Assembly: GCF_021389955.1 (NCBI RefSeq)
Contig: NZ_CP089980.1
Span: 4,025,001 to 4,089,000, forward strand
Length of the DNA: 64,000 nucleotides
Direction: 5' to 3'
DNA from: Fulvivirga maritima
GTDB taxonomy: Bacteria; Bacteroidota; Bacteroidia; Cytophagales; Cyclobacteriaceae
A program made the position numbers and the translations under genes. Positions 1 to 64,000 of this stretch are shown in pieces. The notes beneath the pieces were generated by a model. That model was not told the DNA's origin. It did not search any database and worked only from the letters and a program-made list of their open reading frames with translations. Position 1 is the first letter of the stretch. Every line of letters starts with the position of its first letter.

Positions 1-1
1 A

Positions 2-925
2 GTAATCGTAAATAGATACTGCGCTTCCGGGTTGGAAACTATGGCTATGGCTACGGCCAAAATACAATCGGGCATGGCCAGTTGCATTATAGCTGGCGGT
101 GCCGAATCAATGTCGCAGGTGCCGACCAGAGGCTGGAAAACGTCGCCTAATTATAAAACCTCTACAGATCATGCAGATTACTTTATTGGCATGGGGCTTA
201 CTGGAGAAGAAGTGGCTTCTAAGTATAAAATCACACGTGAAGATCAGGATCAGTTTGCCTATAAAAGTCATATCAATGCTATAAATGCCATAGAAAACGG
301 CCTTTTTAAAAATGAGATAGTGCCGGTAGAAGTAGAGGAGGTTTGGGAAGAAAATGATGAGAGGGTTTCTAAGAAATTTATTGTGGATACAGATGAAGGC
401 CCCAGAAAGGATACTTCTCTTGAAGTGCTAGGTAAGCTAAAACCTGTTTTCCGCCAGGGAGGTACTGTAACCGCAGGTAACTCATCACAACGGTCTGATG
501 GTGCGGCCTTTACTTTAATAATGTCTGAGAAGATGGTTAAGGAACTAGGTGTGGAACCAATTGCACGCATTAAGGCCTGTGCTTCCGCAGGTGTGGATCC
601 GCGAATAATGGGAATAGGGCCCGTAGAGGCCGTTCCTAAGGTGTTGAAGCAGGCTGGCATGAAACTTTCAGAAATACAGATGGTAGAGCTTAATGAGGCT
701 TTTGCTGCTCAGTCAGTAGCAGTAATAAGAGAACTGGATCTTGACCCTGACATAGTTAATGTGAATGGCGGGGCCATAGCACTAGGGCACCCGTTAGGCT
801 GTACGGGCTGTAAACTGTCAGTACAAATGATACACGAGCTAAAAAGAAGAAAGCAGAAGTATGGAGTAGTGACTGCTTGTGTAGGCGGAGGACAGGGGAT
901 AGCCGGTATTATTGAAGTGCTTTAA
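2..925 (+). CDS. Acetyl-CoA C-acyltransferase (thiolase), 5'-truncated by window edge
   Basis: Thiolase of fatty-acid beta-oxidation or acetoacetyl-CoA metabolism: it cleaves 3-ketoacyl-CoA with CoA. The frame is already open at base 2 and reads VNRYCASGLE, the nucleophilic-cysteine motif (Cys at base 20), so the true start lies upstream of the window; the TTG at 32 is internal. The C-terminal part carries NVNGGAIALGHPLG with the catalytic His, and CVGGGQG near the end. The 12-base gap to the following NADH dehydrogenase gene suggests co-transcription. In this phylum such genes usually sit next to a multifunctional enoyl-CoA hydratase/3-hydroxyacyl-CoA dehydrogenase, which would be outside the window. 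Fad-type versus acetoacetyl-CoA-type specificity cannot be told from this fragment. Confidence 0.95.
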   Translation, partial: VIVNRYCASGLETMAMATAKIQSGMASCIIAGGAESMSQVPTRGWKTSPNYKTSTDHADYFIGMGLTGEEVASKYKITREDQDQFAYKSHINAINAIENGLFKNEIVPVEVEEVWEENDERVSKKFIVDTDEGPRKDTSLEVLGKLKPVFRQGGTVTAGNSSQRSDGAAFTLIMSEKMVKELGVEPIARIKACASAGVDPRIMGIGPVEAVPKVLKQAGMKLSEIQMVELNEAFAAQSVAVIRELDLDPDIVNVNGGAIALGHPLGCTGCKLSVQMIHELKRRKQKYGVVTACVGGGQGIAGIIEVL

Positions 926-937
926 CATTAAAAAATT

Positions 938-2272
938 ATGGAAGAGTTAGTATTAACAGAACCCAAAGAAGAAACAATAGTAGAAGAGCAAGCACCCAAA
1001 AAAGTCAATGTGGACTTGGGCATACCAAGGACAGAGCGCAAGCGGCTGGTGATAATAGGCGGTGGGTTTGCAGGGCTTCATTTGGTGAAGAAGTTAGATA
1101 AATCTGACTACCAAATAGTTTTAATAGATAAACATAATCATCATAATTTTCAGCCGCTACTTTATCAGGTAGCTACTTCAGGATTAGAAGCTGATTCTAT
1201 TGCTTACCCTCTTAGAAAGGTGCTGGCAGATCATGATGATTATCATTTTAGAATGGGTGAGGCTCAGGAAATAAGGCCTTATGAAAATGTGCTAGTTACT
1301 GATAAAGGTAATATTGCCTATGACTATCTGGTAATAGCTACCGGAGCAAAAACTAATTATTTTGGAATGGAGAACGTAGCTAAACATGCGTACCCTATGA
1401 AGAGTGTAGCTCAGGCTATGAAGTTGAGAAACACCATTCTTGAAAATTATGAAAAGGCCTTATTAACCAATAATCTGGATGAAAGGGAAGAACTAATGAA
1501 CATAGTCATAGCCGGCGGCGGACCTACAGGAGTGGAGATGGCTGGTGCTTTGGCTGAGTTTAAAAGGTATATCATGCCTCATGACTATCCTGATTTAAAT
1601 ATTGAGAGATCAAAAATATATTTAGTAGAGTTAATGCCAGAGTTGCTTCCTCCCATGTCTAATGTAGCTTCAGAAAAGTCTAAAGAATATCTGCAAAAGA
1701 TGGGGGTGATTGTTAAAACAGAAACGAAGATAGAAGACTATAATGGCCAAGTGGTAAAAACTGATAAGGGAGATATTCCTTCTCGTATGCTTATCTGGAC
1801 GGGAGGTGTATCTGCAGCCAGCATACCAGGTCTTCCAGATGAGGTGATGGCTAAAGGTGGTAGAATAAAATGTAATGCTTTTGGTCAGGTAGAAGGGTTT
1901 GAGAGTATTTATGCCCTGGGAGATGTGGCTAAGTTTGATTCCGAAGATTTTCCGAAAGGTCACCCTCAGCTGGCAGCTGTGGCGGTAGATCAAGGTAAGT
2001 TCTTAGGCGAACATTTTAGCAGATTGTACAAAGGAGATGATTTGAAGCCTTATAAATACAATGACAAAGGTAGCATGGCAACAGTAGGCCGTACCAAAGC
2101 AGTGGTAGATTTGCCTAAATGGAAATTTCAAGGTGCTTTTGCCTGGTTTGTATGGTTGGGAGTGCATTTGTTTTCTCTCATAGGCTTTAGAAATAAGATA
2201 GTGACCTTTACTAATTGGGTGTCTAACTATTTTAGTAGAGATAGACATAGTAGGGTAATTATAAAAGATTGA
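938..2272 (+). CDS. ndh: Type II NADH dehydrogenase (NAD(P)/FAD-dependent oxidoreductase)
   Basis: Single-subunit, non-proton-pumping NADH:quinone oxidoreductase. It passes electrons from NADH through FAD to menaquinone at the inner face of the cytoplasmic membrane. An FAD-binding Rossmann motif IIGGGFAG lies at about residues 39-46, a second dinucleotide-binding motif IAGGGPTGVEMAG at about 190-202, and the FAD-contacting ALGDVA at about 326. The hydrophobic, aromatic C-terminal stretch (about residues 395-430) fits the amphipathic membrane anchor of the family. At 444 aa it is of usual length, with an extra acidic N-terminal leader of about 30 residues. It follows the thiolase by 12 bases. 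Beta-oxidation makes NADH, so a shared transcript is sensible but not proven. A hairpin terminator follows. Confidence 0.93.
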   Translation: MEELVLTEPKEETIVEEQAPKKVNVDLGIPRTERKRLVIIGGGFAGLHLVKKLDKSDYQIVLIDKHNHHNFQPLLYQVATSGLEADSIAYPLRKVLADHDDYHFRMGEAQEIRPYENVLVTDKGNIAYDYLVIATGAKTNYFGMENVAKHAYPMKSVAQAMKLRNTILENYEKALLTNNLDEREELMNIVIAGGGPTGVEMAGALAEFKRYIMPHDYPDLNIERSKIYLVELMPELLPPMSNVASEKSKEYLQKMGVIVKTETKIEDYNGQVVKTDKGDIPSRMLIWTGGVSAASIPGLPDEVMAKGGRIKCNAFGQVEGFESIYALGDVAKFDSEDFPKGHPQLAAVAVDQGKFLGEHFSRLYKGDDLKPYKYNDKGSMATVGRTKAVVDLPKWKFQGAFAWFVWLGVHLFSLIGFRNKIVTFTNWVSNYFSRDRHSRVIIKD

Positions 2273-2314
2273 TTATTTTATAAATAAGACAGTATAAGTT
2301 GAAAGATTGATGCG

Positions 2315-2342
2315 GCCTTTTTCGGGTAAAACCGGAAAAGGC
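2315..2342. terminator. Hairpin terminator between convergent genes
   Basis: GCCTTTTTCGG and CCGGAAAAGGC pair (one G-T pair) around a six-base loop. Short T-rich sequence follows on the plus strand. The hairpin lies between the convergent NADH dehydrogenase and sigma-factor genes and could serve both. Confidence 0.7.
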
Positions 2343-2356
2343 TTCATTGTTTTTGG

Positions 2357-3586
2357 TTAATTTATAAGTTTGAGCTCATCTAATTTTTTCTGTATAGAAA
2401 GCTTTTCAGCAGGGATTTGTGCTACACTTAGTGCTTCCAAATAGTAGTCAACTACTTTTTGTGTTTGCTGAAAATGCCTGTAAAGCATGGCCTTGGTGCA
2501 TAAATAGGCCAAGTTAGACTCTAAACCTTTTATCGTATCTATTTGCTGTAAAGCTTTTTCTGAATCTCCTTGGTAATGTAAGGCTATGCAATAATTAAGG
2601 CGCACAAACGGAGAAGGAGATAAAGCTTTGAGTTGCTCATAAAGCCTGAGAATCGCTGTCCAGTTGGTGTTTTCAAAGTTTTTAGCCAGACAATGAATGG
2701 ACGCGATACCTGCTTCCAGATGATATCTCGATCGTACTTCGGTGAGCTGATTAGCCTGATTTAAATGACTGATGCCCTTCATAATGAGCTCATAATCCCA
2801 AAGGCTTCTATCCTGGTCTTTTAACTCCATCAATTCTCCATCCGGAGATATTCTGCTGCTAAAGCGAGCTACATTAAATATCATTAAAGAAAAAAGTGCA
2901 TGAGTATCGGGCGTGTTAAGCTGAGGACTATCTAATAAAAGCCTGGTGAGGCGCATGGCTTGCAGGCAGAGGTCTTTTCTTATTAACTGATTGCCTGCAG
3001 AGGCTTTATAGCCTTCGTTAAAAATCAGATATAATACCTGATGTACTATATTAAGGCGGGCTTTAGACTGCAGTCTAAAAGGTACTTTCAGCAGAAGGTT
3101 TTTAGTTCTAATTTCAGATCGGGTACGGCTTAGTACTTTTTTTACGGCTTCCCTTGTCATTCCTAAGCCTAATGCTATTTCATGCTCTTTAAAGGAGGCT
3201 ACCGTTTTAAGAGTAAGTATGATTTGTGCTTTAGTAGAAAAATCAGGATGGCAAGTAGCGAAAAGGAGCCTCAGTTGATTGTCTCTCAGCTCATCAGGAA
3301 GCCAGATTTCAGGGAATGCCTGGGGCTGATCTGAGAGACCATCGAGTGAGAGCAATTTTTTATTTAATTCATTGATGCATTTGTTTTTACATACCTTAAA
3401 TAGCCATGCTTTTGGGTTGTCAGGCAGGCCATTAACCTCCCAATTTTTTATTGCAGAAATAAAGGTTTCCTGCACTATATCTTCTGCTGCCTGTAGTTGG
3501 TTTAATTTAAAATAAACCACCAGAGAAGAGATTAATACTCCAGCGTACTCCCGGTACAGGTTATCTACTTCTCTGGTAATATTCAT
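2357..3586 (-). CDS. ECF42-like RNA polymerase sigma factor with C-terminal helical extension
   Basis: Extracytoplasmic-function sigma factor. Sigma region 2 occupies about residues 5-75 and region 4 about 110-160, with the helix-turn-helix near GLGMTREAVKKVLSRTRSE. The remaining 240 residues are an alpha-helical, TPR-like extension (DUF6596). The linker contains FNEGY at about 188-192, a hallmark of the group usually called ECF42. The next gene upstream on the same strand (one base between them) encodes a DGPF/YCII-related protein, the standard partner of this group. No anti-sigma factor is adjacent. In this family regulation is thought to work through the C-terminal extension and possibly the DGPF protein. 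Its target genes cannot be inferred from the window. Confidence 0.9.
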   Translation of the reverse strand: MNITREVDNLYREYAGVLISSLVVYFKLNQLQAAEDIVQETFISAIKNWEVNGLPDNPKAWLFKVCKNKCINELNKKLLSLDGLSDQPQAFPEIWLPDELRDNQLRLLFATCHPDFSTKAQIILTLKTVASFKEHEIALGLGMTREAVKKVLSRTRSEIRTKNLLLKVPFRLQSKARLNIVHQVLYLIFNEGYKASAGNQLIRKDLCLQAMRLTRLLLDSPQLNTPDTHALFSLMIFNVARFSSRISPDGELMELKDQDRSLWDYELIMKGISHLNQANQLTEVRSRYHLEAGIASIHCLAKNFENTNWTAILRLYEQLKALSPSPFVRLNYCIALHYQGDSEKALQQIDTIKGLESNLAYLCTKAMLYRHFQQTQKVVDYYLEALSVAQIPAEKLSIQKKLDELKLIN

Positions 3587-3587
3587 C

Positions 3588-3929
3588 TTAGTATTTCATT
3601 ACAGGTCTAACCTCCAGGGCTCCGCCATTGCTTTTAAAGATAGGGCAGGTTTTACTCAGTTCTACAGCTTCATCCAGGTTAGCTGCTTTAATTAGAATGA
3701 AGCCGGTAACTACTTCCTTAGATTCTATAAATGGTCCGTCACTAGATACCTGCTCTTTGGTCATGTATTTTCCTCTGGCCTCAAGCGGCTCTCCGGAAAT
3801 AAAATGATCAGAAGCGGCAAGGCCTTCTACCCATTGAGTATAAGCTTCTACTTCCAATTGCATTTCTGCGTCAGACATTTTGCTTACCTCGGCTATGTCT
3901 TCTCTGATTAGGATTAGAAAATTGTCCAT
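3588..3929 (-). CDS. DGPF / YCII-related domain protein (ECF42 partner)
   Basis: 113-residue cytoplasmic protein of the YCII-related family (PF03795), with an alpha/beta ferredoxin-like fold. The DGPF signature is at residues 64-67, preceded by Ser63, and FILIKAANLDEAVELSKTCP gives the typical second half. It is the first gene of a two-gene operon with the ECF42-type sigma factor, one base apart, and DGPF proteins are known to travel with that sigma group. Their biochemical activity is unknown. A role in sensing for, or being controlled by, the sigma factor is inference. Confidence 0.88.
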   Translation of the reverse strand: MDNFLILIREDIAEVSKMSDAEMQLEVEAYTQWVEGLAASDHFISGEPLEARGKYMTKEQVSSDGPFIESKEVVTGFILIKAANLDEAVELSKTCPIFKSNGGALEVRPVMKY

Positions 3930-4053
3930 CGTTTTGTATTCAATTTAGTAATTAATTTAATCTATAGACAGGTGAGATTGGGAGATGGGGACAAAAAATA
4001 TTAAATTATTATAGATGATTTTGTAAGGTTAAAATTATACAACCACCCAAATA

Positions 4054-4449
4054 ATGGAGAAGAGTGATATTGTTCTTGTTAAAAACAGTTACCAGAACTG
4101 GGCAGACAACCCTAACCTGATTCTTACTTTTTATGATCAATTACTTAGTGCTGCTCCTGAGCTGGCTCCCATGTTTACTCATACTGATATGGAAAAGCAT
4201 AATGAGCTCTTGAGGCGGGTAGTAAGCACTCTTATAGCTCATGTTGAAGGTAATGATGAAGCTACAAACTGGTTAAATAGTTTAAAAAACATGCATGCTA
4301 AGGATTTAAAGATTGATCCAGCGTACTTTAAAGACTGGAAAAATTCAATGCTTTTCGCTATTGCTGCTCATGATGAGGAGTGGAACCGTGATGTAAACCT
4401 TGCATGGGAGCAGCTATTTATATTGGCCGAAAAGTTCATGACTCAATAA
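4054..4449 (+). CDS. Single-domain bacterial globin
   Basis: 131-residue globin-fold haem protein with no reductase domain. His81, in KNMHAKDLKI followed by DPAYFKDW, matches the proximal (F8) haem ligand context. Phe41 in APMFTHTD fits the invariant CD1 phenylalanine. The all-helical pattern and length match Mb-like single-domain bacterial globins rather than truncated 2/2 globins. A second, diverged globin gene lies 102 bases downstream on the same strand, and a large PAS/GAF sensor is convergent to it. Likely role: oxygen or nitric-oxide binding, sensing or detoxification. No partner reductase is encoded nearby. Confidence 0.8.
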   Translation: MEKSDIVLVKNSYQNWADNPNLILTFYDQLLSAAPELAPMFTHTDMEKHNELLRRVVSTLIAHVEGNDEATNWLNSLKNMHAKDLKIDPAYFKDWKNSMLFAIAAHDEEWNRDVNLAWEQLFILAEKFMTQ

Positions 4450-4551
4450 TCTGATGTTATAAGATGATAAATATCATGATTTAAATATTAGAGAAAGGGC
4501 GTCAAATTATAGGTAATCTGGTTAAATTGGCAAACTCGGAATAAACTATAT

Positions 4552-4968
4552 ATGGATATTATATTAGATAAGGATATTGTAAAGAAAGTTAAAGATAGCT
4601 ATGGTAGGTGTCTTAAAGATGGTAATCTGGTAGAAACATTTTATAATTTGTTTTTACAAAGTAGTGATGAGGTGAAAGCCAAATTTGCTAATACAGATTT
4701 TGATCAGCAGTTTAAGCTTTTAAGGCATGGATTAAACCTAATGATCCTTTATGCTAGCGGAAATGTGGTGGGTAAATCCGGGCTCTCCAGAATTCAGGAA
4801 ACCCACAACCGATATCAGATGAACATAGAACCCAGATTTTATGCTTTATGGAAAGATAATCTTCTAAAAGCTGTTGAAAAACATGATAAGGAATTTGATC
4901 AGGAGGTGAAAGCAGCCTGGGATAAATTGCTAAGCTCTGGTATAGACTACATCATAGCGGGTTACTGA
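4552..4968 (+). CDS. Single-domain bacterial globin, second paralogue
   Basis: 138-residue globin homologous to the preceding gene. The proximal His is probably His85 (QETHNRYQMNIEPRFYALW) and the CD1 Phe is Phe45 (KAKFANTDF). The two proteins share layout but little identity, so this is an old duplication. The gene has its own 102-base upstream spacer and converges on the PAS/GAF sensor gene with only 20 bases between the stop codons. Function is expected to be O2 or NO binding. Whether the pair feeds the neighbouring sensor is speculation based only on adjacency. Confidence 0.78.
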   Translation: MDIILDKDIVKKVKDSYGRCLKDGNLVETFYNLFLQSSDEVKAKFANTDFDQQFKLLRHGLNLMILYASGNVVGKSGLSRIQETHNRYQMNIEPRFYALWKDNLLKAVEKHDKEFDQEVKAAWDKLLSSGIDYIIAGY

Positions 4969-4988
4969 TACCTGCAACTCTTCATTAA

Positions 4989-7900
4989 TTATAAATTCGT
5001 TTTTTTAAGAATTTTTCTAATCACATCATCCATGTCATGAGCAGACTGGATCATATGATCTAATAATTGAGCTAAGTTTTCAGGATTGTTTTTTTCCATT
5101 TTAATGAGATTGACCAGCCCCATTATTCTTGCTAATGGGGCTCTGGTGCGGTGAGATTGTATCCAGGCAATGGATTTAAGAGCATTGTTCTGTTTTTTGA
5201 TCTCACTGAGGTATTTTCGGCTTTCAGTAACATCTAATATAGCGCCTACCGATCTTATAGGGTTGCCCTGCTCGTCTCTTATAATGAAGCCTCTGTCTAC
5301 AACATAGGTCACTTCCTTTTTAAGGGTAAGTATGCGATATTCCTGCTGCCAGTATGTTTGGTTTTCGTCTTGCATGGCCTGGTTTATGGAGTTCCATACT
5401 TCATCTTTGTCTTCTCTGTGTATAATGGCATACCAGGAGTTTTCCATAGATTGCATAGCCTCTTCAAGCTGATAGCCAAGAATTTTTGCGTAAGTTGGGC
5501 TCCTTTGTATGTGGCCGGTCTTATGATCCCAATCCCATATAATTTCGTTTGTGGCTCGCATAGCCAGTTCAAAGCGCTCTTTACTTATTCTAAGATCTTC
5601 CTCATACTCTTTTTGCTTGGTTATGTCTTGCACTGTACCTTCAACAAGGTATGGCTTGCCGTCTTTGTCCTTTTTTACATTGATATGCTGGTGCACCCAC
5701 TTCACTTTATTATCACGAGTAATAATGCGGTTTTGAAAATCATAATCAGCATCAGGTACTTTTTCTAGTAAATGGCGGTCAGCAGGATGAAAAGTGGCGG
5801 TGATATTTTCTCTGGAGGGAACAAATTCACCTGGGTGAAAACCATAAATTTGATAGGTCTCTTTGGTCCATTCTGCAATGTTTTCGTCTAATTTTCTACT
5901 CCAGTAACCCAGCTGAGCTATTTCTTGAGCCTTTTTAATCTTTTCATTGGCTTGGCGTAAATTAATTTCTACCTCTTTTTGAGCTGTAATGTCTTTTCCT
6001 ACATTAAAAATTACACGTTCTTCTTTTTTTACCTGTGAGGTGCTGTGAAACCAGAGTACTTTTTTGTCTTTGCTCAGTACTCTTATTTCACGTTGATAAT
6101 CAGTGTTTTTTTCTATGGAGGCTTCTAACATCTCTTGGAAGGTATGCAGATCTTCAGGGTGAATGATGTCTTTTACTCGTGTATTAATTAACTCATCTTC
6201 TTTATAGCCTAATAGTTTATAGAAAGTGCTGTTTACTTTTTTAAACCGACCATCATAACCAATTATACTGAGTAAATCTGATGAAATATGAAAGAAGTTA
6301 TTGAATATATCTTCAGTGATTTTATGCTTGAGCACGGCTCCGATTTGTGAACCCACATTAGACAAAAGATTTTCTAGCTGCTGTATTTCATTATTGCTTT
6401 TAGATAGCAGAAGGAAGGCACCTAAAAACTGATCATTATAAATAATGGGTACACCCAGGGCGGTAGTTAAGCCAGTCATGGCTGCCGATGTTTTTCTAAT
6501 AAATTTGGCGTTTTCATGAATGTTTCGCCATAGCTTAGTTTTCTTGATTTCCCATACATGGCCGGGAAGTCCTTCTCCGTATTTAAAAGAGGAGATATTA
6601 TTAGAATTCTGATAAAATCGTATGTTTTTTTCTTCCTTAATGGCATAGCTCACCATATTAATCTGGCTATTATCAATGGAGGTGATCCAGGCTTCACAGG
6701 CTTCAATTTCTGGTAACTGGAGCAATATTTCCAGAGCGGCATAAAGCCTGATTTCCAAAGAGCCAGGGTGACCTATGCAGCTGGAAAGAGAAAGTATGAG
6801 CTGCTCTTCTTCTTTTTCTCTTATTTCTTCACTAATGTCTCTTACAGCACCAATGAGTCTGACAGCTATTCCTTTTTCATTTCGTACTATATAGCCAGAG
6901 TCCATTACATAGGCATAGGTGCCGTCTCCACGTTTTAGGCGGTATTGCTGAAAACATTTTTTGGACTTTTTGTCGTTCAGCTTATTTTGCAAATCTTCAT
7001 AACAGTGCTCTACTTCATCAGGGTGCAGGTGCGCTTTCCAAAAGTCGCTGTCTATTTTTGCATCTTTAGGATAGCCAAATATTTTAGAAAGAGACTCTCC
7101 AGTTCGCATTACTTCTCCTGTTTTTAAGTTCCAGTCATAGATATGATCTTGGGTGGCCAGAGAAGCCAGGCGGTATCTTTCATTGGCCATTTTAAGTTCT
7201 TCAGCATGCATTATGTCTTTGGTAACATCATGTGAAGTGGTAAGAATGCCGCCCACAGCAGGGTCATTAAGCAGGTTCGTGAGCTTGGTCTCCAGCCATC
7301 TCCAGTTACCTTTAGCATCTTTAAAGCGGTAGGGAGAAACCGTTACTGTCTTTTTATGAATACACTCTGACAGTGAATTCTTGATCATTTTTAAATCTTC
7401 AGGGTGTATATAGTCAAACACATTCTGACTATAAAACTGTTCTGGCTCGTAGCCTAATCCTGAAATGGAAGTGGGCGTTACATAGAGGTAATTACCATCT
7501 GTATCTATCACTGCAATAAGGTCCAGGCCTTCCTGCACTAATGACTTGAATTTATTCTCTTGATGTTGAAGTTCTTTGAAAGTGTTTTTTATTTCTATAA
7601 TGCGGCTTATAGACTCTACAAATGTATCTAGAAAATTAAGGTCGCTATCTTTCCATGATCTTTCTATACCGCAGTCATCAATACACACTATTCCATAAAA
7701 TTTGCTTTTTAAAAATACAGGCAGTATTAGTATAGATTTTATACCCTCTGATTCCAGAAATTTTTTAATGTCAGAATCAATCAGTTCAGAAACAGTTGTC
7801 ACTATTTTTTTTCCTTTATGAAGGGTATTGGCAAAGCGAGGCACCTGGTAATACTGTATTTTTTCCAGAGAGATAGAAGGGATTAATTTGTATCTCCATT

Positions 7901-8483
7901 CTACGGTTTTAGAAGCACTCCAATTGCTTATTTGGTCAAAAGGCTGGTTTTCAAGAAAATAGACACGGTCAACCTGTAAGGTATGACCTATAATGTCAAA
8001 GCTTTGCTCTAGAGCTGATTCCAGATCTGTGTTATTAATGAGTACCGAATTAATGTCAGAAATGGCAGTTAGTATCTTTTCATGTGTTCTTATTTCTGCC
8101 TTTTGTTTTATCTCCTCGCTTATATCTCTTATTAATAGTGCAACCAGTTCTATATCTTCTTCATAAAATACTTCGCCTACTAATTTAGCATAGAAGTACT
8201 GGCCATTCTTTCTGGTATGATTCCAAATAGCCTCTTTGGAAGGGGAGTTGTCATTAAGCCAGTGTATGTATTTAAACTTATCAAGAGGAGTAAAGAGGTC
8301 CGTTATTTTTAGCGAAGTAAACTCTTCTGTAGTGTATCCATATTTTTGAGCTGCGATAGGGTTGGCTCTGATAATGTTATGAGATTCTGTTTCGAACACT
8401 AACATAGGGAATGGTGATAAATTGAATATAGCTCTACTTTCAGAGTTATATCCATTCCTTTCCGTTACGCTGGTCTTACTCAT
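4989..8483 (-). CDS. Multi-PAS/GAF sensor protein with DHp-like helix but no ATPase domain
   Basis: 1164 residues, soluble (no signal peptide or membrane segment). Approximate domain order: PAS (18-128), GAF (135-300), PAS (310-430), PAS (435-555), GAF (565-715), PAS (720-840), PAS (855-965), PAS (975-1095), then a helical segment with QSHRTRAPLARIMGLVNLI, His at about 1111. That last segment resembles the H-box helix of Bacteroidota PAS histidine kinases. The protein stops 53 residues after the His, so the HATPase_c domain is absent. The downstream sequence (minus strand) runs directly into the convergent globin gene, so this is not an obvious recent truncation. It may be a phospho-acceptor for a separate kinase, or a non-catalytic scaffold. 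Ligands of the PAS and GAF domains are unknown. The neighbouring globins hint at gas or redox signals only by position. Confidence 0.85.
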   Translation of the reverse strand: MSKTSVTERNGYNSESRAIFNLSPFPMLVFETESHNIIRANPIAAQKYGYTTEEFTSLKITDLFTPLDKFKYIHWLNDNSPSKEAIWNHTRKNGQYFYAKLVGEVFYEEDIELVALLIRDISEEIKQKAEIRTHEKILTAISDINSVLINNTDLESALEQSFDIIGHTLQVDRVYFLENQPFDQISNWSASKTVEWRYKLIPSISLEKIQYYQVPRFANTLHKGKKIVTTVSELIDSDIKKFLESEGIKSILILPVFLKSKFYGIVCIDDCGIERSWKDSDLNFLDTFVESISRIIEIKNTFKELQHQENKFKSLVQEGLDLIAVIDTDGNYLYVTPTSISGLGYEPEQFYSQNVFDYIHPEDLKMIKNSLSECIHKKTVTVSPYRFKDAKGNWRWLETKLTNLLNDPAVGGILTTSHDVTKDIMHAEELKMANERYRLASLATQDHIYDWNLKTGEVMRTGESLSKIFGYPKDAKIDSDFWKAHLHPDEVEHCYEDLQNKLNDKKSKKCFQQYRLKRGDGTYAYVMDSGYIVRNEKGIAVRLIGAVRDISEEIREKEEEQLILSLSSCIGHPGSLEIRLYAALEILLQLPEIEACEAWITSIDNSQINMVSYAIKEEKNIRFYQNSNNISSFKYGEGLPGHVWEIKKTKLWRNIHENAKFIRKTSAAMTGLTTALGVPIIYNDQFLGAFLLLSKSNNEIQQLENLLSNVGSQIGAVLKHKITEDIFNNFFHISSDLLSIIGYDGRFKKVNSTFYKLLGYKEDELINTRVKDIIHPEDLHTFQEMLEASIEKNTDYQREIRVLSKDKKVLWFHSTSQVKKEERVIFNVGKDITAQKEVEINLRQANEKIKKAQEIAQLGYWSRKLDENIAEWTKETYQIYGFHPGEFVPSRENITATFHPADRHLLEKVPDADYDFQNRIITRDNKVKWVHQHINVKKDKDGKPYLVEGTVQDITKQKEYEEDLRISKERFELAMRATNEIIWDWDHKTGHIQRSPTYAKILGYQLEEAMQSMENSWYAIIHREDKDEVWNSINQAMQDENQTYWQQEYRILTLKKEVTYVVDRGFIIRDEQGNPIRSVGAILDVTESRKYLSEIKKQNNALKSIAWIQSHRTRAPLARIMGLVNLIKMEKNNPENLAQLLDHMIQSAHDMDDVIRKILKKTNL

Positions 8484-8629
8484 ATCAGGAATTTAGGTAT
8501 AATGGTGAGTATGTTAATTTAATGAAAATTATATACATATTATAGTTGATGGCTTGATTAAAAGGAATATAAAGGGAAGGAAAACTGAAAGTGGAAAAGG
8601 AATAAGGTGCAGGATGATAGCATGAAAAA

Positions 8630-8666
8630 AGCCCTTTAACAAATAATCCAGGTTTGTTAAAGGGCT
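8630..8666 (-). terminator. Strong terminator of the M1 peptidase gene
   Basis: A perfect 14-bp stem (AGCCCTTTAACAAA with TTTGTTAAAGGGCT) around a nine-base loop. On the minus strand the stem is followed by a run of six T, 30 bases past the peptidase stop codon. Confidence 0.92.
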
Positions 8667-8695
8667 AGTGTAGAGTTAGTTATAGGAGTGTTGCT

Positions 8696-10639
8696 TTACT
8701 TGGCGCTCCAGGTGTTATTGTCTCTGTTTACATCTGGCAGCTGCTTTTCAGCATCTAATTCTACTTTTATGATGTTTTTGCCATACTCCTCTTTGAATAC
8801 GTAGGTATCTCCCTGCATCCATACCTCTACAGGTAAGTGGTAGTTCTTTACTTCACCACCAGCCAATGTTACCTTTAATAAAACAGGCATAGGCATTTTT
8901 TCATTGTTTTTGATGGTAATCTCCTTTTGCTCTTTAGAGTTATCTACTTTTATCAGCTCTTGATCTAACTTCCAGTTTTCTATGAACCAGCCTTTCCAGA
9001 GCCAGTTGAGTTCTTCGCCAGTATAGCTGTTCATTATTCTAAAGAAGTCCTCAGGAGAGGGGTGCTTGTAAGCCCATTCATGAGTATACTTTTGGAAGGC
9101 GTAATCGAACTGATCATGCGTAAGGATCACCTCTCTCAGGAGTACCAGCCCATAAGCAGATTTGAAGTATTCTAAAGGGTGTACATCGGCTCTAGTGAGT
9201 GCATCTGCCTTGCTCATTACAGGTTGAGCTCCTTCTTTAGTGATGATTGGTATAATTTCATCAGTAGGGTTGCCGCCGCCGGGTGCATATTCTCCATCTC
9301 TTTTAGGAGAGAATTCACCATTGTTATAGTCTTCATGCGCATAGATATCTATAAAAGTGTTAAACCCTTCATCCATCCAGGCATCTCTTCTTTCGTTAGT
9401 GCCCACTATCATAGGGAACCAGTTGTGGCCTATTTCATGAGATACAAGTAAGAAGAGAGTGTATTCGGTGGCTTTATAGCTATCAAAGGTTATTCCGGGG
9501 TATTCCATTCCACCTACAGGGCCACCCACATTAATGGCGGCAGGGTAGGGGTACACAAACCATTTTTCAGAGAAGATTTCTAATGATCTTTTCAGAAATT
9601 CTGATGCTCTGCCCCAGGCTTTATCACCAGCGCTCTCTACTGGGTAGTAGCTCATGGCTAAAGAAGTTTGTCCATCAGGCAGGTTGGCTCGAACGGCATC
9701 CCACATAAAAGCTTTAGAAGCAGCCCAGGCCACATCGCGTGTATTTTTCATGGTGTAATGCCAGGTTACCCAGCCGTCTTTACCTTTTTGAGTAGCCGAT
9801 TTTTTCAGGTCTTTCTCAGATCTGATCATTACAGTCTCGTCAGAGGTTTTGGCTTTTTCATATTGCTTAAGTTCAGACTTGGTAAGCGTTTCTTCTGGGT
9901 TCATAAGCTCGCCTGAGCCAGCCATTAAGTAACCTTCTGGCAATGCCACGGTATAGTCAATATCTCCATAGTCCAGGTAAAACTCGCCACTACCAAGGAA
10001 CGGTAAGGTGTTCCAACCTCTGAGGTCATCATACACACACATTCTAGGATACCAGTAGGCTACTTCGAATATCTGACCATTTTCTGAATCCATATAACCG
10101 GATCTGCCTCTTTCGGCCAGTAAAAAATCATAATCAATTCTTATTTTAATATTACCACCCTGAGCTTTGGTTGCATCTTTTAGCCTGATGTGCATGCGTG
10201 TTCCTATTACTCGGAAGTCTGCTTCTTCCCAGCTGGTGCCTTGTTGAATCTCTACTTTTTTGATAGTGAAGCCATTGCTGCCGTCATCCTCTGCAAAAGA
10301 ACCTCGCATGGCGGCACCCCGGCTATCCTTTTTATTGCCATTATGTACCAGCTGCAGCCAAAGCTGATCTAGTGAATTAGGACTTTCATTAGTATAGTCT
10401 ATAGTTACTATTCCACTTAGCCTTTGCGTGGCAGGATCAAATTTGGCATCTATATTATAATCAGCACTGTTTTGCCAGTATTCAGCTCCGGGTCGGCCAT
10501 CGGCACTCCTGAAGAGGTTACCTCCTGTAGTATAAAAGGAAGGTGAGAAGGCTTCGTGGTAATCATACGTTGACTTTTCTTGTGCAAAAGCTAGCATATT
10601 GAAGCAAAAAAGAGCTATCAATAAGTAAATTTTCTTCAT
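8696..10639 (-). CDS. Secreted M1-family zinc metallopeptidase
   Basis: 647-residue gluzincin aminopeptidase-like protein. A classical signal peptide (MKKIYLLIALFCFNMLAFAQ) directs export. The zinc-binding HEIGH motif is at about residue 400, in SHEIGHNWFPMIVGTNER, with the downstream Glu ligand in DAWMDEGFN. GGMEYPG upstream corresponds to the GxMEN substrate-binding motif, with Tyr in place of Asn as in many Bacteroidota secreted members. Expected role: cleavage of N-terminal residues from peptides in the periplasm or outside the cell. It is a single gene with a strong terminator and no visible sorting domain. Substrate is unknown. Confidence 0.92.
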   Translation of the reverse strand: MKKIYLLIALFCFNMLAFAQEKSTYDYHEAFSPSFYTTGGNLFRSADGRPGAEYWQNSADYNIDAKFDPATQRLSGIVTIDYTNESPNSLDQLWLQLVHNGNKKDSRGAAMRGSFAEDDGSNGFTIKKVEIQQGTSWEEADFRVIGTRMHIRLKDATKAQGGNIKIRIDYDFLLAERGRSGYMDSENGQIFEVAYWYPRMCVYDDLRGWNTLPFLGSGEFYLDYGDIDYTVALPEGYLMAGSGELMNPEETLTKSELKQYEKAKTSDETVMIRSEKDLKKSATQKGKDGWVTWHYTMKNTRDVAWAASKAFMWDAVRANLPDGQTSLAMSYYPVESAGDKAWGRASEFLKRSLEIFSEKWFVYPYPAAINVGGPVGGMEYPGITFDSYKATEYTLFLLVSHEIGHNWFPMIVGTNERRDAWMDEGFNTFIDIYAHEDYNNGEFSPKRDGEYAPGGGNPTDEIIPIITKEGAQPVMSKADALTRADVHPLEYFKSAYGLVLLREVILTHDQFDYAFQKYTHEWAYKHPSPEDFFRIMNSYTGEELNWLWKGWFIENWKLDQELIKVDNSKEQKEITIKNNEKMPMPVLLKVTLAGGEVKNYHLPVEVWMQGDTYVFKEEYGKNIIKVELDAEKQLPDVNRDNNTWSAK

Positions 10640-10815
10640 AATTAGAGTTTTCGTTAATTAGAAAATGAATAGTAATAAAGTAGTGCGTAGTTACAGGGGT
10701 AAACAAAAATGCTTATAATAAAGCTGCGGAACAAAAGTCAGATTATAAGTTATATAAGCGGTGTGGTTGAGGTATGAATATAATTTTGGTTCTGAATAAG
10801 GAGTTTAAATAAAAA

Positions 10816-10857
10816 AGGCCGCTTAAAAGAGTGGGTTAAAACTCCTTTAAGCGGCCT
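10816..10857 (-). terminator. Terminator of the TlpA-like gene
   Basis: AGGCCGCTTAAA pairs with TTTAAGCGGCCT, and an inner GAGT/ACTC pair extends the stem. On the minus strand it is followed by six T at 10811-10816, just past the thioredoxin-like gene. Confidence 0.92.
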
Positions 10858-10881
10858 GCTAGAAAATGCTTTCTTTAATTT

Positions 10882-11403
10882 TTATTTCAGTAAAATAGCC
10901 TCTACCTGCTTATCTTTAGCTTTAATGGCTTTTGGCATTATTACATTACCTTCTTCATCCAGAATAACGTATCTGGGAATCCAGTCTAAATTAATGTAAT
11001 TAGTCAGTTCGTTTTTCCAACCTTGGTTTAACCAATAATGATCACCCACTAACTCGTATTTATCAAGAGCGGCTAGCCATTTATCTTCTTCTCGGTCAAG
11101 AGAAAGGAATACATATTCTACATTATCATCTGTTTTGCCCATCAGCTCTTTAAGGTCAGGCATGCCAGCTAAACAATCTTTACACCAGCTGGCCCAGAAG
11201 TCTAAAAATACTTTCTTGCCTTCGTGCTTCTTTATTATCTCTTCAAAAGTGATTTTAGCTCCTGCAGTGGTTGTGAGCTGCATTTGACGCACGCTGTCAG
11301 GAAATTGCTGCTGAGTAACATAATCAGGCACTGGCTGATTTTGGGCATTACAAAACCCTGCTATAAAAAATAACAGGGTGAGGGTAAATAAGCTTTTTTT
11401 CAT
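10882..11403 (-). CDS. TlpA-like periplasmic thioredoxin-fold protein
   Basis: 173-residue thiol-disulfide oxidoreductase of the TlpA/ResA type. The signal peptide covers about residues 1-20 (ends CNAQ). The active site FWASWCKDC has Cys74 and Cys77, and the cis-Pro region is LDWIPRYVI. It should act in the periplasm, probably as a reductant for proteins or cytochrome c maturation. It lies six bases downstream of the coiled-coil membrane protein gene on the same strand, so the two are probably co-transcribed. The single CxxC with Lys-Asp between the cysteines is unusual compared with CxPC of ResA, so specificity is uncertain. Confidence 0.9.
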   Translation of the reverse strand: MKKSLFTLTLLFFIAGFCNAQNQPVPDYVTQQQFPDSVRQMQLTTTAGAKITFEEIIKKHEGKKVFLDFWASWCKDCLAGMPDLKELMGKTDDNVEYVFLSLDREEDKWLAALDKYELVGDHYWLNQGWKNELTNYINLDWIPRYVILDEEGNVIMPKAIKAKDKQVEAILLK

Positions 11404-11409
11404 CTAGAG

Positions 11410-11979
11410 TTAGTTACTTCTAATATCGTCTAATTTATTTCGCTCTGTCTGAAGGTCTCTGCGCAGTTTCATTTGTTTTTCCAGCGCATTTCGTTTGTAT
11501 TCTTCAAACTCTTCGTGGAGTCTGTCATAGTCTCCAGTTTTCTTTTTGGCCACCTTATTATTGTCTTTATACTTGTAAATAATAATGCCAAGAGCTACTA
11601 ATAACGCAATTATAATTGTGTAGGTTATGATTTTAAAGCTTTCTTTTTCTATGTCTATGCCTAGCGCTTCTATATGTGTGGCTAAATAATCTTTAGCACC
11701 AATGGCTTCATCCTTTTCCGTAATGGTGGTTTTTAGTTTCGAGATTTCGCTCTGCTGGTTAGTGATTTGAGTATTCGCTTCTGATAATTTTTGCTTAGAT
11801 TGACTCACAGAATCCTGGACTACTTTCCAAAAATCGGCTAATTCCGTTTGTTCTATTACTTTATAACTTTTGTATGTTCCAGAGTTTTCTTTTAGGTTCG
11901 CAAACTGATCATCAAGGGTTTGAGCTGATACACTGTAACCAACCATGCAAAAAATTATGAATACTAGTTTTATTTTCAT
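11410..11979 (-). CDS. Coiled-coil, single-pass membrane protein of unknown function
   Basis: About 189 residues from the start chosen here. A further Met lies 11 codons upstream (to 12012), but starting at 11979 gives a clean signal peptide (MKIKLVFIIFCMVGYSVSAQ). After it comes a heptad-rich region (about 35-95), a membrane segment (ESFKIITYTIIIALLVALGIIIY, broken here for length at about 120-143) and a basic coiled-coil tail rich in Lys, Arg and Glu. The gene is followed by the TlpA-like gene with six bases between, suggesting one operon. No known family recognised. It may be a tethering or scaffolding protein. Confidence 0.7.
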   Translation of the reverse strand: MKIKLVFIIFCMVGYSVSAQTLDDQFANLKENSGTYKSYKVIEQTELADFWKVVQDSVSQSKQKLSEANTQITNQQSEISKLKTTITEKDEAIGAKDYLATHIEALGIDIEKESFKIITYTIIIALLVALGIIIYKYKDNNKVAKKKTGDYDRLHEEFEEYKRNALEKQMKLRRDLQTERNKLDDIRSN

Positions 11980-12195
11980 TCCTCTATATTTATACTGTAG
12001 TTTAAATTGCAAATTGTGTCGCTAAACTAACCAACAAATCTTATAAAAAATAAACTCACTTGAGGCAATAAAAATATTTATCGTTTAAACACTTTTTTTT
12101 CCGATAAGTGAGCTAAAGATTATTATTGTAATAATTTAACCCATTTAGACTAAACAATCAAAAATACATTACGTTAGAATCTTAAATTTTAAAAA

Positions 12196-12846
12196 ATGGC
12201 AAATATGTCCGATAGTATTAAACCTTACATGTCTCATCCATGGCATGGTATCTCTGCTGGTACGCAGGCCCCAGAAGTCTTAAACGCTTTTATAGAAATG
12301 ACTCCTGCTGATTCTGTTAAATATGAAATAGATAAAGCATCTGGCTTTTTAAAAGTAGACAGACCTCAAAAATTCTCAAACATTGTTCCTGCGTTATACG
12401 GTTTTGTGCCTCAAACGTATTGTGCAGAGCAGGTAGCTTCTTTATGTATGGGAGCCACTAATAAAGAAAATATTATCGGTGATGGTGACCCATTAGATAT
12501 TTGTGTGCTTACAGAAAGAAATATAATTCAAGGAAATATTCTTGTGCCTGCTATACCTATCGGTGGTTTCCGTATGATAGACGGAGGAGAGGCTGATGAT
12601 AAAATCATTGCTATCCTTAAAGGAGATGAGGTATTCCAAGATTGGCATTCTTTAGAAGATTGTCCTGATTCTTTGATCAATAGACTGAAACATTACTTCC
12701 TTACTTATAAGCAAATGCCAGGTGAAGAAGATCACCAAACTGAAATTGCTGAAATTTATGGCAAAGAAAAAGCCTATGAAGTAATAAAAGCTAGCCAGAT
12801 GGACTATGATTTGCACTATAAAGGTGAGAAATTAGTCACTAAATAA
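12196..12846 (+). CDS. ppa: Inorganic pyrophosphatase (family I)
   Basis: Soluble Mg-dependent pyrophosphatase that hydrolyses PPi to two phosphates and pulls biosynthetic reactions forward. The family I signature GDGDPLDICVL contains Asp96, Asp98 and Asp101, which bind the metals. LYGFVPQTYC and FLTYK fit the active-site surround. At 216 residues it is slightly longer than the E. coli enzyme because of an N-terminal extension. A small GNAT gene follows after eight bases, probably on the same transcript. Confidence 0.96.
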   Translation: MANMSDSIKPYMSHPWHGISAGTQAPEVLNAFIEMTPADSVKYEIDKASGFLKVDRPQKFSNIVPALYGFVPQTYCAEQVASLCMGATNKENIIGDGDPLDICVLTERNIIQGNILVPAIPIGGFRMIDGGEADDKIIAILKGDEVFQDWHSLEDCPDSLINRLKHYFLTYKQMPGEEDHQTEIAEIYGKEKAYEVIKASQMDYDLHYKGEKLVTK

Positions 12847-12854
12847 AATCTGTT

Positions 12855-13136
12855 ATGAATAATCTTAATGTTCAACACGATATTATCAATCACTTATTCT
12901 ACATAAAAGTAAAGGGCGGTACTGCTGTGCTTAACTATGATCAGATAGATGAAAAACATCTTGATTATATATCTACGCACGTTCCTGAGGCATCTCAGGG
13001 GTTAGGTGTGGGCAAGCATTTGGTAGAGGCGGCCTTGGATTATGCTAAGGAAAGAGATATGATAGTAAAGCCTACATGTCCTTTTGTAAAGCACGTGATT
13101 GAACATTCTGATGCCTACGAACAAATAGTAGATTAA
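12855..13136 (+). CDS. Small GNAT-like N-acetyltransferase (PF14542 type)
   Basis: 93-residue minimal GCN5-related acetyltransferase of the YjdJ/Gcn5-like class. The acetyl-CoA pyrophosphate-binding loop is GLGVGKHLVEAALDYAKE, and CPFVKHVIEH forms the typical C-terminal strand and helix. The protein lacks the N-terminal strands of full-length GNAT enzymes, as is normal for this class. It sits eight bases downstream of ppa. The substrate is unknown. Confidence 0.85.
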   Translation: MNNLNVQHDIINHLFYIKVKGGTAVLNYDQIDEKHLDYISTHVPEASQGLGVGKHLVEAALDYAKERDMIVKPTCPFVKHVIEHSDAYEQIVD

Positions 13137-13208
13137 CGTAGAAGTTTCTCTACTATATGTGAAATTACATACCAGATAATTTAAATTGTTTAACCAACCA
13201 AACTAGCT

Positions 13209-13817
13209 ATGAAAATTACAAAATATGCATTTGCAATTCTTTTAGGATCTGCTGTTTTTGTATCATGCGGGCCTTCCAAAAGTGGAGAAGAGGCTAACGA
13301 TGATGACTCTACTGATGTAGCAGAAGAAAGCACATCAACCTCGGCACCAGAAAAGGTAATGATGCAAGCTAAAGCAGTAATAAACCCTGCCAGCGATAGT
13401 AAATTGAATGGTGAAGCCACCTTTACTGATCTGGGTGAAGGCCTTGTAACTTTCAAACTTACGGTTAACCATGCAGTACCCGGAGAGCATGCAGTACATT
13501 TACACGAGAAGGGAGACTGTAGTGCGGCAGATGCTAAATCAGCTGGTGGCCACTGGAACCCTACTGATGTAAAGCATGGAAATAGACCAGTAGATATGCA
13601 GTTTCATGCTGGTGATATAGATAATATGGAAGTAGGAGAGGATAGTACAGGAGTACTTACTATGACTATTACCGGCTGGACTATTGGCGGTGCTGACAGT
13701 ACCAACATAGTAGGCAAAGCACTTATCATACATGGTGGAGCTGATGATTTCGAATCTCAGCCTTCAGGAGCTGCTGGTAAAAGGGTAGCATGCGGAGTTA
13801 TCGAAAAAGTGATGTAG
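13209..13817 (+). CDS. sodC: Cu/Zn superoxide dismutase, lipoprotein
   Basis: Periplasmic or outer-membrane-attached superoxide dismutase converting superoxide to H2O2 and O2. Lipoprotein signal with lipobox ending at Cys20 (SAVFVSC), then an acidic Ser/Thr/Glu linker to about residue 48. The metal-site motifs follow: HLHEKGDC (His97, His99), GGHWNP (His115), KHG (His123) and FHAGDIDN (His133), then KRVACGVI with the second disulfide Cys near the C-terminus. Length 202 aa fits the family plus a linker. It is monocistronic, with a terminator 34 bases past the stop. Confidence 0.95.
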   Translation: MKITKYAFAILLGSAVFVSCGPSKSGEEANDDDSTDVAEESTSTSAPEKVMMQAKAVINPASDSKLNGEATFTDLGEGLVTFKLTVNHAVPGEHAVHLHEKGDCSAADAKSAGGHWNPTDVKHGNRPVDMQFHAGDIDNMEVGEDSTGVLTMTITGWTIGGADSTNIVGKALIIHGGADDFESQPSGAAGKRVACGVIEKVM

Positions 13818-13850
13818 CAAAAAAATATATAAAACCTTATATTAATGGAG

Positions 13851-13876
13851 CAGGCTGAAAACAATTTTTCAGCCTG
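13851..13876 (+). terminator. Terminator of sodC
   Basis: A perfect 11-bp stem (CAGGCTGAAAA / TTTTCAGCCTG) with a CAAT loop, followed by TTTGCTTTT. Confidence 0.92.
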
Positions 13877-13917
13877 TTTGCTTTTATAGTAGTAATGAAT
13901 CTAAACTACTATAAATT

Positions 13918-15087
13918 ATGGACCAACCTCTTAGCGCAGCGCAGAAGCTGATAAAATCCCACCTTTTGAGCGGTGAAATGACTCCCGGTCAGGAAATAGG
14001 CTTAAGAATAGATCACGTACTTCAGCAGGATGCAACTGGCACCCTGGTTATGCTGGAGCTGGAGGCCATAGGCTTAGGAGATACTCAGGCCGAAGTGGCC
14101 GTGCAGTATGTAGATCATAACCTGTTACAAACTGACTTTAAAAATGCCGATGACCACCTCTTTCTTCAATCGGCAGCTAAAAAATTTGGCTATTGGTACA
14201 GCAGGCCTGGCAATGGAATAAGCCATGCAGTGCATATGGAGCGCTTTGGCGTGCCTGGCAAGAGCCTTCTGGGTTCTGATAGCCATACTTGCGCCGGTGG
14301 AGGCCTGGGAATGCTGGCCATAGGTACTGGTGGGTTAGACGTAGCCCTGGCAGCAGCAGGCAAACCCTATTATGTGAAGATGCCAAAGATCATGGGCATA
14401 AAGCTTACGGGTAGCTTACCTGAATGGGTAAGTGCTAAAGATGTGGTGCTGGAAATGCTCAGGCGTTATGATGTAAAAGGAGGACGAAATTTTATACTTG
14501 AATATTATGGACCAGGCGTGAAAGAACTCAGTGCCTGGGATAGGCATGTGATAGCCAACATGGGTACTGAGCTGGGAGCCACTGCCACGGTATTTCCTTC
14601 AGACGAAAGAACTAAATTCTTTATGGAATCAGAGGGTAGAGGCGATGAATGGCAAGAACTCAAGGCGGATGAAGGTGCTACTTATGATGCTGATGAAGAA
14701 ATTAACCTTTCAGAATTAGTGCCTTTAATAGCTTGCCCAAGTAGCCCTGGTAAAGTAGTGCCAGTGAGTGAAGTGGCTGGTAAGCCAGTATCTCAGGTAG
14801 TAATAGGTAGCTCAGCTAATCCTGGCCTGCGTGATTTTTGGGTAGTGAGTGAAATTATTAAAGATAAAGAAGTTAACCCTGAGCTTTCTTTAGATATCAA
14901 TCCATCTACCAGACAAGTGATTCAAAACCTGACAGCCAAAGGCTCATTGGCTAACCTGGTGCAGTCAGGAGCAAGATTTCACCAGACCGGTTGTATGGGC
15001 TGTATAGGTATGGGGCAGGCGCCTGCATCGGGTAAAATCAGCTTGCGGACTATGCCTAGAAATTTCCCCCGGCCGTTCCGGTACTGA
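13918..15087 (+). CDS. Aconitate hydratase, N-terminal part (frame broken at 15066-15070)
   Basis: Aconitase of the shorter 'Aquifex type' (TIGR01342-like, about 650 aa), interconverting citrate and isocitrate in the TCA cycle. This part holds the 4Fe-4S domains: SDSHTC (first cluster Cys region) and GCMGCIGMGQ with the other two cluster cysteines. The frame runs normally to PRNFP, then enters a five-C run (15066-15070), reads PRPFRY and stops. Removing one C restores the expected PGRSGTDDDQVYLCSPETAA, which joins the next open frame. So this is one gene with a +1 lesion, not two genes. A sequencing error is quite possible because both halves are intact and no other aconitase is visible here. 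Confidence 0.9.
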   Translation: MDQPLSAAQKLIKSHLLSGEMTPGQEIGLRIDHVLQQDATGTLVMLELEAIGLGDTQAEVAVQYVDHNLLQTDFKNADDHLFLQSAAKKFGYWYSRPGNGISHAVHMERFGVPGKSLLGSDSHTCAGGGLGMLAIGTGGLDVALAAAGKPYYVKMPKIMGIKLTGSLPEWVSAKDVVLEMLRRYDVKGGRNFILEYYGPGVKELSAWDRHVIANMGTELGATATVFPSDERTKFFMESEGRGDEWQELKADEGATYDADEEINLSELVPLIACPSSPGKVVPVSEVAGKPVSQVVIGSSANPGLRDFWVVSEIIKDKEVNPELSLDINPSTRQVIQNLTAKGSLANLVQSGARFHQTGCMGCIGMGQAPASGKISLRTMPRNFPRPFRY

Positions 15088-15877
15088 TGATGATCAGGTG
15101 TACCTTTGTAGTCCTGAAACAGCCGCCGCCGCCGCACTTACTGGCAAGATAACTGACCCGCGTGATTTGGCGCAGGAGTATTCTATGAAGTACCCTAAAT
15201 ACCAGGAGCCGAAAGAGGTTATAGTGAATACCCAAATGCTTATATCTCCTGCTAAAGAAGGAGAAGAAGTGGAACTGACTAAAGGCCCTAATATAAAATC
15301 AATTCCAGAGTTTCCTGGCTTGGAAGGAGAAGTACGTGTGCCTGTAATTCTTAAAATGGGTGATAATATTTCTACTGATGAGATATTAAAAGCAGGTATT
15401 GAAGTATTACCTCTCAGAAGTAATATTCCAGAGATTAGTAAATATGCCTATCATGTAGTGGATAAGCAGTTTCATGAAAAGTCTATTAAGGCTAAAGAAG
15501 AATTTGAAGGACATATTGTGATAGGTGGAGAAAATTATGCTCAGGGCTCTAGCAGAGAACATGCGGCTCTTGCTCCCAGGTTTTTAGGGCAGAAGGCGGT
15601 TATAGCTAAAAGCTATGCTAGAATAGGCTGGCAAAACCTGATTAACTTTGGTATAGTGCCTTTCGAATTTAAAAATCCTGATGATTATGAGGGTATAGAG
15701 GAGAATGATGTGATAGTAATAGAAGGGTTGAGAGAGGCTATTAAAAACAACAAGCCGGTTGTAGCCAAAAATGAGACTAAAAACAAAGAAATAGAACTGA
15801 CTTATAATATCAGTTCCAGACAGCAAGAGGTGTTGTTAATGGGGGGAGTAATTAATTTCCTAAAGAGTAATTTATAA
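15071..15877 (+). CDS. Aconitate hydratase, C-terminal part (out of frame with the N-terminal part)
   Basis: Continuation of the aconitase after the one-base shift. A possible internal GTG start lies at 15098, but the coding sequence continues unbroken from 15071. It contains CSPETAAAAALTGKITDPRDL, then the swivel domain with MGDNISTDEILKAG and the active-site-rich GGENYAQGSSREHAAL, whose Ser-Arg binds substrate. The end, VLLMGGVINFLKSNL, is a normal family C-terminus. A separate swivel subunit is unlikely because the halves join seamlessly in sequence once one C is removed. A terminator follows at 15911. Confidence 0.9.
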   Translation, partial: GRSGTDDDQVYLCSPETAAAAALTGKITDPRDLAQEYSMKYPKYQEPKEVIVNTQMLISPAKEGEEVELTKGPNIKSIPEFPGLEGEVRVPVILKMGDNISTDEILKAGIEVLPLRSNIPEISKYAYHVVDKQFHEKSIKAKEEFEGHIVIGGENYAQGSSREHAALAPRFLGQKAVIAKSYARIGWQNLINFGIVPFEFKNPDDYEGIEENDVIVIEGLREAIKNNKPVVAKNETKNKEIELTYNISSRQQEVLLMGGVINFLKSNL

Positions 15878-15910
15878 TTAATAGCACTTCTTTTACTCAT
15901 TGAAATTAAA

Positions 15911-15946
15911 AGTCCAAATAAGAGATTATAATCTCTTACTTGGACT
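15911..15946 (+). terminator. Aconitase terminator overlapping the end of a small opposite-strand ORF
   Basis: AGTCCAA and AAGAGAT pair with ATCTCTT and TTGGACT around TATA, with a two-base internal bulge on each side. TGTTTTAAT follows on the plus strand. The right arm contains the stop and last codons of the 50-aa minus-strand ORF. Confidence 0.8.
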
Positions 15947-16088
15947 GTTTTAATGCTACTTTTCTGGCAGCTATTTCCATTTTCATATAACTTAAAACCT
16001 TATCTACTCTTTCTTCAATCTCTTTTGTAGAGAAATACTTAGAGGTTTGAGGTATTTTTTTGAAGTGATTTCTAATGTCGATTATCAT
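15936..16088 (-). CDS. Small hypothetical protein, 50 aa
   Basis: A short frame starting ATG at 16088 and stopping TAA at 15936. The protein begins MIIDIRNHFKKIPQTSKYFS and continues with TKEIEERVDKVLSYMKMEIAARKVALKQSK. It is basic and helical, with a clear Glu/Lys/Ala-rich helix, and the codon pattern looks coding. No family recognised. It sits alone between the aconitase terminator and the CHAD gene. The terminator hairpin of the convergent aconitase gene overlaps its stop codon. Confidence 0.6.
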   Translation of the reverse strand: MIIDIRNHFKKIPQTSKYFSTKEIEERVDKVLSYMKMEIAARKVALKQSK

Positions 16089-16182
16089 AGTCTTAGCATT
16101 TTAAAGTTATCTCTATTTAATTCTACTATTATATAAACGAAAATCATACCATTAGAGTGCGGTGATTTTCATGAAATTCATA

Positions 16183-17133
16183 TTAATGAATTAAAACCGC
16201 TTGTTTGAGCAGACTATCCTTTTTCTTCCGCTTTTGATGCAGGTTCCAGGCATTTTCAAGAAATTCTATAAAATGATTGCTATGAAAACTGTAGAATTTT
16301 TTACCCTTCAATATGGCGTATTCCTGCAACTGTTGTCTTTGGTGTTCTATAAGTGCTATTAAAATACTTTTTTCTGTATTGCTCTTAAATTGAACATCTG
16401 AGTTATTAATTTTTTCTGTAAGCACGTATAGATCATGGTCAGTTCCCAAATAGTCTGAAATGGTGTGCAGCTCCTTTGCCAGTGCTTTCATGGGCTTGGG
16501 CCATATCCTCCTGAGAATTTCCATTTCATACCTGAGGTATTTAGATCTTTTTCTCCATTCATGAAAATCCTGTGGCGATTTACTTTCTATTGACTTGGCC
16601 AATCCTTCTTTACCTCGTTTATAAACGCGTCTTAGGTTAGGAGCCAGATCAGCAAAAGATTCAATTTCAGGAATCCAATCTTCGGAAGCTTTAAGCTGAT
16701 CATGTAGCGTACTTTTAATGGTGCCGAGGCGGTCTTCTATATCGAGCTGCTTTTTTGTGGCTTGCCTTCTATAGTATTGAAGAGAATCCAGCGGTTGCTC
16801 AAAGGCATTGGGCTCCAGTTCCTTGGCATGTTTTGTCCTCAATTCTTGAAGTACTTCAATAATAGAAGTAGAATCACGCAAGTCAGAGACCTGGCGTCCA
16901 AGGTCACGATAGAGTGTATTTTGCTTTTTGTACTCTTGCTTCCCTGTTTTTTCCCTTATTAGTCGGAGTATGGCTCTGATTTTTTTGAAAGATTTTCGTG
17001 AGCTGTGTATCACGTCATGCCTGGTGTCAGGCGTCATTTTCTCAATAGCCTCGTAAGACGTAGTCAGCTCTTGATTGATGAGGTGTTTTATCCCCACTGT
17101 GAAATCTTCAGTATCCGAAATCTTCAAGCTCAT
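16183..17133 (-). CDS. CHAD domain-containing protein
   Basis: 316-residue protein made of a CHAD domain (conserved histidine alpha-helical domain). Diagnostic pieces are DVIHSSRKSFKKIRAILRL near residue 40, QVSDLRDSTSIIEVL near 90, HEWRKRSKYLRYEMEILR near 200, and DYLGTDHDLYVL near 225. Conserved His and basic residues line the two halves. CHAD domains bind polyphosphate and other polyanions. Here there is no fused CYTH/thermostable phosphatase domain. It is a single gene, reading away from the cytochrome c gene. Physiological role not known. Confidence 0.88.
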   Translation of the reverse strand: MSLKISDTEDFTVGIKHLINQELTTSYEAIEKMTPDTRHDVIHSSRKSFKKIRAILRLIREKTGKQEYKKQNTLYRDLGRQVSDLRDSTSIIEVLQELRTKHAKELEPNAFEQPLDSLQYYRRQATKKQLDIEDRLGTIKSTLHDQLKASEDWIPEIESFADLAPNLRRVYKRGKEGLAKSIESKSPQDFHEWRKRSKYLRYEMEILRRIWPKPMKALAKELHTISDYLGTDHDLYVLTEKINNSDVQFKSNTEKSILIALIEHQRQQLQEYAILKGKKFYSFHSNHFIEFLENAWNLHQKRKKKDSLLKQAVLIH

Positions 17134-17369
17134 ATATGTTTTTTTCAGTGATGTTAATTACTATCATGTTCAAATAGTAAACCAGTTGTTAATTGATGTT
17201 GGGAGGCTTTATTCAGAATTTTATGGGTAAGCATATACACGTAAAGTGTACTATTATTCACACCTTAAATATGTGATGAGCGACCAATATTGCCTCTGAG
17301 TGACATGCGTGAGATGGCATAAAATTTATTCATAATGCTTATTAAATGAATAACTAAACTGAAGAGGAG

Positions 17370-18011
17370 ATGAACCGGATAGCTATATTGATATTAACAT
17401 TATTGGCTTTTAATATAAATCTACAAGCACAAAAGTCAGAAGTGCCAGAAACTATAAACTATTACAAAGCACAGACTGATGCTACCATACCTACAGATAA
17501 AGAAGCTGTAGTACATGGGCAAAAGCTTTTTAGCGATCAGTGTGCCGAATGCCATGAATTTAGTAGGCAGAAAACAGGTCCGTCATTAAGTAGTGTTACC
17601 GATAGAAGGCCACTACCTTGGCTTTTTGATTTTATAGAAAGTTCACAAACTGTGATAGGCCAGGGAGATGAATACGCGCAGTTCTTGTATAAAAGTTATA
17701 ATAATACGGTAATGCCTGACTTCAGGTACTTATCAGAAGAAGATATTCTGGACATTTTGGCTTATATAAAAAATGAGTCCTCGGCACCTAATCGTGTATC
17801 TGGAGTGAATAGCGGAGCCGCTGGAGGAGCAGAAATTGAAAAACATGAGGCCAATTTAAATCAGGAGCCAACTGAGCAAGAGATAGAGGAAAGTAAAAGC
17901 TATACGTCAAAATTAAGCGGATTTAAAATAGGTATTATGGTGGTGGTGCTACTCACAGTGGCAGCCGGCTTATACTTGATGTTCTCTATCTGGAAAAAGA
18001 CCTCTAACTAA
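17370..18011 (+). CDS. Membrane-anchored c-type cytochrome
   Basis: 213 residues. Signal peptide to about residue 20 (NINLQAQ), one haem-binding motif CAECH (Cys58, Cys61, His62), a likely Met axial ligand in NTVMPDFRYLS near 115, an acidic linker, and a C-terminal membrane helix (GIMVVVLLTVAAGLYLMF). It is therefore a periplasmic mono-haem cytochrome tethered to the cytoplasmic membrane. It is the first gene of a three-gene run with nhaA (19 bases apart) and a phospholipase A-like gene. Redox partner unknown. Confidence 0.9.
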   Translation: MNRIAILILTLLAFNINLQAQKSEVPETINYYKAQTDATIPTDKEAVVHGQKLFSDQCAECHEFSRQKTGPSLSSVTDRRPLPWLFDFIESSQTVIGQGDEYAQFLYKSYNNTVMPDFRYLSEEDILDILAYIKNESSAPNRVSGVNSGAAGGAEIEKHEANLNQEPTEQEIEESKSYTSKLSGFKIGIMVVVLLTVAAGLYLMFSIWKKTSN

Positions 18012-18030
18012 AAATAACTAAGGATATAAT

Positions 18031-19374
18031 ATGAAAGAACATGTGGGTACTACCCCTGTGGATTATGTGAAATCTACGGCTAAAAATTTTGCTGATAGAG
18101 AAACCGTAGGAGGGCTTTTGCTAATACTCGCTACGCTAGTGGCCGTGGCGATTATGAATAGTTCATGGGCGGAAGCTTACGAACATTTTTGGGAAGAAAA
18201 ATATGTAATAGCCAGTCAGGAATTTGGCATCAATAGATCACTGCATCATTGGATTAATGACGGACTTATGGTGATCTTTTTCTTTGTAGTAGGGCTTGAG
18301 TTGAAACGGGAGTTTTTAGTAGGGGAGCTGGCAGATTTAAAGAATGCTACCGTGCCGGTAATGGCAGCCTTAGGTGGAATGGCTGTACCTGCTTTAATTT
18401 ATGTGTTTTTTAATGCTGGCGGTGAGCATAGTAACGGCTGGGGTGTGCCTATGGCTACTGACATAGCCTATACATTAGGAATTATTGCTCTACTAGGTAA
18501 GCGGGTGCCTCCGGCGCTGAAGATTTTCCTTACCGCTTTGGCTATTGTAGATGATATTGGGGCTATACTGGTAATCGCTCTTTTTTATAGTTCTGATATA
18601 TCATGGATAAGCCTGGGTATAGGTGGTGGAGTAATGGTGGTGCTTTTTGCGCTTAACTATTTAGGAGTTAGAAATATAGCTATCTACCTTATTTTAGGAG
18701 TGGTGCTTTGGGTAGCATTTCTCATGAGTGGTGTGCATGCTACCATAGCAGGGGTGCTGCTGGCGTTGGCCATACCAGTAAAAGTGAAGATGGGCACTAA
18801 GACTTTTAAAAAGAAAACTGAGGAGAAGCTTGATGAGCTTACGAATACTGACCTGGATCATAAAAGTGCCCTTAAAGATAAAAAACAACTAGATATAGTT
18901 CATGAGATCAGAGATTACACCATTGCTACCCGCTCGCCGTTGCTGCGTTTAGAGAATAGTCTGAGTGGTTTTAATGCCTTTTTTATTATACCATTGTTTG
19001 CCTTGTCTAATGCCGGGGTGGCTTTTGAGCCGGGCTGGACAGATGTATTTACCAGTGATACCGGTCATGGTATTATGATTGGTTTGGTGCTAGGTAAATT
19101 AGTTGGAGTATTCTTTTTCTCCTGGCTGGCGATAAAGCTAGGCTTAGGTCAATTGCCTAAAGGATCTAACTGGGGCGCCTTGGCTGGTACAGCTATGCTG
19201 GCTGGTATTGGGTTTACTATGTCTTTATTTATTACCAACCTGGCGTTTGAAGATGGTGAGGTTATAGATGTGGCTAAGATATCAATTCTCATTGCTTCAT
19301 TTCTGGCGGCCATATTAGGACTTATCATATTATCACTATCTCTTAAAAAGAATAAGAACGAGGAAAACGTATAA
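18031..19374 (+). CDS. nhaA: Na+/H+ antiporter NhaA
   Basis: 447-residue, twelve-helix sodium/proton antiporter that extrudes Na+ in exchange for H+. The ion-binding motif AIVDDIGAI (Asp173 and Asp174) matches Asp163/164 of E. coli NhaA, and FVVGLELKREFLVGEL and MATDIAYTLG are family signatures. An extra charged cytoplasmic loop (about residues 255-300) is common in Bacteroidota members. The stop TAA overlaps the start of the next gene (TAATG), so translation is coupled to the phospholipase-like protein. Confidence 0.95.
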   Translation: MKEHVGTTPVDYVKSTAKNFADRETVGGLLLILATLVAVAIMNSSWAEAYEHFWEEKYVIASQEFGINRSLHHWINDGLMVIFFFVVGLELKREFLVGELADLKNATVPVMAALGGMAVPALIYVFFNAGGEHSNGWGVPMATDIAYTLGIIALLGKRVPPALKIFLTALAIVDDIGAILVIALFYSSDISWISLGIGGGVMVVLFALNYLGVRNIAIYLILGVVLWVAFLMSGVHATIAGVLLALAIPVKVKMGTKTFKKKTEEKLDELTNTDLDHKSALKDKKQLDIVHEIRDYTIATRSPLLRLENSLSGFNAFFIIPLFALSNAGVAFEPGWTDVFTSDTGHGIMIGLVLGKLVGVFFFSWLAIKLGLGQLPKGSNWGALAGTAMLAGIGFTMSLFITNLAFEDGEVIDVAKISILIASFLAAILGLIILSLSLKKNKNEENV

Positions 19375-20351
19375 TGAAAAAACTTTTATTAATGGCTCTG
19401 CTGGCATGTTCACTCATTGCCAGAGGGCAAGAGCCTATTATTTCTGATACTACCGAGCAGGAGGAAGAAACCGTATTTTTACCACTAATCTATGCCGATA
19501 GAAAGCTTACCTATCTTACCTTTTTTCAAGGGTTAGGTAACTTAGATCCATTAATTACAGAAGCCAGGTTTTCTGGTAGCTATTTTTTAAAGAAAAGTGC
19601 TAGAAACTGGGCATTGGAGCTTAACCTCAATCTTACCTTAAGAATTCATGATGATTATTCGTTTCCCATTTATACGCCTTCTTATAACCCTGTGTTTACC
19701 TATTATAGAGAAATGCCTAAGTGGGATAACTCGTTCCTGAGTAAGGTGCTTTTTGATCATGCTTATTGGGAGGTCTCCGCAGGGCACCATTCTAATGGGC
19801 AAAACGATCCTTTTTATAAAGAAGATAGCCTTGGTAATGCTACTGATCAGATAGACTTGAAGGCGGGTAATTTTTCAGTAGAATATTTGGAAGCAGGTAT
19901 TTCTACGTTTAAAAATCGTAAAAGAGATGATATTGATTTTATAAGCAACTTAAAATTAGCTTTTAGGTTTTATCCTACTAAGTGGTATTTGCCAGAAATC
20001 AATGAGCTATATGGTGTTTATCGCCTTTTTGGTACGTATAACATTTACAGAATACCTTTTGGTAAGCGTAAAGATAATTTCTTCTCCCGATCCCGTTTCA
20101 GGATGCATGCCGGCTGGATTTTCGGTAATATGGGTGGCAACTCACCGGCAGATATCTCCAAAAGGTTGATTACAGAGGTAACTTATTTCTACTATCCTGA
20201 GTGGTTGGCTGAAGTGTCATTTTTTGCCAAATACTACCACGGGCAAGATTATTATAATGTGAATTTTAGACACACGCTGGATGTTTTTCAGATCGGTATA
20301 GCTTCTAACCCACTTAACTTTAAGGATTTTAGCAGATACCTGAAAAAGTAA
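19374..20351 (+). CDS. Outer-membrane phospholipase A-like beta-barrel protein
   Basis: 325 residues. Signal peptide to about residue 18, then an aromatic, alternating beta-strand pattern ending in Phe/Tyr/Lys, as in outer-membrane barrels. The motif GHHSNGQNDP at about 137-146 matches the catalytic HxSNG of outer-membrane phospholipase A (PldA family), where His and Ser act with Asn further along. The start codon overlaps the nhaA stop. Activity would be hydrolysis of acyl chains from phospholipids misplaced in the outer leaflet. The overall similarity to PldA is low, so specificity is not certain. Confidence 0.75.
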   Translation: MKKLLLMALLACSLIARGQEPIISDTTEQEEETVFLPLIYADRKLTYLTFFQGLGNLDPLITEARFSGSYFLKKSARNWALELNLNLTLRIHDDYSFPIYTPSYNPVFTYYREMPKWDNSFLSKVLFDHAYWEVSAGHHSNGQNDPFYKEDSLGNATDQIDLKAGNFSVEYLEAGISTFKNRKRDDIDFISNLKLAFRFYPTKWYLPEINELYGVYRLFGTYNIYRIPFGKRKDNFFSRSRFRMHAGWIFGNMGGNSPADISKRLITEVTYFYYPEWLAEVSFFAKYYHGQDYYNVNFRHTLDVFQIGIASNPLNFKDFSRYLKK

Positions 20352-20369
20352 AATATATAGGAGAAAGGC

Positions 20370-21260
20370 TTATCCTTTGTTCATTACCTCAGAGAGCTTT
20401 TCTCCTCCTTTTATACCAAAATCTAATGTCCTGATAGGGAACGGTATGGTAATATCATTTTGATCAAAGGCCTTTTTAAGATTTTTGATGCCTTCACTCT
20501 GAGCTTTTAAATAGTCCGGTTGCCTACGGAAGTCTACCCAATACCTGATCACAAAATTGATGGAGCTGTCACCAAATTCTTTATAGAAAAACTCCACATC
20601 TCTACCTACTTGTAAGAATGTTATTTTTTTAATGGCTTCTATACTTATGCGCTCCACTTTGTCCAGGTCATCACCGTAAGATATACCACAACTTAAATCA
20701 ACCCTTCGCTGTCCGTTGATAGTGTAGTGCCTGTATAGGTTTTGAAATATAAGGCGATTGGGAATTACCACATCCTGCCCTTGAGGATCATATATGGTGG
20801 TGGCTCGCAGGCCAATGCTTTTAACTGTGCCAAAGATATCATTAGACTCAATAATATCACCTACGTTAATAGGGCTCTGTACTGCCATAATCACTCCTGA
20901 TATCAGATTAGCGGCGGCATCCTGAAATGCGAAACCCAAAGCTAAGCCTATCACTCCTATACCCGCTAGCATGGAAGTGACCGTTTTATCCAGCTTAAGC
21001 ACACCTAAGGCAACGGTAAAACCAATCATTACTATTAAAAAGGAAGTAATAGATAAAATGAGCTTTACCACTGACTCATTTTGCATCAATCTATGCAGGA
21101 TTTTCCTAAGCAGGCGATCAATTAGTTTTGATAATAAATAAAATGAGACTACTACCAAAATGGCTATAACCAAGTTCGGTAGCATAATGATTAGCTGGTC
21201 TAACCAACCTTCCAGTTTACTTACTACTATTTTAGATGCGTCAGAAATCTGAGTGAACAT
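20370..21260 (-). CDS. Small-conductance mechanosensitive channel (MscS family)
   Basis: 296 residues. Three membrane helices in the first 130 residues, then the MscS pore and beta domain, with GLALGFAFQDAAANLISGV (pore helix) and INVGDIIESNDIFGTVKSIG. The soluble alpha/beta vestibule domain forms the C-terminus. It acts in the cytoplasmic membrane, opening under tension to release osmolytes. It converges on the phospholipase-like gene with 18 bases between stops and no clear terminator. Confidence 0.95.
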   Translation of the reverse strand: MFTQISDASKIVVSKLEGWLDQLIIMLPNLVIAILVVVSFYLLSKLIDRLLRKILHRLMQNESVVKLILSITSFLIVMIGFTVALGVLKLDKTVTSMLAGIGVIGLALGFAFQDAAANLISGVIMAVQSPINVGDIIESNDIFGTVKSIGLRATTIYDPQGQDVVIPNRLIFQNLYRHYTINGQRRVDLSCGISYGDDLDKVERISIEAIKKITFLQVGRDVEFFYKEFGDSSINFVIRYWVDFRRQPDYLKAQSEGIKNLKKAFDQNDITIPFPIRTLDFGIKGGEKLSEVMNKG

Positions 21261-21407
21261 ATAGGCGTTTATATAGGTTATTAAGTTGAATGAAGTATAA
21301 TAAAATAATTTAACAGCAAATTTTCAACAGAGTTTGATTAAATGTGATTCTCGAAGAGCAATTTTTCACGAATCATAAAGTCAGATTAGGTTGTTACCTT
21401 TAAAAAG

Positions 21408-21647
21408 ATGAGGGATCACAGGCATTATTTTGCACGCATAAGGACTCAAATGGCCAATGAGAGAACGCTGATGTCATACTATCGGGCAGCTCTGGCTTTG
21501 TTAGGGATAAGTGCCTTTATTTTTAAATTTTATGTGTCAGTACTATTTACAGTGCTTTCCCTATTGTTTTTACTAGCCGGTGTAGGGCTTGCTATTTATG
21601 GTACTTTGCGTTATTTCAAATTTCAGAAAAAGTTACTACGTAAATAG
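21408..21647 (+). CDS. DUF202 small membrane protein
   Basis: 79 residues. An N-terminal arginine-rich motif (RIRTQMANERTLMSYYRAAL) is followed by two membrane helices, as in the DUF202/YidH family. Its stop codon TAG overlaps a GTG start of the next gene, so the two are translationally coupled. Function of DUF202 proteins is not established. Confidence 0.85.
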   Translation: MRDHRHYFARIRTQMANERTLMSYYRAALALLGISAFIFKFYVSVLFTVLSLLFLLAGVGLAIYGTLRYFKFQKKLLRK

Positions 21648-23440
21648 TGGGTATAGAAATTATTATGCTATTTGTTATCCTGGGGATAGCATTAGTATTG
21701 TTTGTCACAGGTTGGGTGGCGGTAGACGTTACCTCTATGCTGGTGATGGTGGTACTTATGGTTACGGGTATACTCACGCTAGAGGAGGGCACCGCTGGCT
21801 TTAGTAATAGTGCTACGCTTACTGTACTGGCACTTCTAATTCTCAGCGAAGGGCTTAAAAATACTGGAGCGGTAGATGCTCTGGGCTATAGAATAATAAA
21901 GATTACCGGTAATAAAGAGTGGTGGGCGCTGGTGGTATTAATGGTTACTGCAGCGGTGGCTTCGGCCTTTATTAATACTACTGCCGTGGTAGCCGTGTTC
22001 ATACCTGTGGCCTATAAAATTGCTAAAAGCTCTAATCTCAATATCGGTCTGCTGCTAATGCCGTTGTCTTTTGCGGCCATGGTAGGTGGAGCTTCTACCA
22101 TGATAGGTACTTCTACTAACCTTCTGATTAATTCTATAAGTCAGGGCTATGGCATTGAGAGGTTTCGCCTTTTTGACCTGACCTTATTAGGAGCTATTTT
22201 ATTTGTAGTACTGTTAGTGTATATGCTCTTTGTAGGCAGGTTTATGCTTAAGAGAAAAAGGGAGAAAATGGAGCTGATGGATGGTGAGGTAGAAGTGAAA
22301 AATTATCTCACTGAAGTAGAAATTGTTTCCGGTTCAGCCCTCATAGGTAAGCCGTTAATGAATACACTAAAATTATCAGATGCAGAAAATTTTAATATAC
22401 TCAGAATCATCAGGGAAAATGCCACTTTACCCACTCTGCAAGTAGATAAAATAAAAGAAGGAGATATTTTAGTTATAAAAACTAACATTCATGAGATTTT
22501 GAGGTTAGATAAAGACAAGGATCTTGTAATCAGGAGTCATGAACGCTTAGAAGGAGAGAAGAAGGGCAAGCGTACGTTGTTATTTGAAGCGCTGATAACT
22601 CCAAATTCTAATTTGCTGGATCAGAAGATTAAGGATATAAGTTTCTTAAGATATTATAACGCTGTACCGCTGGCGGTGCGTAAAAGCGGTTTTATTGGTC
22701 ATCAGAAAATGATGGATCATAAGCTCAGTGCAGGAGATATATTGCTGATGGAGGGAGCTATAGATTATGAAGATAGCTTGTATTCTCGACAAGATTGGGT
22801 GACTATACAGCGCATGGCGCGCAAAAGTCTTGAAAAGCATCTGTATCGGAGGGATAAGTTGGTGATGTCAGTTTTCATACTGTTCGGTGTAATATTGTTA
22901 GCGGTCAGCAATATTCTGCCTATCTTAATCAGTGCCTGGTTAGGGGTTATTGTTATGGTTTTTACCAGATGCATCTCTTTTAAAAAGGCCTATGAAAATG
23001 TAGAATGGAAAGTATTCTTTCTGTTAGCCGGTCTTATTCCTCTTGGTACAGCCATGTCTAAAACAGGTGCTGATCAGCTGGTCGCAGATTTTATTACTCA
23101 TTTGGCGTGGGGTACTCACCCTCGCTTTGTTATTTCGGTGCTTTTCTTATTCACAGTGCTTTTTACTGGTATAGTGTCTAATCAGGCCACTGCCGTGCTG
23201 TTGGTGCCAATAGCCATTAAGGTAGCAGCGAGTGTATCCATGGCGCCAGAGCCACTGATAATAGCTATTCTTTTTGGTGCTAATACCAGTTTTCTCACTC
23301 CCGTAGGCTATCAGACTAATGCCATGATATATGGGCCGGGTAACTATCGGTTTTCTGACTTTGTGAAAGTAGGAGGTATTTTATGCCTGCTTTTTTGGGG
23401 AGTAGTGACCTTTCTGGTGCCTATATTTTATGGAACTTAA
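21647..23440 (+). CDS. SLC13/DASS-type permease with two TrkA-C domains
   Basis: 597 residues from the GTG at 21647; an ATG at 21665 is an alternative start. Two halves of membrane helices (about 1-180 and 400-597) flank a cytoplasmic pair of TrkA-C domains (about 210-390). INTTAVVAVFIPVAYKIA and SNQATAVLLVPIAIKVA are the paired substrate/Na+ signatures of the divalent anion:Na+ symporter family. Members move dicarboxylates, sulfate or similar anions. The substrate here is unknown. It is coupled to the DUF202 gene and overlaps the convergent queE gene by four bases. Confidence 0.9.
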   Translation: MGIEIIMLFVILGIALVLFVTGWVAVDVTSMLVMVVLMVTGILTLEEGTAGFSNSATLTVLALLILSEGLKNTGAVDALGYRIIKITGNKEWWALVVLMVTAAVASAFINTTAVVAVFIPVAYKIAKSSNLNIGLLLMPLSFAAMVGGASTMIGTSTNLLINSISQGYGIERFRLFDLTLLGAILFVVLLVYMLFVGRFMLKRKREKMELMDGEVEVKNYLTEVEIVSGSALIGKPLMNTLKLSDAENFNILRIIRENATLPTLQVDKIKEGDILVIKTNIHEILRLDKDKDLVIRSHERLEGEKKGKRTLLFEALITPNSNLLDQKIKDISFLRYYNAVPLAVRKSGFIGHQKMMDHKLSAGDILLMEGAIDYEDSLYSRQDWVTIQRMARKSLEKHLYRRDKLVMSVFILFGVILLAVSNILPILISAWLGVIVMVFTRCISFKKAYENVEWKVFFLLAGLIPLGTAMSKTGADQLVADFITHLAWGTHPRFVISVLFLFTVLFTGIVSNQATAVLLVPIAIKVAASVSMAPEPLIIAILFGANTSFLTPVGYQTNAMIYGPGNYRFSDFVKVGGILCLLFWGVVTFLVPIFYGT

Positions 23441-24189
23441 ACGCCGCGTTTATTGCCATAAATATGTATGTGCAGTCTGTCAGTATAGTTAGTGCCCAGG
23501 GTTTTACATTCTTCTATGAGCCATTGTTGCTTGGCATTGAGCTTTTCTCTGGTGGTGCCTTCAGGCATTAAATATACTTTTTGCGAATTGATACTGTAAT
23601 CAGAAATCAATCTTTTTACCTCATCTAAATCTTCATCTGTAGCTATTACAAATTTGAAAACGGCCTTTTCGTTCTTACTGAAGAAACGGTATGCTTCTTC
23701 TTTTTCTCTTATTTTCTGAGGGTTATTTGAATTTGAAAGCTTGGGAGAAACATTATATTGATTGATAAACGCATCAAATTTAGCATTTGGTATTATGGTG
23801 CCATTGGTTTCAGTTTCAAACCAGTAACCAGAATCTAGTTTTCGTAAGGCAGCCATGAGTTCACTCAGCTCGGTTTGCTGTAGTAGGGGTTCTCCGCCAG
23901 TAAGTACCAGATTTTTGCAGGGTATGTCTTTTAGGATAGAAATTATATCTGTCAGCTCAAGTTCCTCTATGTATTCTGATTTTTTATACTTTTTATAGCC
24001 CGGTAAACTATCATAGTCATGGGTGAAGGGTGTGCCTTCCCAGTTCCAGGTGTAATCAGTATCGCACCAGCGGCAATGTAGGTTACAAAGCGAAGTCCTC
24101 ACGAAAATACTCGGCTTCCCTATATTCTTTCCTTCTCCCTGTATGCTGTGGAATATCTCTGCTTTTCCGTTGAGTTTGGCCAGTTTCAT
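23437..24189 (-). CDS. queE: 7-carboxy-7-deazaguanine synthase QueE
   Basis: Radical SAM enzyme of queuosine biosynthesis that contracts 6-carboxy-tetrahydropterin to 7-carboxy-7-deazaguanine. The iron-sulfur motif is CNLHCRWC (Cys35, Cys39, Cys42), with FHSIQGEGKNIGKPSIFVR before it and LVLTGGEPLLQQ after. Length 250 aa is normal. The stop codon lies inside the convergent permease gene. The start codon is only a few bases from a good -7 element on this strand (TAGCTTTG, 24202-24195), so the message may be leaderless. Confidence 0.93.
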   Translation of the reverse strand: MKLAKLNGKAEIFHSIQGEGKNIGKPSIFVRTSLCNLHCRWCDTDYTWNWEGTPFTHDYDSLPGYKKYKKSEYIEELELTDIISILKDIPCKNLVLTGGEPLLQQTELSELMAALRKLDSGYWFETETNGTIIPNAKFDAFINQYNVSPKLSNSNNPQKIREKEEAYRFFSKNEKAVFKFVIATDEDLDEVKRLISDYSINSQKVYLMPEGTTREKLNAKQQWLIEECKTLGTNYTDRLHIHIYGNKRGV

Positions 24190-24273
24190 AGCTGCAAAGC
24201 TAACTGTTATTCTAATAAAAACCTTCGTTAAATTATGTAGTAAATACTAAAATAGTTAGTAATTTTGATTCTG

Positions 24274-25506
24274 ATGAAACTCTCTACTAACGAAAAACTA
24301 CAAATATTGGCTGATGCGGCTAAGTATGACGTCAGTTGTGCTTCCAGCGGTAGTAATAGAAAAAACACAGCCAATGGCCTGGGCAATACCTCTAAGATGG
24401 GTATTTGTCATAGCTATACTGAAGATGGTCGGTGTATTTCCTTATTAAAGCTCTTGCTTACCAATTATTGTATTTATGACTGCGCGTATTGTGTAAGCCG
24501 TAAAAGTAATGATGTGCCCAGAGCCGCTTTTACAGTGAAGGAGGTGGTAGATCTGACTATTAACTTTTATAAGCGAAATTATATAGAAGGACTGTTTCTT
24601 AGTTCAGGCATTTTCAAAAATGCTGACTACACTAATGAAAGGCTAATTAGAATAGCAAAATCATTAAGAACGGAGCATCATTTCAATGGCTATATTCATC
24701 TTAAAATTATCCCTGGTTGTAGTGAAGAGGTGATGGAGGAGGCCGGACTGTATGCTGACCGACTGAGTGTTAATCTGGAGATACCTACCGAAAGGTCATT
24801 AAAGAAGATTGCTCCGGAGAAGAATCATACTTCGGTGTACACTCCTATGAATTACCTTACGGGAAGAATAAGCCTTTATAATGACGAAAAAAGGAGGTTT
24901 AAGAACGCTCCTAAGTTTGCTCCCGGAGGCCAGAGCACACAGCTTGTGGTGGGGGCGAGTCCAGAAAGTGATTTTGATATTTTACACTTAGCAAATAATC
25001 TTTATTCAGATCAGAAACTGAGAAGGGTGTACTATTCAGGCTATATTCCTATAAGTGATGATAATCGCCTGCCTGCCCTAAAAGCTCCGCCCTTGATAAG
25101 GGAAAACAGGCTCTACCAGGCAGACTGGCTGCTAAGGTACTATGGCTTTACAGTTGATGAAATTGTGAATGAACAGCATCAGCAGCTCGACTTAACTATG
25201 GATCCTAAAATGATGTTTGCTCTGAGGAATATGCACCTTTTTCCGGTAAATGTAAATACGGCAGAACGTGAAATGCTGCTCAGGATACCAGGCGTGGGAG
25301 TGAAGTCTGTTAATATGATTATAAAGGCCAGAAAGTTCAGGCGGTTGGGCTATGAGCATTTAAAAAAGATAGGCGTGGCCATGAACAGGGCTCAATATTT
25401 CATTGAAGTCTCAGGTAGGCCTTTGGGTATGGTTTCAAGTGATCCTGATAAGATTAAAATGGCTCTGGCTGCTCGTGAAAAGAGAAATCAATTAACCCTT
25501 TTTTGA
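24274..25506 (+). CDS. Putative DNA modification/repair radical SAM protein (TIGR03916)
   Basis: About 410 residues from the ATG at 24274; an in-frame TTG at 24265 is less likely. The cluster motif is CIYDCAYC (Cys66, Cys70, Cys73 from this start), in a context typical of the SplB-related TIGR03916 family, after CASSGSNRKN and MGICHSYTEDGRC. A helix-hairpin-helix DNA-binding segment follows near 325-370 (LLRIPGVGVKSVNMIIKARK). The next gene (four-base overlap) encodes the family's regular partner, TIGR03915. The pair is thought to act in DNA repair or metabolism, but the substrate lesion is unproven. Confidence 0.92.
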   Translation: MKLSTNEKLQILADAAKYDVSCASSGSNRKNTANGLGNTSKMGICHSYTEDGRCISLLKLLLTNYCIYDCAYCVSRKSNDVPRAAFTVKEVVDLTINFYKRNYIEGLFLSSGIFKNADYTNERLIRIAKSLRTEHHFNGYIHLKIIPGCSEEVMEEAGLYADRLSVNLEIPTERSLKKIAPEKNHTSVYTPMNYLTGRISLYNDEKRRFKNAPKFAPGGQSTQLVVGASPESDFDILHLANNLYSDQKLRRVYYSGYIPISDDNRLPALKAPPLIRENRLYQADWLLRYYGFTVDEIVNEQHQQLDLTMDPKMMFALRNMHLFPVNVNTAEREMLLRIPGVGVKSVNMIIKARKFRRLGYEHLKKIGVAMNRAQYFIEVSGRPLGMVSSDPDKIKMALAAREKRNQLTLF

Positions 25507-26267
25507 GCATGATCTATATCCATGACAATACTTTTGACGGGTTTTTGACCTCCATTTTTGAGATCTATGACCTTAAAATACTACCTGACGATATTTGTGG
25601 TGAGAAAAATCTTCAACCAAGTTTGTTTGCTGATAAAAGGAAAGTGACTACCGATGCTGACAAGTCTAGAAGGGTGCTTGCAGGCTTAAAAAAGAAGCTA
25701 TCAGCACATGGTGTTAATAGCATTTATAAATGTTGGCTTTCGGAGCAGAAGGGTATAGAAATGGTTCTTTTTAGATATATATCCTACGCCTTAAAATCTC
25801 AAAGAAATATTGAAAGTGACTTTTCAAATAATGATGTTTTGGAAGTCTCTCAGGTTGTGAAAAAGATAAACCGAGAAATACACCGAATGCATGCTTTTGT
25901 AAGGTTTCAAAAGACTAGTGATGAGGTGTATGCCGCTACAATAGTTCCTGATTTTGATGTGGTAACGCTGCTAGCACCGCATTTTAAGGAGCGATACCGA
26001 AATCAGCATTGGCTCATTTATGATACTAAAAGACAATATGGTATTTATTATGATCAACAGGAGGTGATAGAGGTAAAGCTGGAAGATGCTCAGTGGGAGG
26101 GACGTAACAAAGTACGCAGGTCAGTGCTTGCTGAAGAGGAAAAGGAATTTGAATTATTATGGAAGAGCTACTTTAAGGCCACCTCAATAGTAGAAAGAAC
26201 CAACCTAAAGCTTCATTTAAAGCACGTACCCAGACGTTATTGGCGCTATCTGCCAGAGAAAGCATAG
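25503..26267 (+). CDS. TIGR03915 family DNA metabolism protein (DUF4130)
   Basis: 254-residue partner of the preceding radical SAM protein. Start MSMIYIHDNTFDGFLTSIFE and end HLKHVPRRYWRYLPEKA are characteristic of TIGR03915/DUF4130, a family often annotated as related to uracil-DNA glycosylases. A middle segment, MHAFVRFQKTSDEVYAA, is also conserved. The gene starts inside the end of the radical SAM gene (ATGA-type overlap), so the two proteins are made together. In some bacteria they are fused to a glycosylase-like domain, supporting a shared pathway. Confidence 0.9.
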   Translation: MSMIYIHDNTFDGFLTSIFEIYDLKILPDDICGEKNLQPSLFADKRKVTTDADKSRRVLAGLKKKLSAHGVNSIYKCWLSEQKGIEMVLFRYISYALKSQRNIESDFSNNDVLEVSQVVKKINREIHRMHAFVRFQKTSDEVYAATIVPDFDVVTLLAPHFKERYRNQHWLIYDTKRQYGIYYDQQEVIEVKLEDAQWEGRNKVRRSVLAEEEKEFELLWKSYFKATSIVERTNLKLHLKHVPRRYWRYLPEKA

Positions 26268-26285
26268 CTCTTCCATAAATTATGA

Positions 26286-26573
26286 TTAATGGTTAAAATG
26301 AGAATAGTTGTGGCTATTCACACTTTCGCCTTTGGTTAACTGTTGTATTACTTCTTCTAATTTTTCTTCTGTGAATATCAGCTCATTGTTCTTTTTGGCT
26401 ATGATTTCACAAATGCTCAATACACAATTTTTCTCTTCCTGGCTCACATCATCTACATCTTCAGTATAAAGAACCAATGAGGTCAACTTAGACCTAAGGT
26501 CAAGTGATTGGTTTTTGAGCTTCCTCGCATAGTCCATAATTTGCTGAAAGGCTTCTTCTTTCTGTTTATTCAT
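26286..26573 (-). CDS. Small hypothetical helical protein, 95 aa
   Basis: Charged, all-helical, no signal peptide, no recognised family. Several heptad-like stretches (YARKLKNQSLDLRSKLTSLV and EEKLEEVIQQLTKGE) suggest a coiled coil or helical bundle. The His/Asn-rich tail SVNSHNYSHFNH is unusual. The gene converges on the DNA repair pair with 18 bases between stops. Confidence 0.6.
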   Translation of the reverse strand: MNKQKEEAFQQIMDYARKLKNQSLDLRSKLTSLVLYTEDVDDVSQEEKNCVLSICEIIAKKNNELIFTEEKLEEVIQQLTKGESVNSHNYSHFNH

Positions 26574-26770
26574 AGCGTTTTTATTTGGTTAAAACATTTT
26601 TAAAAATGAGTAGTATTTCTAAAAAGGCTTTTTTTGATCAGCTTACCCTGCATAAACAGAGGGCTATATCAATATACTAAATCCAAACATGCAAATGGGG
26701 GTGAAAGTTGAGAAAAAGGGGCAACTATTTTCAAAAAAAATACAGTAATGATCAATATTTTGCGTAGATC

Positions 26771-26813
26771 CGATTATAAGGGGTCACTAAAAAGTGATTC
26801 CCCTTTATAATCG
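26771..26813. repeat. Long imperfect inverted repeat in the 26574-26891 spacer
   Basis: CGATTATAAGGGG and CCCCTTTATAATCG flank an inner TCACT/AGTGA stem with a four-base loop, giving a 43-base near-perfect hairpin. There is no T run on either side, so a simple terminator is doubtful. It lies downstream of the Cys-rich protein gene (minus strand) and could still end that transcript. The remaining sequence of this 318-base spacer shows nothing else. Confidence 0.55.
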
Positions 26814-26891
26814 AAACTGTAAAAGTCATAAATGTGGTTATTAGGCTATATGACCTCTAATGAAAGGTATAGGTTAATAGATGAATTCGGT

Positions 26892-27263
26892 TCAGGCGGT
26901 CATTAATGGAGTAGAAGAAAGTGGTGAAAGGAAATAGTGGTCTGGGTGTAGCTCTTCTTCAAGGAAAAGCTGGCAGGCCTTAACACTTTTTAAACAAACA
27001 TTTTTAGTATCGTTGACTTCCTTCCCGTTGTATTTATCACATTTTTTAGCTAGGTCAGTACATATTTGACTGAACTGTTTTATTAACGTTCTTGGTGTTT
27101 TGTTTTCAGACAGCTTCATGTTTAACATCATGCCGGCATCTGCACAATCTATAGCCATACCCAGGCAGTCCATGTATTCACATTGGTTAGAACTAAGGGT
27201 AGCTAGGGTTTCACTTGCACTTACGGTTTCATTTATCGTGAATAGTAATTCAGATTTTTCCAT
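26892..27263 (-). CDS. Cys-rich four-helix-type protein, possible metal-binding (Csp-like)
   Basis: 123 residues, no signal peptide. Seven cysteines at 28, 33, 40, 68, 75, 90 and 97. Three pairs are spaced C-x6-C (33/40, 68/75, 90/97), which puts both thiols on the same helix face. This resembles the cysteine-lined core of copper storage proteins (Csp/DUF326), although those use tighter C-x3-C spacing. Copper or other soft-metal binding is therefore an inference, not a family assignment. A -7 promoter element lies 45 bases upstream, and a 13-bp inverted repeat lies further up. Confidence 0.55.
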   Translation of the reverse strand: MEKSELLFTINETVSASETLATLSSNQCEYMDCLGMAIDCADAGMMLNMKLSENKTPRTLIKQFSQICTDLAKKCDKYNGKEVNDTKNVCLKSVKACQLFLEEELHPDHYFLSPLSSTPLMTA

Positions 27264-27307
27264 AGTCGTGGTTGTTAGGTTTCAACACTCCTCTGAAATT
27301 ATTGTGC

Positions 27308-27315
27308 CAAATGTA
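27308..27315 (-). promoter_or_regulatory. Bacteroidetes-type -7 element for the Cys-rich gene
   Basis: On the minus strand it reads TACATTTG, matching TAnnTTTG. It gives a leader of about 40 bases before the ATG at 27263. No clear -33 TTG is found at the usual distance. Confidence 0.5.
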
Positions 27316-27363
27316 AGATTTGTCGGTAAAATGACTTAAACTGATGCTTAAGCGTTGAGAGAT

Positions 27364-27433
27364 ACTTTAAAAGTGGGGAAAAATTACACGAATAGTGGAA
27401 TTATAAAATCCTTTTAGCAGCCACTTTTAAAGT
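27364..27433. repeat. 13-bp perfect inverted repeat with long spacer
   Basis: ACTTTAAAAGTGG (27364-27376) and CCACTTTTAAAGT (27421-27433) are exact reverse complements, 44 bases apart. The inner part of each arm (ACTTTAAAAGT) is itself nearly palindromic. The repeat sits between the end of the CDF transporter gene and the promoter of the Cys-rich gene. It could be a terminator-type fold or a pair of operator half-sites. Confidence 0.5.
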
Positions 27434-27457
27434 CTATTTGGGTGGTTTTTAAAGATT

Positions 27458-28381
27458 CTAAGTTTTAATTGTAAGTGGTAGACCGTTTTCTTTAGCCGGT
27501 TCTACATGTATCATTGTTTCTAAAACTTGAGGTAAATCATGTTGAACGGTATCTTTTACATCATGGGCAATTCTGTGCCCATCTTCCACACTTATAGTAG
27601 AGTTTACCCAGATGTGGAGGTCTACATGATACATTAAACCCATCTTTCTAAGGTTACATTTTTCAACTTTAATTACCCCTTGAACACCTTCTGTAATATT
27701 TATAATCTTTTCATTAAGCTCCGGATCCATAGATTCATCTAATAATTCTCCTATGGCCGGCCTAATGATGTGGTATACATTAATGAGTATAAATACCGCT
27801 GCAAATAGTGCTGCCAGGTCATCTGCTTTTTCATATCCTTTACCGCCAATAATGGCAATAGAAATACCTATAAATGCTGCGGCAGAAGTAATAGCATCAC
27901 TCCGGTGGTGAAAAGCATCCGCCTTTACAGCGCCGCTTTCTATTTCATCACCCGTTTTTAGTACGAACCGATATAGCAATTCCTTAGTAATAATGACCAC
28001 TATTAAAATCACTAAGGTATAAGGAGCAGGTGTTTTATGCGGCTCAATAATGTGATGTATACTGTCTTTTACAATCAGATAGGCAGCAAATGTAAGTGCT
28101 ATGCCTATGCCTACAGAAATCAGTGCTTCAGCCTTGCCGTGTCCGTAAGGGTGGTTTTCGTCTGGTGGTTTAGCAGACCACTTTAAGCCAACCCACATCA
28201 TGGCGGACGTAAATACATCGGTGGCCGATTCTATGGCATCTGCTATTAATGCATAAGAATTACCCAGAATGCCACCAAGTGCTTTAATAATGGCTAAAAA
28301 AGCACTGATGATAATACCAATAAGTGTGGTTTTCAGGGCTTTTTTATTTTTAAGCTCTCCCTGATGATCCCTCTTTGCCAT
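27458..28381 (-). CDS. Cation diffusion facilitator (CDF) family transporter
   Basis: 307 residues, with six membrane helices in the first 210 residues and a cytoplasmic metal-binding domain at the end. ALIADAIESATD (helix II) and AFHHRSDAITSAAAFIG (helix V) each carry the Asp/His residues that bind Zn2+ or other divalent metals. ENHPYGHGKAEALISVG is the classic loop motif. The C-terminal domain has VDLHIWVNSTISVEDGHRIA. It exports Zn2+, Fe2+ or Co2+ from the cytoplasm using the proton gradient; metal specificity is not decidable here. It is followed, on the same strand, by the Cys-rich putative metal-binding gene. Confidence 0.93.
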   Translation of the reverse strand: MAKRDHQGELKNKKALKTTLIGIIISAFLAIIKALGGILGNSYALIADAIESATDVFTSAMMWVGLKWSAKPPDENHPYGHGKAEALISVGIGIALTFAAYLIVKDSIHHIIEPHKTPAPYTLVILIVVIITKELLYRFVLKTGDEIESGAVKADAFHHRSDAITSAAAFIGISIAIIGGKGYEKADDLAALFAAVFILINVYHIIRPAIGELLDESMDPELNEKIINITEGVQGVIKVEKCNLRKMGLMYHVDLHIWVNSTISVEDGHRIAHDVKDTVQHDLPQVLETMIHVEPAKENGLPLTIKT

Positions 28382-28427
28382 TGTTGTCTCTATTAGTTAT
28401 TCTGTAGCAGAATAAACTCTCATGCGC

Positions 28428-29441
28428 TTAAAGCGAATATTTATCGATTAATTGTAATTCTTCTTCTGTAAAATTGGGTTGCTCTAAAGCTAGCACATTT
28501 TCTTTGAGCTGCTCCGGAGAGCTAGCGCCAATAAGTACTGAAGCTACTTGCTTACGAGTAAGCAACCAGGCTATGGCCATCTGAGAAAGTTTTTGACCCC
28601 TCTGCTGAGCTAATTCTGCAAGAGGTTTCACTTTTTCCATATTTTGCTTTACCACGTCAGTATCAAGGTAAGTAAAGTTTTTGGCAGCTCTGGAATCTTT
28701 AGGAATATCTTTTAGGTATTTGTCTGTAAGCATGCCTTGAGCCAGTGGTGAAAAGGCAATGCAGCCCAGGTCGTTCGCCTCCAGGGTATCTAAAAGGTGA
28801 TCTTCTACCCAACGGTTTAAAATAGAATATTTAGCCTGATGTATAATAAAAGGCACTTTTAACTCTTTTAATATTTTTGCTGCTTCAGCGGTTTTGGTAT
28901 GTTCATAATTAGAAATACCTACATAAAGTGCCTTCCCTTGTCTTACAATATCAGCAAGAGCCAGCATGGTTTCTTCTAAAGGGGTTTCAGGATCAGGTCT
29001 GTGGTGATAATACAGATCTACATAATCCAGGTTCATTCTTTTTAAGCTCTGATCTAAGCTGGAGATCAGGTATTTCCTGCTGCCATAGTTGCCATATGGT
29101 CCGGGCCACATGTCATAACCTGCTTTGGTAGAAATAAACATTTCATCTCTAAGAGAGGAAAAGTCCTTTTTTAAAATAGTACCAAAATTGGTTTCGGCAG
29201 ATCCGTAAGGAGGGCCATAATTATTAGCCAGATCAAAATTAGTAATGCCCAGATCAAATGCCGTTTTTAACATATTACGAGCATTCTCAATATTATCTAC
29301 AAACCCAAAGTTATGCCATAACCCTAATGAAATAGCAGGTAGTAATACGCCACTTTTCCCACATCGGTTGTAGGTCATATGGTCATATCTTTCTGCTGAT
29401 GGCTGGTAAGGTTTGTTGTTAGTTTTGTCGTTAATATGCAT
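28428..29441 (-). CDS. Aldo/keto reductase, Gpr/YghZ (MgrA) type
   Basis: 337-residue NADPH-dependent reductase of the AKR14-like group, best known as L-glyceraldehyde-3-phosphate reductase. The start RYDHMTYNRCGKSGVLLPA and SLGLWHNFG and DLANNYGPPYGSAE are nearly diagnostic for this group. The catalytic Tyr is in NNYGPP, the Lys in ISTKAGYDM, and the His in YYHHRPD. Role: detoxification of reactive aldehydes such as methylglyoxal or L-GAP. It is preceded by a hypothetical gene, 11 bases apart, on the same strand. Confidence 0.92.
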   Translation of the reverse strand: MHINDKTNNKPYQPSAERYDHMTYNRCGKSGVLLPAISLGLWHNFGFVDNIENARNMLKTAFDLGITNFDLANNYGPPYGSAETNFGTILKKDFSSLRDEMFISTKAGYDMWPGPYGNYGSRKYLISSLDQSLKRMNLDYVDLYYHHRPDPETPLEETMLALADIVRQGKALYVGISNYEHTKTAEAAKILKELKVPFIIHQAKYSILNRWVEDHLLDTLEANDLGCIAFSPLAQGMLTDKYLKDIPKDSRAAKNFTYLDTDVVKQNMEKVKPLAELAQQRGQKLSQMAIAWLLTRKQVASVLIGASSPEQLKENVLALEQPNFTEEELQLIDKYSL

Positions 29442-29452
29442 TTATATGTAAG

Positions 29453-29914
29453 TTAGTCGTTTTTGTCCTCAGGATCATCCCCATCTACGCCAGGTGGATT
29501 AAACAATCCCCATTGGTCTCTAATGTAATTCCACTGATCAAATGTCTTCACCCAATCAATAAATAATATGCGATACTCTTCAATGGCCTCTCTAATTAAA
29601 TTGAGATAAGCCATTTGAGCAAAGCCCATATTTTCAAGAGCACTGCAGTGAGCTACCAGATCACGAGCAGCTTTTCTTATGAGCACAGCATTTTCCATGC
29701 GCAAATCATATAAATCGGCAGCTTCTGCTCCAGCCACTTTTACGGTGAGTTGTGAAGCGTCTTCAAGCATATATTCCCGATAGCTGTAGAGCATAGTTTC
29801 ACTGTCAGGTATCAGGTCAGTGATCTTTTCCGTGAGGTTATAAATCTCTTGGCCTTTATGGTAGATCGCTAGCTCTTCAGGGTTAACACTATCCTCATCA
29901 TCATGATCAAACAT
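29453..29914 (-). CDS. Hypothetical helical protein, 153 aa
   Basis: Acidic, all-helical, no signal peptide or membrane segment, no family recognised. It has long helices around residues 15-75 and 75-125, then an acidic tail (GVDGDDPEDKND). It probably shares a transcript with the aldo/keto reductase gene 11 bases downstream. A minus-strand TAATTTTG (29945-29938) is a plausible -7 element with a short leader. Confidence 0.7.
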   Translation of the reverse strand: MFDHDDEDSVNPEELAIYHKGQEIYNLTEKITDLIPDSETMLYSYREYMLEDASQLTVKVAGAEAADLYDLRMENAVLIRKAARDLVAHCSALENMGFAQMAYLNLIREAIEEYRILFIDWVKTFDQWNYIRDQWGLFNPPGVDGDDPEDKND

Positions 29915-30011
29915 GGTACATTTACTTATTGGGATTTCAAAATTAACATTTCACCCCAAAAGAGCATAGTTAACTTTAGTATTTATAATTGATGAGATCT
30001 ATATTTAAGGT

Positions 30012-30506
30012 ATGACATATTCAAAACAGCACTGGATAGATAGTTTAGGCCTGTTGCCACATCCTGAAGGCGGATATTTTAAAGAGACCTATCGCTCAGA
30101 TTTTCGAGTTGAGTTTACAGGCTTCAATGGCATCAGAAATGTGAGTACAGGCATTTACTTTATGCTAGGAGAAAATGATTTTTCAGCTTTTCATCGTATA
30201 AAATCAGATGAGATGTGGCACTTTTATGAGGGGTCAGCGCTGGAAATACACATGATATACCCAGATGGCAACTATAAAATGGTGAAGCTGGGGAGAAATA
30301 TTGAAAAGGGTGAGGTGTTTCAATTTGTGGTACCGGCCGGTTGTTGGTTTGGCTCTCGTTTAGGTAAGGAGGGCGACTATGCTTTGGTAGGATGTACGGT
30401 AGCACCGGGCTTTGATTTTCAGGATTTTGAAATGCCTTCAAAGGCCTTTTTATTAGAGAATTTTCCTGATCATGAAAAAATTATTGGAGAACTTACCCGT
30501 GAGTAG
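30012..30506 (+). CDS. DUF985 cupin-fold protein
   Basis: 164 residues. Opening motif WIDSLGLLPHPEGGYFKETYRS, then STGIYFMLGENDFSAFHRIKSDEMWHFYEG (given here in two parts by family convention: STGIYFML and FHRIKSDEMWHFYEG) and VVPAGCWFGSRL. These are the hallmarks of the DUF985 cupin family. The His and Glu residues in the FHRIKSDEMWHFYEG stretch could bind a metal. Biochemical function is unknown. It is transcribed convergently with the alpha/beta hydrolase gene, with a hairpin between them. Confidence 0.88.
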   Translation: MTYSKQHWIDSLGLLPHPEGGYFKETYRSDFRVEFTGFNGIRNVSTGIYFMLGENDFSAFHRIKSDEMWHFYEGSALEIHMIYPDGNYKMVKLGRNIEKGEVFQFVVPAGCWFGSRLGKEGDYALVGCTVAPGFDFQDFEMPSKAFLLENFPDHEKIIGELTRE

Positions 30507-30510
30507 TAAA

Positions 30511-30554
30511 GGTTGCCTCATTGAAACTGTGAGAATAGAAATAATGAGACAACC
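30511..30554. terminator. Bidirectional hairpin between convergent genes
   Basis: GGTTGCCTCATT pairs with AATGAGACAACC (one G-T pair), with a 20-base spacer. It lies between the stops of the cupin and hydrolase genes. Neither side has a strong T run, so its strength is uncertain. Confidence 0.5.
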
Positions 30555-30560
30555 CATATT

Positions 30561-31406
30561 TCATGCGTTTTGCATTTCTTCTATATGTACAAAGTTGATG
30601 ATAGATTTATTGATGTTATCCATCATATTATAGTAAGATCCGTGAGCAGCGTTATCATATACGATATATTCGGCACTTGGCAGTAGTTTAGTAGCTTGGT
30701 CTGCAGTAGCTTTTATAGGCACTGTGCTGTCTTTTTTTCCATGTATAACCAGTGCAGGCACCTGTATGTCTTGAATCTCTTTCCTAAGATCCGTTTTTCC
30801 CCAGGTATTAATACTTTCAATAGTAGCATTTAAATTAGCTTCCATAGCCATTTCATAGGTCCAGTCTAGTACAGGTTGGCTAACGTCCAGGCCTTGATCG
30901 GCACCATAGAAGTTTTTGAAAAACTCCTTGAAAAATGAGGCTCTGTCTTTTTTAATATTGGCGGCTAATTCATTGAGAGCGCTTTCTGGAACACCTTCAG
31001 GATTGTCTACTGTTTTTAATAAGAAGGGCGCTATAGAGCTGAGTAGTACTATTTTTGAAATTCTTTCGCTACCGTGGTTAGTCAGGTATCTTACTACTTC
31101 TCCACCGCCCATGGAAAAGCCTACTAGTATTACATTGGTGAGATTGAGCTGAGTGATAAGGGCATTGAGATCAGCGGCTAAAGTATCGTAGTCATAGCCA
31201 GTCTTGGGTTTGTCTGACTGTCCGAAGCCCCTTCGGTCATAGGCTATGCAGCGGAAATTGTGCTGTGAAAGCTCTTCCATCTGGAATTTCCACATGTCAT
31301 GGTGAAGAGGCCAACCATGTATAAAAACTACAGGTTGACCATTACCTTGTTCTTTGTAGAACAGGTTAATTTCACCTTCATCGGTTTGTGATTTAATGTA
31401 ATCCAT
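30561..31406 (-). CDS. Alpha/beta hydrolase (non-haem chloroperoxidase-like)
   Basis: 281 residues of the alpha/beta hydrolase fold. Oxyanion-region HGWPLHHDMWKFQ, nucleophile elbow GFSMGG with Ser98, acid Asp in VIHGKKDSTVPI near 230, and catalytic His in NAAHGSYY near 257. This architecture matches the cofactor-free haloperoxidase/esterase group. Real substrate is unknown, as is usual for this family. It is cytoplasmic, with no signal peptide. Confidence 0.88.
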   Translation of the reverse strand: MDYIKSQTDEGEINLFYKEQGNGQPVVFIHGWPLHHDMWKFQMEELSQHNFRCIAYDRRGFGQSDKPKTGYDYDTLAADLNALITQLNLTNVILVGFSMGGGEVVRYLTNHGSERISKIVLLSSIAPFLLKTVDNPEGVPESALNELAANIKKDRASFFKEFFKNFYGADQGLDVSQPVLDWTYEMAMEANLNATIESINTWGKTDLRKEIQDIQVPALVIHGKKDSTVPIKATADQATKLLPSAEYIVYDNAAHGSYYNMMDNINKSIINFVHIEEMQNA

Positions 31407-31554
31407 GTTTTTAGCTGTTAAGTTTAACGTAGGTAATGAACCACGAAAATCTTTATATTGTTCTTTAAATTGAATAAAATTTAGAATCGTGTAAGGAAAT
31501 GAGCTAAATAGTTAAAATAATATTCTTGAAATTGAAGTATTTAAAGTTATTGAC

Positions 31555-31959
31555 ATGATTCAGATATGGGTTCCGTTAATATTGGGGGGGGGCATACTTT
31601 TCATAATAGGCCTATACTTTTACCTAAAATGGCAAGAGTTAATGTCTAAGGGCAAGCGCACTATGGCTACGGTAAATGATTTTGCCCTAGAGAAAAACAT
31701 GTACTATCCTGTAATACATTATACTACTGATAATGATGAGGTCTTTATAGAAAAACTGAGTATAGGCTCAAACCCTCCGAAATATAAGAAGGGAGATAAA
31801 ATTCCTATCATTTATAGTGCACAGAACCCACAGGACTTTATGATAGATGACCCAGTGTATACTGAGGTGGTTTATAAAGTATTAATGGCTGTAGGTTTAA
31901 CAGCTGTAGTCATTTGCGGAATGCAGTGGCTGGGATATATTAATATTTTTCCTAATTAA
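31555..31959 (+). CDS. DUF3592-like two-helix membrane protein
   Basis: 134 residues. Membrane helix at about 5-24, a small beta-rich domain (YYPVIHYTTDNDEVF, then KKGDKIPIIYSAQNPQDFMI), and a second helix at about 105-127. This layout is that of DUF3592. Residues 11-13 (three Gly) are encoded by a run of nine G at 31584-31592, long enough to slip during replication. Function unknown. It stands alone. Confidence 0.75.
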   Translation: MIQIWVPLILGGGILFIIGLYFYLKWQELMSKGKRTMATVNDFALEKNMYYPVIHYTTDNDEVFIEKLSIGSNPPKYKKGDKIPIIYSAQNPQDFMIDDPVYTEVVYKVLMAVGLTAVVICGMQWLGYINIFPN

Positions 31960-32164
31960 AGTTTAATTTATTATATTAATAGATGAGGTTGGGTTAGAAG
32001 TAAATACTTTATTAGTGTACATAATCTTGTGGTTTTTGAAATGTACTCCTATATCGAACAATGGGTATTTCAAGAATCTAAGGTTCGCTGAAAAGTGACT
32101 TTTAATGCTTCCTCAACCAGTTTATCCGATCAACCTTATACTTTAATGTTAAAAACCTAAGCCT

Positions 32165-33766
32165 ATGGAAATGATTCAGGAAATTATTCCCCCTCAGTTT
32201 GAAATCAGAGAACTGATTCATCAAAACACTTATCTTGTAAATGGAGAGTTGAAAAAGTGGAGTGGTAAAACCACAGAAGTGTACTCATCTATTATCACTG
32301 AAAATGAAAGTGGTGCCTCTGGACCTACCTTGCTTGGTACCATTCCGTACATGACGGAAGAAGGGGCTATGGAAGCGCTGCACTCTGCTTGCGATGCCTA
32401 TGGTAAGGGGCAGGGCATATGGCCGACCATGAGAGTGGCCGACCGGGTAAGTTGCATGGAGCGCTTTGTAGAGCAGATGAAATCAAAGCGCGACGAGGTG
32501 GTGAAATTGCTCATGTGGGAGATAGGCAAAAGCCTGCCTGACTCCGAGAAGGAATTTGATAGAACGGTAGAGTATATTTATGATACCATAGAAGATTATA
32601 AGCAGCTAGACCGAGACAGTGCTAAGTTTCATAAGCATCAGGGTGTGCATGCACATATTCGGCGTGGTCCTTTAGGAGTGGTATTGTGTTTGGGGCCTTA
32701 TAATTATCCGCTAAATGAAACTTTTGCTTTGCTCATACCTGCCCTGATTATGGGTAATACCGCCATTTTTAAACCTGCAAAATATGGAGTTTTGCTAATT
32801 ACACCTTTATTGGAGGCTTTTAAGAGCAGTTTTCCGCGTGGTGTAGTTAATATAATCTATGGAAGAGGTCGCGAGGTGGCGGCGCCTATTATGAAAACAG
32901 GCCGCATAGATGCCCTTGCTTTAATAGGTAATAGTAAATCTGCCATAGCACTGCAAGATCAGCACCCTCATAAAAACAGGCTAAGGCTGGTTTTAGGGTT
33001 GGAAGCTAAGAATCCGGCTATTATTTTACCTGATGCTGATCTGGATTTGGCTATAGATGAATGCATAGCTGGTACGCTCTCATTTAATGGGCAACGTTGT
33101 ACAGCATTGAAAATTATTTACGTGCATGAAGAAGTAAGAGAAGAATTTAATAAGAGGTTTTCTGCCCGGGTAGATGCTCTTAAGTTTGGTAATCCGTGGG
33201 ATCCGGGGGTAAAGCTCACGCCACTACCAGAACCTGATAAACCAGCCTACATTCAAGAGCTTATTGATGATGCTGAAGCTAAAGGGGCTGCTATTATTAA
33301 TGAAAGGGGAGGAGAAACTACCGAGAACTACATTTTTCCATCAGTATTATATCCGGTAACTAAAGATATGCGGGTGTATGAAGAGGAGCAGTTTGGGCCG
33401 GTTATACCAGTAATTTCTTTTAAAAGTATTGACGAGCCGCTGGATGATATGGCTGATTCCAGCTACGGGCAGCAAGTGAGTTTATTTGGTAAGGATGTAA
33501 ATACCATAGCTCCGCTTATTGATACTTTGGTGAATCTGGTGTGCCGGGTGAACTTAAATAGCTCCTGTCAAAGGGGGCCAGATGTTTACCCTTTTACAGG
33601 TAGGAAGGATAGTGCAGCCAGCACACTTAGTGTTCATGATGCATTGCGCTCTTTCTCCATTCGTACTTTTGTGGCCTCTAAAGACAATGAATATAATAAT
33701 CAGATTTTAAAGGATTTGCTTGATAGTAAGGCCTCTAACTTTGTGTATACTGATTATATTTTGTAG
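32165..33766 (+). CDS. gapN: NADP-dependent glyceraldehyde-3-phosphate dehydrogenase (non-phosphorylating)
   Basis: 533-residue aldehyde dehydrogenase-superfamily enzyme. It oxidises glyceraldehyde 3-phosphate directly to 3-phosphoglycerate, making NADPH without ATP. The catalytic Cys is in [10 protein letters not shown] (about residue 311) and the general base Glu in [10 protein letters not shown] (about 278). The C-terminal motif [17 protein letters not shown], followed by [15 protein letters not shown], separates GapN from other aldehyde dehydrogenases. It stands alone, and a shared terminator follows. It would supply NADPH in glycolysis, which fits the oxidative-stress genes nearby only in a general way. 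Confidence 0.93.
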
Positions 33767-33815
33767 AGAATAATGTCAATATTTATACTTGAGTAATCAA
33801 AGTAGTTTTGATACT

Positions 33816-33850
33816 AAAAAAGCCGCACTCGAAGATGAGTACGGCTTTTT
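33816..33850. terminator. Bidirectional terminator between gapN and a convergent gene
   Basis: AAAAAGCCG and CACTC pair with GAGTA and CGGCTTTTT around GAAGAT. An A run on the left and a T run on the right allow use from both directions. Confidence 0.92.
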
Positions 33851-33871
33851 AATCTGACGCCTTAGGTGTAA

Positions 33872-34453
33872 TTATGATTTGCGAACGGTCTTTACTCTTG
33901 TTAGTAATAAGGTTTTATTAGTAGTCTTATGATATCTTGAAGGCTTTTCCTCAAGACCTATTATTTTAAAGGTGTCTACTACCTTTTCATTCCTTACTAT
34001 TTTAATGAAGATATCATTATTGTTTTCAATAACATTAATTATGGTAGGGGAAAGGTAATATGACTTGTCATAATTTTGATTGCAGGTAGAAAGGTCAGTC
34101 CAGATAAATTTTGAATCTGAAATCATGCCCCATTCTATAAACCTGCAGCATTCTATGTTAGGATAATAATTTTTATGTAGCTGATGAATTTTAATGGTGT
34201 CTTGCTCATAATACATACTGTCATCGTTACAGCTTACATAAAGTGCTCTTTCTGATTTGTTTTCAAAGTTAGCTTCTATGAAGTGTTTGATTTCTCGCAT
34301 TTTCATAAATGCGGCAGAGTTGTATTCTTCTTCTTCCTCATGAGGCACACGAGCCATTCCTTCAGGATTGGTTTCCGCCATGGCCAGATCAGAGGGCTGG
34401 GCATAAGCCATTCCGGAGAGTAAAGTAAATAAGGTTAGTATTATTGTTTTCAT
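33872..34453 (-). CDS. Secreted hypothetical protein
   Basis: About 193 residues from the ATG at 34453, chosen because it begins a clean signal peptide (MKTIILTLFTLLSGMAYAQ). Further in-frame Met codons lie at 34465 and up to 34519. The mature part has two cysteine-containing stretches (LYVSCNDDSMYYEQ and NIECCRFIEWG, then STCNQNYDK) and a beta-rich C-terminal half. No family recognised. It shares the terminator of convergent gapN. Confidence 0.6.
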   Translation of the reverse strand: MKTIILTLFTLLSGMAYAQPSDLAMAETNPEGMARVPHEEEEEYNSAAFMKMREIKHFIEANFENKSERALYVSCNDDSMYYEQDTIKIHQLHKNYYPNIECCRFIEWGMISDSKFIWTDLSTCNQNYDKSYYLSPTIINVIENNNDIFIKIVRNEKVVDTFKIIGLEEKPSRYHKTTNKTLLLTRVKTVRKS

Positions 34454-34600
34454 GGTTTTGGTCATTGTTGGCATACTACTTTTAAAGCCAATGTATTGCC
34501 AAAGCCAAATTCTGCTCATTTTGGGCCGTAAAGGCGGGTGAGAGCTTACTTCTCGAGGAAATATTTCTACATGAGTGTATAATTTGTGGAGAGAAAAAAA

Positions 34601-34630
34601 TAAAGGCCTTCCTGTATAGGAAAGCCTTTA
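34601..34630 (-). terminator. Terminator of the T9SS cargo gene
   Basis: TAAAGGC with TTCCT pairs with AGGAA and GCCTTTA (one mismatch), with a short loop. On the minus strand a run of seven T follows. Confidence 0.85.
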
Positions 34631-34653
34631 AGTATTGAACTGAAGATATTTTA

Positions 34654-37020
34654 TTAATCCGATTTAATAAAATTAGCTGATTCTGTGTTCTCAAATGAGA
34701 TAAGCCTTAGTGTGTAGCTGCCAGGCTTTAATTCTTGTATGTTAATAGGTAATGCGCTGGTGGCTTCTGTTATTTCATAGGAGTATGATTTCACTTCTTT
34801 TCCTAGTATATTATATATTTCAACTTCAATTTGCTGGGGTTGAAGATCTTGAACGTTAAGGTTAATGGCTTGTCCACTTGCTGGATTGGGGTAGAGCATA
34901 ATAGTATGGTCTATCACTTCATTAGGAGCCGTGTTAAAGAAGTTTTCGTCAAAGATTTTATCTGATGCAGCTGTCCTTGCATTGGTAAGCCTTTGCTGAG
35001 CGTTAAATACTTCTTGCGGGCAGGTAATGATTCCATCCAGATCAAAACCGTCTGCAGCGCCATTAAATTGTGTAGGGTCTGATGAGTCGGTTATTCTTAT
35101 GTATTCAGCGTAAGGCATGCCATTGTCTATTGCAGGCTGAATATCTAAAAACGAGGTGCGACAATAAGAGTTAGGTAAGCTATACCAGGTTTCTCCATCA
35201 GCAGAGAGCTTCACGTAGGCCTCTTCAGGATAGTTAAGCTCGCCATCTTCAATACATTGTTGATCGGCACGGCCAAAGCTGGTTTCAACTAAAATCATGT
35301 CAGGGTCGGAAGTGCCATCTCCATACACTCTTTCTGCCAGCTTTAATGTAATAGAACCACCAAATCCGAGGGCTACAAAATTGTACTCATTGTTCTCTTG
35401 GGGTTGGTTTAATGCCAGCTCTGGATTGCTACGGTTAGGGCGTACTGGTGTTGAGTTGTTCTTGTATCCTTGATTGAACTCTACCACCTCACTGGCAAAG
35501 CAGGTATTGGGAGTATTCGAATTGATGTTATAATTCCATAAAATAGTTCGATCTTCCACCTTAGTGTAGAAGAGGAAATAATCATTTATAAAAGTGAAAG
35601 CGGTATGATTAGTACTTGCTTTTGGGGTATTTAATATCACCATAGGATTAGTGCCGGCTACAGTGCCATCAGTATAATATAAGGTGGTAGATTCATTTTC
35701 ATAAGCAAGGAAATAAATTCTGTTATTGTATTCCAAAATACCTCTGGCAGAACAGTCTTCTTTGATAGGGTAAGTGCCTGCTTCGGTGCCATCACTAACC
35801 CAAATGCTGCTTTCAAAACCTTCTCCGGAAGTGAAATATACCTGGTCATTTAGTAAGGTAAGTCCTTCTTTTGGTGCAAAGTCATTCATATTTACGTTTA
35901 CATTTTCAGCTAGTATTACTGAAGTATTTGTACTAGGGTCATATCCAATTAATTGATGGCTAGGCTGTGATATATAAGTCAAGGTGCCATTAGGAAGAAA
36001 TTTGTAAAATCCTTCTAAAGGAGGATTGTTGTTGATCAGGGTTGTGCCTGCACTGGTTCCGTCAGTTTTCCAGAATTGGGTGTCAGAAGAGATGTAGTTT
36101 TTTGAACCATCATAACTTACTGTAGGAAGGAAAAAATAAGCCGTTTCAAAGCCAGGTGAGTTGAAAAACGAGCGTGAATTTTCGAAGCCATTTTGATCAG
36201 TGCAGCTAAAGCTTTTGATTAAGGTTTTATTATCCTCAGTGTTGTCTGAAACCCACAGCTGTGTTTCGCATTCGGAGTCAGACTCGGCTGATGTTAAAGT
36301 TAGAATTTGGTTACTGCCAAGTTTGGTGATGCTCCTAATGGGATGATCAAAATCGGCCACTTTTGTAAATGAAGACAAATCAGAGCTATAAAGAGATTTT
36401 AAGTCGGGAGAAGGATAGAATATGCTGTACTGATCATAATAAGGTATGTTAGGGCTTCCTCCAGTGGCAGAGGATATAGCGAAGGGGTGTCGGCCTTGAA
36501 TAGCATAAAAGCGTAGGACCGCATCGTTATGTAGCCCACGATAGGCTATCCACTCAGTCGGTGGAGTGAACGGCAGATCTGAGTCTCTCCGTACAGTGAA
36601 CGTCAGGTCTCTCACTTCGAAACTACCCAAATTATAGAGTTCGCTACTGTAAGGATAGAGGTCCCAATAATCATAAAGCCCTGTATTATCATCGAAAGCA
36701 AAAAATAGCACATCTGGCAACTCAAATTCTGTATAATATACATTGGAAATAGAGTTAGCGCCATTATTTTCTACTATTGTCCAAGTGAATGAGCCATTAG
36801 ATTGTACTACTGATGTGGTATTACTTGTTGACTTAATAAAGTGTTGCAAACCATAGGCATCGTAGTAAGCGAAAGACTGATGATTATACTCAGTAGGGTA
36901 CTCATCGTTCATGATTTCATTAATTTGCGATTTTCCAATGGTTGGAAGTAGCAAAAAGAGAAGCAATACGCCTATGTTAAAGTTGGAACATAGGAAGGTT
37001 TTAGGTAATGATTTTTTCAT
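34654..37020 (-). CDS. Large secreted protein with T9SS type A sorting domain
   Basis: 788 residues from the ATG at 37020, which gives a good signal peptide (core IGVLLLFLLLPTIGKSQ). An in-frame Met nine codons upstream is less likely. The body has repeated short units with LWVSDNTEDN, FWKTDGTSAGT, IWVSDGTEAGT and YYTDGTVAGT, i.e. a repeated W/Y-x-x-DGT-x-AGT pattern typical of ELWxTDGTxxGT-type beta-propeller repeats. The last 75 residues (MLYPNPASGQ, ILGKEV, ELKPGSYTLRL) form a type IX secretion sorting domain, which is cleaved while the protein is attached to the cell surface. Function of the propeller is unknown. Confidence 0.88.
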   Translation of the reverse strand: MKKSLPKTFLCSNFNIGVLLLFLLLPTIGKSQINEIMNDEYPTEYNHQSFAYYDAYGLQHFIKSTSNTTSVVQSNGSFTWTIVENNGANSISNVYYTEFELPDVLFFAFDDNTGLYDYWDLYPYSSELYNLGSFEVRDLTFTVRRDSDLPFTPPTEWIAYRGLHNDAVLRFYAIQGRHPFAISSATGGSPNIPYYDQYSIFYPSPDLKSLYSSDLSSFTKVADFDHPIRSITKLGSNQILTLTSAESDSECETQLWVSDNTEDNKTLIKSFSCTDQNGFENSRSFFNSPGFETAYFFLPTVSYDGSKNYISSDTQFWKTDGTSAGTTLINNNPPLEGFYKFLPNGTLTYISQPSHQLIGYDPSTNTSVILAENVNVNMNDFAPKEGLTLLNDQVYFTSGEGFESSIWVSDGTEAGTYPIKEDCSARGILEYNNRIYFLAYENESTTLYYTDGTVAGTNPMVILNTPKASTNHTAFTFINDYFLFYTKVEDRTILWNYNINSNTPNTCFASEVVEFNQGYKNNSTPVRPNRSNPELALNQPQENNEYNFVALGFGGSITLKLAERVYGDGTSDPDMILVETSFGRADQQCIEDGELNYPEEAYVKLSADGETWYSLPNSYCRTSFLDIQPAIDNGMPYAEYIRITDSSDPTQFNGAADGFDLDGIITCPQEVFNAQQRLTNARTAASDKIFDENFFNTAPNEVIDHTIMLYPNPASGQAINLNVQDLQPQQIEVEIYNILGKEVKSYSYEITEATSALPINIQELKPGSYTLRLISFENTESANFIKSD

Positions 37021-37230
37021 AAATATGGATTTGTTAATTGTATACAAATAACATGATTCTGATTTGTGATGTTTTAGATTTACTATTATAAATTGTATAA
37101 TATTAATATAATAATGGAAAAATAATATTAATAGTTTGAAAATTTATTATTGATTAAATCGTAATTGAAGCGATCTAACGAAAGTGGGTAGATTTTGGCA
37201 CCCTTTTAAGCTTCCCTTTGTTGAGGATAT

Positions 37231-38448
37231 ATGAACCCTAACTACCTGATCTTTCATTTATTTTTGATTTCAATTCATGCTTTTGCTCAGAAAGAGAATA
37301 AAGATTATCATGATGTTTTTGAGCAAGGAGTGAATTACTGGCAAGCGAGACATTATGATAAGGCTGCTGATGCTATGAGTGAAGTGATATCACTGAAGCC
37401 AAGTTATTACGAGGCGTATCTTTATAGAGCAGCTTCCAAAGTGCAATTGCAAAATTTGTCAGCTGCTTTTTTAGATTATTCCATTTATACAACTGCCTTT
37501 CCTGAAGATGCAGAGGCTTTGTTTTCTTATAGTGTGGTTGCCTATGAGCTAGAACGTTTTCAAGAGGCTAAAAAGGGCTTCATGAAATTATTATTAATGC
37601 CTAAAGGAGCTACCACCACTGTGTTTTTTAGAAAGCCAGCTGGTGGTGGAGGAGTTGATAAGGTGTTTACCGCCCAAAGTTCTAATCAGGCCTATCTATT
37701 GAATTATATGGGGCTTGCAGAGCATGGGTTAGAGCATTATCAACTGGCTATTGATTATTATGATTCTGCCCTTTCTTCAACTGACGACGCTGATATTTTG
37801 ATGAATAGAGCGCTTAGCTATCAGGCTTTAGGTAATATTGATAAGGCCATTGAAGATATGGAGTTGGTGCTGGTTCTGGAGCCCAATCATGCTTTAGCTA
37901 AGTATAATCTGGCTTTATTATATGAGCAATCGGGTGATAATGATAAAACAGAAGCCTATTTTTCTGAATCGATTCAAGATAACCCTGCTTCTCCTTATGG
38001 TTATAGGCAAAGAGGGTTTAAGCGGTTGGAGTCAGGGCAGTATAAAACGGCTATTGATGATTTTTCTGATGCCATCCGTTTGGCACCAAAAGATGCTGAC
38101 ACCTGGCTCAATCGTGGTGTTGCTTATGAAAAGGATGGCCAATTGAATAATGCTTTTAATGATTATACTAAAGTGGTAGAACTGTCTCCAGACTATGCTA
38201 AAGCATACTTGAATAGGGGCAATGTTTCTATTCGTTTAGAAGAATATAAGAACGCTCTTGATGATTATAATGTCGCCATTATTTATGATCGTGAATATGG
38301 TCTGGCTTATTACCAAAGAGGTATTGCTCACTATCGGTTAGGTGATAATATGGCTGCTTGTAATGACTTGAGTAAGGCTGTGGAATTAGGGGTAGATCCT
38401 GCAGCAAAAGTGAGGAAGAAAGTCTGTTCTTCTTCTGTCTCTCATTAA
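37231..38448 (+). CDS. Secreted TPR-repeat protein
   Basis: 405 residues. The signal peptide is MNPNYLIFHLFLISIHAFAQ. After that come about nine tetratricopeptide repeats with the usual A-x-x-x-Y and G-x-x-Y pattern (for example NRGVAYEKDGQLNNAFNDY and NRGNVSIRLEEYKNALDDY). TPR arrays act as protein-protein interaction scaffolds. Here it would work in the periplasm. It stands alone next to the T9SS cargo gene but is divergent from it, so a link is not shown. Confidence 0.88.
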   Translation: MNPNYLIFHLFLISIHAFAQKENKDYHDVFEQGVNYWQARHYDKAADAMSEVISLKPSYYEAYLYRAASKVQLQNLSAAFLDYSIYTTAFPEDAEALFSYSVVAYELERFQEAKKGFMKLLLMPKGATTTVFFRKPAGGGGVDKVFTAQSSNQAYLLNYMGLAEHGLEHYQLAIDYYDSALSSTDDADILMNRALSYQALGNIDKAIEDMELVLVLEPNHALAKYNLALLYEQSGDNDKTEAYFSESIQDNPASPYGYRQRGFKRLESGQYKTAIDDFSDAIRLAPKDADTWLNRGVAYEKDGQLNNAFNDYTKVVELSPDYAKAYLNRGNVSIRLEEYKNALDDYNVAIIYDREYGLAYYQRGIAHYRLGDNMAACNDLSKAVELGVDPAAKVRKKVCSSSVSH

Positions 38449-38539
38449 GAAGGGTGCTTAGAGTTGGTCGCTGGTACAATCTGTTAACTTGCTACACTTA
38501 TTTAATCTATTAGTTTTATTTATAAAGTTGATTGTGATG

Positions 38540-38569
38540 TTGTATTTATTTAAAAAATAAATAGCTTTG
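38540..38569 (+). promoter_or_regulatory. Promoter of oxyR (Bacteroidetes -33/-7 type)
   Basis: TTG at 38540-38542, then 19 bases, then TAGCTTTG at 38562-38569. Both elements and the spacing fit the TTG-N19-TAnnTTTG consensus. The leader would be about 65 bases. Confidence 0.75.
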
Positions 38570-38640
38570 AAGTCAATTAAGTGTTACGAATAAAGAGGGC
38601 TGGCTTTATATGGAATGCCTCTGCCTTTAAATCCTAATAA

Positions 38641-39573
38641 ATGACTTTACAACAATTACAATATATAGTTGCTCTTGATACACACAGGCATTTTGTAAAA
38701 GCCGCAGATAGCTGCTTTGTTGCCCAGCCTACACTTACTCTCCAGGTGAAGAAGCTAGAGGAAGAGATAGGAATGAGTATTTTTGATCGGTCCACTCAAC
38801 CCATTACGCCGACCTTAATGGGAGAACGATTCATTATTAAAGCCAGGCAAATTTTAAGAGAAGTTGCAGGACTTAAAGAGATGGTGAATCAGGAGCTTAA
38901 CGACGTAAAAGGAAGCTTTAAAATTGGAATAATTCCTACTGTAGCCCCTTATTTGTTGCCTCTTTTTCTAAAAAACTTCAGCGATGATCACCCGGATATT
39001 TATCTGGAAATAAAGGAGATACAGAGCGAAGAGATAATCGCGGGTATCCAAAATAATACTTTAGATATTGGTATAATGGCTACACCATTGGCCGAAAGCC
39101 ATGTGCGTGAGATACCTTTGTTTTATGAACCTTTTTTGGTTTATGCGCACCGAGATCATGCTTTATTGAAAAAGGAGGCCGCTGATCCTACCAATATAGA
39201 AAGAAAGGGCCTTTGGCTGTTAGATAAAGGTCATTGTTTTAGAAATCAGGTACTTAACATATGCGATGAAGAACGACATAATCAATCTGATGCGAGAATT
39301 TCTTTCGAGAGTGGTTCTATTGAAACCTTGAAGAATATGATTCAAAGCCATAGCGGCTATACGCTTATTCCTGAATTAGCCGTGCATTCCACACATGATG
39401 CTGATTTTGTAAAACGATTCAAAGAACCTCAACCAGCCAGAGAAGTGAGTTTGGTGGTGCATAACAGCTTTACTAAAGAATTGCTTTTGTCAAAACTTAG
39501 AAAGTACATTTTAAAAGGAGTGCCAGATAGCTTTAAGAAGAATGAACGCTTTATCACGGTTAAGTGGAGATAG
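38641..39573 (+). CDS. oxyR: OxyR-type LysR-family hydrogen peroxide sensor
   Basis: 310-residue LysR-type regulator. The N-terminal winged helix-turn-helix (about 1-60) includes FVKAADSCFVAQPTLTLQVK. The effector domain holds DKGHCFRNQVLNIC, giving Cys199 and Cys208 at exactly the positions of the redox pair in E. coli OxyR. Peroxide forms a disulfide between them and activates the protein. A canonical promoter lies about 75-100 bases upstream. The downstream genes (ohrR, ohr) form the organic-peroxide arm of the same block. Confidence 0.95.
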   Translation: MTLQQLQYIVALDTHRHFVKAADSCFVAQPTLTLQVKKLEEEIGMSIFDRSTQPITPTLMGERFIIKARQILREVAGLKEMVNQELNDVKGSFKIGIIPTVAPYLLPLFLKNFSDDHPDIYLEIKEIQSEEIIAGIQNNTLDIGIMATPLAESHVREIPLFYEPFLVYAHRDHALLKKEAADPTNIERKGLWLLDKGHCFRNQVLNICDEERHNQSDARISFESGSIETLKNMIQSHSGYTLIPELAVHSTHDADFVKRFKEPQPAREVSLVVHNSFTKELLLSKLRKYILKGVPDSFKKNERFITVKWR

Positions 39574-39662
39574 CAATGCAATCAATTCTTTATTTCTATC
39601 ATTAATTAATTCATAAAAATTAAAATTTTCATGTAACCTAATTAATTATTGTGCGTTATTAA

Positions 39663-39689
39663 ATTGTGTACAATATAATTGCTTACAAT
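39663..39689 (+). promoter_or_regulatory. Tandem palindromes, candidate OhrR operator
   Basis: ATTGTGTACAAT (39663-39674) and ATTGCTTACAAT (39678-39689) repeat with a 15-base period. Each has ATTG/CAAT arms, resembling the TACAATT/AATTGTA half-sites known for OhrR operators. The second copy overlaps the ATG at 39688. Confidence 0.6.
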
Positions 39690-40116
39690 GAATAAGTTCC
39701 TTTTAGAAAATCAGCTTTGCTTTAAGATGCATGCTATTTCCAGAATGCTTACGTCGCATTACCGGCCCTTGCTAGAGAAGTTGGAGTTAACCTACCCGCA
39801 ATACTTGGTGATGTTGGTGCTTTGGGAAGAAGAGGCCTTATCAGTAAAAGAGCTGGGAGAACAGCTGTTTTTAGATAGTGGTACACTTACGCCACTTCTG
39901 AAGAGGATGGAGAAGAAGGGTATTTTGATAAGAAAGCGGAGTGAGGAAGATGAAAGGAGCTTGATAGTTAGGTTGACAGAGGCCGGTAAGCAAATGAAAG
40001 TGGATGCAGAATGCATTCCTGATGAGATAGTAAAGGCTTTGGATATGAATATGGAAGAATATGGTTTCCTTAAAACAAAGCTTAATGAGATGTTAAATAA
40101 ATTGAATCAAAAATAA
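39688..40116 (+). CDS. ohrR: OhrR-like MarR-family organic hydroperoxide sensor
   Basis: 142 residues from the ATG at 39688; a TTG three codons upstream also lies in frame. The MarR fold has its winged helix in VKELGEQLFLDSGTLTPLLKRMEKKGIL and DERSLIVRLTEAG. Cys11 (LENQLCFKMHA) matches the single reactive cysteine near the N-terminus of OhrR, which is oxidised by organic peroxides and releases DNA. The target, ohr, follows 12 bases downstream. The tandem palindrome over the start codon suggests autorepression. Confidence 0.92.
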   Translation: MNKFLLENQLCFKMHAISRMLTSHYRPLLEKLELTYPQYLVMLVLWEEEALSVKELGEQLFLDSGTLTPLLKRMEKKGILIRKRSEEDERSLIVRLTEAGKQMKVDAECIPDEIVKALDMNMEEYGFLKTKLNEMLNKLNQK

Positions 40117-40128
40117 ATATTTTAAATT

Positions 40129-40548
40129 ATGGAAGCGATATACACAGCGCAAGCTACCGTTACAGGCGGAAGAAATGGACACGTTAAATCATCAAACGGG
40201 GTTTTAGATGCCGATATAAAAATGCCTAAAGAACTGGGCGGACCTGCAGAAGAGAATTTAAATCCTGAAATTTTATTTGCAGCAGGATATGCGGCTTGTT
40301 TTGATAGCGCCTTGAACTTAGTAATAAAAAATGCTAAGGTTAAAACAGGAGAAACAAGTGTAACTGCAGATGTGAGCTTAGGTAAAATTGGTGAAGGCTT
40401 TGGTTTGGGAGTGAAGTTGGAAATAAATATTCCAGAGGTAGATCAGGCTACAGCTGAAGAACTAGCCCAGAAAGCACATGAGGTTTGCCCTTATTCTAAT
40501 GCTACCAGAAATAATATTGAGGTAGAGTTAGAAGTTACTACAAAATAA
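40129..40548 (+). CDS. ohr: Organic hydroperoxide resistance protein (Ohr/OsmC family)
   Basis: 139-residue thiol peroxidase that reduces organic and fatty-acid hydroperoxides, using lipoylated proteins as reductant in studied species. The redox cysteines are Cys57 (GYAACFDSAL) and Cys120 (AHEVCPYSNATR). The conserved Arg residue of the Ohr active site is probably Arg15 (TGGRNGHVKSSNG). It lies 12 bases after ohrR and is likely in one operon with it. Confidence 0.95.
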   Translation: MEAIYTAQATVTGGRNGHVKSSNGVLDADIKMPKELGGPAEENLNPEILFAAGYAACFDSALNLVIKNAKVKTGETSVTADVSLGKIGEGFGLGVKLEINIPEVDQATAEELAQKAHEVCPYSNATRNNIEVELEVTTK

Positions 40549-40552
40549 TTAT

Positions 40553-40576
40553 TATCTTTGTTCTATGTTTAAACAT
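40553..40576 (+). promoter_or_regulatory. -7 element and 12-bp palindrome upstream of the nitroreductase
   Basis: TATCTTTG (40553-40560) fits TAnnTTTG. ATGTTTAAACAT (40565-40576), a perfect palindrome, follows at the expected transcription start and could be an operator. No TTG is seen at -33. Confidence 0.4.
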
Positions 40577-40598
40577 TGAATATTAAAAACACAGTGCA

Positions 40599-41220
40599 AT
40601 GAGCCTAATAGATGATTTACAGTGGAGATATGCCACTAAGAAAATGGACGGAAGTGCCGTAGCTGAAGATAAAGTAGATTTTAGAGGCAATACGTATGGC
40701 ACCAACTTCTATGGGAGTGCAGCCATTTCAGGTTTTGGTTATAACTGACCCAGAACTGAAGAAGCAGATACTTCCTGTAGCTTACAATCAACAACAAATG
40801 GTAGATTGCTCGCACCTTTTAGTGTTTGCCGCATGGGACAATGTAACTGAAGCCAGAGTAAAGGCTTTTATAGATCTTAACATTGAAGTGAGAAATGTTA
40901 CAGCAGAGAAATTAGCTCCTTTGAGTGCTAATATGGAAAAATACATTAATGATACTGCTGAGAATAACTTTCAGTGGGCGGCTCGTCAGACGTATCTGGC
41001 TTTCGGAGTAGGTTTAGTAGCTGCGGCACAAGCCCGTGTAGATGCTACTCCTATGGAAGGATTTAATCCGGAGGCGCTTGATGAACTATTGGGACTTAAA
41101 GAATTAGGGCTACGAAGTGTTACTTTAATGCCATTAGGAAAGAGAGAAGAGGAGAAAGATTGGTTGGTAGCATTACCTAAGGTACGTAAGTCTAAAGAAG
41201 ATCTATTTATAAGAAAGTAA
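40599..41220 (+). pseudogene. NAD(P)H-dependent nitroreductase, frameshifted after codon 28
   Basis: FMN-dependent nitroreductase (NfsB-like). The real start is ATG at 40599, giving MSLIDDLQWRYATKKMDG and so on to VDF. The frame then fails: the continuing family sequence EAIRMAPTSMGVQPFQVLVI is read from 40684 in another frame, where an ATG at 40696 could begin a shortened protein. One base remains where the family normally has two codons (an I-L pair before EA), so five bases, or another number not divisible by three, are missing. The shortened protein would lack the FMN-binding N-terminal part, so it is probably inactive. A sequencing error is an equal possibility. A terminator follows. Confidence 0.88.
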
Positions 41221-41241
41221 AAGTTGGCTTAGTTTAAAACT

Positions 41242-41277
41242 AAAGGCTGTATTCAAACTTTGGATACAGCTTTTTTT
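41242..41277 (+). terminator. Terminator of the nitroreductase gene
   Basis: GCTGTAT pairs with ATACAGC, with AAAG/TTTT extension outside, followed by a run of seven T. Confidence 0.9.
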
Positions 41278-41342
41278 CATTATAGGTATCTTTCATCTAT
41301 AATCATACGTACTCATATTTAGAGTTTAAACGACGAATTTAA

Positions 41343-42368
41343 ATGGAGAGAAGAGAAGATATTAAATACTCAGTTCTGGAGCTGGCACCTGTTCTTGCAG
41401 GAGGCACTCCCAGAGATTCTTTTGATAATAGTGTGACTTTAGCGAGGCATGTAGAAAAATTGGGCTATAACCGATTTTGGCTGGCTGAGCATCATAATAT
41501 GATAAGCATAGCCAGTGCGGCTACAGTGGTACTTATTGGTCATATTGCAGGGGCTACTGAGTCTATTCGTGTGGGGTCTGGTGGTATTATGTTACCTAAC
41601 CATTCACCACTGATTGTTTCGGAGCAGTTTGGTACCCTGGCTCAGTTATACCCGGGCCGTATTGACCTGGGACTTGGCAGGGCACCTGGTACAGATCAGG
41701 CTACTGCACATGCCATTAGGCCAGATAGAATACAGGCCGTACACCAGTTTCCTAGAGAAATAGAGCAGATTCAGGACTATTTTTCCCCTGAAAATGCTCA
41801 GGCTGGCGTTAGAGCTACCATGGCAGAAGGTGTAGATGTGCCTATATATGTTTTAGGTTCTAGTACTGACAGTGCTTATCTGGCGGCCGAAAAAGGATTG
41901 CCATATGTGTTTGCCAGTCATTTTGCACCTACTCACTTGTTTGAAGCTTTGAATATATATTACAATAATTTTAAGCCTTCAGAATATTTGAGTGAGCCTT
42001 ATACTGTAGCAGGGGTAAATATTGTGGCTGCTGCTACTGATGAAGAAGCTGATAGACTTTCAACTTCTATGATAAGGATGATGCTTGGCGTTTTGACCAA
42101 TAAAATGGATTATCTACAACCGCCAATCGATATGACTCCTGAAATTAGGGAGCTGGTAGAAAATCCTGCATTCCAAAGGATGATGAAATATGCTTTTGTA
42201 GGATCTAAGGATACTGTAAAGGAGAAAACAGCTCAATTTTTGAAAGAGACAGGCGTAAATGAACTCATTGTCACTTCTAATATTTATGATATTAAAGATA
42301 GGCTAAAGTCATTTACCATATTCTCGCAAGTGATGCAAGAATTGAATATGGCAGAGCAAAATGCCTGA
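41343..42368 (+). CDS. LLM-class flavin-dependent oxidoreductase
   Basis: 341-residue bacterial luciferase-like monooxygenase with a TIM-barrel fold, using FMNH2. [41 protein letters not shown] and [12 protein letters not shown] are conserved in the YhbW-like branch. No partner flavin reductase lies beside it, but a broken nitroreductase gene precedes it. The substrate is unknown. The short GTTTAAAC palindrome occurs just before its start and also in the nitroreductase leader. Confidence 0.9.
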
Positions 42369-42393
42369 TAAAGTCTAAAGAATAATAGAAATT

Positions 42394-42430
42394 AAAGCCG
42401 TGTCAATAATTAAATTGATACGGCTTTTTT
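42394..42430 (+). terminator. Terminator of the LLM oxidoreductase gene
   Basis: AAAGCCGTGTCAA pairs with TTGATACGGCTTT (one G-T pair) around an eight-base loop, and a T run follows. Confidence 0.9.
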
Positions 42431-42614
42431 GTTTGAATTCTTACCGAATATTTCAATAAATAGTAAGGATTATTGCCAGAATTGGAGATGCAAAACCTTT
42501 ATAACTGTATTTTTTACGCTTATGTAATTCTAACTGATTTATGGGTGGATATATCTTAGTTTTAGTGGCTAAACAGGTGGTGTTAAGGCTTGTTTACACA
42601 TTAAAACTAAAAGC

Positions 42615-43724
42615 ATGGACAGAAGAAATTTTATAACCAGATCATTATTAGCGGATTCAGGCGTTTTGGCGGCCAGAAATATGGCGCAGGCTTAGAAGGT
42701 GGAGGCTTCACCGGCTTTACTAGATAAAATAAAGAATTATACACCCAAGGGAGAAATAGGAATGGGAGGAGTGGCTGCCGGAGGCGCTTTTCAGCAGCAT
42801 TCTGAAATAGAGGTGATGCAGGCCTATGAAGCTTCGTGGGCTGCTGGAGTGAGGTATTATGATACATCTCCTTGGTACGGTATTACTAAAAGTGAGCGTA
42901 GATTAGGCGTTTTTCTTGATGGTAAGGATCGAGATTCATATACACTTTCAAGCAAAATAGGTAGGATAGTTATTCCTGATCCTAAATCTACTATTGAAGG
43001 TAAGCAGCGGGTTTGGCCAGGTACTCATCATTATAAATTTCATTATGACTATAGTGCAGAAGGAGTAAGGAGAAGTATAGAAGATAGCCTGAAGCGCATG
43101 GGGCAATCTCATTTTGACATAGTATACATTCATGATCTATCTCCTGATAATGGTGACTTAGGTGCTGACTGGGAAAAGTATTTTAAAACAGCAGCTAAAG
43201 GAGCTATGCCTGAACTCACCAAAATGAGGGAAGAAGGTATAATCAAAGCCTGGGGACTTGGGGTCAATACTATTGAACCTTTGATGAAAACGCTGGAAGT
43301 GGCTGATCCTGATGTTTTTCTAAGTGCATGCCAATATTCATTAATCAAGCATGAGGAATCTCTTAACAGGTTGTTCCCGGCAGTGGCCAAGCGGAATATT
43401 CCGGTAGTGGTAGGCGGGCCGCTAAATGTTGGCTTCCTGGCAGGAAAAGATAGGTATGATTATGGTCCTGATATTCCAGAAGAAGCCCTTAAGAAAAGAG
43501 AAAAGTTATATGAAGTGTGTCACAAATTTGATGTAGATCTCCGAACTGCTGCTCTGCAATTTTCATCTGCACCTAAAGAGGTTTCTACCATATTGGTGGG
43601 TTCACACACAGCAAAACAGGCGTTTGAAAATGTAGCTTCTTTGTATGAAGATATTCCTGTTGAGTTTTGGGAAGAGCTGAGAGTGAAAGGCCTTATTGCC
43701 GAAGCGGCACCGCTACCAGCATAA
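42615..43724 (+). pseudogene. Tat-exported aldo/keto reductase, interrupted by an in-frame TAG
   Basis: The frame opens at ATG 42615 with MDRRNFITRSLLADSG and MAQA, a twin-arginine-type signal (RRNFI). A TAG codon at 42693-42695 then stops it. The same frame continues directly as KVEASPALLDKIKNYTPKG and then a complete aldo/keto reductase of 341 residues, with YDTSPWYGITKSERRLG (Tyr active-site region), LSSKIGR (Lys) and YIHDLSPD. An internal GTG at 42699 could start a cytoplasmic form without the signal. A CAG to TAG change (Gln) would explain the stop. Expected role: reduction or oxidation of sugars or aldehydes in the periplasm, related to D-threo-aldose dehydrogenase-like enzymes. Sequencing error, nonsense mutation or translational restart all remain possible. 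Confidence 0.85.
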
Positions 43725-43745
43725 AGCTTCAAAGAATTTACTTTA

Positions 43746-44410
43746 TTATTGAATGTGAAATTGAAGTACTCGAAATGTCGTCATCTTCAAAATAATGAAG
43801 ACTTCGGGTACTTCTTTGACCTCAAACCGAGTGTTGATAACAGAGCCAAATTCATCCTGATACCTAACATTTGCTTCAAGCGCACCAAGAAGAATGACAT
43901 AATCTACTCCCTAAAATCCAGAGTCCTCTCCACGGCAGGAGAGATCTATATATTTGGTTAAGGAAAGCTTTTCAAATACCAGCCAACTTGGACTATCAGG
44001 TCTTTATGTTGTTTAGCTTAGAATACTTACTTTTTACAATCAATCAAAAAAGTAGTAAAAAGCTCATTCTTTCTGTGAGGTCTTCCGCTCACTGAAACAT
44101 TTCATATAAATGAATTGCCACTAAGGACTTGAGAATAGGCGGATTTTCAATATTATTCACCTCACGAGGAACAACAAGATGAAACCACGGCCGAGTCACA
44201 TTGAGCCGTGTCGAAATGTAGACGATCGGTTCAGATTCATGATTTAATAAGATCTCAACTATTTTGACTGCTTTCATATTACGTGCTATTTGCATAAGCT
44301 TTCAAACAAGCGTCAAAGGTAGGCTCTCGAAGGATAGACTTTCTAAAGGCTAATAGGTCTCTGATGCATATGAGGAGATTTCTATATATTTACCCATTCA
44401 AAATAAAAGC
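43746..44410. other. Unassigned stretch with possible gene remnants
   Basis: No complete, recognisable gene. On the minus strand a start-less open frame (43746-43910) reads as protein-like sequence (ALEANVRYQDEFGSVINTRF and EVKEVPEVFII), stopping right after a TAG at 43911-43913. Its antisense is an open plus-strand frame of 70 codons, which is probably a shadow. A further minus-strand ORF lies at 44089-44295. The stretch may be a decayed gene. Confidence 0.4.
44089..44295 (-). CDS. Short hypothetical ORF, 68 aa
   Basis: MQIARNMKAVKIVEILLN and VYISTRLNVTRPWFHLVV look coding but match no family known to me. A -7-like element (TACCTTTG on the minus strand, 44321-44314) sits 19-26 bases upstream of the ATG, giving a leader of only about 13 bases. 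The ORF lies in a stretch without other convincing genes and could be a remnant of a longer one. Confidence 0.35.
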   Translation of the reverse strand: MQIARNMKAVKIVEILLNHESEPIVYISTRLNVTRPWFHLVVPREVNNIENPPILKSLVAIHLYEMFQ

Positions 44411-44692
44411 ATGAAATACTATTTTAAACGGCATTGGGATGAAACCAGAGGCGATGATTATGACTCCTGGGGTACTTCTGATTGGTGGTTTGAGACTGAT
44501 GAGACTGGCGAAGTAATTAGGCAGATGGAGTTTTATGAAGCGGGGCCAGTGCTTAAGTATAATGAACTTTATCCCGAAGATAAATATGGAGGATTAAGTG
44601 AAGTGCCATTGGATTTGAAGGAGTTCAAAGATTTTGCGATTACCGAGCAGGATTTTGAAAACCAATGGAATACAAGTTTGAATTTTACATAG
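44411..44692 (+). CDS. DUF6881-like small protein
   Basis: 93 residues, acidic and aromatic, no signal peptide. MKYYFKRHWDETRGDDYDSW, then FETDETGEVIRQMEFYEAG and the C-terminal ITEQDFENQW recall the DUF6881 family: an alternating strand pattern with the E-x-D-E-x-G-E-V-x-R turn. Relatives are small and sometimes found in toxin-immunity neighbourhoods. Nothing toxin-like is adjacent here. The assignment comes from pattern memory and is moderate. Confidence 0.6.
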   Translation: MKYYFKRHWDETRGDDYDSWGTSDWWFETDETGEVIRQMEFYEAGPVLKYNELYPEDKYGGLSEVPLDLKEFKDFAITEQDFENQWNTSLNFT

Positions 44693-44713
44693 CAATCACT
44701 GACAAATGTCATG

Positions 44714-44742
44714 TTCTCATATTTGAGAATAGATTAAATTTG
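44714..44742 (+). promoter_or_regulatory. Promoter and operator-like palindrome upstream of the U32 gene
   Basis: TTCTCATATTTGAGAA (44714-44729) is a palindrome with six-base arms. It is followed by TAAATTTG (44735-44742), a good -7 element. The palindrome occupies the -33 to -7 spacer, where a repressor would block transcription. The leader is about 20 bases. Confidence 0.55.
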
Positions 44743-44768
44743 CGGCCGGTTTTAAAAGAATAGGTAAG

Positions 44769-46004
44769 ATGCAAAGTGGTAAGATAGAAATTATGGCTCC
44801 TGTTGGTTCGTTCGAATCATTATCGGCAGCATTAAATGCAGGCTGTAATTCAGTGTATTTCGGTGTAGAACAGCTTAATATGAGAGCGCGCTCCTCTGTG
44901 AACTTTACTACCGATGACCTTAAAGAAATAGTAAGAAGATGTAATGAAAAGGGGGTGAGAAGCTACCTTACTATTAATACGGTGCTTTATGATCATGATA
45001 TCAGGCTCATGAAAACTTTGGTAGATCAGGCCAAAGAGAGTGGCGTGTCGGCAGTGATCGCTTCAGATCATGCGGTGATGTCTTATAGCCGAAAAATTGG
45101 CCTTCCTGTTCATATTTCAACTCAGGCCAATGTTACCAATATAGAAACCATTGAGTTTTATAGTGCTTTTGCTGATGTAATGGTGCTATCACGTGAGCTC
45201 AGCTTAAGGCAGGTGGCTCATATTACCAGAGAGATCGAAAGACAGCAGATTACCGGTCCTTCAGGCGAGCTGATCAGAATAGAGGTTTTTGCTCACGGAG
45301 CCCTTTGTATGGCCGTGTCGGGTAAATGTTACCTGAGTTTGCACTCTCATAATGCTTCAGCCAATAGAGGTGCTTGTATCCAAAATTGCAGAAAAACCTA
45401 TGTGGTAACTGATGATGAAGGCACAGAGCTGGCCATAGATAATGAATATATAATGAGTGCCAAGGACTTATGTACCATTGGGTTTATAGATAAAGTGGTA
45501 GAAGCAGGTGTTCAGATCCTGAAAATAGAAGGAAGAGGCAGATCAGCGGACTACGTTGATACTACTATAAGTTGCTATAGGGAGGCAGTAGATGCAATTG
45601 AGGCCGGTACTTACACCGCAGATAAAATAGAAGACTGGACTAACCGTCTGGCTAAAGTATATAATCGTGGTTTTTGGGATGGCTACTACCTGGGCCGTAA
45701 AATGGGTGAATGGAATAATACTTATGGCTCTAAAGCCACTGAGAAGAAGATTTACATTGGCCGTGGAGTAAAATATTTTGGCAAAATAGGGGTGGGTGAG
45801 TTTCAGCTGGAGGCCCATCAACTCAACAAAGGAGATAAGATATTGATTACCGGGCCTACTACCGGAGTAGTTTATGCCAATGTGGAAGAGCTCAGAAAAG
45901 AAGATTTATCAGTGGAATATGTAAGTAAAGGAGATACTTTTTCTATGCCTATAGAAAATGCAGTGCGTGGATCTGATAAGCTTTATAAAATAGTAGATGC
46001 CTGA
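44769..46004 (+). CDS. U32-family protein, probable tRNA hydroxylation (TrhP-like)
   Basis: 411 residues, annotated in many genomes as 'peptidase U32'. Start IEIMAPVGSFESLSAALNAG, then VYFGVEQLNMRAR, HISTQANVTN, and the cysteine-rich FAHGALCMAVSGKCYLSLHS and RGACIQNCRK. The U32 family members of this layout (E. coli TrhP/YegQ) make 5-hydroxyuridine in tRNA from prephenate, not proteolysis; four cysteines probably hold an iron-sulfur cluster. The ferredoxin gene starts within its stop codon (TGATG). TrhP versus the rRNA enzyme RlhA cannot be settled here. Confidence 0.85.
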   Translation: MQSGKIEIMAPVGSFESLSAALNAGCNSVYFGVEQLNMRARSSVNFTTDDLKEIVRRCNEKGVRSYLTINTVLYDHDIRLMKTLVDQAKESGVSAVIASDHAVMSYSRKIGLPVHISTQANVTNIETIEFYSAFADVMVLSRELSLRQVAHITREIERQQITGPSGELIRIEVFAHGALCMAVSGKCYLSLHSHNASANRGACIQNCRKTYVVTDDEGTELAIDNEYIMSAKDLCTIGFIDKVVEAGVQILKIEGRGRSADYVDTTISCYREAVDAIEAGTYTADKIEDWTNRLAKVYNRGFWDGYYLGRKMGEWNNTYGSKATEKKIYIGRGVKYFGKIGVGEFQLEAHQLNKGDKILITGPTTGVVYANVEELRKEDLSVEYVSKGDTFSMPIENAVRGSDKLYKIVDA

Positions 46005-46234
46005 TGCCTCGTATACTTTTTCAACGGAATAAATGTATAGGATGCAACGCATGCGTAGAAGCAGCCCCCAACCGTTGGCGTGTTTCCATGCGCGATGGTC
46101 GCTGTAACCTGGTAGGGGGCATAGAGAAAAAAGGCATTTTTCAAACAGATATACACATGGTAGAACTGGATGAAAACCTACAAGCCGCAGCCAACTGCCC
46201 CATGCGTATTATTCAGGTAGATGAGGGCAGGTGA
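46004..46234 (+). CDS. Single-cluster 4Fe-4S ferredoxin
   Basis: 76 residues. CIGCNAC gives Cys11, Cys14 and Cys17, and NCP near the C-terminus gives Cys65, a standard set for one 4Fe-4S cluster. The start ATG overlaps the stop of the U32 gene by one base, so both proteins are made in step. It is a likely electron donor for the U32 enzyme, or a partner in its cluster maintenance. Confidence 0.92.
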   Translation: MPRILFQRNKCIGCNACVEAAPNRWRVSMRDGRCNLVGGIEKKGIFQTDIHMVELDENLQAAANCPMRIIQVDEGR

Positions 46235-46325
46235 GGCTTTTTTCAATCTCATAGATTAATATTTAATTCCAATCTAATTTTTTGCTCACATCCTTTTACA
46301 CCTTATTTGCGTATGGATAAAAGGT

Positions 46326-46769
46326 ATGAGATCCTACAAAATACAAAAGTTCATTTTTTTCTTCGTGATTGTTGGTTCCTTAAGCTTCTGGGTAAGTGAT
46401 TGGGTGCCTATTGAGGTCACAAATAGAGTCATTCGTGATCTATTTACAGTAGTGGTGTTATGCGGCACTTTTTTATTATTGATTTTATCAGCCGGCAATA
46501 TTTATAGGAGTAGTAAAACCAAGAGAATAGTACTAACTATTGCTTTCATTTTACTGATCCTGCATAATTTAATATTCGCTTTTGTAGCTTCATGGCGCCC
46601 TGTCTATGAAGATAAAAACGTATTGTGGACTGATCCTGAAAACCAGAGTAGAAAAAAAGTGGAACAACATGCTATGTTAGGTGTGAGTGTTGATCTTTAT
46701 CGTACTGCAGAAATCATAGAGATAATGCCTGGTTTTCGGTATATTGTGGCTTCGGAGGATTTGTATTAG
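46326..46769 (+). CDS. Hypothetical membrane protein, 147 aa
   Basis: Three hydrophobic helices at about 8-28, 36-56 and 67-88, then a soluble C-terminal domain with the charged segment DPENQSRKKVEQHAMLG and a beta-rich end. No family recognised. A weak promoter match (TTG at 46282, N19, TATTTGCG) lies just upstream. The IS element begins 105 bases past its stop. Confidence 0.65.
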   Translation: MRSYKIQKFIFFFVIVGSLSFWVSDWVPIEVTNRVIRDLFTVVVLCGTFLLLILSAGNIYRSSKTKRIVLTIAFILLILHNLIFAFVASWRPVYEDKNVLWTDPENQSRKKVEQHAMLGVSVDLYRTAEIIEIMPGFRYIVASEDLY

Positions 46770-46873
46770 GAGCATAGTGGCAAGATTTAATAATTAACCA
46801 TATTGTGGTATAATAAATTGATCCTAAGCTACTATAGTATGATCTTTTTTTATTAATTTACTTTAATAATTAT

Positions 46874-48265
46874 CACTAGTGTCCGAGAAAAAAGATAGGG
46901 GCCTCTGAATAATTTCAGGAGTGCCCCATAATGTGTATTTTCGGTTTACCACAACAAAAAATCACACATGAGTAAAAATACATATTTCTACGGACAGCCA
47001 ATCTTTTCTCAACTATTATCGCTGATAGATAAATCGGTGTTAAATCAAATAATATCAAAATACCAATCTGACAGATATTACAAGAAATTGAATACTTGGC
47101 ATCACCTAGTAAGCATGTTATACTGCTGTTTCAGTGGGGCAAGTGCTCTCAGAGAGCTTACTACGGGGCTTTTGGCCTGCCAAAACAAGCTGATCCACTT
47201 AGGTATTCAATTTATACCCAGACGTTCCACTTTATCAGATAGCAACAAAAAACGCAGTAGTATAGTCTTTGCAGACATTTACATGAAATTGTTTAAAAAG
47301 TATCGGCACCTTTTGCCGGACAGCCGCTTGAGAATGGAAGTTCTCAATAAACTTTATATTGTTGATTCAACGATTATTAGTCTGTTTAAAGATATTCTCA
47401 AGGTAGCAGGACGCCCTAGAAAAGATGGCAAAAGCAAGGGAGGCATTAAAGCTCATGTAATGATTCATGCGGCAGAATTAATGCCATGTTTAGTACGGTT
47501 GACCAAGGGAAGTCAGCATGATCATACATTTTTAAAGCAATTACAACTCCCAGAAGGATCCTATGTGGTGATGGATAAAGGGTATATCGATTATAGACAA
47601 TACGCACAGTGGAGTCATCAAGGGATATTTTACATTACCAGAATGAAGGAAAATGCCAGATATCAATCAATAGATGAGCTAGAATTGCCTGAAGATAAAG
47701 ACTTTTGTGTACTTAAGGATGAAAAAGTTGTTATCAGTTTCAAGACTGATGGACAAGTGCAAGAGCTTCAAAATAGAAGAATAGCCTATTATGATGACCT
47801 CAATAATAAATTATTAGTGTTTATGACCAATAATATGGAGTTGGAAGCAGCCACAATAGCGGCCATTTATAAATACCGATGGCAGATAGAGCTTTTATTT
47901 AAAAAGCTGAAGCAGAACTTTCCTCTCAAATATTTTCTGGGGGACAACCAAAATGCTATTGAGATCCAAATTTGGAGTGCCCTGATCTGTCTATTATTGA
48001 TGGAAGTAGTCCGAAAACAGATCAAAAAAAGATGGGCCTTCTCTAATATGGTCTCATTGGTAAGGTTTCACTTGATGGCCTATGTTCACCTTACCCGCTT
48101 TCTAAACAATCCAGACCTAGAACTTCAAAAAACAATATATAAAACCAATCAATACCCTTTATTTAGTCCATAGAGGGCTCACTTTTCCAGATTAGAAGAA
48201 AACCACTTTATTTTTGCTTAGAATCGCTAAAATTTCTTAGACCAGAGTTTAGTCGGACACTAGTG
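46874..48265 (+). mobile_element. IS4-family insertion sequence, complete (1392 bp)
   Basis: The element is bounded by perfect 13-bp terminal inverted repeats: CACTAGTGTCCGA (46874-46886) and TCGGACACTAGTG (48253-48265). It is flanked by an exact 9-bp target duplication AATAATTAT (46865-46873 and 48266-48274). One transposase gene fills it. Intact ends and clean duplication point to a recent insertion. It lies 28 bases before a 50-codon ORF, so it probably separates that gene from its original promoter. Confidence 0.97.
46968..48173 (+). CDS. IS4-family transposase (DDE)
   Basis: 401 residues, full length. N-terminal DUF4372-like part (HHLVSMLYCCFSGASALREL), the first Asp in YIVDSTIISLFKD, the second in VVMDKGYIDYRQYAQW, and the YREK-type signature YKYRWQIELLFKKLKQNF with the catalytic Glu. 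These residues form the DDE site that cuts and joins DNA. No frameshift is present, so the enzyme could be active. The gene lies inside the IS element with all its parts intact. Confidence 0.95.
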   Translation: MSKNTYFYGQPIFSQLLSLIDKSVLNQIISKYQSDRYYKKLNTWHHLVSMLYCCFSGASALRELTTGLLACQNKLIHLGIQFIPRRSTLSDSNKKRSSIVFADIYMKLFKKYRHLLPDSRLRMEVLNKLYIVDSTIISLFKDILKVAGRPRKDGKSKGGIKAHVMIHAAELMPCLVRLTKGSQHDHTFLKQLQLPEGSYVVMDKGYIDYRQYAQWSHQGIFYITRMKENARYQSIDELELPEDKDFCVLKDEKVVISFKTDGQVQELQNRRIAYYDDLNNKLLVFMTNNMELEAATIAAIYKYRWQIELLFKKLKQNFPLKYFLGDNQNAIEIQIWSALICLLLMEVVRKQIKKRWAFSNMVSLVRFHLMAYVHLTRFLNNPDLELQKTIYKTNQYPLFSP

Positions 48266-48293
48266 AATAATTATATACTAATAATTTAAGCTT

Positions 48294-48446
48294 ATGGCTG
48301 CTTACACGAAAGAGAAAGTTAACGAAGAAATGTATAAGATTACTAAGTCTGGTACTTTCACAAAAGAAGATAAAGATATTATTCTTTCTAAGAGTTTCCG
48401 TAAAATTGTTACTAGTCTCAAGCCTGTAGAGTTACTCAATAGATAA
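48294..48446 (+). CDS. Small hypothetical protein, 50 aa
   Basis: ATG at 48294, TAA at 48444-48446. The protein starts MAAYTKEKVNEEMYKITKSG and goes on with TFTKEDKDIILSKSFRKIVTSL. It is basic and helical, with no recognised family. Its stop overlaps the start of the next gene (TAATG), so the two are coupled. The IS element lies 28 bases upstream of it and has probably cut off its native promoter. Confidence 0.6.
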   Translation: MAAYTKEKVNEEMYKITKSGTFTKEDKDIILSKSFRKIVTSLKPVELLNR

Positions 48447-48769
48447 TGTCATGGAGTATATTGTTACTCCCTCTACTAGGTGGATACACTTTACTAACTA
48501 AATGTATAAAATACAAATATTTTTACAAAAGAACGGAACGTCAAAGACTCGTTTTTGATTCAATAATTGCTGGGTTAATATTTTTCACTTTCAGTTATCT
48601 TATTTGGATAATTGTTTTATTGAAATGGAATGACGAAATCAATTTCATTCTAGATAAGATAGACCTCAATATAAAGTATTTACCCCCGTCGGTCATTTCA
48701 ATTTTAATTGCTACATTTTTCACATTTGCTTTTAACTACTTCAGGAAGACAATAAAAACTGGTATTTAG
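48446..48769 (+). CDS. Membrane protein, N-terminal part of a probably frameshifted gene
   Basis: 107 residues. Three hydrophobic helices (about 2-18, 38-60 and 78-98). It starts inside the stop codon of the 50-aa ORF. After FNYFR it reads KTIKTGI and stops. One additional G at the AGGAAG site (48743-48748) would instead give FNYFREDNKNWYLAEVIEKT and continue into the next open frame. That is a smooth protein, so this and the following entry are probably one gene. Confidence 0.65.
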   Translation: MSWSILLLPLLGGYTLLTKCIKYKYFYKRTERQRLVFDSIIAGLIFFTFSYLIWIIVLLKWNDEINFILDKIDLNIKYLPPSVISILIATFFTFAFNYFRKTIKTGI

Positions 48770-48798
48770 CAGAAGTAATAGAGAAAACAGGGAATTCA

Positions 48799-49161
48799 TT
48801 GCAAAAGGATTTTCTTGAAAGTTTTTTTTATGACAGGATTGTGATGATAACCCTAAAAAACGGGAAGGTGTATGTCGGACTCATATCCGAATTACACGAA
48901 GCACATCCGCAATCTTCATACGTAAGATTAGTTTTGTTTTACAGCGGATATCGAGATCATAAAATGGATATACACTTATTAAAGGATTATAATTTAAATG
49001 TTTATGAGCAAGATGAGGCAAATACTCTTATTTCTGTAGTGGTAGCTGAAACAGAAATTTTGAGTTTAACATTTTATGAACAAGATGTTTATAATAGGCT
49101 AAACTCAAAATCAGAATCCCATTTGTCAAAACTATTGAAACTAGTAGGTCATATATTTTAA
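48799..49161 (+). CDS. C-terminal part of the same probably frameshifted membrane protein
   Basis: 120 residues from a TTG at 48799, but the frame is open back to 48736, upstream of any normal start. It reads LLQEDNKNWYLAEVIEKTGN before the TTG, which follows well from the previous ORF. The domain KDFLESFFYDRIVMITLKNG and VYVGLISELHEAHPQSSYVR looks like a small cytoplasmic beta domain after the membrane helices. Function unknown. Confidence 0.6.
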   Translation: MQKDFLESFFYDRIVMITLKNGKVYVGLISELHEAHPQSSYVRLVLFYSGYRDHKMDIHLLKDYNLNVYEQDEANTLISVVVAETEILSLTFYEQDVYNRLNSKSESHLSKLLKLVGHIF

Positions 49162-49235
49162 TAAAACCTATTTCCTCATCAATAATATCAGCCATAGCTT
49201 GTCAATTTCAAACAACTCAATATCACCTGCTAAAA

Positions 49236-51614
49236 TCACTCATACTTCAAAGACTTTACAGGATTGCGCATAGCTACTTTAATAGTGATGTAGCTAACGG
49301 TGATCAGCGCTATAGTAATAGCAGAAACACCTGCTATGGCAAATGGAGCTATACCCAGGTCTATGTGGTAAGCAAAGTCAGCAAGCCATTGGGTGCTGTA
49401 GTACCAAGCTATAGGTATGGCAATGATAAAAGCTATGCCCACCAGTTTTAAGAAGTCGCTGGAAAATAATTTTATTAGGCTCAATTCACTTGCACCTAGC
49501 ACTTTTCTAATACCTGTTTCCTTGGTACGCTGCTCTGTAAGGTAAGAAGAGAGTCCGAATAAACCGATGCAGGCAATCAATATGGCGGCTGTGGCAAAAA
49601 TATAATTCAGTTTGCCGGTTGTATTTACTTCGCTATAGGCGGCCTGATAATCGTCTTCTACAAATGAATAATCAAAAGCATATTGACTTTCATATTTGGA
49701 GTAAACCGCTTCTATTTGTTTTAAGGTTTCTGCTTTGTGCTCACCAGATACGCTAATAAAAGCTTGCCATATTTCTTTTGGGTTATATAGTAAAATCAAA
49801 GGTTCAATAGCTTTAGTGATGGATTGATGATTGAAGTCAGACACCACGCCAACTACTTTGCCTTTCTTTCCCCAAACCACCATCTCGGTACCGATTAAGT
49901 CAGACTTATTAATAGCTCGTGCCGCTGATTGATTCACAATAAAATATTGTTCACCTTCCTTCTGATACTTCTCAGGAAAATTCTGCCCTTCTATAAGTTT
50001 TAGCTCAAAAGTTTCCAAAAGGTTTCTATCTACCTGCATCACATTAAAGTAGACAATAGCATTTTCCGGTTTTCCCTCCCAGTTAACAAAGCGATTGCCA
50101 TTAGAAATGCTCAGCGGATTATGCTCTGTAAATGAAACTGATTTCACATCAGGGATTTGTAAGAGGTCATTTCTATATGCGTCTGGCTGGTCTGAAATGC
50201 TGTGGAGGCTATGATGTACAATGTTGTCTTTTTTTATGCCCAGATCCTTTTGTTGTATGAATGAGATCTGATTATAAACTACAATGGTATACACAATAAA
50301 CACTATTGAAAGGGTGAATTGAAAAATAACCAGGCCTTTACGTAAAAGGCTGAGACCAGCAGAGGGGGAGAGGGCATTTTTTAATGTTTTAGAAGGAGCA
50401 AAAGCTGACAGATAAAAGGCAGGATAAGTGCCAGCCAGCATTCCTACGAAAATACTTACGCCTAAGCAGGTAAAAACAAATGGCGCAGAGGTAAAGGGCA
50501 TTTCAATATGCTTTTGAGTGAGTATATTGAACAAAGGGAGGATCAGGTGGGCAAGTGTAAGCGCTAATGCTGTGGAGATTAGCGTGATAAATATGCTCTC
50601 CAGAATAAATTGAATTACTAATTGATACCTAAGTGCACCTACGGTTTTGCTTAATCCTACTTCTTTGGCTCTTCTGCCTGCCGTTGCCGTAGATAGATTA
50701 ATGAAATTGATACTAGCTATTACAAGGACCACAACTGCTATGATGCTCATTAACTGAACATACTTAATGCGGCCACTGGCTTGCCTGCCTTCAGAAAAAT
50801 CACCATACAGATAAGTGCGATTGAATGGATATGCGAATAATCCATCTTTAACGTCCTGACCGGTAAATTGACTGATGAATTTTCCTAATTTCTGATTAAC
50901 GTCTTTAATATCAGCTCTCTCAAAGAGAGAAACATAGGTGCTGACATTAAAATTGGTATATGCGCCACGAGAGTTGCCAGGTTGCCACCAGGGGCGGAAT
51001 GCATCTTCAAACTCACCGTATGACATTAGGAAGTCAAACTGTATGGAAGACTGCTTAGGCACATCTTGCAGAACACCGGTTACTACATAGTCTGCAGTGC
51101 TATTTTTACCTTGAGTGATGGAGATGGTTTTGCCAATGGCGCTTTCCTTTGGATAATATTTTTTGGCCAAACTTTGAGTTATCAGTACCGTATTGGGTTG
51201 ATTGAGTTGGTTTTTGCCTTCAAGCATTGGAAAGGTGAAAATGCTGGTGAAAGCGGCATCGGTGTAAAGCCCTTGCTCTTTGAATTTATAATGCCCGTTG
51301 TTAAAAACTACATTGGCCGCGAAAGATCTGCTGATGTATTGAATTTCCGGAAGACGATCTTGCAAGGGGCTCGCCAGAGCTGAAGGAGAAAAGGGGACTA
51401 TGTTAGCTTCTTCGTCACTTTTAAGTTCAGCGAAAAGTTGGTAGATATGATTGTTGTTTGCATGGAACTGGTCATGTCTGAGCTCATCCCAAACCCAAAG
51501 GGAAATGAGTAATACACAGGTTAGGCCAAAGGCCAGCCCCAGAATATTAATCAAAGAATAAAATCTGTTTTTAAAAATTTGTCGATATGAGATCTTTAGT
51601 AAGTTAAATAGCAT
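49236..51614 (-). CDS. MacB/FtsX-type ABC transporter permease, 792 aa
   Basis: Two FtsX-like halves. Each has a large extracytoplasmic domain after the first membrane helix and four helices in all. SYRQIFKNRFYSLINILGL begins the first, TAGRRAKEVGLSKTVGALR is the conserved coupling region, and TEQRTKETGIRKVLGAS is the matching region in the second half. The end (AMRNPVKSLKYE) is typical. No ATP-binding subunit is adjacent. Such Bacteroidota proteins move lipids, lipoproteins, antimicrobials or peptides across or out of the membrane. A close relative lies at 56624-58990. Confidence 0.9.
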   Translation of the reverse strand: MLFNLLKISYRQIFKNRFYSLINILGLAFGLTCVLLISLWVWDELRHDQFHANNNHIYQLFAELKSDEEANIVPFSPSALASPLQDRLPEIQYISRSFAANVVFNNGHYKFKEQGLYTDAAFTSIFTFPMLEGKNQLNQPNTVLITQSLAKKYYPKESAIGKTISITQGKNSTADYVVTGVLQDVPKQSSIQFDFLMSYGEFEDAFRPWWQPGNSRGAYTNFNVSTYVSLFERADIKDVNQKLGKFISQFTGQDVKDGLFAYPFNRTYLYGDFSEGRQASGRIKYVQLMSIIAVVVLVIASINFINLSTATAGRRAKEVGLSKTVGALRYQLVIQFILESIFITLISTALALTLAHLILPLFNILTQKHIEMPFTSAPFVFTCLGVSIFVGMLAGTYPAFYLSAFAPSKTLKNALSPSAGLSLLRKGLVIFQFTLSIVFIVYTIVVYNQISFIQQKDLGIKKDNIVHHSLHSISDQPDAYRNDLLQIPDVKSVSFTEHNPLSISNGNRFVNWEGKPENAIVYFNVMQVDRNLLETFELKLIEGQNFPEKYQKEGEQYFIVNQSAARAINKSDLIGTEMVVWGKKGKVVGVVSDFNHQSITKAIEPLILLYNPKEIWQAFISVSGEHKAETLKQIEAVYSKYESQYAFDYSFVEDDYQAAYSEVNTTGKLNYIFATAAILIACIGLFGLSSYLTEQRTKETGIRKVLGASELSLIKLFSSDFLKLVGIAFIIAIPIAWYYSTQWLADFAYHIDLGIAPFAIAGVSAITIALITVSYITIKVAMRNPVKSLKYE

Positions 51615-51825
51615 TCTTGATGTAAATAAGTTATGTTACTCATTTGCCAATAGCTGTGCCAATATGTAAATATGTTGATTGTCAGTTAATTATATTGTTT
51701 ATTAACCGTGGTTGTCTCATAATGATACATTTATTTGTGTCAAAATGGTACGTGAAATAATTAAAAGGATAATGTAGCTCCTAAGCTAAATAGTCTTTTG
51801 TTTTCATTCGATTTATTAACAGCAC

Positions 51826-51833
51826 TATATTTG
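51826..51833 (+). promoter_or_regulatory. -7 element for the 151-aa gene
   Basis: TATATTTG fits TAnnTTTG, about 60 bases before the ATG at 51899. A TTC is found at the -33 distance instead of TTG. Confidence 0.45.
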
Positions 51834-51898
51834 CGAAGAATTGATTTAGTAGTGTAATTTAAAGCTATAGGTGTTAATCGGGTTAAATTAAGTATCTG

Positions 51899-52354
51899 AT
51901 GTCAGAAGATAATTCATATGATAGTGAGGTTTTTGCTTCCACTCTTGAAAAATGCAGGTTATTTAAACTAAAATATCCGAAAGGTGGGCAATATAATGAT
52001 GGTTTTGAGTTAAATGGAACTCTTCATAGAAATAGTGCTCATGAACTTTTAGGGTTATTAGATGACTTGGGCGTAGATTATATGCTTCATGATACAGAAC
52101 CGGAGTTAGAAAAAGACCAATATGGATTTGCTATAAATTGGTGCAGACCTATAGTGGTGGATAATAAAAAAAAGTGGTTGGAACTGAATAACAGGAGCGA
52201 ATGCTTCGGTTTTAAAACATACCTTCAGGTAAATCCTGATCAATATACGATTACTTTTAATTTTAACTCTACCAGCTGGTATGATGTGGTATTGGAAGAT
52301 GTAGAAAGGGCTTTGTCCTTTGAGAATGAATTGGATAGAAGAGGGCTGGTGTAG
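51899..52354 (+). CDS. Hypothetical protein, 151 aa
   Basis: Acidic soluble protein with no signal peptide. It has alternating charge and aromatic strands (LEKCRLFKLKYPKGGQY, then YGFAINWCRPIVVDNKKKW and FKTYLQVNPDQYTITFNFN). No family recognised. It stands alone, reading towards the TonB-type barrel gene on the other strand. Confidence 0.7.
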   Translation: MSEDNSYDSEVFASTLEKCRLFKLKYPKGGQYNDGFELNGTLHRNSAHELLGLLDDLGVDYMLHDTEPELEKDQYGFAINWCRPIVVDNKKKWLELNNRSECFGFKTYLQVNPDQYTITFNFNSTSWYDVVLEDVERALSFENELDRRGLV

Positions 52355-52473
52355 CTATCAAGAGAAAGTAAAAGTTGAATAAAATCTAGGCTTTTCTTTT
52401 TAGTATGCTTGCTAAGATTACAAAATTAGAGATCTAACCATTATTACAATCCCAAAGGTAGTAATGTCATTAT

Positions 52474-55170
52474 CTAGAATCTGTATTCTACCTTGAGCAT
52501 TAAATACCCAGGAATTATTCTGTAAGATATTTGCGAAAGAGCCACATCGGAAAGGTCTGATAGAGTATAGCTCTTATTATTCAACAAATTCTTGCCTTCT
52601 AAGAAGAATGTCATTTTGTTTTTCTTTACTTCATACTTGCAAGATAAATCTAAAAACAGTGTGTGCGTGTCATTTGAGGATAATCCTCCAAAGTTGTAAT
52701 AATCGCCACTTACTTGCCAGCTTAGTTTATTTGTCAATAAAAATGACAGGTCTATAAAACTATTCTTGTTGGTAAAACTTGATTTCACTACGTTTTCTGA
52801 AGATTCAGAATTTACATGTAGCTGATTATTAATAATCATTAAGCCTATGTTATAATTAAAAAATCCGGAAAATGCCGATCTTAACTCTAACCCTACAAAG
52901 TAATTGTTAGCATTTACTTCTCTTAAATTGTGATTAACATAATTATTAAAAGAGGTGGCAGAAAGGCCAAAATTAATCTTAGCATTAGTCCTTAATTTAT
53001 TGATATAACAATCTAGATTAGAACTAAGGTTTATCTTGTTTTGATTATGCATAATAACCTTCTCCAATGTCACATAATTAGGGGTAACCGTGGAAGATGT
53101 TGAAAAAAAGTCATCGTTATGAGTGTAAAGGAAATATGTGTTAAACAAAAACAGATCACTCCAATTGCCTAATCTATAATTTACTAAAATAGAACTTCCA
53201 GGTAATTGATTAAAGTTACCAACTCCCATCTCAAACTGTCGAAAACCAGTTATTGCAAATTGATCATATACTTGCCAGACGGAAGAATTGGTGAATTTAT
53301 ATGCATATGATATGTATATATGATTAATATTATTTATATCCCAACCTAGTATTACGCTAGGGTTTAATTGTAAGAATTTTTCATGAGTTGAAGATGAGTC
53401 AATTCTTTGTATTGTGTTCTGTATATAATGAGTGTCAACACTACCTGAAACTTCTATGTTAGACAGTTTTAATTGGTATTTGGCTCTAATATGAGAGTCA
53501 TGAAGCAAGTAATTAATGTTATTTTGGAAACCACTGGGGTAAGTGGCTTTTAGGTCATTATATAATGTTAACCTAGATTTAAGAGGGGTGCTTTTATATA
53601 AATGACCAGCTTGAACCTGTACTATATCTCCTTTTTTCTGAAATTTATGGAAGTAGTTGCTATTTATAAAGGCATACTTATTTGTGAGATTACTGTTTTG
53701 ATTTAAGCTATTTCCACTCCCTATTTCGAACAACTCCTGATAGAGATATTTATTAACTGAATATTTTTGATCATTAGATCCATCTTTATAGCCTGCATTA
53801 ATATTAAGAATACTATTATCTTGTATTTTTTGGCTGAGCTTAAGTTGTTGCTCTATTGAGGAAAAGTTAGTATTTAAAGTTTCATTGATTTCATCTTCAT
53901 TGAAAATTAATTGATTGAATCCTTTTTCTATACCCAGAGAAAATCTGGTATTTGATTCAATAATAGTATTTTTAGTATTATCAAAGAGTAAATTTATTTG
54001 AGTAATACTAGTGTGGTCAACTTCATTTAAGTTGTAATCATTCGTATTAATAAATGAGGTGTCTGCTATGAAAAATTCATTCTGGCTCAACTGATAGTAG
54101 TTATTATCTTTTCGGTCATATAGTTCTAAAATTTTCAGTTTTAATGTACTGGAAAGATTATATATTGCATTTACTGTGGCTAATTGATCATTATTGAGAT
54201 TAGCCCTGTCCTCACCAAAATTTGATTGGGTTTTAGCCAATTCTACTAAAACTTTTTCGTTTAAAGTTTGACTTCCAAACTCATTGTCGGGTTTGTCATT
54301 GATCAAATGATCAATTTCTCCAGTTGCATTTTTACCTGTATTATTTAAATCTCCTATAATGTAATATTTGCTCTTTTTTGCAAACTTGAAGATATTGGTT
54401 TGAAATAGATGTCTATGTTTTTCAGATAAGCCATAACCTGCTTTAATATTAGCAAACCATTTGCTTTTCACATCATCATTAAGTTTCAGGTTGAGGGCTA
54501 CTTTATCGCTGTTATCGATCCCTCTGAGGAGCCTATTCTCATTGTAGTTTTGAAGAAGTTCAACTTCAGATATGGGTTGTGCAGGCATGTTTTTTGTAAG
54601 TACTTTATATCCATAACTAAAGAAGTCGTCTCCTTCAACCATTACTTTTTCAACTTCTTTTCCTTGTACTTTTATGGTGCCGTCTTCACTAACGCTAATG
54701 CCTGGAATTTTCTTTAAGAGGTCTTCCACTACTTCTTCATTTCCATCAGTAAAGGCTTTTGTATCAAATACTAGAGTGTCTTTCTTTATTTTTATGGGTT
54801 GATTTCCTGAAATAATGACTTGATCAAGTTGCAATATGTCTTCGGATAAAATAACATTTATAGTAATGATATTATCCTTTTGCAAGGTTAATGCTTGAAC
54901 ATGGCGCTCATAGCCTAGCGAAGATACTGATAAGAGAAAATCTCCTTTTTTTGAGTATTTAATTGAAAATTCACCATTATTATCCGAAAAGCTATAATTT
55001 AAAATAAGACTATCTTTTGTTAATAATTGTATAGATGCTCCAGGAATAGCTTTTGAGGATTCGTCTTTAATTTGACCTTTAATTAGTACTTGACTAATTG
55101 AATTAGAAATAGAGCAAAAAAGCAGAAAGGTTATAAAGAGGAGTTTATTACTGTGTGTTCTCCAAGTCAT
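52474..55170 (-). CDS. TonB-dependent-receptor-like outer-membrane barrel (PF14905 type)
   Basis: 898 residues. Signal peptide (LLFITFLLFCSISNSISQ), a carboxypeptidase-regulatory-like beta domain at about 28-115 (KGQIKDESSKAIPGASIQLL), a plug-like domain (LDQVIISGNQPIKIKKDTLV, then DLLKKIPGISVSEDGTIKVQ) at about 115-220, and then a long barrel with aromatic strands to the end (KVEYRF). The plug resembles those of PF14905 outer-membrane proteins rather than SusC. It starts 23 bases inside the end of the GLPGLI gene, so the two are co-translated. It would take up or export a ligand across the outer membrane. Confidence 0.85.
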   Translation of the reverse strand: MTWRTHSNKLLFITFLLFCSISNSISQVLIKGQIKDESSKAIPGASIQLLTKDSLILNYSFSDNNGEFSIKYSKKGDFLLSVSSLGYERHVQALTLQKDNIITINVILSEDILQLDQVIISGNQPIKIKKDTLVFDTKAFTDGNEEVVEDLLKKIPGISVSEDGTIKVQGKEVEKVMVEGDDFFSYGYKVLTKNMPAQPISEVELLQNYNENRLLRGIDNSDKVALNLKLNDDVKSKWFANIKAGYGLSEKHRHLFQTNIFKFAKKSKYYIIGDLNNTGKNATGEIDHLINDKPDNEFGSQTLNEKVLVELAKTQSNFGEDRANLNNDQLATVNAIYNLSSTLKLKILELYDRKDNNYYQLSQNEFFIADTSFINTNDYNLNEVDHTSITQINLLFDNTKNTIIESNTRFSLGIEKGFNQLIFNEDEINETLNTNFSSIEQQLKLSQKIQDNSILNINAGYKDGSNDQKYSVNKYLYQELFEIGSGNSLNQNSNLTNKYAFINSNYFHKFQKKGDIVQVQAGHLYKSTPLKSRLTLYNDLKATYPSGFQNNINYLLHDSHIRAKYQLKLSNIEVSGSVDTHYIQNTIQRIDSSSTHEKFLQLNPSVILGWDINNINHIYISYAYKFTNSSVWQVYDQFAITGFRQFEMGVGNFNQLPGSSILVNYRLGNWSDLFLFNTYFLYTHNDDFFSTSSTVTPNYVTLEKVIMHNQNKINLSSNLDCYINKLRTNAKINFGLSATSFNNYVNHNLREVNANNYFVGLELRSAFSGFFNYNIGLMIINNQLHVNSESSENVVKSSFTNKNSFIDLSFLLTNKLSWQVSGDYYNFGGLSSNDTHTLFLDLSCKYEVKKNKMTFFLEGKNLLNNKSYTLSDLSDVALSQISYRIIPGYLMLKVEYRF

Positions 55171-55963
55171 AACGCTCTATATTTTCATTTTTACAACTCT
55201 CACAATTTCGATCAATTTTCATAGGAGTAGCACCTTTTGGCGTATACCTTGCAGCTAGTTTGGCGAAATTTTCTTCGGTTAGTCGATCTCTTTCATTGAG
55301 GTAGTTTTCTATAATTAATGCCTGATCTAAGTCATTAGGAACAGTTAATTTGCAATTGTTCGTTGTAGAATTGAGGTTTACATGTTGTGCTACGATGTAT
55401 AGTAATTTATCGGCATCATAGATTTCCATAATTAGGCCAGGGAGACCGTAAGCTTTCCATGGACCATAGGGTACTGGTATTTTAGTTGTAAACCAAGCGG
55501 TATAATCTCTACCTCTAAAGTGTGCTGTGGCTTTTTGACATAAGAAGTTTCCTATATTCTTTGATTCTGGCAGTAATTCCCAATTCCATAGGCTGTCTCG
55601 ATCGATTACAACTAAGACGTGATTATACCATATTTCTCTAAAATAGAGATGATCTTTCGAATTATAGTAAAATTTAGGAGTCAGATTCTTACGTCCGGAA
55701 ACTATAGTCATAGTACCGCTGGTATATTCTCCTGAGTTATCATATGCTTTGTGTTTTTGATCAGATGATTTGTTGATTTCAATTTCTTCCGTATATGAAC
55801 CTTTTGTGCCGAAAGTCATCTCATATGTTGTGTTAAATGTGCCATATGAGAATGATTGAGTTTCATTATATATCACTTTACCACAATTAGTGTTTTGTGC
55901 GATTAAAGGAGCAGTGACTAGCACTAATAAGAAAAATGAGAATAAAATTTTATAACTATTCAT
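55148..55963 (-). CDS. GLPGLI family protein
   Basis: 271 residues with a signal peptide (LFSFFLLVLVTAPLIAQ). The family name motif lies at about residue 177 in WKAYGLPGLIMEIYDAD (TIGR01200). A CxxC-type pair, NCESCKN, sits near the C-terminus. It is secreted, probably periplasmic or surface-attached, and of unknown biochemical role. It lies directly between a short Cys-containing secreted peptide gene and the TonB-type barrel gene, with which it overlaps. GLPGLI proteins are commonly found next to such barrels in this phylum. Confidence 0.92.
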   Translation of the reverse strand: MNSYKILFSFFLLVLVTAPLIAQNTNCGKVIYNETQSFSYGTFNTTYEMTFGTKGSYTEEIEINKSSDQKHKAYDNSGEYTSGTMTIVSGRKNLTPKFYYNSKDHLYFREIWYNHVLVVIDRDSLWNWELLPESKNIGNFLCQKATAHFRGRDYTAWFTTKIPVPYGPWKAYGLPGLIMEIYDADKLLYIVAQHVNLNSTTNNCKLTVPNDLDQALIIENYLNERDRLTEENFAKLAARYTPKGATPMKIDRNCESCKNENIERYDLENTQ

Positions 55964-56021
55964 TGTAAATTCTATATAACTAGTTTCATAAGATGATAAA
56001 AAATTTGAAATGAAAAAAGTG

Positions 56022-56049
56022 AAGGCCGAATAATGAGGTATACGGCCTT
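56022..56049 (-). terminator. Terminator just after the peptide gene
   Basis: AAGGCCG pairs with CGGCCTT around a 14-base loop. T-rich sequence lies on both sides (TTTTTT after it on the minus strand at 56014-56019). It stands between the peptide gene and the GLPGLI gene, so read-through would set the peptide-to-receptor ratio. Confidence 0.75.
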
Positions 56050-56060
56050 ATTTTTTAATG

Positions 56061-56288
56061 TTATCGTATTTCAACTTCATCTAGGCAATAGGCATAAACC
56101 CATTCACCGCAGGTACGGGTTCCATTAGAAGTGGTGCATATGCGGTATCTACAATAACCTTCATTAACCATTTCATACTCATATTTAACCGTATTTGTGG
56201 TCGGTGAGTCTGATTTTTCTAAGTCATTGCTCAAGGCAAAGCCCACTGAAGCAATTGTCAAAACTGAAAGAAGAATAAGTTTTTTCAT
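56061..56288 (-). CDS. Short secreted peptide precursor with four cysteines
   Basis: 75 residues: a signal peptide (MKKLILLSVLTIASVGFALS) and a mature part of about 55 residues. The mature part has Cys46, Cys51, Cys60 and Cys68, spaced x4, x8 and x7, in a Tyr-rich context (GYCRYRIC and EWVYAYCLDE). Two disulfides are possible. No family recognised. It is followed by a terminator and then the GLPGLI and TonB-barrel genes on the same strand. The layout suggests a peptide whose partners are encoded next to it, such as a receptor-bound or exported peptide. Confidence 0.75.
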   Translation of the reverse strand: MKKLILLSVLTIASVGFALSNDLEKSDSPTTNTVKYEYEMVNEGYCRYRICTTSNGTRTCGEWVYAYCLDEVEIR

Positions 56289-56623
56289 ATTTACTGTATT
56301 TTTATTTATGAATAATTAATATATGTAATAAAAAATATATAAACAATTAAAATAATCATATAATATAATAAAATGAAAATATAAACTTTAATGAGTTATA
56401 TAATTTGTCTTAGAATAGTGGAGGGAAATTGCCTAAATACATCATTTTATGAACTCTTGGATAATGATAAAGTAACTGCTAACTCAGATAGGATGTGAAT
56501 TTCAATTATGTGATTCTATCTAAATTTATGTATTTAGCTAGCTGACATTTCAAAGATCAGCTTGCTTTTAGAATTTGTACAATACACATCGACGAGATAC
56601 CGTTTTCTACCACTATCTCATTT
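56289..56623. other. AT-rich intergenic stretch
   Basis: Between the permease and peptide genes. It is very AT-rich, with no convincing ORF or promoter. A six-base stem (AGCTGA/TCAGCT, near 56541-56565) may relate to the end of the permease transcript. I see nothing else. Confidence 0.6.
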
Positions 56624-58990
56624 CTAATCTTCATACTTTAAGCTCTCTATCAATTTTATTCTTAGGGCTTTGATGCCATAGAGGGCGGTGATAGATATGG
56701 TGATGACCAACACGGCGACTCCTCCTAGGATAATGTTAATAAGGCTGTTATCTATTTTGTAGGCAAAATTATTGAGCCAATACTTAGATAGTAAATAGGC
56801 CAGGGGCGAGGCGATTAAGAAGGCCACAAATACTAAGACTACAAACTGCCTGGAGAGTAATACGGTCACTTGTGCTGTGGAAGCTCCGAATAACTTTCTA
56901 ATACCTATTTCACGAGTTTTTTTATGAACCATAAGAGCGGTTAGACCTATAAGGCCGATGCCTGCTATAAAAAGGGTGATAATGCTAAAGGAGAGAAACA
57001 GTTGGCTGATTTTTTCTTCATATCTATATAAATGATCATATTCAGAATCTAGAAAGCTATAATTAAATGCGGAGGCACCTTCTATTTTTGACCACGTATC
57101 TTTAATGAAATTAATAGTGGAATTCATATTTTCAGGTGATACTCTAATCAGTAAGTAAGCGTATCGGTCGGGCACAAATTCAAATACCAGATTACCAATA
57201 GACTGATGTAATGACTGGAAATGGAAATCATCAGTTACGCCTATGACGGGCTTGTATTGCATATCTCCATGTCTTACTCGTAGATCTTTGCCTAAAATAT
57301 TGTCTTCCGTATCTCCAATGGTTTTTAGTAAAGTTTTGTTTACTACTATACCGTTCAGTTGCTGGGCCTGCGTTTGTAGGTTGGGAGACTTAGCTATCAT
57401 AGGCAGGTTCATCACTTCAAAAAAGTTAGGATCTATAGAAATAGTGTAGCATTCCAGTCTTTTATCATCAGTAAAAATGTTTACTCCTTCTGGCGTTTGA
57501 ATGTTAATAGGCAGCTGCGAGGTAGCAGTAATACCCAAAACCTGCGGGTTGGAAAGCACAGATGCTTTAAAGGGCTCATACTTTTGTATAGGCTCTGGAA
57601 GACTAATCGACAGAATCTGATCTTTATCAATGCCGAGCTTGGTGTGCTGCATGTAATACAGCTGTTTGTAAATCACAACTGTAGAGGCGATCAATACTAT
57701 GGAAGCTGTGAATTGGAAAACAATGAGCAATTTTCTAAGTGAGAGGCCTTTATAATTATTGGTGATTTTAGATTTAAGAATATCAATAGGCTGGAATTTG
57801 GATAAAACCAGAGCCGGAAAAAGTCCTGAAAGTAGCCCAATAACAGCTGCGGCGCCAATAAATATGCTTAGGTGTGGTAAAGTATATAGGTCTATATAAA
57901 GGTTTTCATTAGTGATCTGAGTAAATGGTGCTTTGAAAATTTCTATACATAGCAGTGCTAGAATGGAAGCAAACAGCGAGATTAAAATTGATTCTGCCAG
58001 AAACTGGCCAATCAGCTCTTTTCTGAAAGCACCCATGGTTTTTCTGATTCCTATTTCTTTTGACCTGCTAAACGACCGTGATGTAGCCAGGTTTACATAG
58101 TTAATGCCGGCAATTAACAAAAGCAGACCCAAAATAATGCTGAAGAGGTATACATAACGGATGTCGCCGTTGGCCTCCAGCTCAAACATAAGATGAGAGT
58201 TGAAATGTATGTCAGTAAGAGGTTGCAGGTATAGCTGCAAGTCTTCTTCTGCCTTTAGCTCTTTGGTAACTTGGGTGATTTTGCTTTTTACTTCCTCAGG
58301 TGTGGAATTAGGGTTGATTTTTAAATAAGTAGCGAATACTACTCCACTACCAAAACCGGTGATATTTCCGGCCCAGGGGTGATTGATCATTGGTGCCAGC
58401 ACATCAAATTTAAAATGTGAGTTATCAGGAATGTCTTTAATAACTGCGCTTACTATAAAATCTTGCTCGTCGTCTAAAGTGAGAGATTGATTGATGGGGT
58501 CTGCTTCATTAAAATATTTGGAGGCTGTACTTTCTGTAATTACAATATGGTTAGGAGCTGATAGCGCTTTGTTCGCATTGCCTTTTATTATCTCAAAACT
58601 AAAAATATTGAAAAAGGTACTGTCGGCATAGAATAGGCGATCATTAGAGAATGATTTGGTACCTGTGCTTAATTTATGAGTGCCTCCGAATTGCCCGGCA
58701 TTGAAGAGCCTGGTGCTACTTTCAATTTCAGCAATTTTATCAAGGATCAGAGGTTTTACCGTAGGGTAGGTGGTGGCGATGCCTTGTTCATCTTCACCGG
58801 AAGAGGTTACGGCTCTATAGATGTTTTCTGCATCAGCGTTAAATTGATCATAGCTCATTTCTTTCTGGATCCAGCTGTAAATAAAAAAGCTAGAGGCAAA
58901 TGCTATGGCCAGGCCTATGATGTTGATTCCGCTATAGAACTTATTTCTGCTGAAATTTCTAAATGCAACTTTTATGTAATTCTTTATCAT
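56624..58990 (-). CDS. MacB/FtsX-type ABC transporter permease, about 788 aa
   Basis: The ATG at 58990 (MIKNYIKVAFRNFSRNKFYS) is preferred; an in-frame start at 59023 would add 11 residues not seen in the family. The layout is the same as the gene at 49236: two FtsX halves with extracytoplasmic domains. Coupling regions are SFSRSKEIGIRKTMGAFR and HKKTREIGIRKLFGAS, and the end is RIKLIESLKYED. No ATPase gene is adjacent. Together with the gene at 49236 it flanks the peptide/GLPGLI/TonB cluster. Confidence 0.9.
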   Translation of the reverse strand: MIKNYIKVAFRNFSRNKFYSGINIIGLAIAFASSFFIYSWIQKEMSYDQFNADAENIYRAVTSSGEDEQGIATTYPTVKPLILDKIAEIESSTRLFNAGQFGGTHKLSTGTKSFSNDRLFYADSTFFNIFSFEIIKGNANKALSAPNHIVITESTASKYFNEADPINQSLTLDDEQDFIVSAVIKDIPDNSHFKFDVLAPMINHPWAGNITGFGSGVVFATYLKINPNSTPEEVKSKITQVTKELKAEEDLQLYLQPLTDIHFNSHLMFELEANGDIRYVYLFSIILGLLLLIAGINYVNLATSRSFSRSKEIGIRKTMGAFRKELIGQFLAESILISLFASILALLCIEIFKAPFTQITNENLYIDLYTLPHLSIFIGAAAVIGLLSGLFPALVLSKFQPIDILKSKITNNYKGLSLRKLLIVFQFTASIVLIASTVVIYKQLYYMQHTKLGIDKDQILSISLPEPIQKYEPFKASVLSNPQVLGITATSQLPINIQTPEGVNIFTDDKRLECYTISIDPNFFEVMNLPMIAKSPNLQTQAQQLNGIVVNKTLLKTIGDTEDNILGKDLRVRHGDMQYKPVIGVTDDFHFQSLHQSIGNLVFEFVPDRYAYLLIRVSPENMNSTINFIKDTWSKIEGASAFNYSFLDSEYDHLYRYEEKISQLFLSFSIITLFIAGIGLIGLTALMVHKKTREIGIRKLFGASTAQVTVLLSRQFVVLVFVAFLIASPLAYLLSKYWLNNFAYKIDNSLINIILGGVAVLVITISITALYGIKALRIKLIESLKYED

Positions 58991-59546
58991 AGCACAAGAT
59001 TTTTGAAACGAATTACAAAGCAAATGCCATTATTAAAGTATTTGATAATCAGTTAATTGTGTTAATTTTTATTGCTTTAAATGTTCGTTCAAGAACAAGA
59101 TTGGTCGGGAGCGAACGGTTGCTTGATGTTTAATTAAAATTAAAGGAAATATTAAGTCTTATGCTAATTTTTGATGCTGAAATTAGTCCTGCTGTCATCT
59201 GGCGAAATAATGCAATAATTAAATTTTAATTTTCATTTAACAGCGGATGTAAATAGTAATGAAGAATAGAGGTTGATATTACTTTTATACTCATTTGAAA
59301 ATCATCGGAGTTTAGCCTAAAGCAATTTTTATTCTTTTCTTCAGGTAAATTAATTCACTTCATTTTTATGTTAATCTAAGATTCGTATCCCTATTGAGTT
59401 TCTGTTAAGGAGTGTAAATAATGTTAAAAAACACATAATCACTATTTTAAACAACCAGTTAACCCAGTCGATAGATTTGTGGTAAGATCATGCACTCTGT
59501 AAGTGTCTATTTATGAGTGTTTTATTAACAATCAATCCGACTAACT
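58991..59546. other. Long intergenic region between divergent genes
   Basis: About 550 bases separate the minus-strand permease from the plus-strand SusC-like gene. A -7 element for the latter lies at 59472. GTTC-AA-GAAC (59087-59096) and further GTTCG/CGAAC pieces near 59085-59115 look palindromic. I see no convincing ORF. Confidence 0.6.
59472..59479 (+). promoter_or_regulatory. -7 element upstream of the SusC-like gene
   Basis: TAGATTTG, matching TAnnTTTG, about 70 bases before the ATG at 59547. No clear -33 element. Confidence 0.45.
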
Positions 59547-62500
59547 ATGAAAAGAACTTTACTGGTTATTTTAATTATGATGTTTTTTTATTCGGGAGGG
59601 GCTTTTGCACAAAGCCTTATCCGGGGTAAGGTAACGGATGTTTCTGGCGCAGGATTGCCAGGTGTCAACATTATTGTGAAAGGCACTAATGTAGGTACGG
59701 TTTCCTCAGCCTCTGGAGATTATCAGCTTCAGGCGTCAGCTGATGCTACTTTGATTTTTAGTTTTATTGGCTATCAAAAGCAAGAGGTGCAAGTGTCTGC
59801 TCGTAGTACGGTGGATGTATCACTGCAAGAGGAGCAAACCAGCCTTGAAGAGGTGGTGGTTACGGCCATAGGTATAAAGCAGCAAAAGAAAAAGCTCGGT
59901 TATGCCACCCAGGAGGTGAATACAGAAGTTATAGAAGAGGCCAGAACCATGAATTTGGGTAATGCTCTTTCAGGCAGAGTGGCGGGGCTCACGGTAAATA
60001 ATCCAACAGGTATTTTTCAGTCACCATCTTTTAGTTTAAGAGGCAAAAAGCCCCTTATTGTTCTAGATGGTGTGCCGGTAGAAACTGATCTTTATGATAT
60101 TTCACCAGAAGATATTGAAAGTATAAATGTTTTAAAAGGAGGAGCGGCCTCAGCACTTTATGGTTCCAGAGGTCAGAATGGAGCTATTCTTATCACTCGA
60201 AAAAATGCTTCAAAGCAAGGTCTAACCGTTACCGCTTCTACCAGTAATATGGTTACGGCTGGCTTTACGGTATATCCTGAAACGCAGACTGAATATGGAA
60301 ATGGATCTAACGGTCAATACGAATTTTGGGATGGTGCCGATGGAGGTATTTCTGATGGTGATATGATCTGGGGACCTAAATTTGAGCCTGGCGTTAAAGT
60401 TCCTCAGTGGAATAGCCCTATAAGAGATAAAGAAACAGGTGAAGTGATAGAGTGGTATGGTAATGTGGCCGGCACCGTGTATGATGATAAATCAAGGTAC
60501 GAAAGAGTACCTACAGATTGGGTGCAACATGATAACTTAAAAGACTTTTTAGGAACAGGAGTAGTTACAAAAAATGACTTTTCTGTCGCTTATCAGGGAG
60601 ATAAATCACGGTTTTACTTTTCGGGTAACTATGCTTATCAGAAAGGGCGTGTGCCTAATACCTCTATGCATACGGGTGGACTTACATTTAACTCGTCTTT
60701 TGATCTGGCAGATAACCTGATTTTAGATGCTGCTGTGAGTTATAATAAAGTTTATTCCCCCAACTTTCCACGCTATGGCTATGGCCCTAAAAATCATATG
60801 TATACCATACTTATTTGGATGGGTGATGATGTAAATGGACAAGATCTTAATAATCATAGATATGTGCCTGGGTTAGAGGGGTATCGTCAGGCAAATTATA
60901 ATTACGCATGGTATAATAATGTGTACTTTGCAGCTAATGAACTTAATCAGGAATTCAATAAAAATACTGTCGATGGTAAATTGAAGCTTAGGTATGAGAT
61001 TACTAAAGACTTTTACCTTCAAGGAAGGGTTTCTGCTCGTCAGCAAAGTACTTTTGAAGACAGGGAGACGCCAAAGTCCTATATGAATTATGATGACTCT
61101 AGAAATGGTGATTATAAGACTTGGAATACTGATCAGCTCAATTTTGATACGGACATTTTAGCCTCTTACTCTAAAGATCTTAATAGTCAATTAGGTTTTA
61201 CTGTTAATGCAGGAGCTTCTCATTTTTATAGAAAATATCAGCAAGAACATTCTTCTACTGACGGCCTTATAGTTCCAGAAATTTATAATCTGAGCAATAC
61301 GCAAGGTAATGTGAAGGCTACTAATGACCTGAAAGAAAAGGCTATTAAAAGTGTGTACGGTACTGTAGAGTTCGACTTTATGAATTCTATCTTTCTGAAT
61401 TTCTCTGCTAGAAATGACTGGTCTTCTACATTACCGGTTGCCAATAATTCTTATTTCTACCCTTCGGCCTCTCTAAGCGGAGTCTTATCAGAATTTATCA
61501 ATTTTCCTTCCGTTATAGATTATTTTAAAGTGTACGGTTCATGGTCCAGAGTTTCCAGTGACTTAAATCCTTATGAGATCTATGCTACGTATCAACAAGG
61601 CATAACTTATGGATCAACTCCATCAGTTAAATATCCTTCAGGTCTTATTAATTCAGAGATAATGCCGGCAAGATCTACTACTACAGAAATAGGATTTAAC
61701 ACCTCTTTAGTGGAGAGAAAACTATCATTAGAGGCTACTTATTACAGAATTCTAGATGAAAATCAGATTATTGACTTGAATATATCTGATGCTTCAGGCT
61801 TCTCTACACGTAAGGTGAACGGTAACGAGTATACCACTAACGGAGTGGAAGTAATGTTAAATTACAATGCTATTAGAAAGAGCGATTTCAACTGGAACAT
61901 AGGGCTTAATTGGTCTCGGTCAGTGAAGAAAATAACAGATATATATGGAGCCAGCGGCCGCTTTAAAGATCTTAGAGAGGGAGATAGAGAAGACAGCTAC
62001 TATGCCACCGTATGGCAAAAAAGTGCTGATGGTCAGGTAATTATTGATGAAAATACAGGCTTGCCTACTAAAGATTCTTATAAGCAGAATTTAGGACACC
62101 TTGATCCTTCATGGAGATTGGGACTTCAGAATGTGTTTAAGGTCAAAGATTTTACTGTTAACATAGATGTTGATGGTGCCTGGGGCGGCCTTATTAACTC
62201 TGTTACTATAGAGAAAATGTGGTGGGGGGGCAAGCACCCTAATTCTACTAAATATCGAGATGAGGAATATGCAGCAGGTAGACCTATTTATGTGCCTGAA
62301 GGAGTTAATGTTACAGATGGCGAGCTTACCAGAGATGTGAATGGAAATGTTATATCTGATACCCGATCTTATTCGCAAAACACCACCGCTGTAAGCTGGC
62401 AAACCTGGAGCCAGGTTTATCCTTATCAGGCCAAGGTAACAGAAGATGAAAATGAGTTTTTTGCTAATACTTTTGATAGGTCATATTTCAAACTAAGAAG

Positions 62501-62693
62501 GGTGTCAGTAAGTTATGATCTGTTAAATATTATAGAATCGGATAAATTGAATCATCTCAACTTGTCAGTATACGGCTATAACCTGGCCATTTGGAAGAAA
62601 ATGCCATACTTGGATCCTGATTATGGCAATGACAAAGACCTTCAGGATCCTTCTTCAAGGTATGTTGGAGTTACACTGCAAGCCATATTTTAA
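59547..62693 (+). CDS. SusC/RagA-family TonB-linked outer-membrane protein
   Basis: 1048 residues. Signal peptide (about 1-21), carboxypeptidase-regulatory-like domain (GKVTDVSGAGLPGVNIIVKG) at about 25-100, then the TonB box/plug with EEVVVTAIGIKQQKKKLGYA and the diagnostic VLKGGAASALYGSRGQNGAI near 205, and a large barrel ending PDYGND, then SSRYVGVTLQAIF. It imports oligosaccharides or peptides with the SusD-like lipoprotein as lid. The SusD gene follows 25 bases downstream, so the pair forms one unit. The substrate would be told by hydrolase genes beyond the window. Confidence 0.96.
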   Translation: MKRTLLVILIMMFFYSGGAFAQSLIRGKVTDVSGAGLPGVNIIVKGTNVGTVSSASGDYQLQASADATLIFSFIGYQKQEVQVSARSTVDVSLQEEQTSLEEVVVTAIGIKQQKKKLGYATQEVNTEVIEEARTMNLGNALSGRVAGLTVNNPTGIFQSPSFSLRGKKPLIVLDGVPVETDLYDISPEDIESINVLKGGAASALYGSRGQNGAILITRKNASKQGLTVTASTSNMVTAGFTVYPETQTEYGNGSNGQYEFWDGADGGISDGDMIWGPKFEPGVKVPQWNSPIRDKETGEVIEWYGNVAGTVYDDKSRYERVPTDWVQHDNLKDFLGTGVVTKNDFSVAYQGDKSRFYFSGNYAYQKGRVPNTSMHTGGLTFNSSFDLADNLILDAAVSYNKVYSPNFPRYGYGPKNHMYTILIWMGDDVNGQDLNNHRYVPGLEGYRQANYNYAWYNNVYFAANELNQEFNKNTVDGKLKLRYEITKDFYLQGRVSARQQSTFEDRETPKSYMNYDDSRNGDYKTWNTDQLNFDTDILASYSKDLNSQLGFTVNAGASHFYRKYQQEHSSTDGLIVPEIYNLSNTQGNVKATNDLKEKAIKSVYGTVEFDFMNSIFLNFSARNDWSSTLPVANNSYFYPSASLSGVLSEFINFPSVIDYFKVYGSWSRVSSDLNPYEIYATYQQGITYGSTPSVKYPSGLINSEIMPARSTTTEIGFNTSLVERKLSLEATYYRILDENQIIDLNISDASGFSTRKVNGNEYTTNGVEVMLNYNAIRKSDFNWNIGLNWSRSVKKITDIYGASGRFKDLREGDREDSYYATVWQKSADGQVIIDENTGLPTKDSYKQNLGHLDPSWRLGLQNVFKVKDFTVNIDVDGAWGGLINSVTIEKMWWGGKHPNSTKYRDEEYAAGRPIYVPEGVNVTDGELTRDVNGNVISDTRSYSQNTTAVSWQTWSQVYPYQAKVTEDENEFFANTFDRSYFKLRRVSVSYDLLNIIESDKLNHLNLSVYGYNLAIWKKMPYLDPDYGNDKDLQDPSSRYVGVTLQAIF

Positions 62694-62718
62694 GAATCAC
62701 CCTTCAAAGCACAGAAAG

Positions 62719-64000
62719 ATGAAAAAGCTATTAATAATATTTACAATTGCCTTAGGAATTACTTCTTGCCAGGATATGGAAGAGATGAATATAAATCCTA
62801 ACTCACCTACAGAATCGCACCCGCAGCTCTTACTTACCAATGTAGAATGGAGTGCACCACAAGCATTTATCGATACAGATCCACTTTATGCTATTAAAAT
62901 GCTGGTTCAAACAGATGGAGAAAATGCCTATCAGTATTACAAATGGAATCGTGGTGATTTTGATGATTATTTTATCCTGCGTAATGTCAATAAAATGATG
63001 GAAGAAGCAGAACGTATAGAAGATGACACCTATATAGCACTAGGTAAATTTTTCAGAGCCTATTATTTCTATAACCTCACCTTACAATTTGGAGATATAC
63101 CTTATGCTGATGCACTAGCCGGAGAGGTAGAAGAAAATTATCAACCGGCTTATACTACGCAACAGGAGGTCTTTGATGGTGTGTTGGCCGAGTTAGCTGA
63201 GGCTAATGATATTTTGAAGGAGAGTAATACTATTATAGCCGGAGATATAATTTATGATGGAAGCGTAACCTTATGGAGAAAGTTGATTAACGCTTTTCGC
63301 TTAAAAGTCATGCTTACCCTATCTAATAAGAATGGGACTAATATGGCTACTGAGTTTGCTTCAGTTTATGCTAATGAGCCATTAATGGGAAGCATGGATG
63401 AAAGTGGCATGTTAAAATTTCTTAATCAGCAAGATAATAGGTATCCGCACTTTAATAGCAGTGGCTTTAGTTCAGGTATGTATATGGATTCTACCTTTAT
63501 TAAAAGGCTGCAAGACCGTGAAGATCCACGATTATTTATTTACGCAACCCAAACAAAGGAAGCCAGAGAAGCAGGCAAGGAGATAAATGACTTTACCGCT
63601 TATGAAGGTGGAGACCCCGCAGCGCAGTATAATGATGTGAATTTAAAGGCGGCAGCTGGTAGGGTTTCAAGGGTAAATACAAGGTATTATCAAGATCCTG
63701 AAAATGAGCCGTATATGATTTTGGGCTTTGCAGAACAGCAATTAATATTAGCTGAGGCTGCTGTAAGAGGGTGGATTTCTATTGATGCAGCTTCATTATA
63801 CAATGATGGCGTGCGGGCTTCATTTAAATTTTATGAAACTTATGCAGAAGCTTATGCTCAATATGTAAGTGAAAGTGCTGCTGAGGCTTACTTGTCTCAT
63901 GAGTTGAACAGTTTTAGTAATGCTATAGGCGCAGAAGGCCAAATAAAGTTGATTATAACTCAAAAATACCTGCAGTCCTTTATGCAAATAGGTTGGTCTG
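62719..64000 (+). CDS. SusD/RagB-family outer-membrane lipoprotein, 3'-truncated by window edge
   Basis: ATG at 62719. The lipoprotein signal is MKKLLIIFTIALGITSC, with the lipid-attached Cys at 17. The mature part has NINPNSPTES and PQLLLTN near the start, FFRAYYFYNLTLQFGDIPY, LINAFRLKVMLTLSNKNG and FAEQQLILAEAAVRGW, which are SusD-like_2 hallmarks. The frame is open to the window end (427 codons seen). It forms the substrate-binding lid of the preceding SusC-like transporter on the cell surface. Confidence 0.92.
   Translation, partial: MKKLLIIFTIALGITSCQDMEEMNINPNSPTESHPQLLLTNVEWSAPQAFIDTDPLYAIKMLVQTDGENAYQYYKWNRGDFDDYFILRNVNKMMEEAERIEDDTYIALGKFFRAYYFYNLTLQFGDIPYADALAGEVEENYQPAYTTQQEVFDGVLAELAEANDILKESNTIIAGDIIYDGSVTLWRKLINAFRLKVMLTLSNKNGTNMATEFASVYANEPLMGSMDESGMLKFLNQQDNRYPHFNSSGFSSGMYMDSTFIKRLQDREDPRLFIYATQTKEAREAGKEINDFTAYEGGDPAAQYNDVNLKAAAGRVSRVNTRYYQDPENEPYMILGFAEQQLILAEAAVRGWISIDAASLYNDGVRASFKFYETYAEAYAQYVSESAAEAYLSHELNSFSNAIGAEGQIKLIITQKYLQSFMQIGWS

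Follow-up and report, generated by a model that had tools for sequence, protein, structure and literature searches.

Association of short secreted cysteine peptides with GLPGLI genes in Bacteroidota

Is a GLPGLI gene that lies between the genes for a cysteine-containing secreted peptide and an outer-membrane barrel part of a dedicated peptide system? This question is raised by a locus in a 64-kb window of Fulvivirga maritima DNA (the whole stretch analysed). GLPGLI proteins are a widespread Bacteroidota family, named solely after their motif. In the passages available from open-licence PubMed Central articles, GLPGLI appears as an annotation only, and no function or partner peptide is described.

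The peptide locus of the window

Three minus-strand ORFs were found where a preliminary description of this DNA had placed them. The first (56061..56288) encodes a secreted peptide precursor of 75 aa with a signal-peptide-like start (approximately residues 1–20) and, as described earlier, four cysteines (positions 46, 51, 60, and 68). The second (55148..55963), assigned by profile and model, encodes a secreted GLPGLI protein (TIGR01200/PF09697) with a conserved Cys142. The third (52474..55170), assigned by Pfam domain and model, encodes a TonB-dependent-transporter-like outer-membrane barrel with an N-terminal CarboxypepD_reg domain. The described 23-nt overlap of the GLPGLI stop with the barrel ATG was borne out.

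Two other points of the preliminary description fared less well. Between the peptide and GLPGLI genes lies a hairpin followed by a T-rich stretch (56022..56049, minus strand), which may be terminator-like or a stabiliser of the mRNA 3′ end. The hairpin itself is real (7-bp stem, z −3.49), but the suggestion that the peptide is made in excess is unsupported: hairpins are present in 6/21 gaps of related loci and 30/117 control gaps, showing no enrichment, and we rejected the terminator as an expression-ratio device. The MacB/FtsX-type permeases on either side of the locus are background rather than system members, as the genome contains 50 MacB_PCD matches and no such permease was recognised among the representatives of the 25 recurring neighbour groups listed.

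Under a strict secreted-cysteine rule, the peptide is the only short ORF that passes in 64 kb, which is more than chance. Codon usage alone is no proof that the ORF codes, since 9 of 35 spurious ORFs match or beat it. The peptide is present in only its own genome of the 145 searched and has no match above cut-off in Pfam or NCBIfam; sub-cut-off matches are to DUF333 (E 0.043) and PG1828 (E 0.0066), the latter spanning residues 1–41. Similarly, 47 peptides gave scattered weak matches to Pfam and NCBIfam (best E 0.0004) and none to PHROGs. The most frequently matched family, PG1828 lipoprotein, accounts for 3 members (best E 0.0022). No homology is detectable between peptide classes, and membership therefore rests on position and general make-up.

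Recurrence of secreted cysteine peptides at GLPGLI clusters

To count recurrences, we scored a short secreted peptide with at least two cysteines, ahead of or inside a GLPGLI cluster. Such peptides do sit beside GLPGLI genes in other genomes, in two of three samples. In the order set, a peptide was found at 25/77 GLPGLI clusters compared to 6/297 control genes from the same loci, and in a second, phylum-wide sample at 13/60 clusters compared to 5/286 control genes. In the named set (mostly Mucilaginibacter and Pedobacter), the peptide is nearly absent (1/32 clusters; control genes 4/135; named and order controls pooled, 10/432). The idea of a dedicated peptide–GLPGLI–barrel system thus draws support from the enrichment in two samples but not from the third. 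When every gene was required to have 200 nt or more of unoccupied sequence ahead of it, the difference persisted in the order set (GLPGLI 21/56, others 6/148; Fisher p-value 5e-9) and the phylum sample (14/45 and 5/141; p-value 2e-6), with no enrichment in the named set (1/16 and 3/54). Other signal-peptide genes have such an ORF in 4/42, 1/25, and 3/17 cases in the three sets, and GLPGLI genes are enriched relative to these as well in two samples (p-values 0.002 and 0.013). These data establish an association between such peptides and GLPGLI genes.

Because the signal-peptide rule was devised after inspection of the order-set loci, the phylum sample is the cleaner test. Clusters were picked best-scoring first among the matches listed rather than randomly, giving 80 regions (one being a second locus of the F. 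maritima genome) and 60 regions. Loci L084, L093, and L146 were left out since the gene caller had discarded their GLPGLI ORF. It should also be noted that L084 and L093, outside the counts, do carry peptides (as L054 and L060). By eye, the strict-rule matches at L091 and L121 seem spurious, and peptides appear to have been missed at L077, L083, L095, L109, L123, L160, and L164; counts were kept unchanged.

Searches that began with the peptide led to the same neighbourhood. Both matches in one genome adjoin GLPGLI (E 4e-18 and 1.8), all four in another lie in one GLPGLI cluster, and all three in five genomes of one genus are beside GLPGLI, the query being included in the latter two counts. The class-A model (A4) gave 51 listed matches, from which we took as full-length any frame of at most 130 aa with no internal stop that reached model position 57 or beyond, a cut chosen after viewing the list. 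All seven short full-length matches adjoin GLPGLI; two are rows of the model and four had never been seen before. One of the seven (G096) contains a single TAG, taken as the peptide's own stop codon. With a laxer cut (position 50), 7/9 adjoin GLPGLI, and the other two (L251 and L275) have no GLPGLI within 1.5 kb. Remaining matches were leader-only, long-frame, or stop-broken and were set aside. The class-B model (A5) gave mostly leader matches and no new full-length match among those listed, the full-length cysteine-bearing ones having been part of the model from the start. A match confined to the leader, at L312, belongs to a two-cysteine peptide that precedes a GLPGLI gene by 57 nt. Across loci from both models GLPGLI is present in 7/60, and in wider regions in 5/12; in the seven wider regions that lack it, the peptide-like ORFs listed have at most one cysteine, barring antisense or lipoprotein-like ORFs.

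Peptide (p) and GLPGLI (G) genes alternate ahead of the barrel gene (B) in a few clusters, in the orders pGpGpGB (once), pGpGB (twice), and GpGB (once). In two clusters from two genomes, the signal-peptide DNA of sister peptides is identical at 59/60 nt while the mature DNA is unrelated.

GLPGLI proteins and barrels as possible partners

Against the TIGR01200 profile, whose cut-off is 50 bits, the window GLPGLI protein reaches 136.6 bits, and residues W128, A145, G173, L174, P175, and G176 are conserved at 98–100% across 222 GLPGLI proteins. An NCESC-type cysteine pair had been described in this protein; as none of the 221 others has a cysteine in either column, the pair is not conserved and was dismissed as a functional site. 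The mean number of GLPGLI cysteines does not differ with or without a peptide (1.83 and 1.79). In a middling-confidence model (pLDDT 68.7), the GLPGLI core resembles the N-terminal domain of PNGase F-II (Z 11.6) and LolA/RseB-type periplasmic proteins (MucB, RseB, and LolA, Z 6–9; Foldseek E from 1.5e-3 upward). The sequence had no match among solved chains at E up to 1. A shared fold by itself shows no GLPGLI function.

The barrel had been described as PF14905-like with a plug. CarbopepD_reg_2 and CarboxypepD_reg are its only Pfam domains at E up to 1, with neither PF14905 nor Plug matched at that level, and Plug is matched in 1/23 aligned barrel relatives. The Foldseek matches listed for its low-confidence model (pLDDT 66.8, large rmsd) are TonB-dependent transporters (FoxA, E 4.5e-15). 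"PF14905-like" is therefore only loosely right. GLPGLI and barrel genes are tightly spaced: 41 of 105 neighbouring pairs separated by under 400 nt overlap, and the gap has a median of 2 nt.

The firm partner of the peptide is GLPGLI rather than the barrel, because none of the 26 barrel-type proteins of the same genome that lie away from GLPGLI has a secreted ORF with at least two cysteines, and because solo peptide–GLPGLI pairs exist with no barrel nearby. On the first of these grounds, the barrel was rejected as the main partner. Among barrels of the sampled loci preceded by 200 nt or more of free sequence, a peptide was found in 2/19, 1/8, and 0/1 (three sets). At L076 and L157 the peptide upstream of the barrel sits between GLPGLI and barrel, and the "peptide" ahead of the barrel at L121 is probably the barrel's own start.

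Possible roles and known systems

The arrangement suggests a so far undescribed system that handles secreted peptides; no title on such a system was found in open-licence PubMed Central literature on GLPGLI, secreted cysteine peptides, Bacteroidota LolA, or PNGase F-II. It is a reasonable, if not quite even, prospect that the window locus is one copy of a module present in many Bacteroidota, consisting of a peptide, a GLPGLI carrier, and a barrel gate. We infer the mechanism and direction of handling as follows. A small peptide of the disulfide type, bearing a Sec signal peptide, would be produced along with a GLPGLI protein, and in most cases a TonB-dependent-transporter-like barrel would come next. 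Its signal peptide suggests entry to the periplasm by Sec, where, judging from gene pairing and predicted fold, the LolA/RseB-like GLPGLI protein may bind or carry its cognate peptide. The barrel would then act as outer-membrane gate, with export of the peptide likelier than its return. The mature peptide would be the variable, function-bearing part, and the DNA pattern in two genomes suggests that variants originate in part when a signal-peptide cassette already present is fused to another mature part. More tentative, and somewhat doubtful, is the general proposal that GLPGLI proteins are dedicated periplasmic carriers, that their cargo, a large and so far undescribed set of hypervariable disulfide peptides, leaves by a TonB-energised outer-membrane barrel, and that signal/mature cassette exchange generates their diversity.

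Other readings must be weighed against this proposal. The peptide could be a secreted antibacterial, with GLPGLI as periplasmic immunity protein or chaperone and the barrel as exporter or receptor. A variable mature part behind a common signal cassette, the alternating pairs, and a patchy distribution (the window peptide being confined to its own genome among 145) are consistent with antagonism, but the GLPGLI core is nearly invariant whereas most immunity proteins lack such a core, no killing domain is recognisable, and the window trio has no PADLOC match; we consider this reading unlikely. Equally improbable is that the peptide is a secreted signal or a ligand carrier (binding metal, for example) that comes back via the barrel, with GLPGLI receiving it as an RseB-like sensor. 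Import is the normal direction of TonB-dependent transporters, MucB and RseB rank among the closer structural matches of the GLPGLI model, and 21 GLPGLI loci are flanked by a response-regulator group (mostly divergent; the one representative scanned is LytTR) and 17 by a histidine kinase group. However, a peptide was found at few of the 21 regulator loci (L079 by the strict rule, L083 by eye), and the solo pairs have no barrel nearby.

There is a small chance that the association is loose, with GLPGLI–barrel operons lying among envelope genes where short secreted ORFs abound, and the window peptide being a fortuitous or unrelated ORF. The strict rule finds no peptide at 52/77 order-set and 47/60 phylum-sample clusters, codon usage does not settle whether the window ORF codes, and such ORFs occur occasionally at other signal-peptide genes. 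Nevertheless, the enrichment in two samples extends to the comparison with those same genes, peptide-first searches lead back to GLPGLI, and the two kinds of gene alternate.

With a partner peptide, GLPGLI acquires a first role open to testing, and the pairing reveals a pool of unannotated secreted cysteine peptides. Should these prove to be toxins or signals, they may influence how members of a phylum important in guts, soils, and seas compete or communicate.

Parts of the proposed system resemble known ones. In a study of Myxococcus xanthus, the TonB-dependent transporter Oar is needed for export of periplasmic PopC, a 50.8-kDa protease with no signal peptide, and the Oar architecture occurs in 28% of the TBDTs tallied (PMC6434023). 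Oar and the window barrel are both of the CarboxypepD_reg type, but an architecture this common makes the likeness weak evidence, and the proposed cargo here differs in being a Sec-type cysteine peptide with a GLPGLI partner. If the barrel does export peptides, TonB-driven peptide secretion would extend this worked example. The GLPGLI model aligns with the LolA/LolB/RseB/MucB fold with no sequence relation, and it matches the N-domain of PNGase F-II while lacking the catalytic PNGase part. Finally, conotoxin-type families combine a conserved signal with a variable mature part; the sister peptides likewise pair near-identical signal DNA with unrelated mature parts, although the peptides here are bacterial and adjoin GLPGLI genes.

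The window trio and its surroundings

The sequence check bore out the three minus-strand ORFs of the preliminary description: a cysteine peptide (56061-56288), a GLPGLI protein (55148-55963) and a TonB-type barrel (52474-55170), the last two overlapping by 23 nt. The middle gene was correctly named (TIGR01200, 136.6 bits). A profile scan detects a CarboxypepD_reg-type domain in the barrel, whose low-confidence model structurally resembles TonB-dependent transporters. The peptide matches no Pfam or NCBIfam family above its cut-off, was found in its own genome only (145 genomes searched), and is the sole short ORF of the whole window to pass a strict secreted-cysteine-peptide rule.

Other proposed elements fared less well. 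The putative terminator after the peptide gene folds well as a hairpin, but related loci show no hairpin enrichment. The NCESC cysteine pair is confined to the window GLPGLI protein, and the flanking MacB/FtsX permeases are background genes: this genome has 50 MacB_PCD matches, several lying near each other on the same strand.

A 151-aa ORF (51899-52354, plus strand) without a Pfam or NCBIfam match adjoins the barrel gene, and a DDE transposase with DUF4372 lies at 46968-48173. Over the stretch displayed, the transposase sequence recurs in an ORF of L005, a region of the same genome; there, the transposase-like ORF and another GLPGLI gene, followed by a 70-aa fragment resembling a barrel start, occupy one 3.5-kb stretch. 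No peptide precedes this genome's second GLPGLI-barrel pair (L003, genome positions 1364372-1368112), which is accompanied by a divergent HisKA/HATPase kinase gene.

Recurrence of peptide genes beside GLPGLI genes

The peptide-GLPGLI gene association is recurrent, and GLPGLI and barrel genes are tightly coupled. The window GLPGLI protein served as query against 291 genomes of the order, from which 80 regions were taken, best-scoring first (order set); 60 regions were taken likewise from 296 genomes of the phylum (phylum set). Peptides had to be encoded on the same strand, inside the cluster or at most 700 nt upstream of it, with 40-130 aa, a signal peptide by heuristic and at least two cysteines past residue 20. 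Under this rule, devised after inspection of some order-set loci, peptides occur in 25 of 77 evaluable order-set clusters (24/69 with a barrel, 1/8 without), compared to 6/297 other genes of the same loci. Phylum-set values were 13/60 (10/29 with a barrel, 3/31 without) and 5/286 for control genes. The window's own cluster was left out of all recurrence counts.

When only genes with 200 nt or more of free sequence upstream were counted, a peptide accompanied 21/56 GLPGLI genes in the order set and 14/45 in the phylum set, compared to 6/148 and 5/141 other genes, or 4/42 and 1/25 of those other genes that encode a signal peptide of their own. Short secreted cysteine ORFs had been expected beside GLPGLI genes across Bacteroidota; while both sets agree with this, the named set (32 loci, 20 from Mucilaginibacter or Pedobacter) is a clear exception, with a peptide in 1/32 clusters and no enrichment at 200 nt or more of free upstream space (1/16 GLPGLI genes, 3/54 others).

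At locus L163 (genome G579), one barrel adjoins a run of seven consecutive GLPGLI genes; no cysteine peptide was detected there.

Peptide diversity and the signal cassette

Beyond the start methionine, 47 aligned peptides share just one nearly invariant cysteine, and searches against Pfam, NCBIfam and PHROGs gave nothing beyond scattered weak matches. By eye, we assigned 13 peptides to class A (C-G and a late cysteine in common) and 13 to class B (a first cysteine, often C-T-V-T, and a second, often T-C-x-x-A). With p, G and B for peptide, GLPGLI and barrel genes, some clusters alternate (pGpGpGB, GpGB and, in two cases, pGpGB), which suggests a GLPGLI protein for each peptide, but clusters of the types pGGB, ppGB and pGGGGB exist as well.

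Peptide-first searches returned to GLPGLI genes. In genome G154, each of two matches precedes a GLPGLI gene, one match being weak (E 1.8); all four in G567, of which one is the query and another a short fragment, fall within one GLPGLI cluster. Across five genomes of one genus, 3/3 matches (query included) are just upstream of GLPGLI genes, these pairs having no nearby barrel. The 13-peptide class-A model was run against 395 genomes; among the 51 matches listed, 7/7 short full-length ones adjoin GLPGLI genes under a cut set afterwards, and 7/9 under a laxer cut. Two of the seven are model rows and four (L306-L309) were previously unseen. With the class-B model, the matches listed included no full-length peptide that was new; one leader-only match (L312) is a two-cysteine peptide 57 nt upstream of a GLPGLI gene. 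Locus L311 (genome G885) has three short secreted ORFs in tandem with KKDVGTAD-type repeats and no cysteines.

A signal-cassette pattern is present in two genomes. Two adjacent peptide genes at L074 are identical over 59/60 nt of signal-peptide DNA, with unrelated DNA on either side; two at L208, also 59/60 nt identical, share some upstream DNA, and their mature parts are unrelated. Since silent sites are near-identical beside unrelated sequence, these cases suggest that the cassette underwent recombination or gene conversion rather than point mutation alone.

Possible function and known systems

Cys142 is present in 82% of 222 GLPGLI proteins (91% of 65 at loci with a peptide, 78% of 156 without). 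The top structural matches of a GLPGLI model built from 38 proteins (pLDDT 68.7; 73/271 residues at 90 or above) are PNGase F-II and another PNGase related to it, at Foldseek E 2.9e-6 and Z 11.6, mainly over the PNGase N-terminal domain; the window protein itself matches PNGase_F-II_N weakly (Pfam, E 0.0085). VioE, MucB, RseB, ependymin-related proteins and LolA, a periplasmic carrier, follow at Z 6-9. There is a precedent for placing this fold in a dedicated operon: the flexirubin operon of Flavobacterium johnsoniae contains one LolA/LolB pair (PMC11885536).

The peptide would be exported by Sec, bound by the GLPGLI protein and passed through the barrel, more likely outwards than back in. We prefer export for two reasons: the peptide would begin its path in the periplasm, and PopC secretion requires the transporter Oar, whose N-terminal domain is of the same type as that of the window barrel (PMC6434023). 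This precedent is only suggestive, since Oar-type architecture is widespread in Bacteroidetes and PopC was still secreted with an Oar variant without that domain. Alternatively, the secreted peptide may return via the TonB-dependent barrel to an RseB-like GLPGLI sensor. This reading draws on two-component genes that adjoin GLPGLI genes, mostly divergently: a response-regulator group at 21 loci (LytTR in the one representative scanned) and a histidine-kinase group at 17, among L009-L038 and a few others (e.g., L020:3586-4278, L017:4275-5423). Their GLPGLI neighbours, though, mostly lack a peptide.

In the passages found, GLPGLI is named merely as an annotation, and literature searches of open-licence PubMed Central papers returned no title describing such a peptide-GLPGLI-barrel system. 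The component parts are of known kinds; provisionally, neither their combination nor the peptide set corresponds to any known system we can name.
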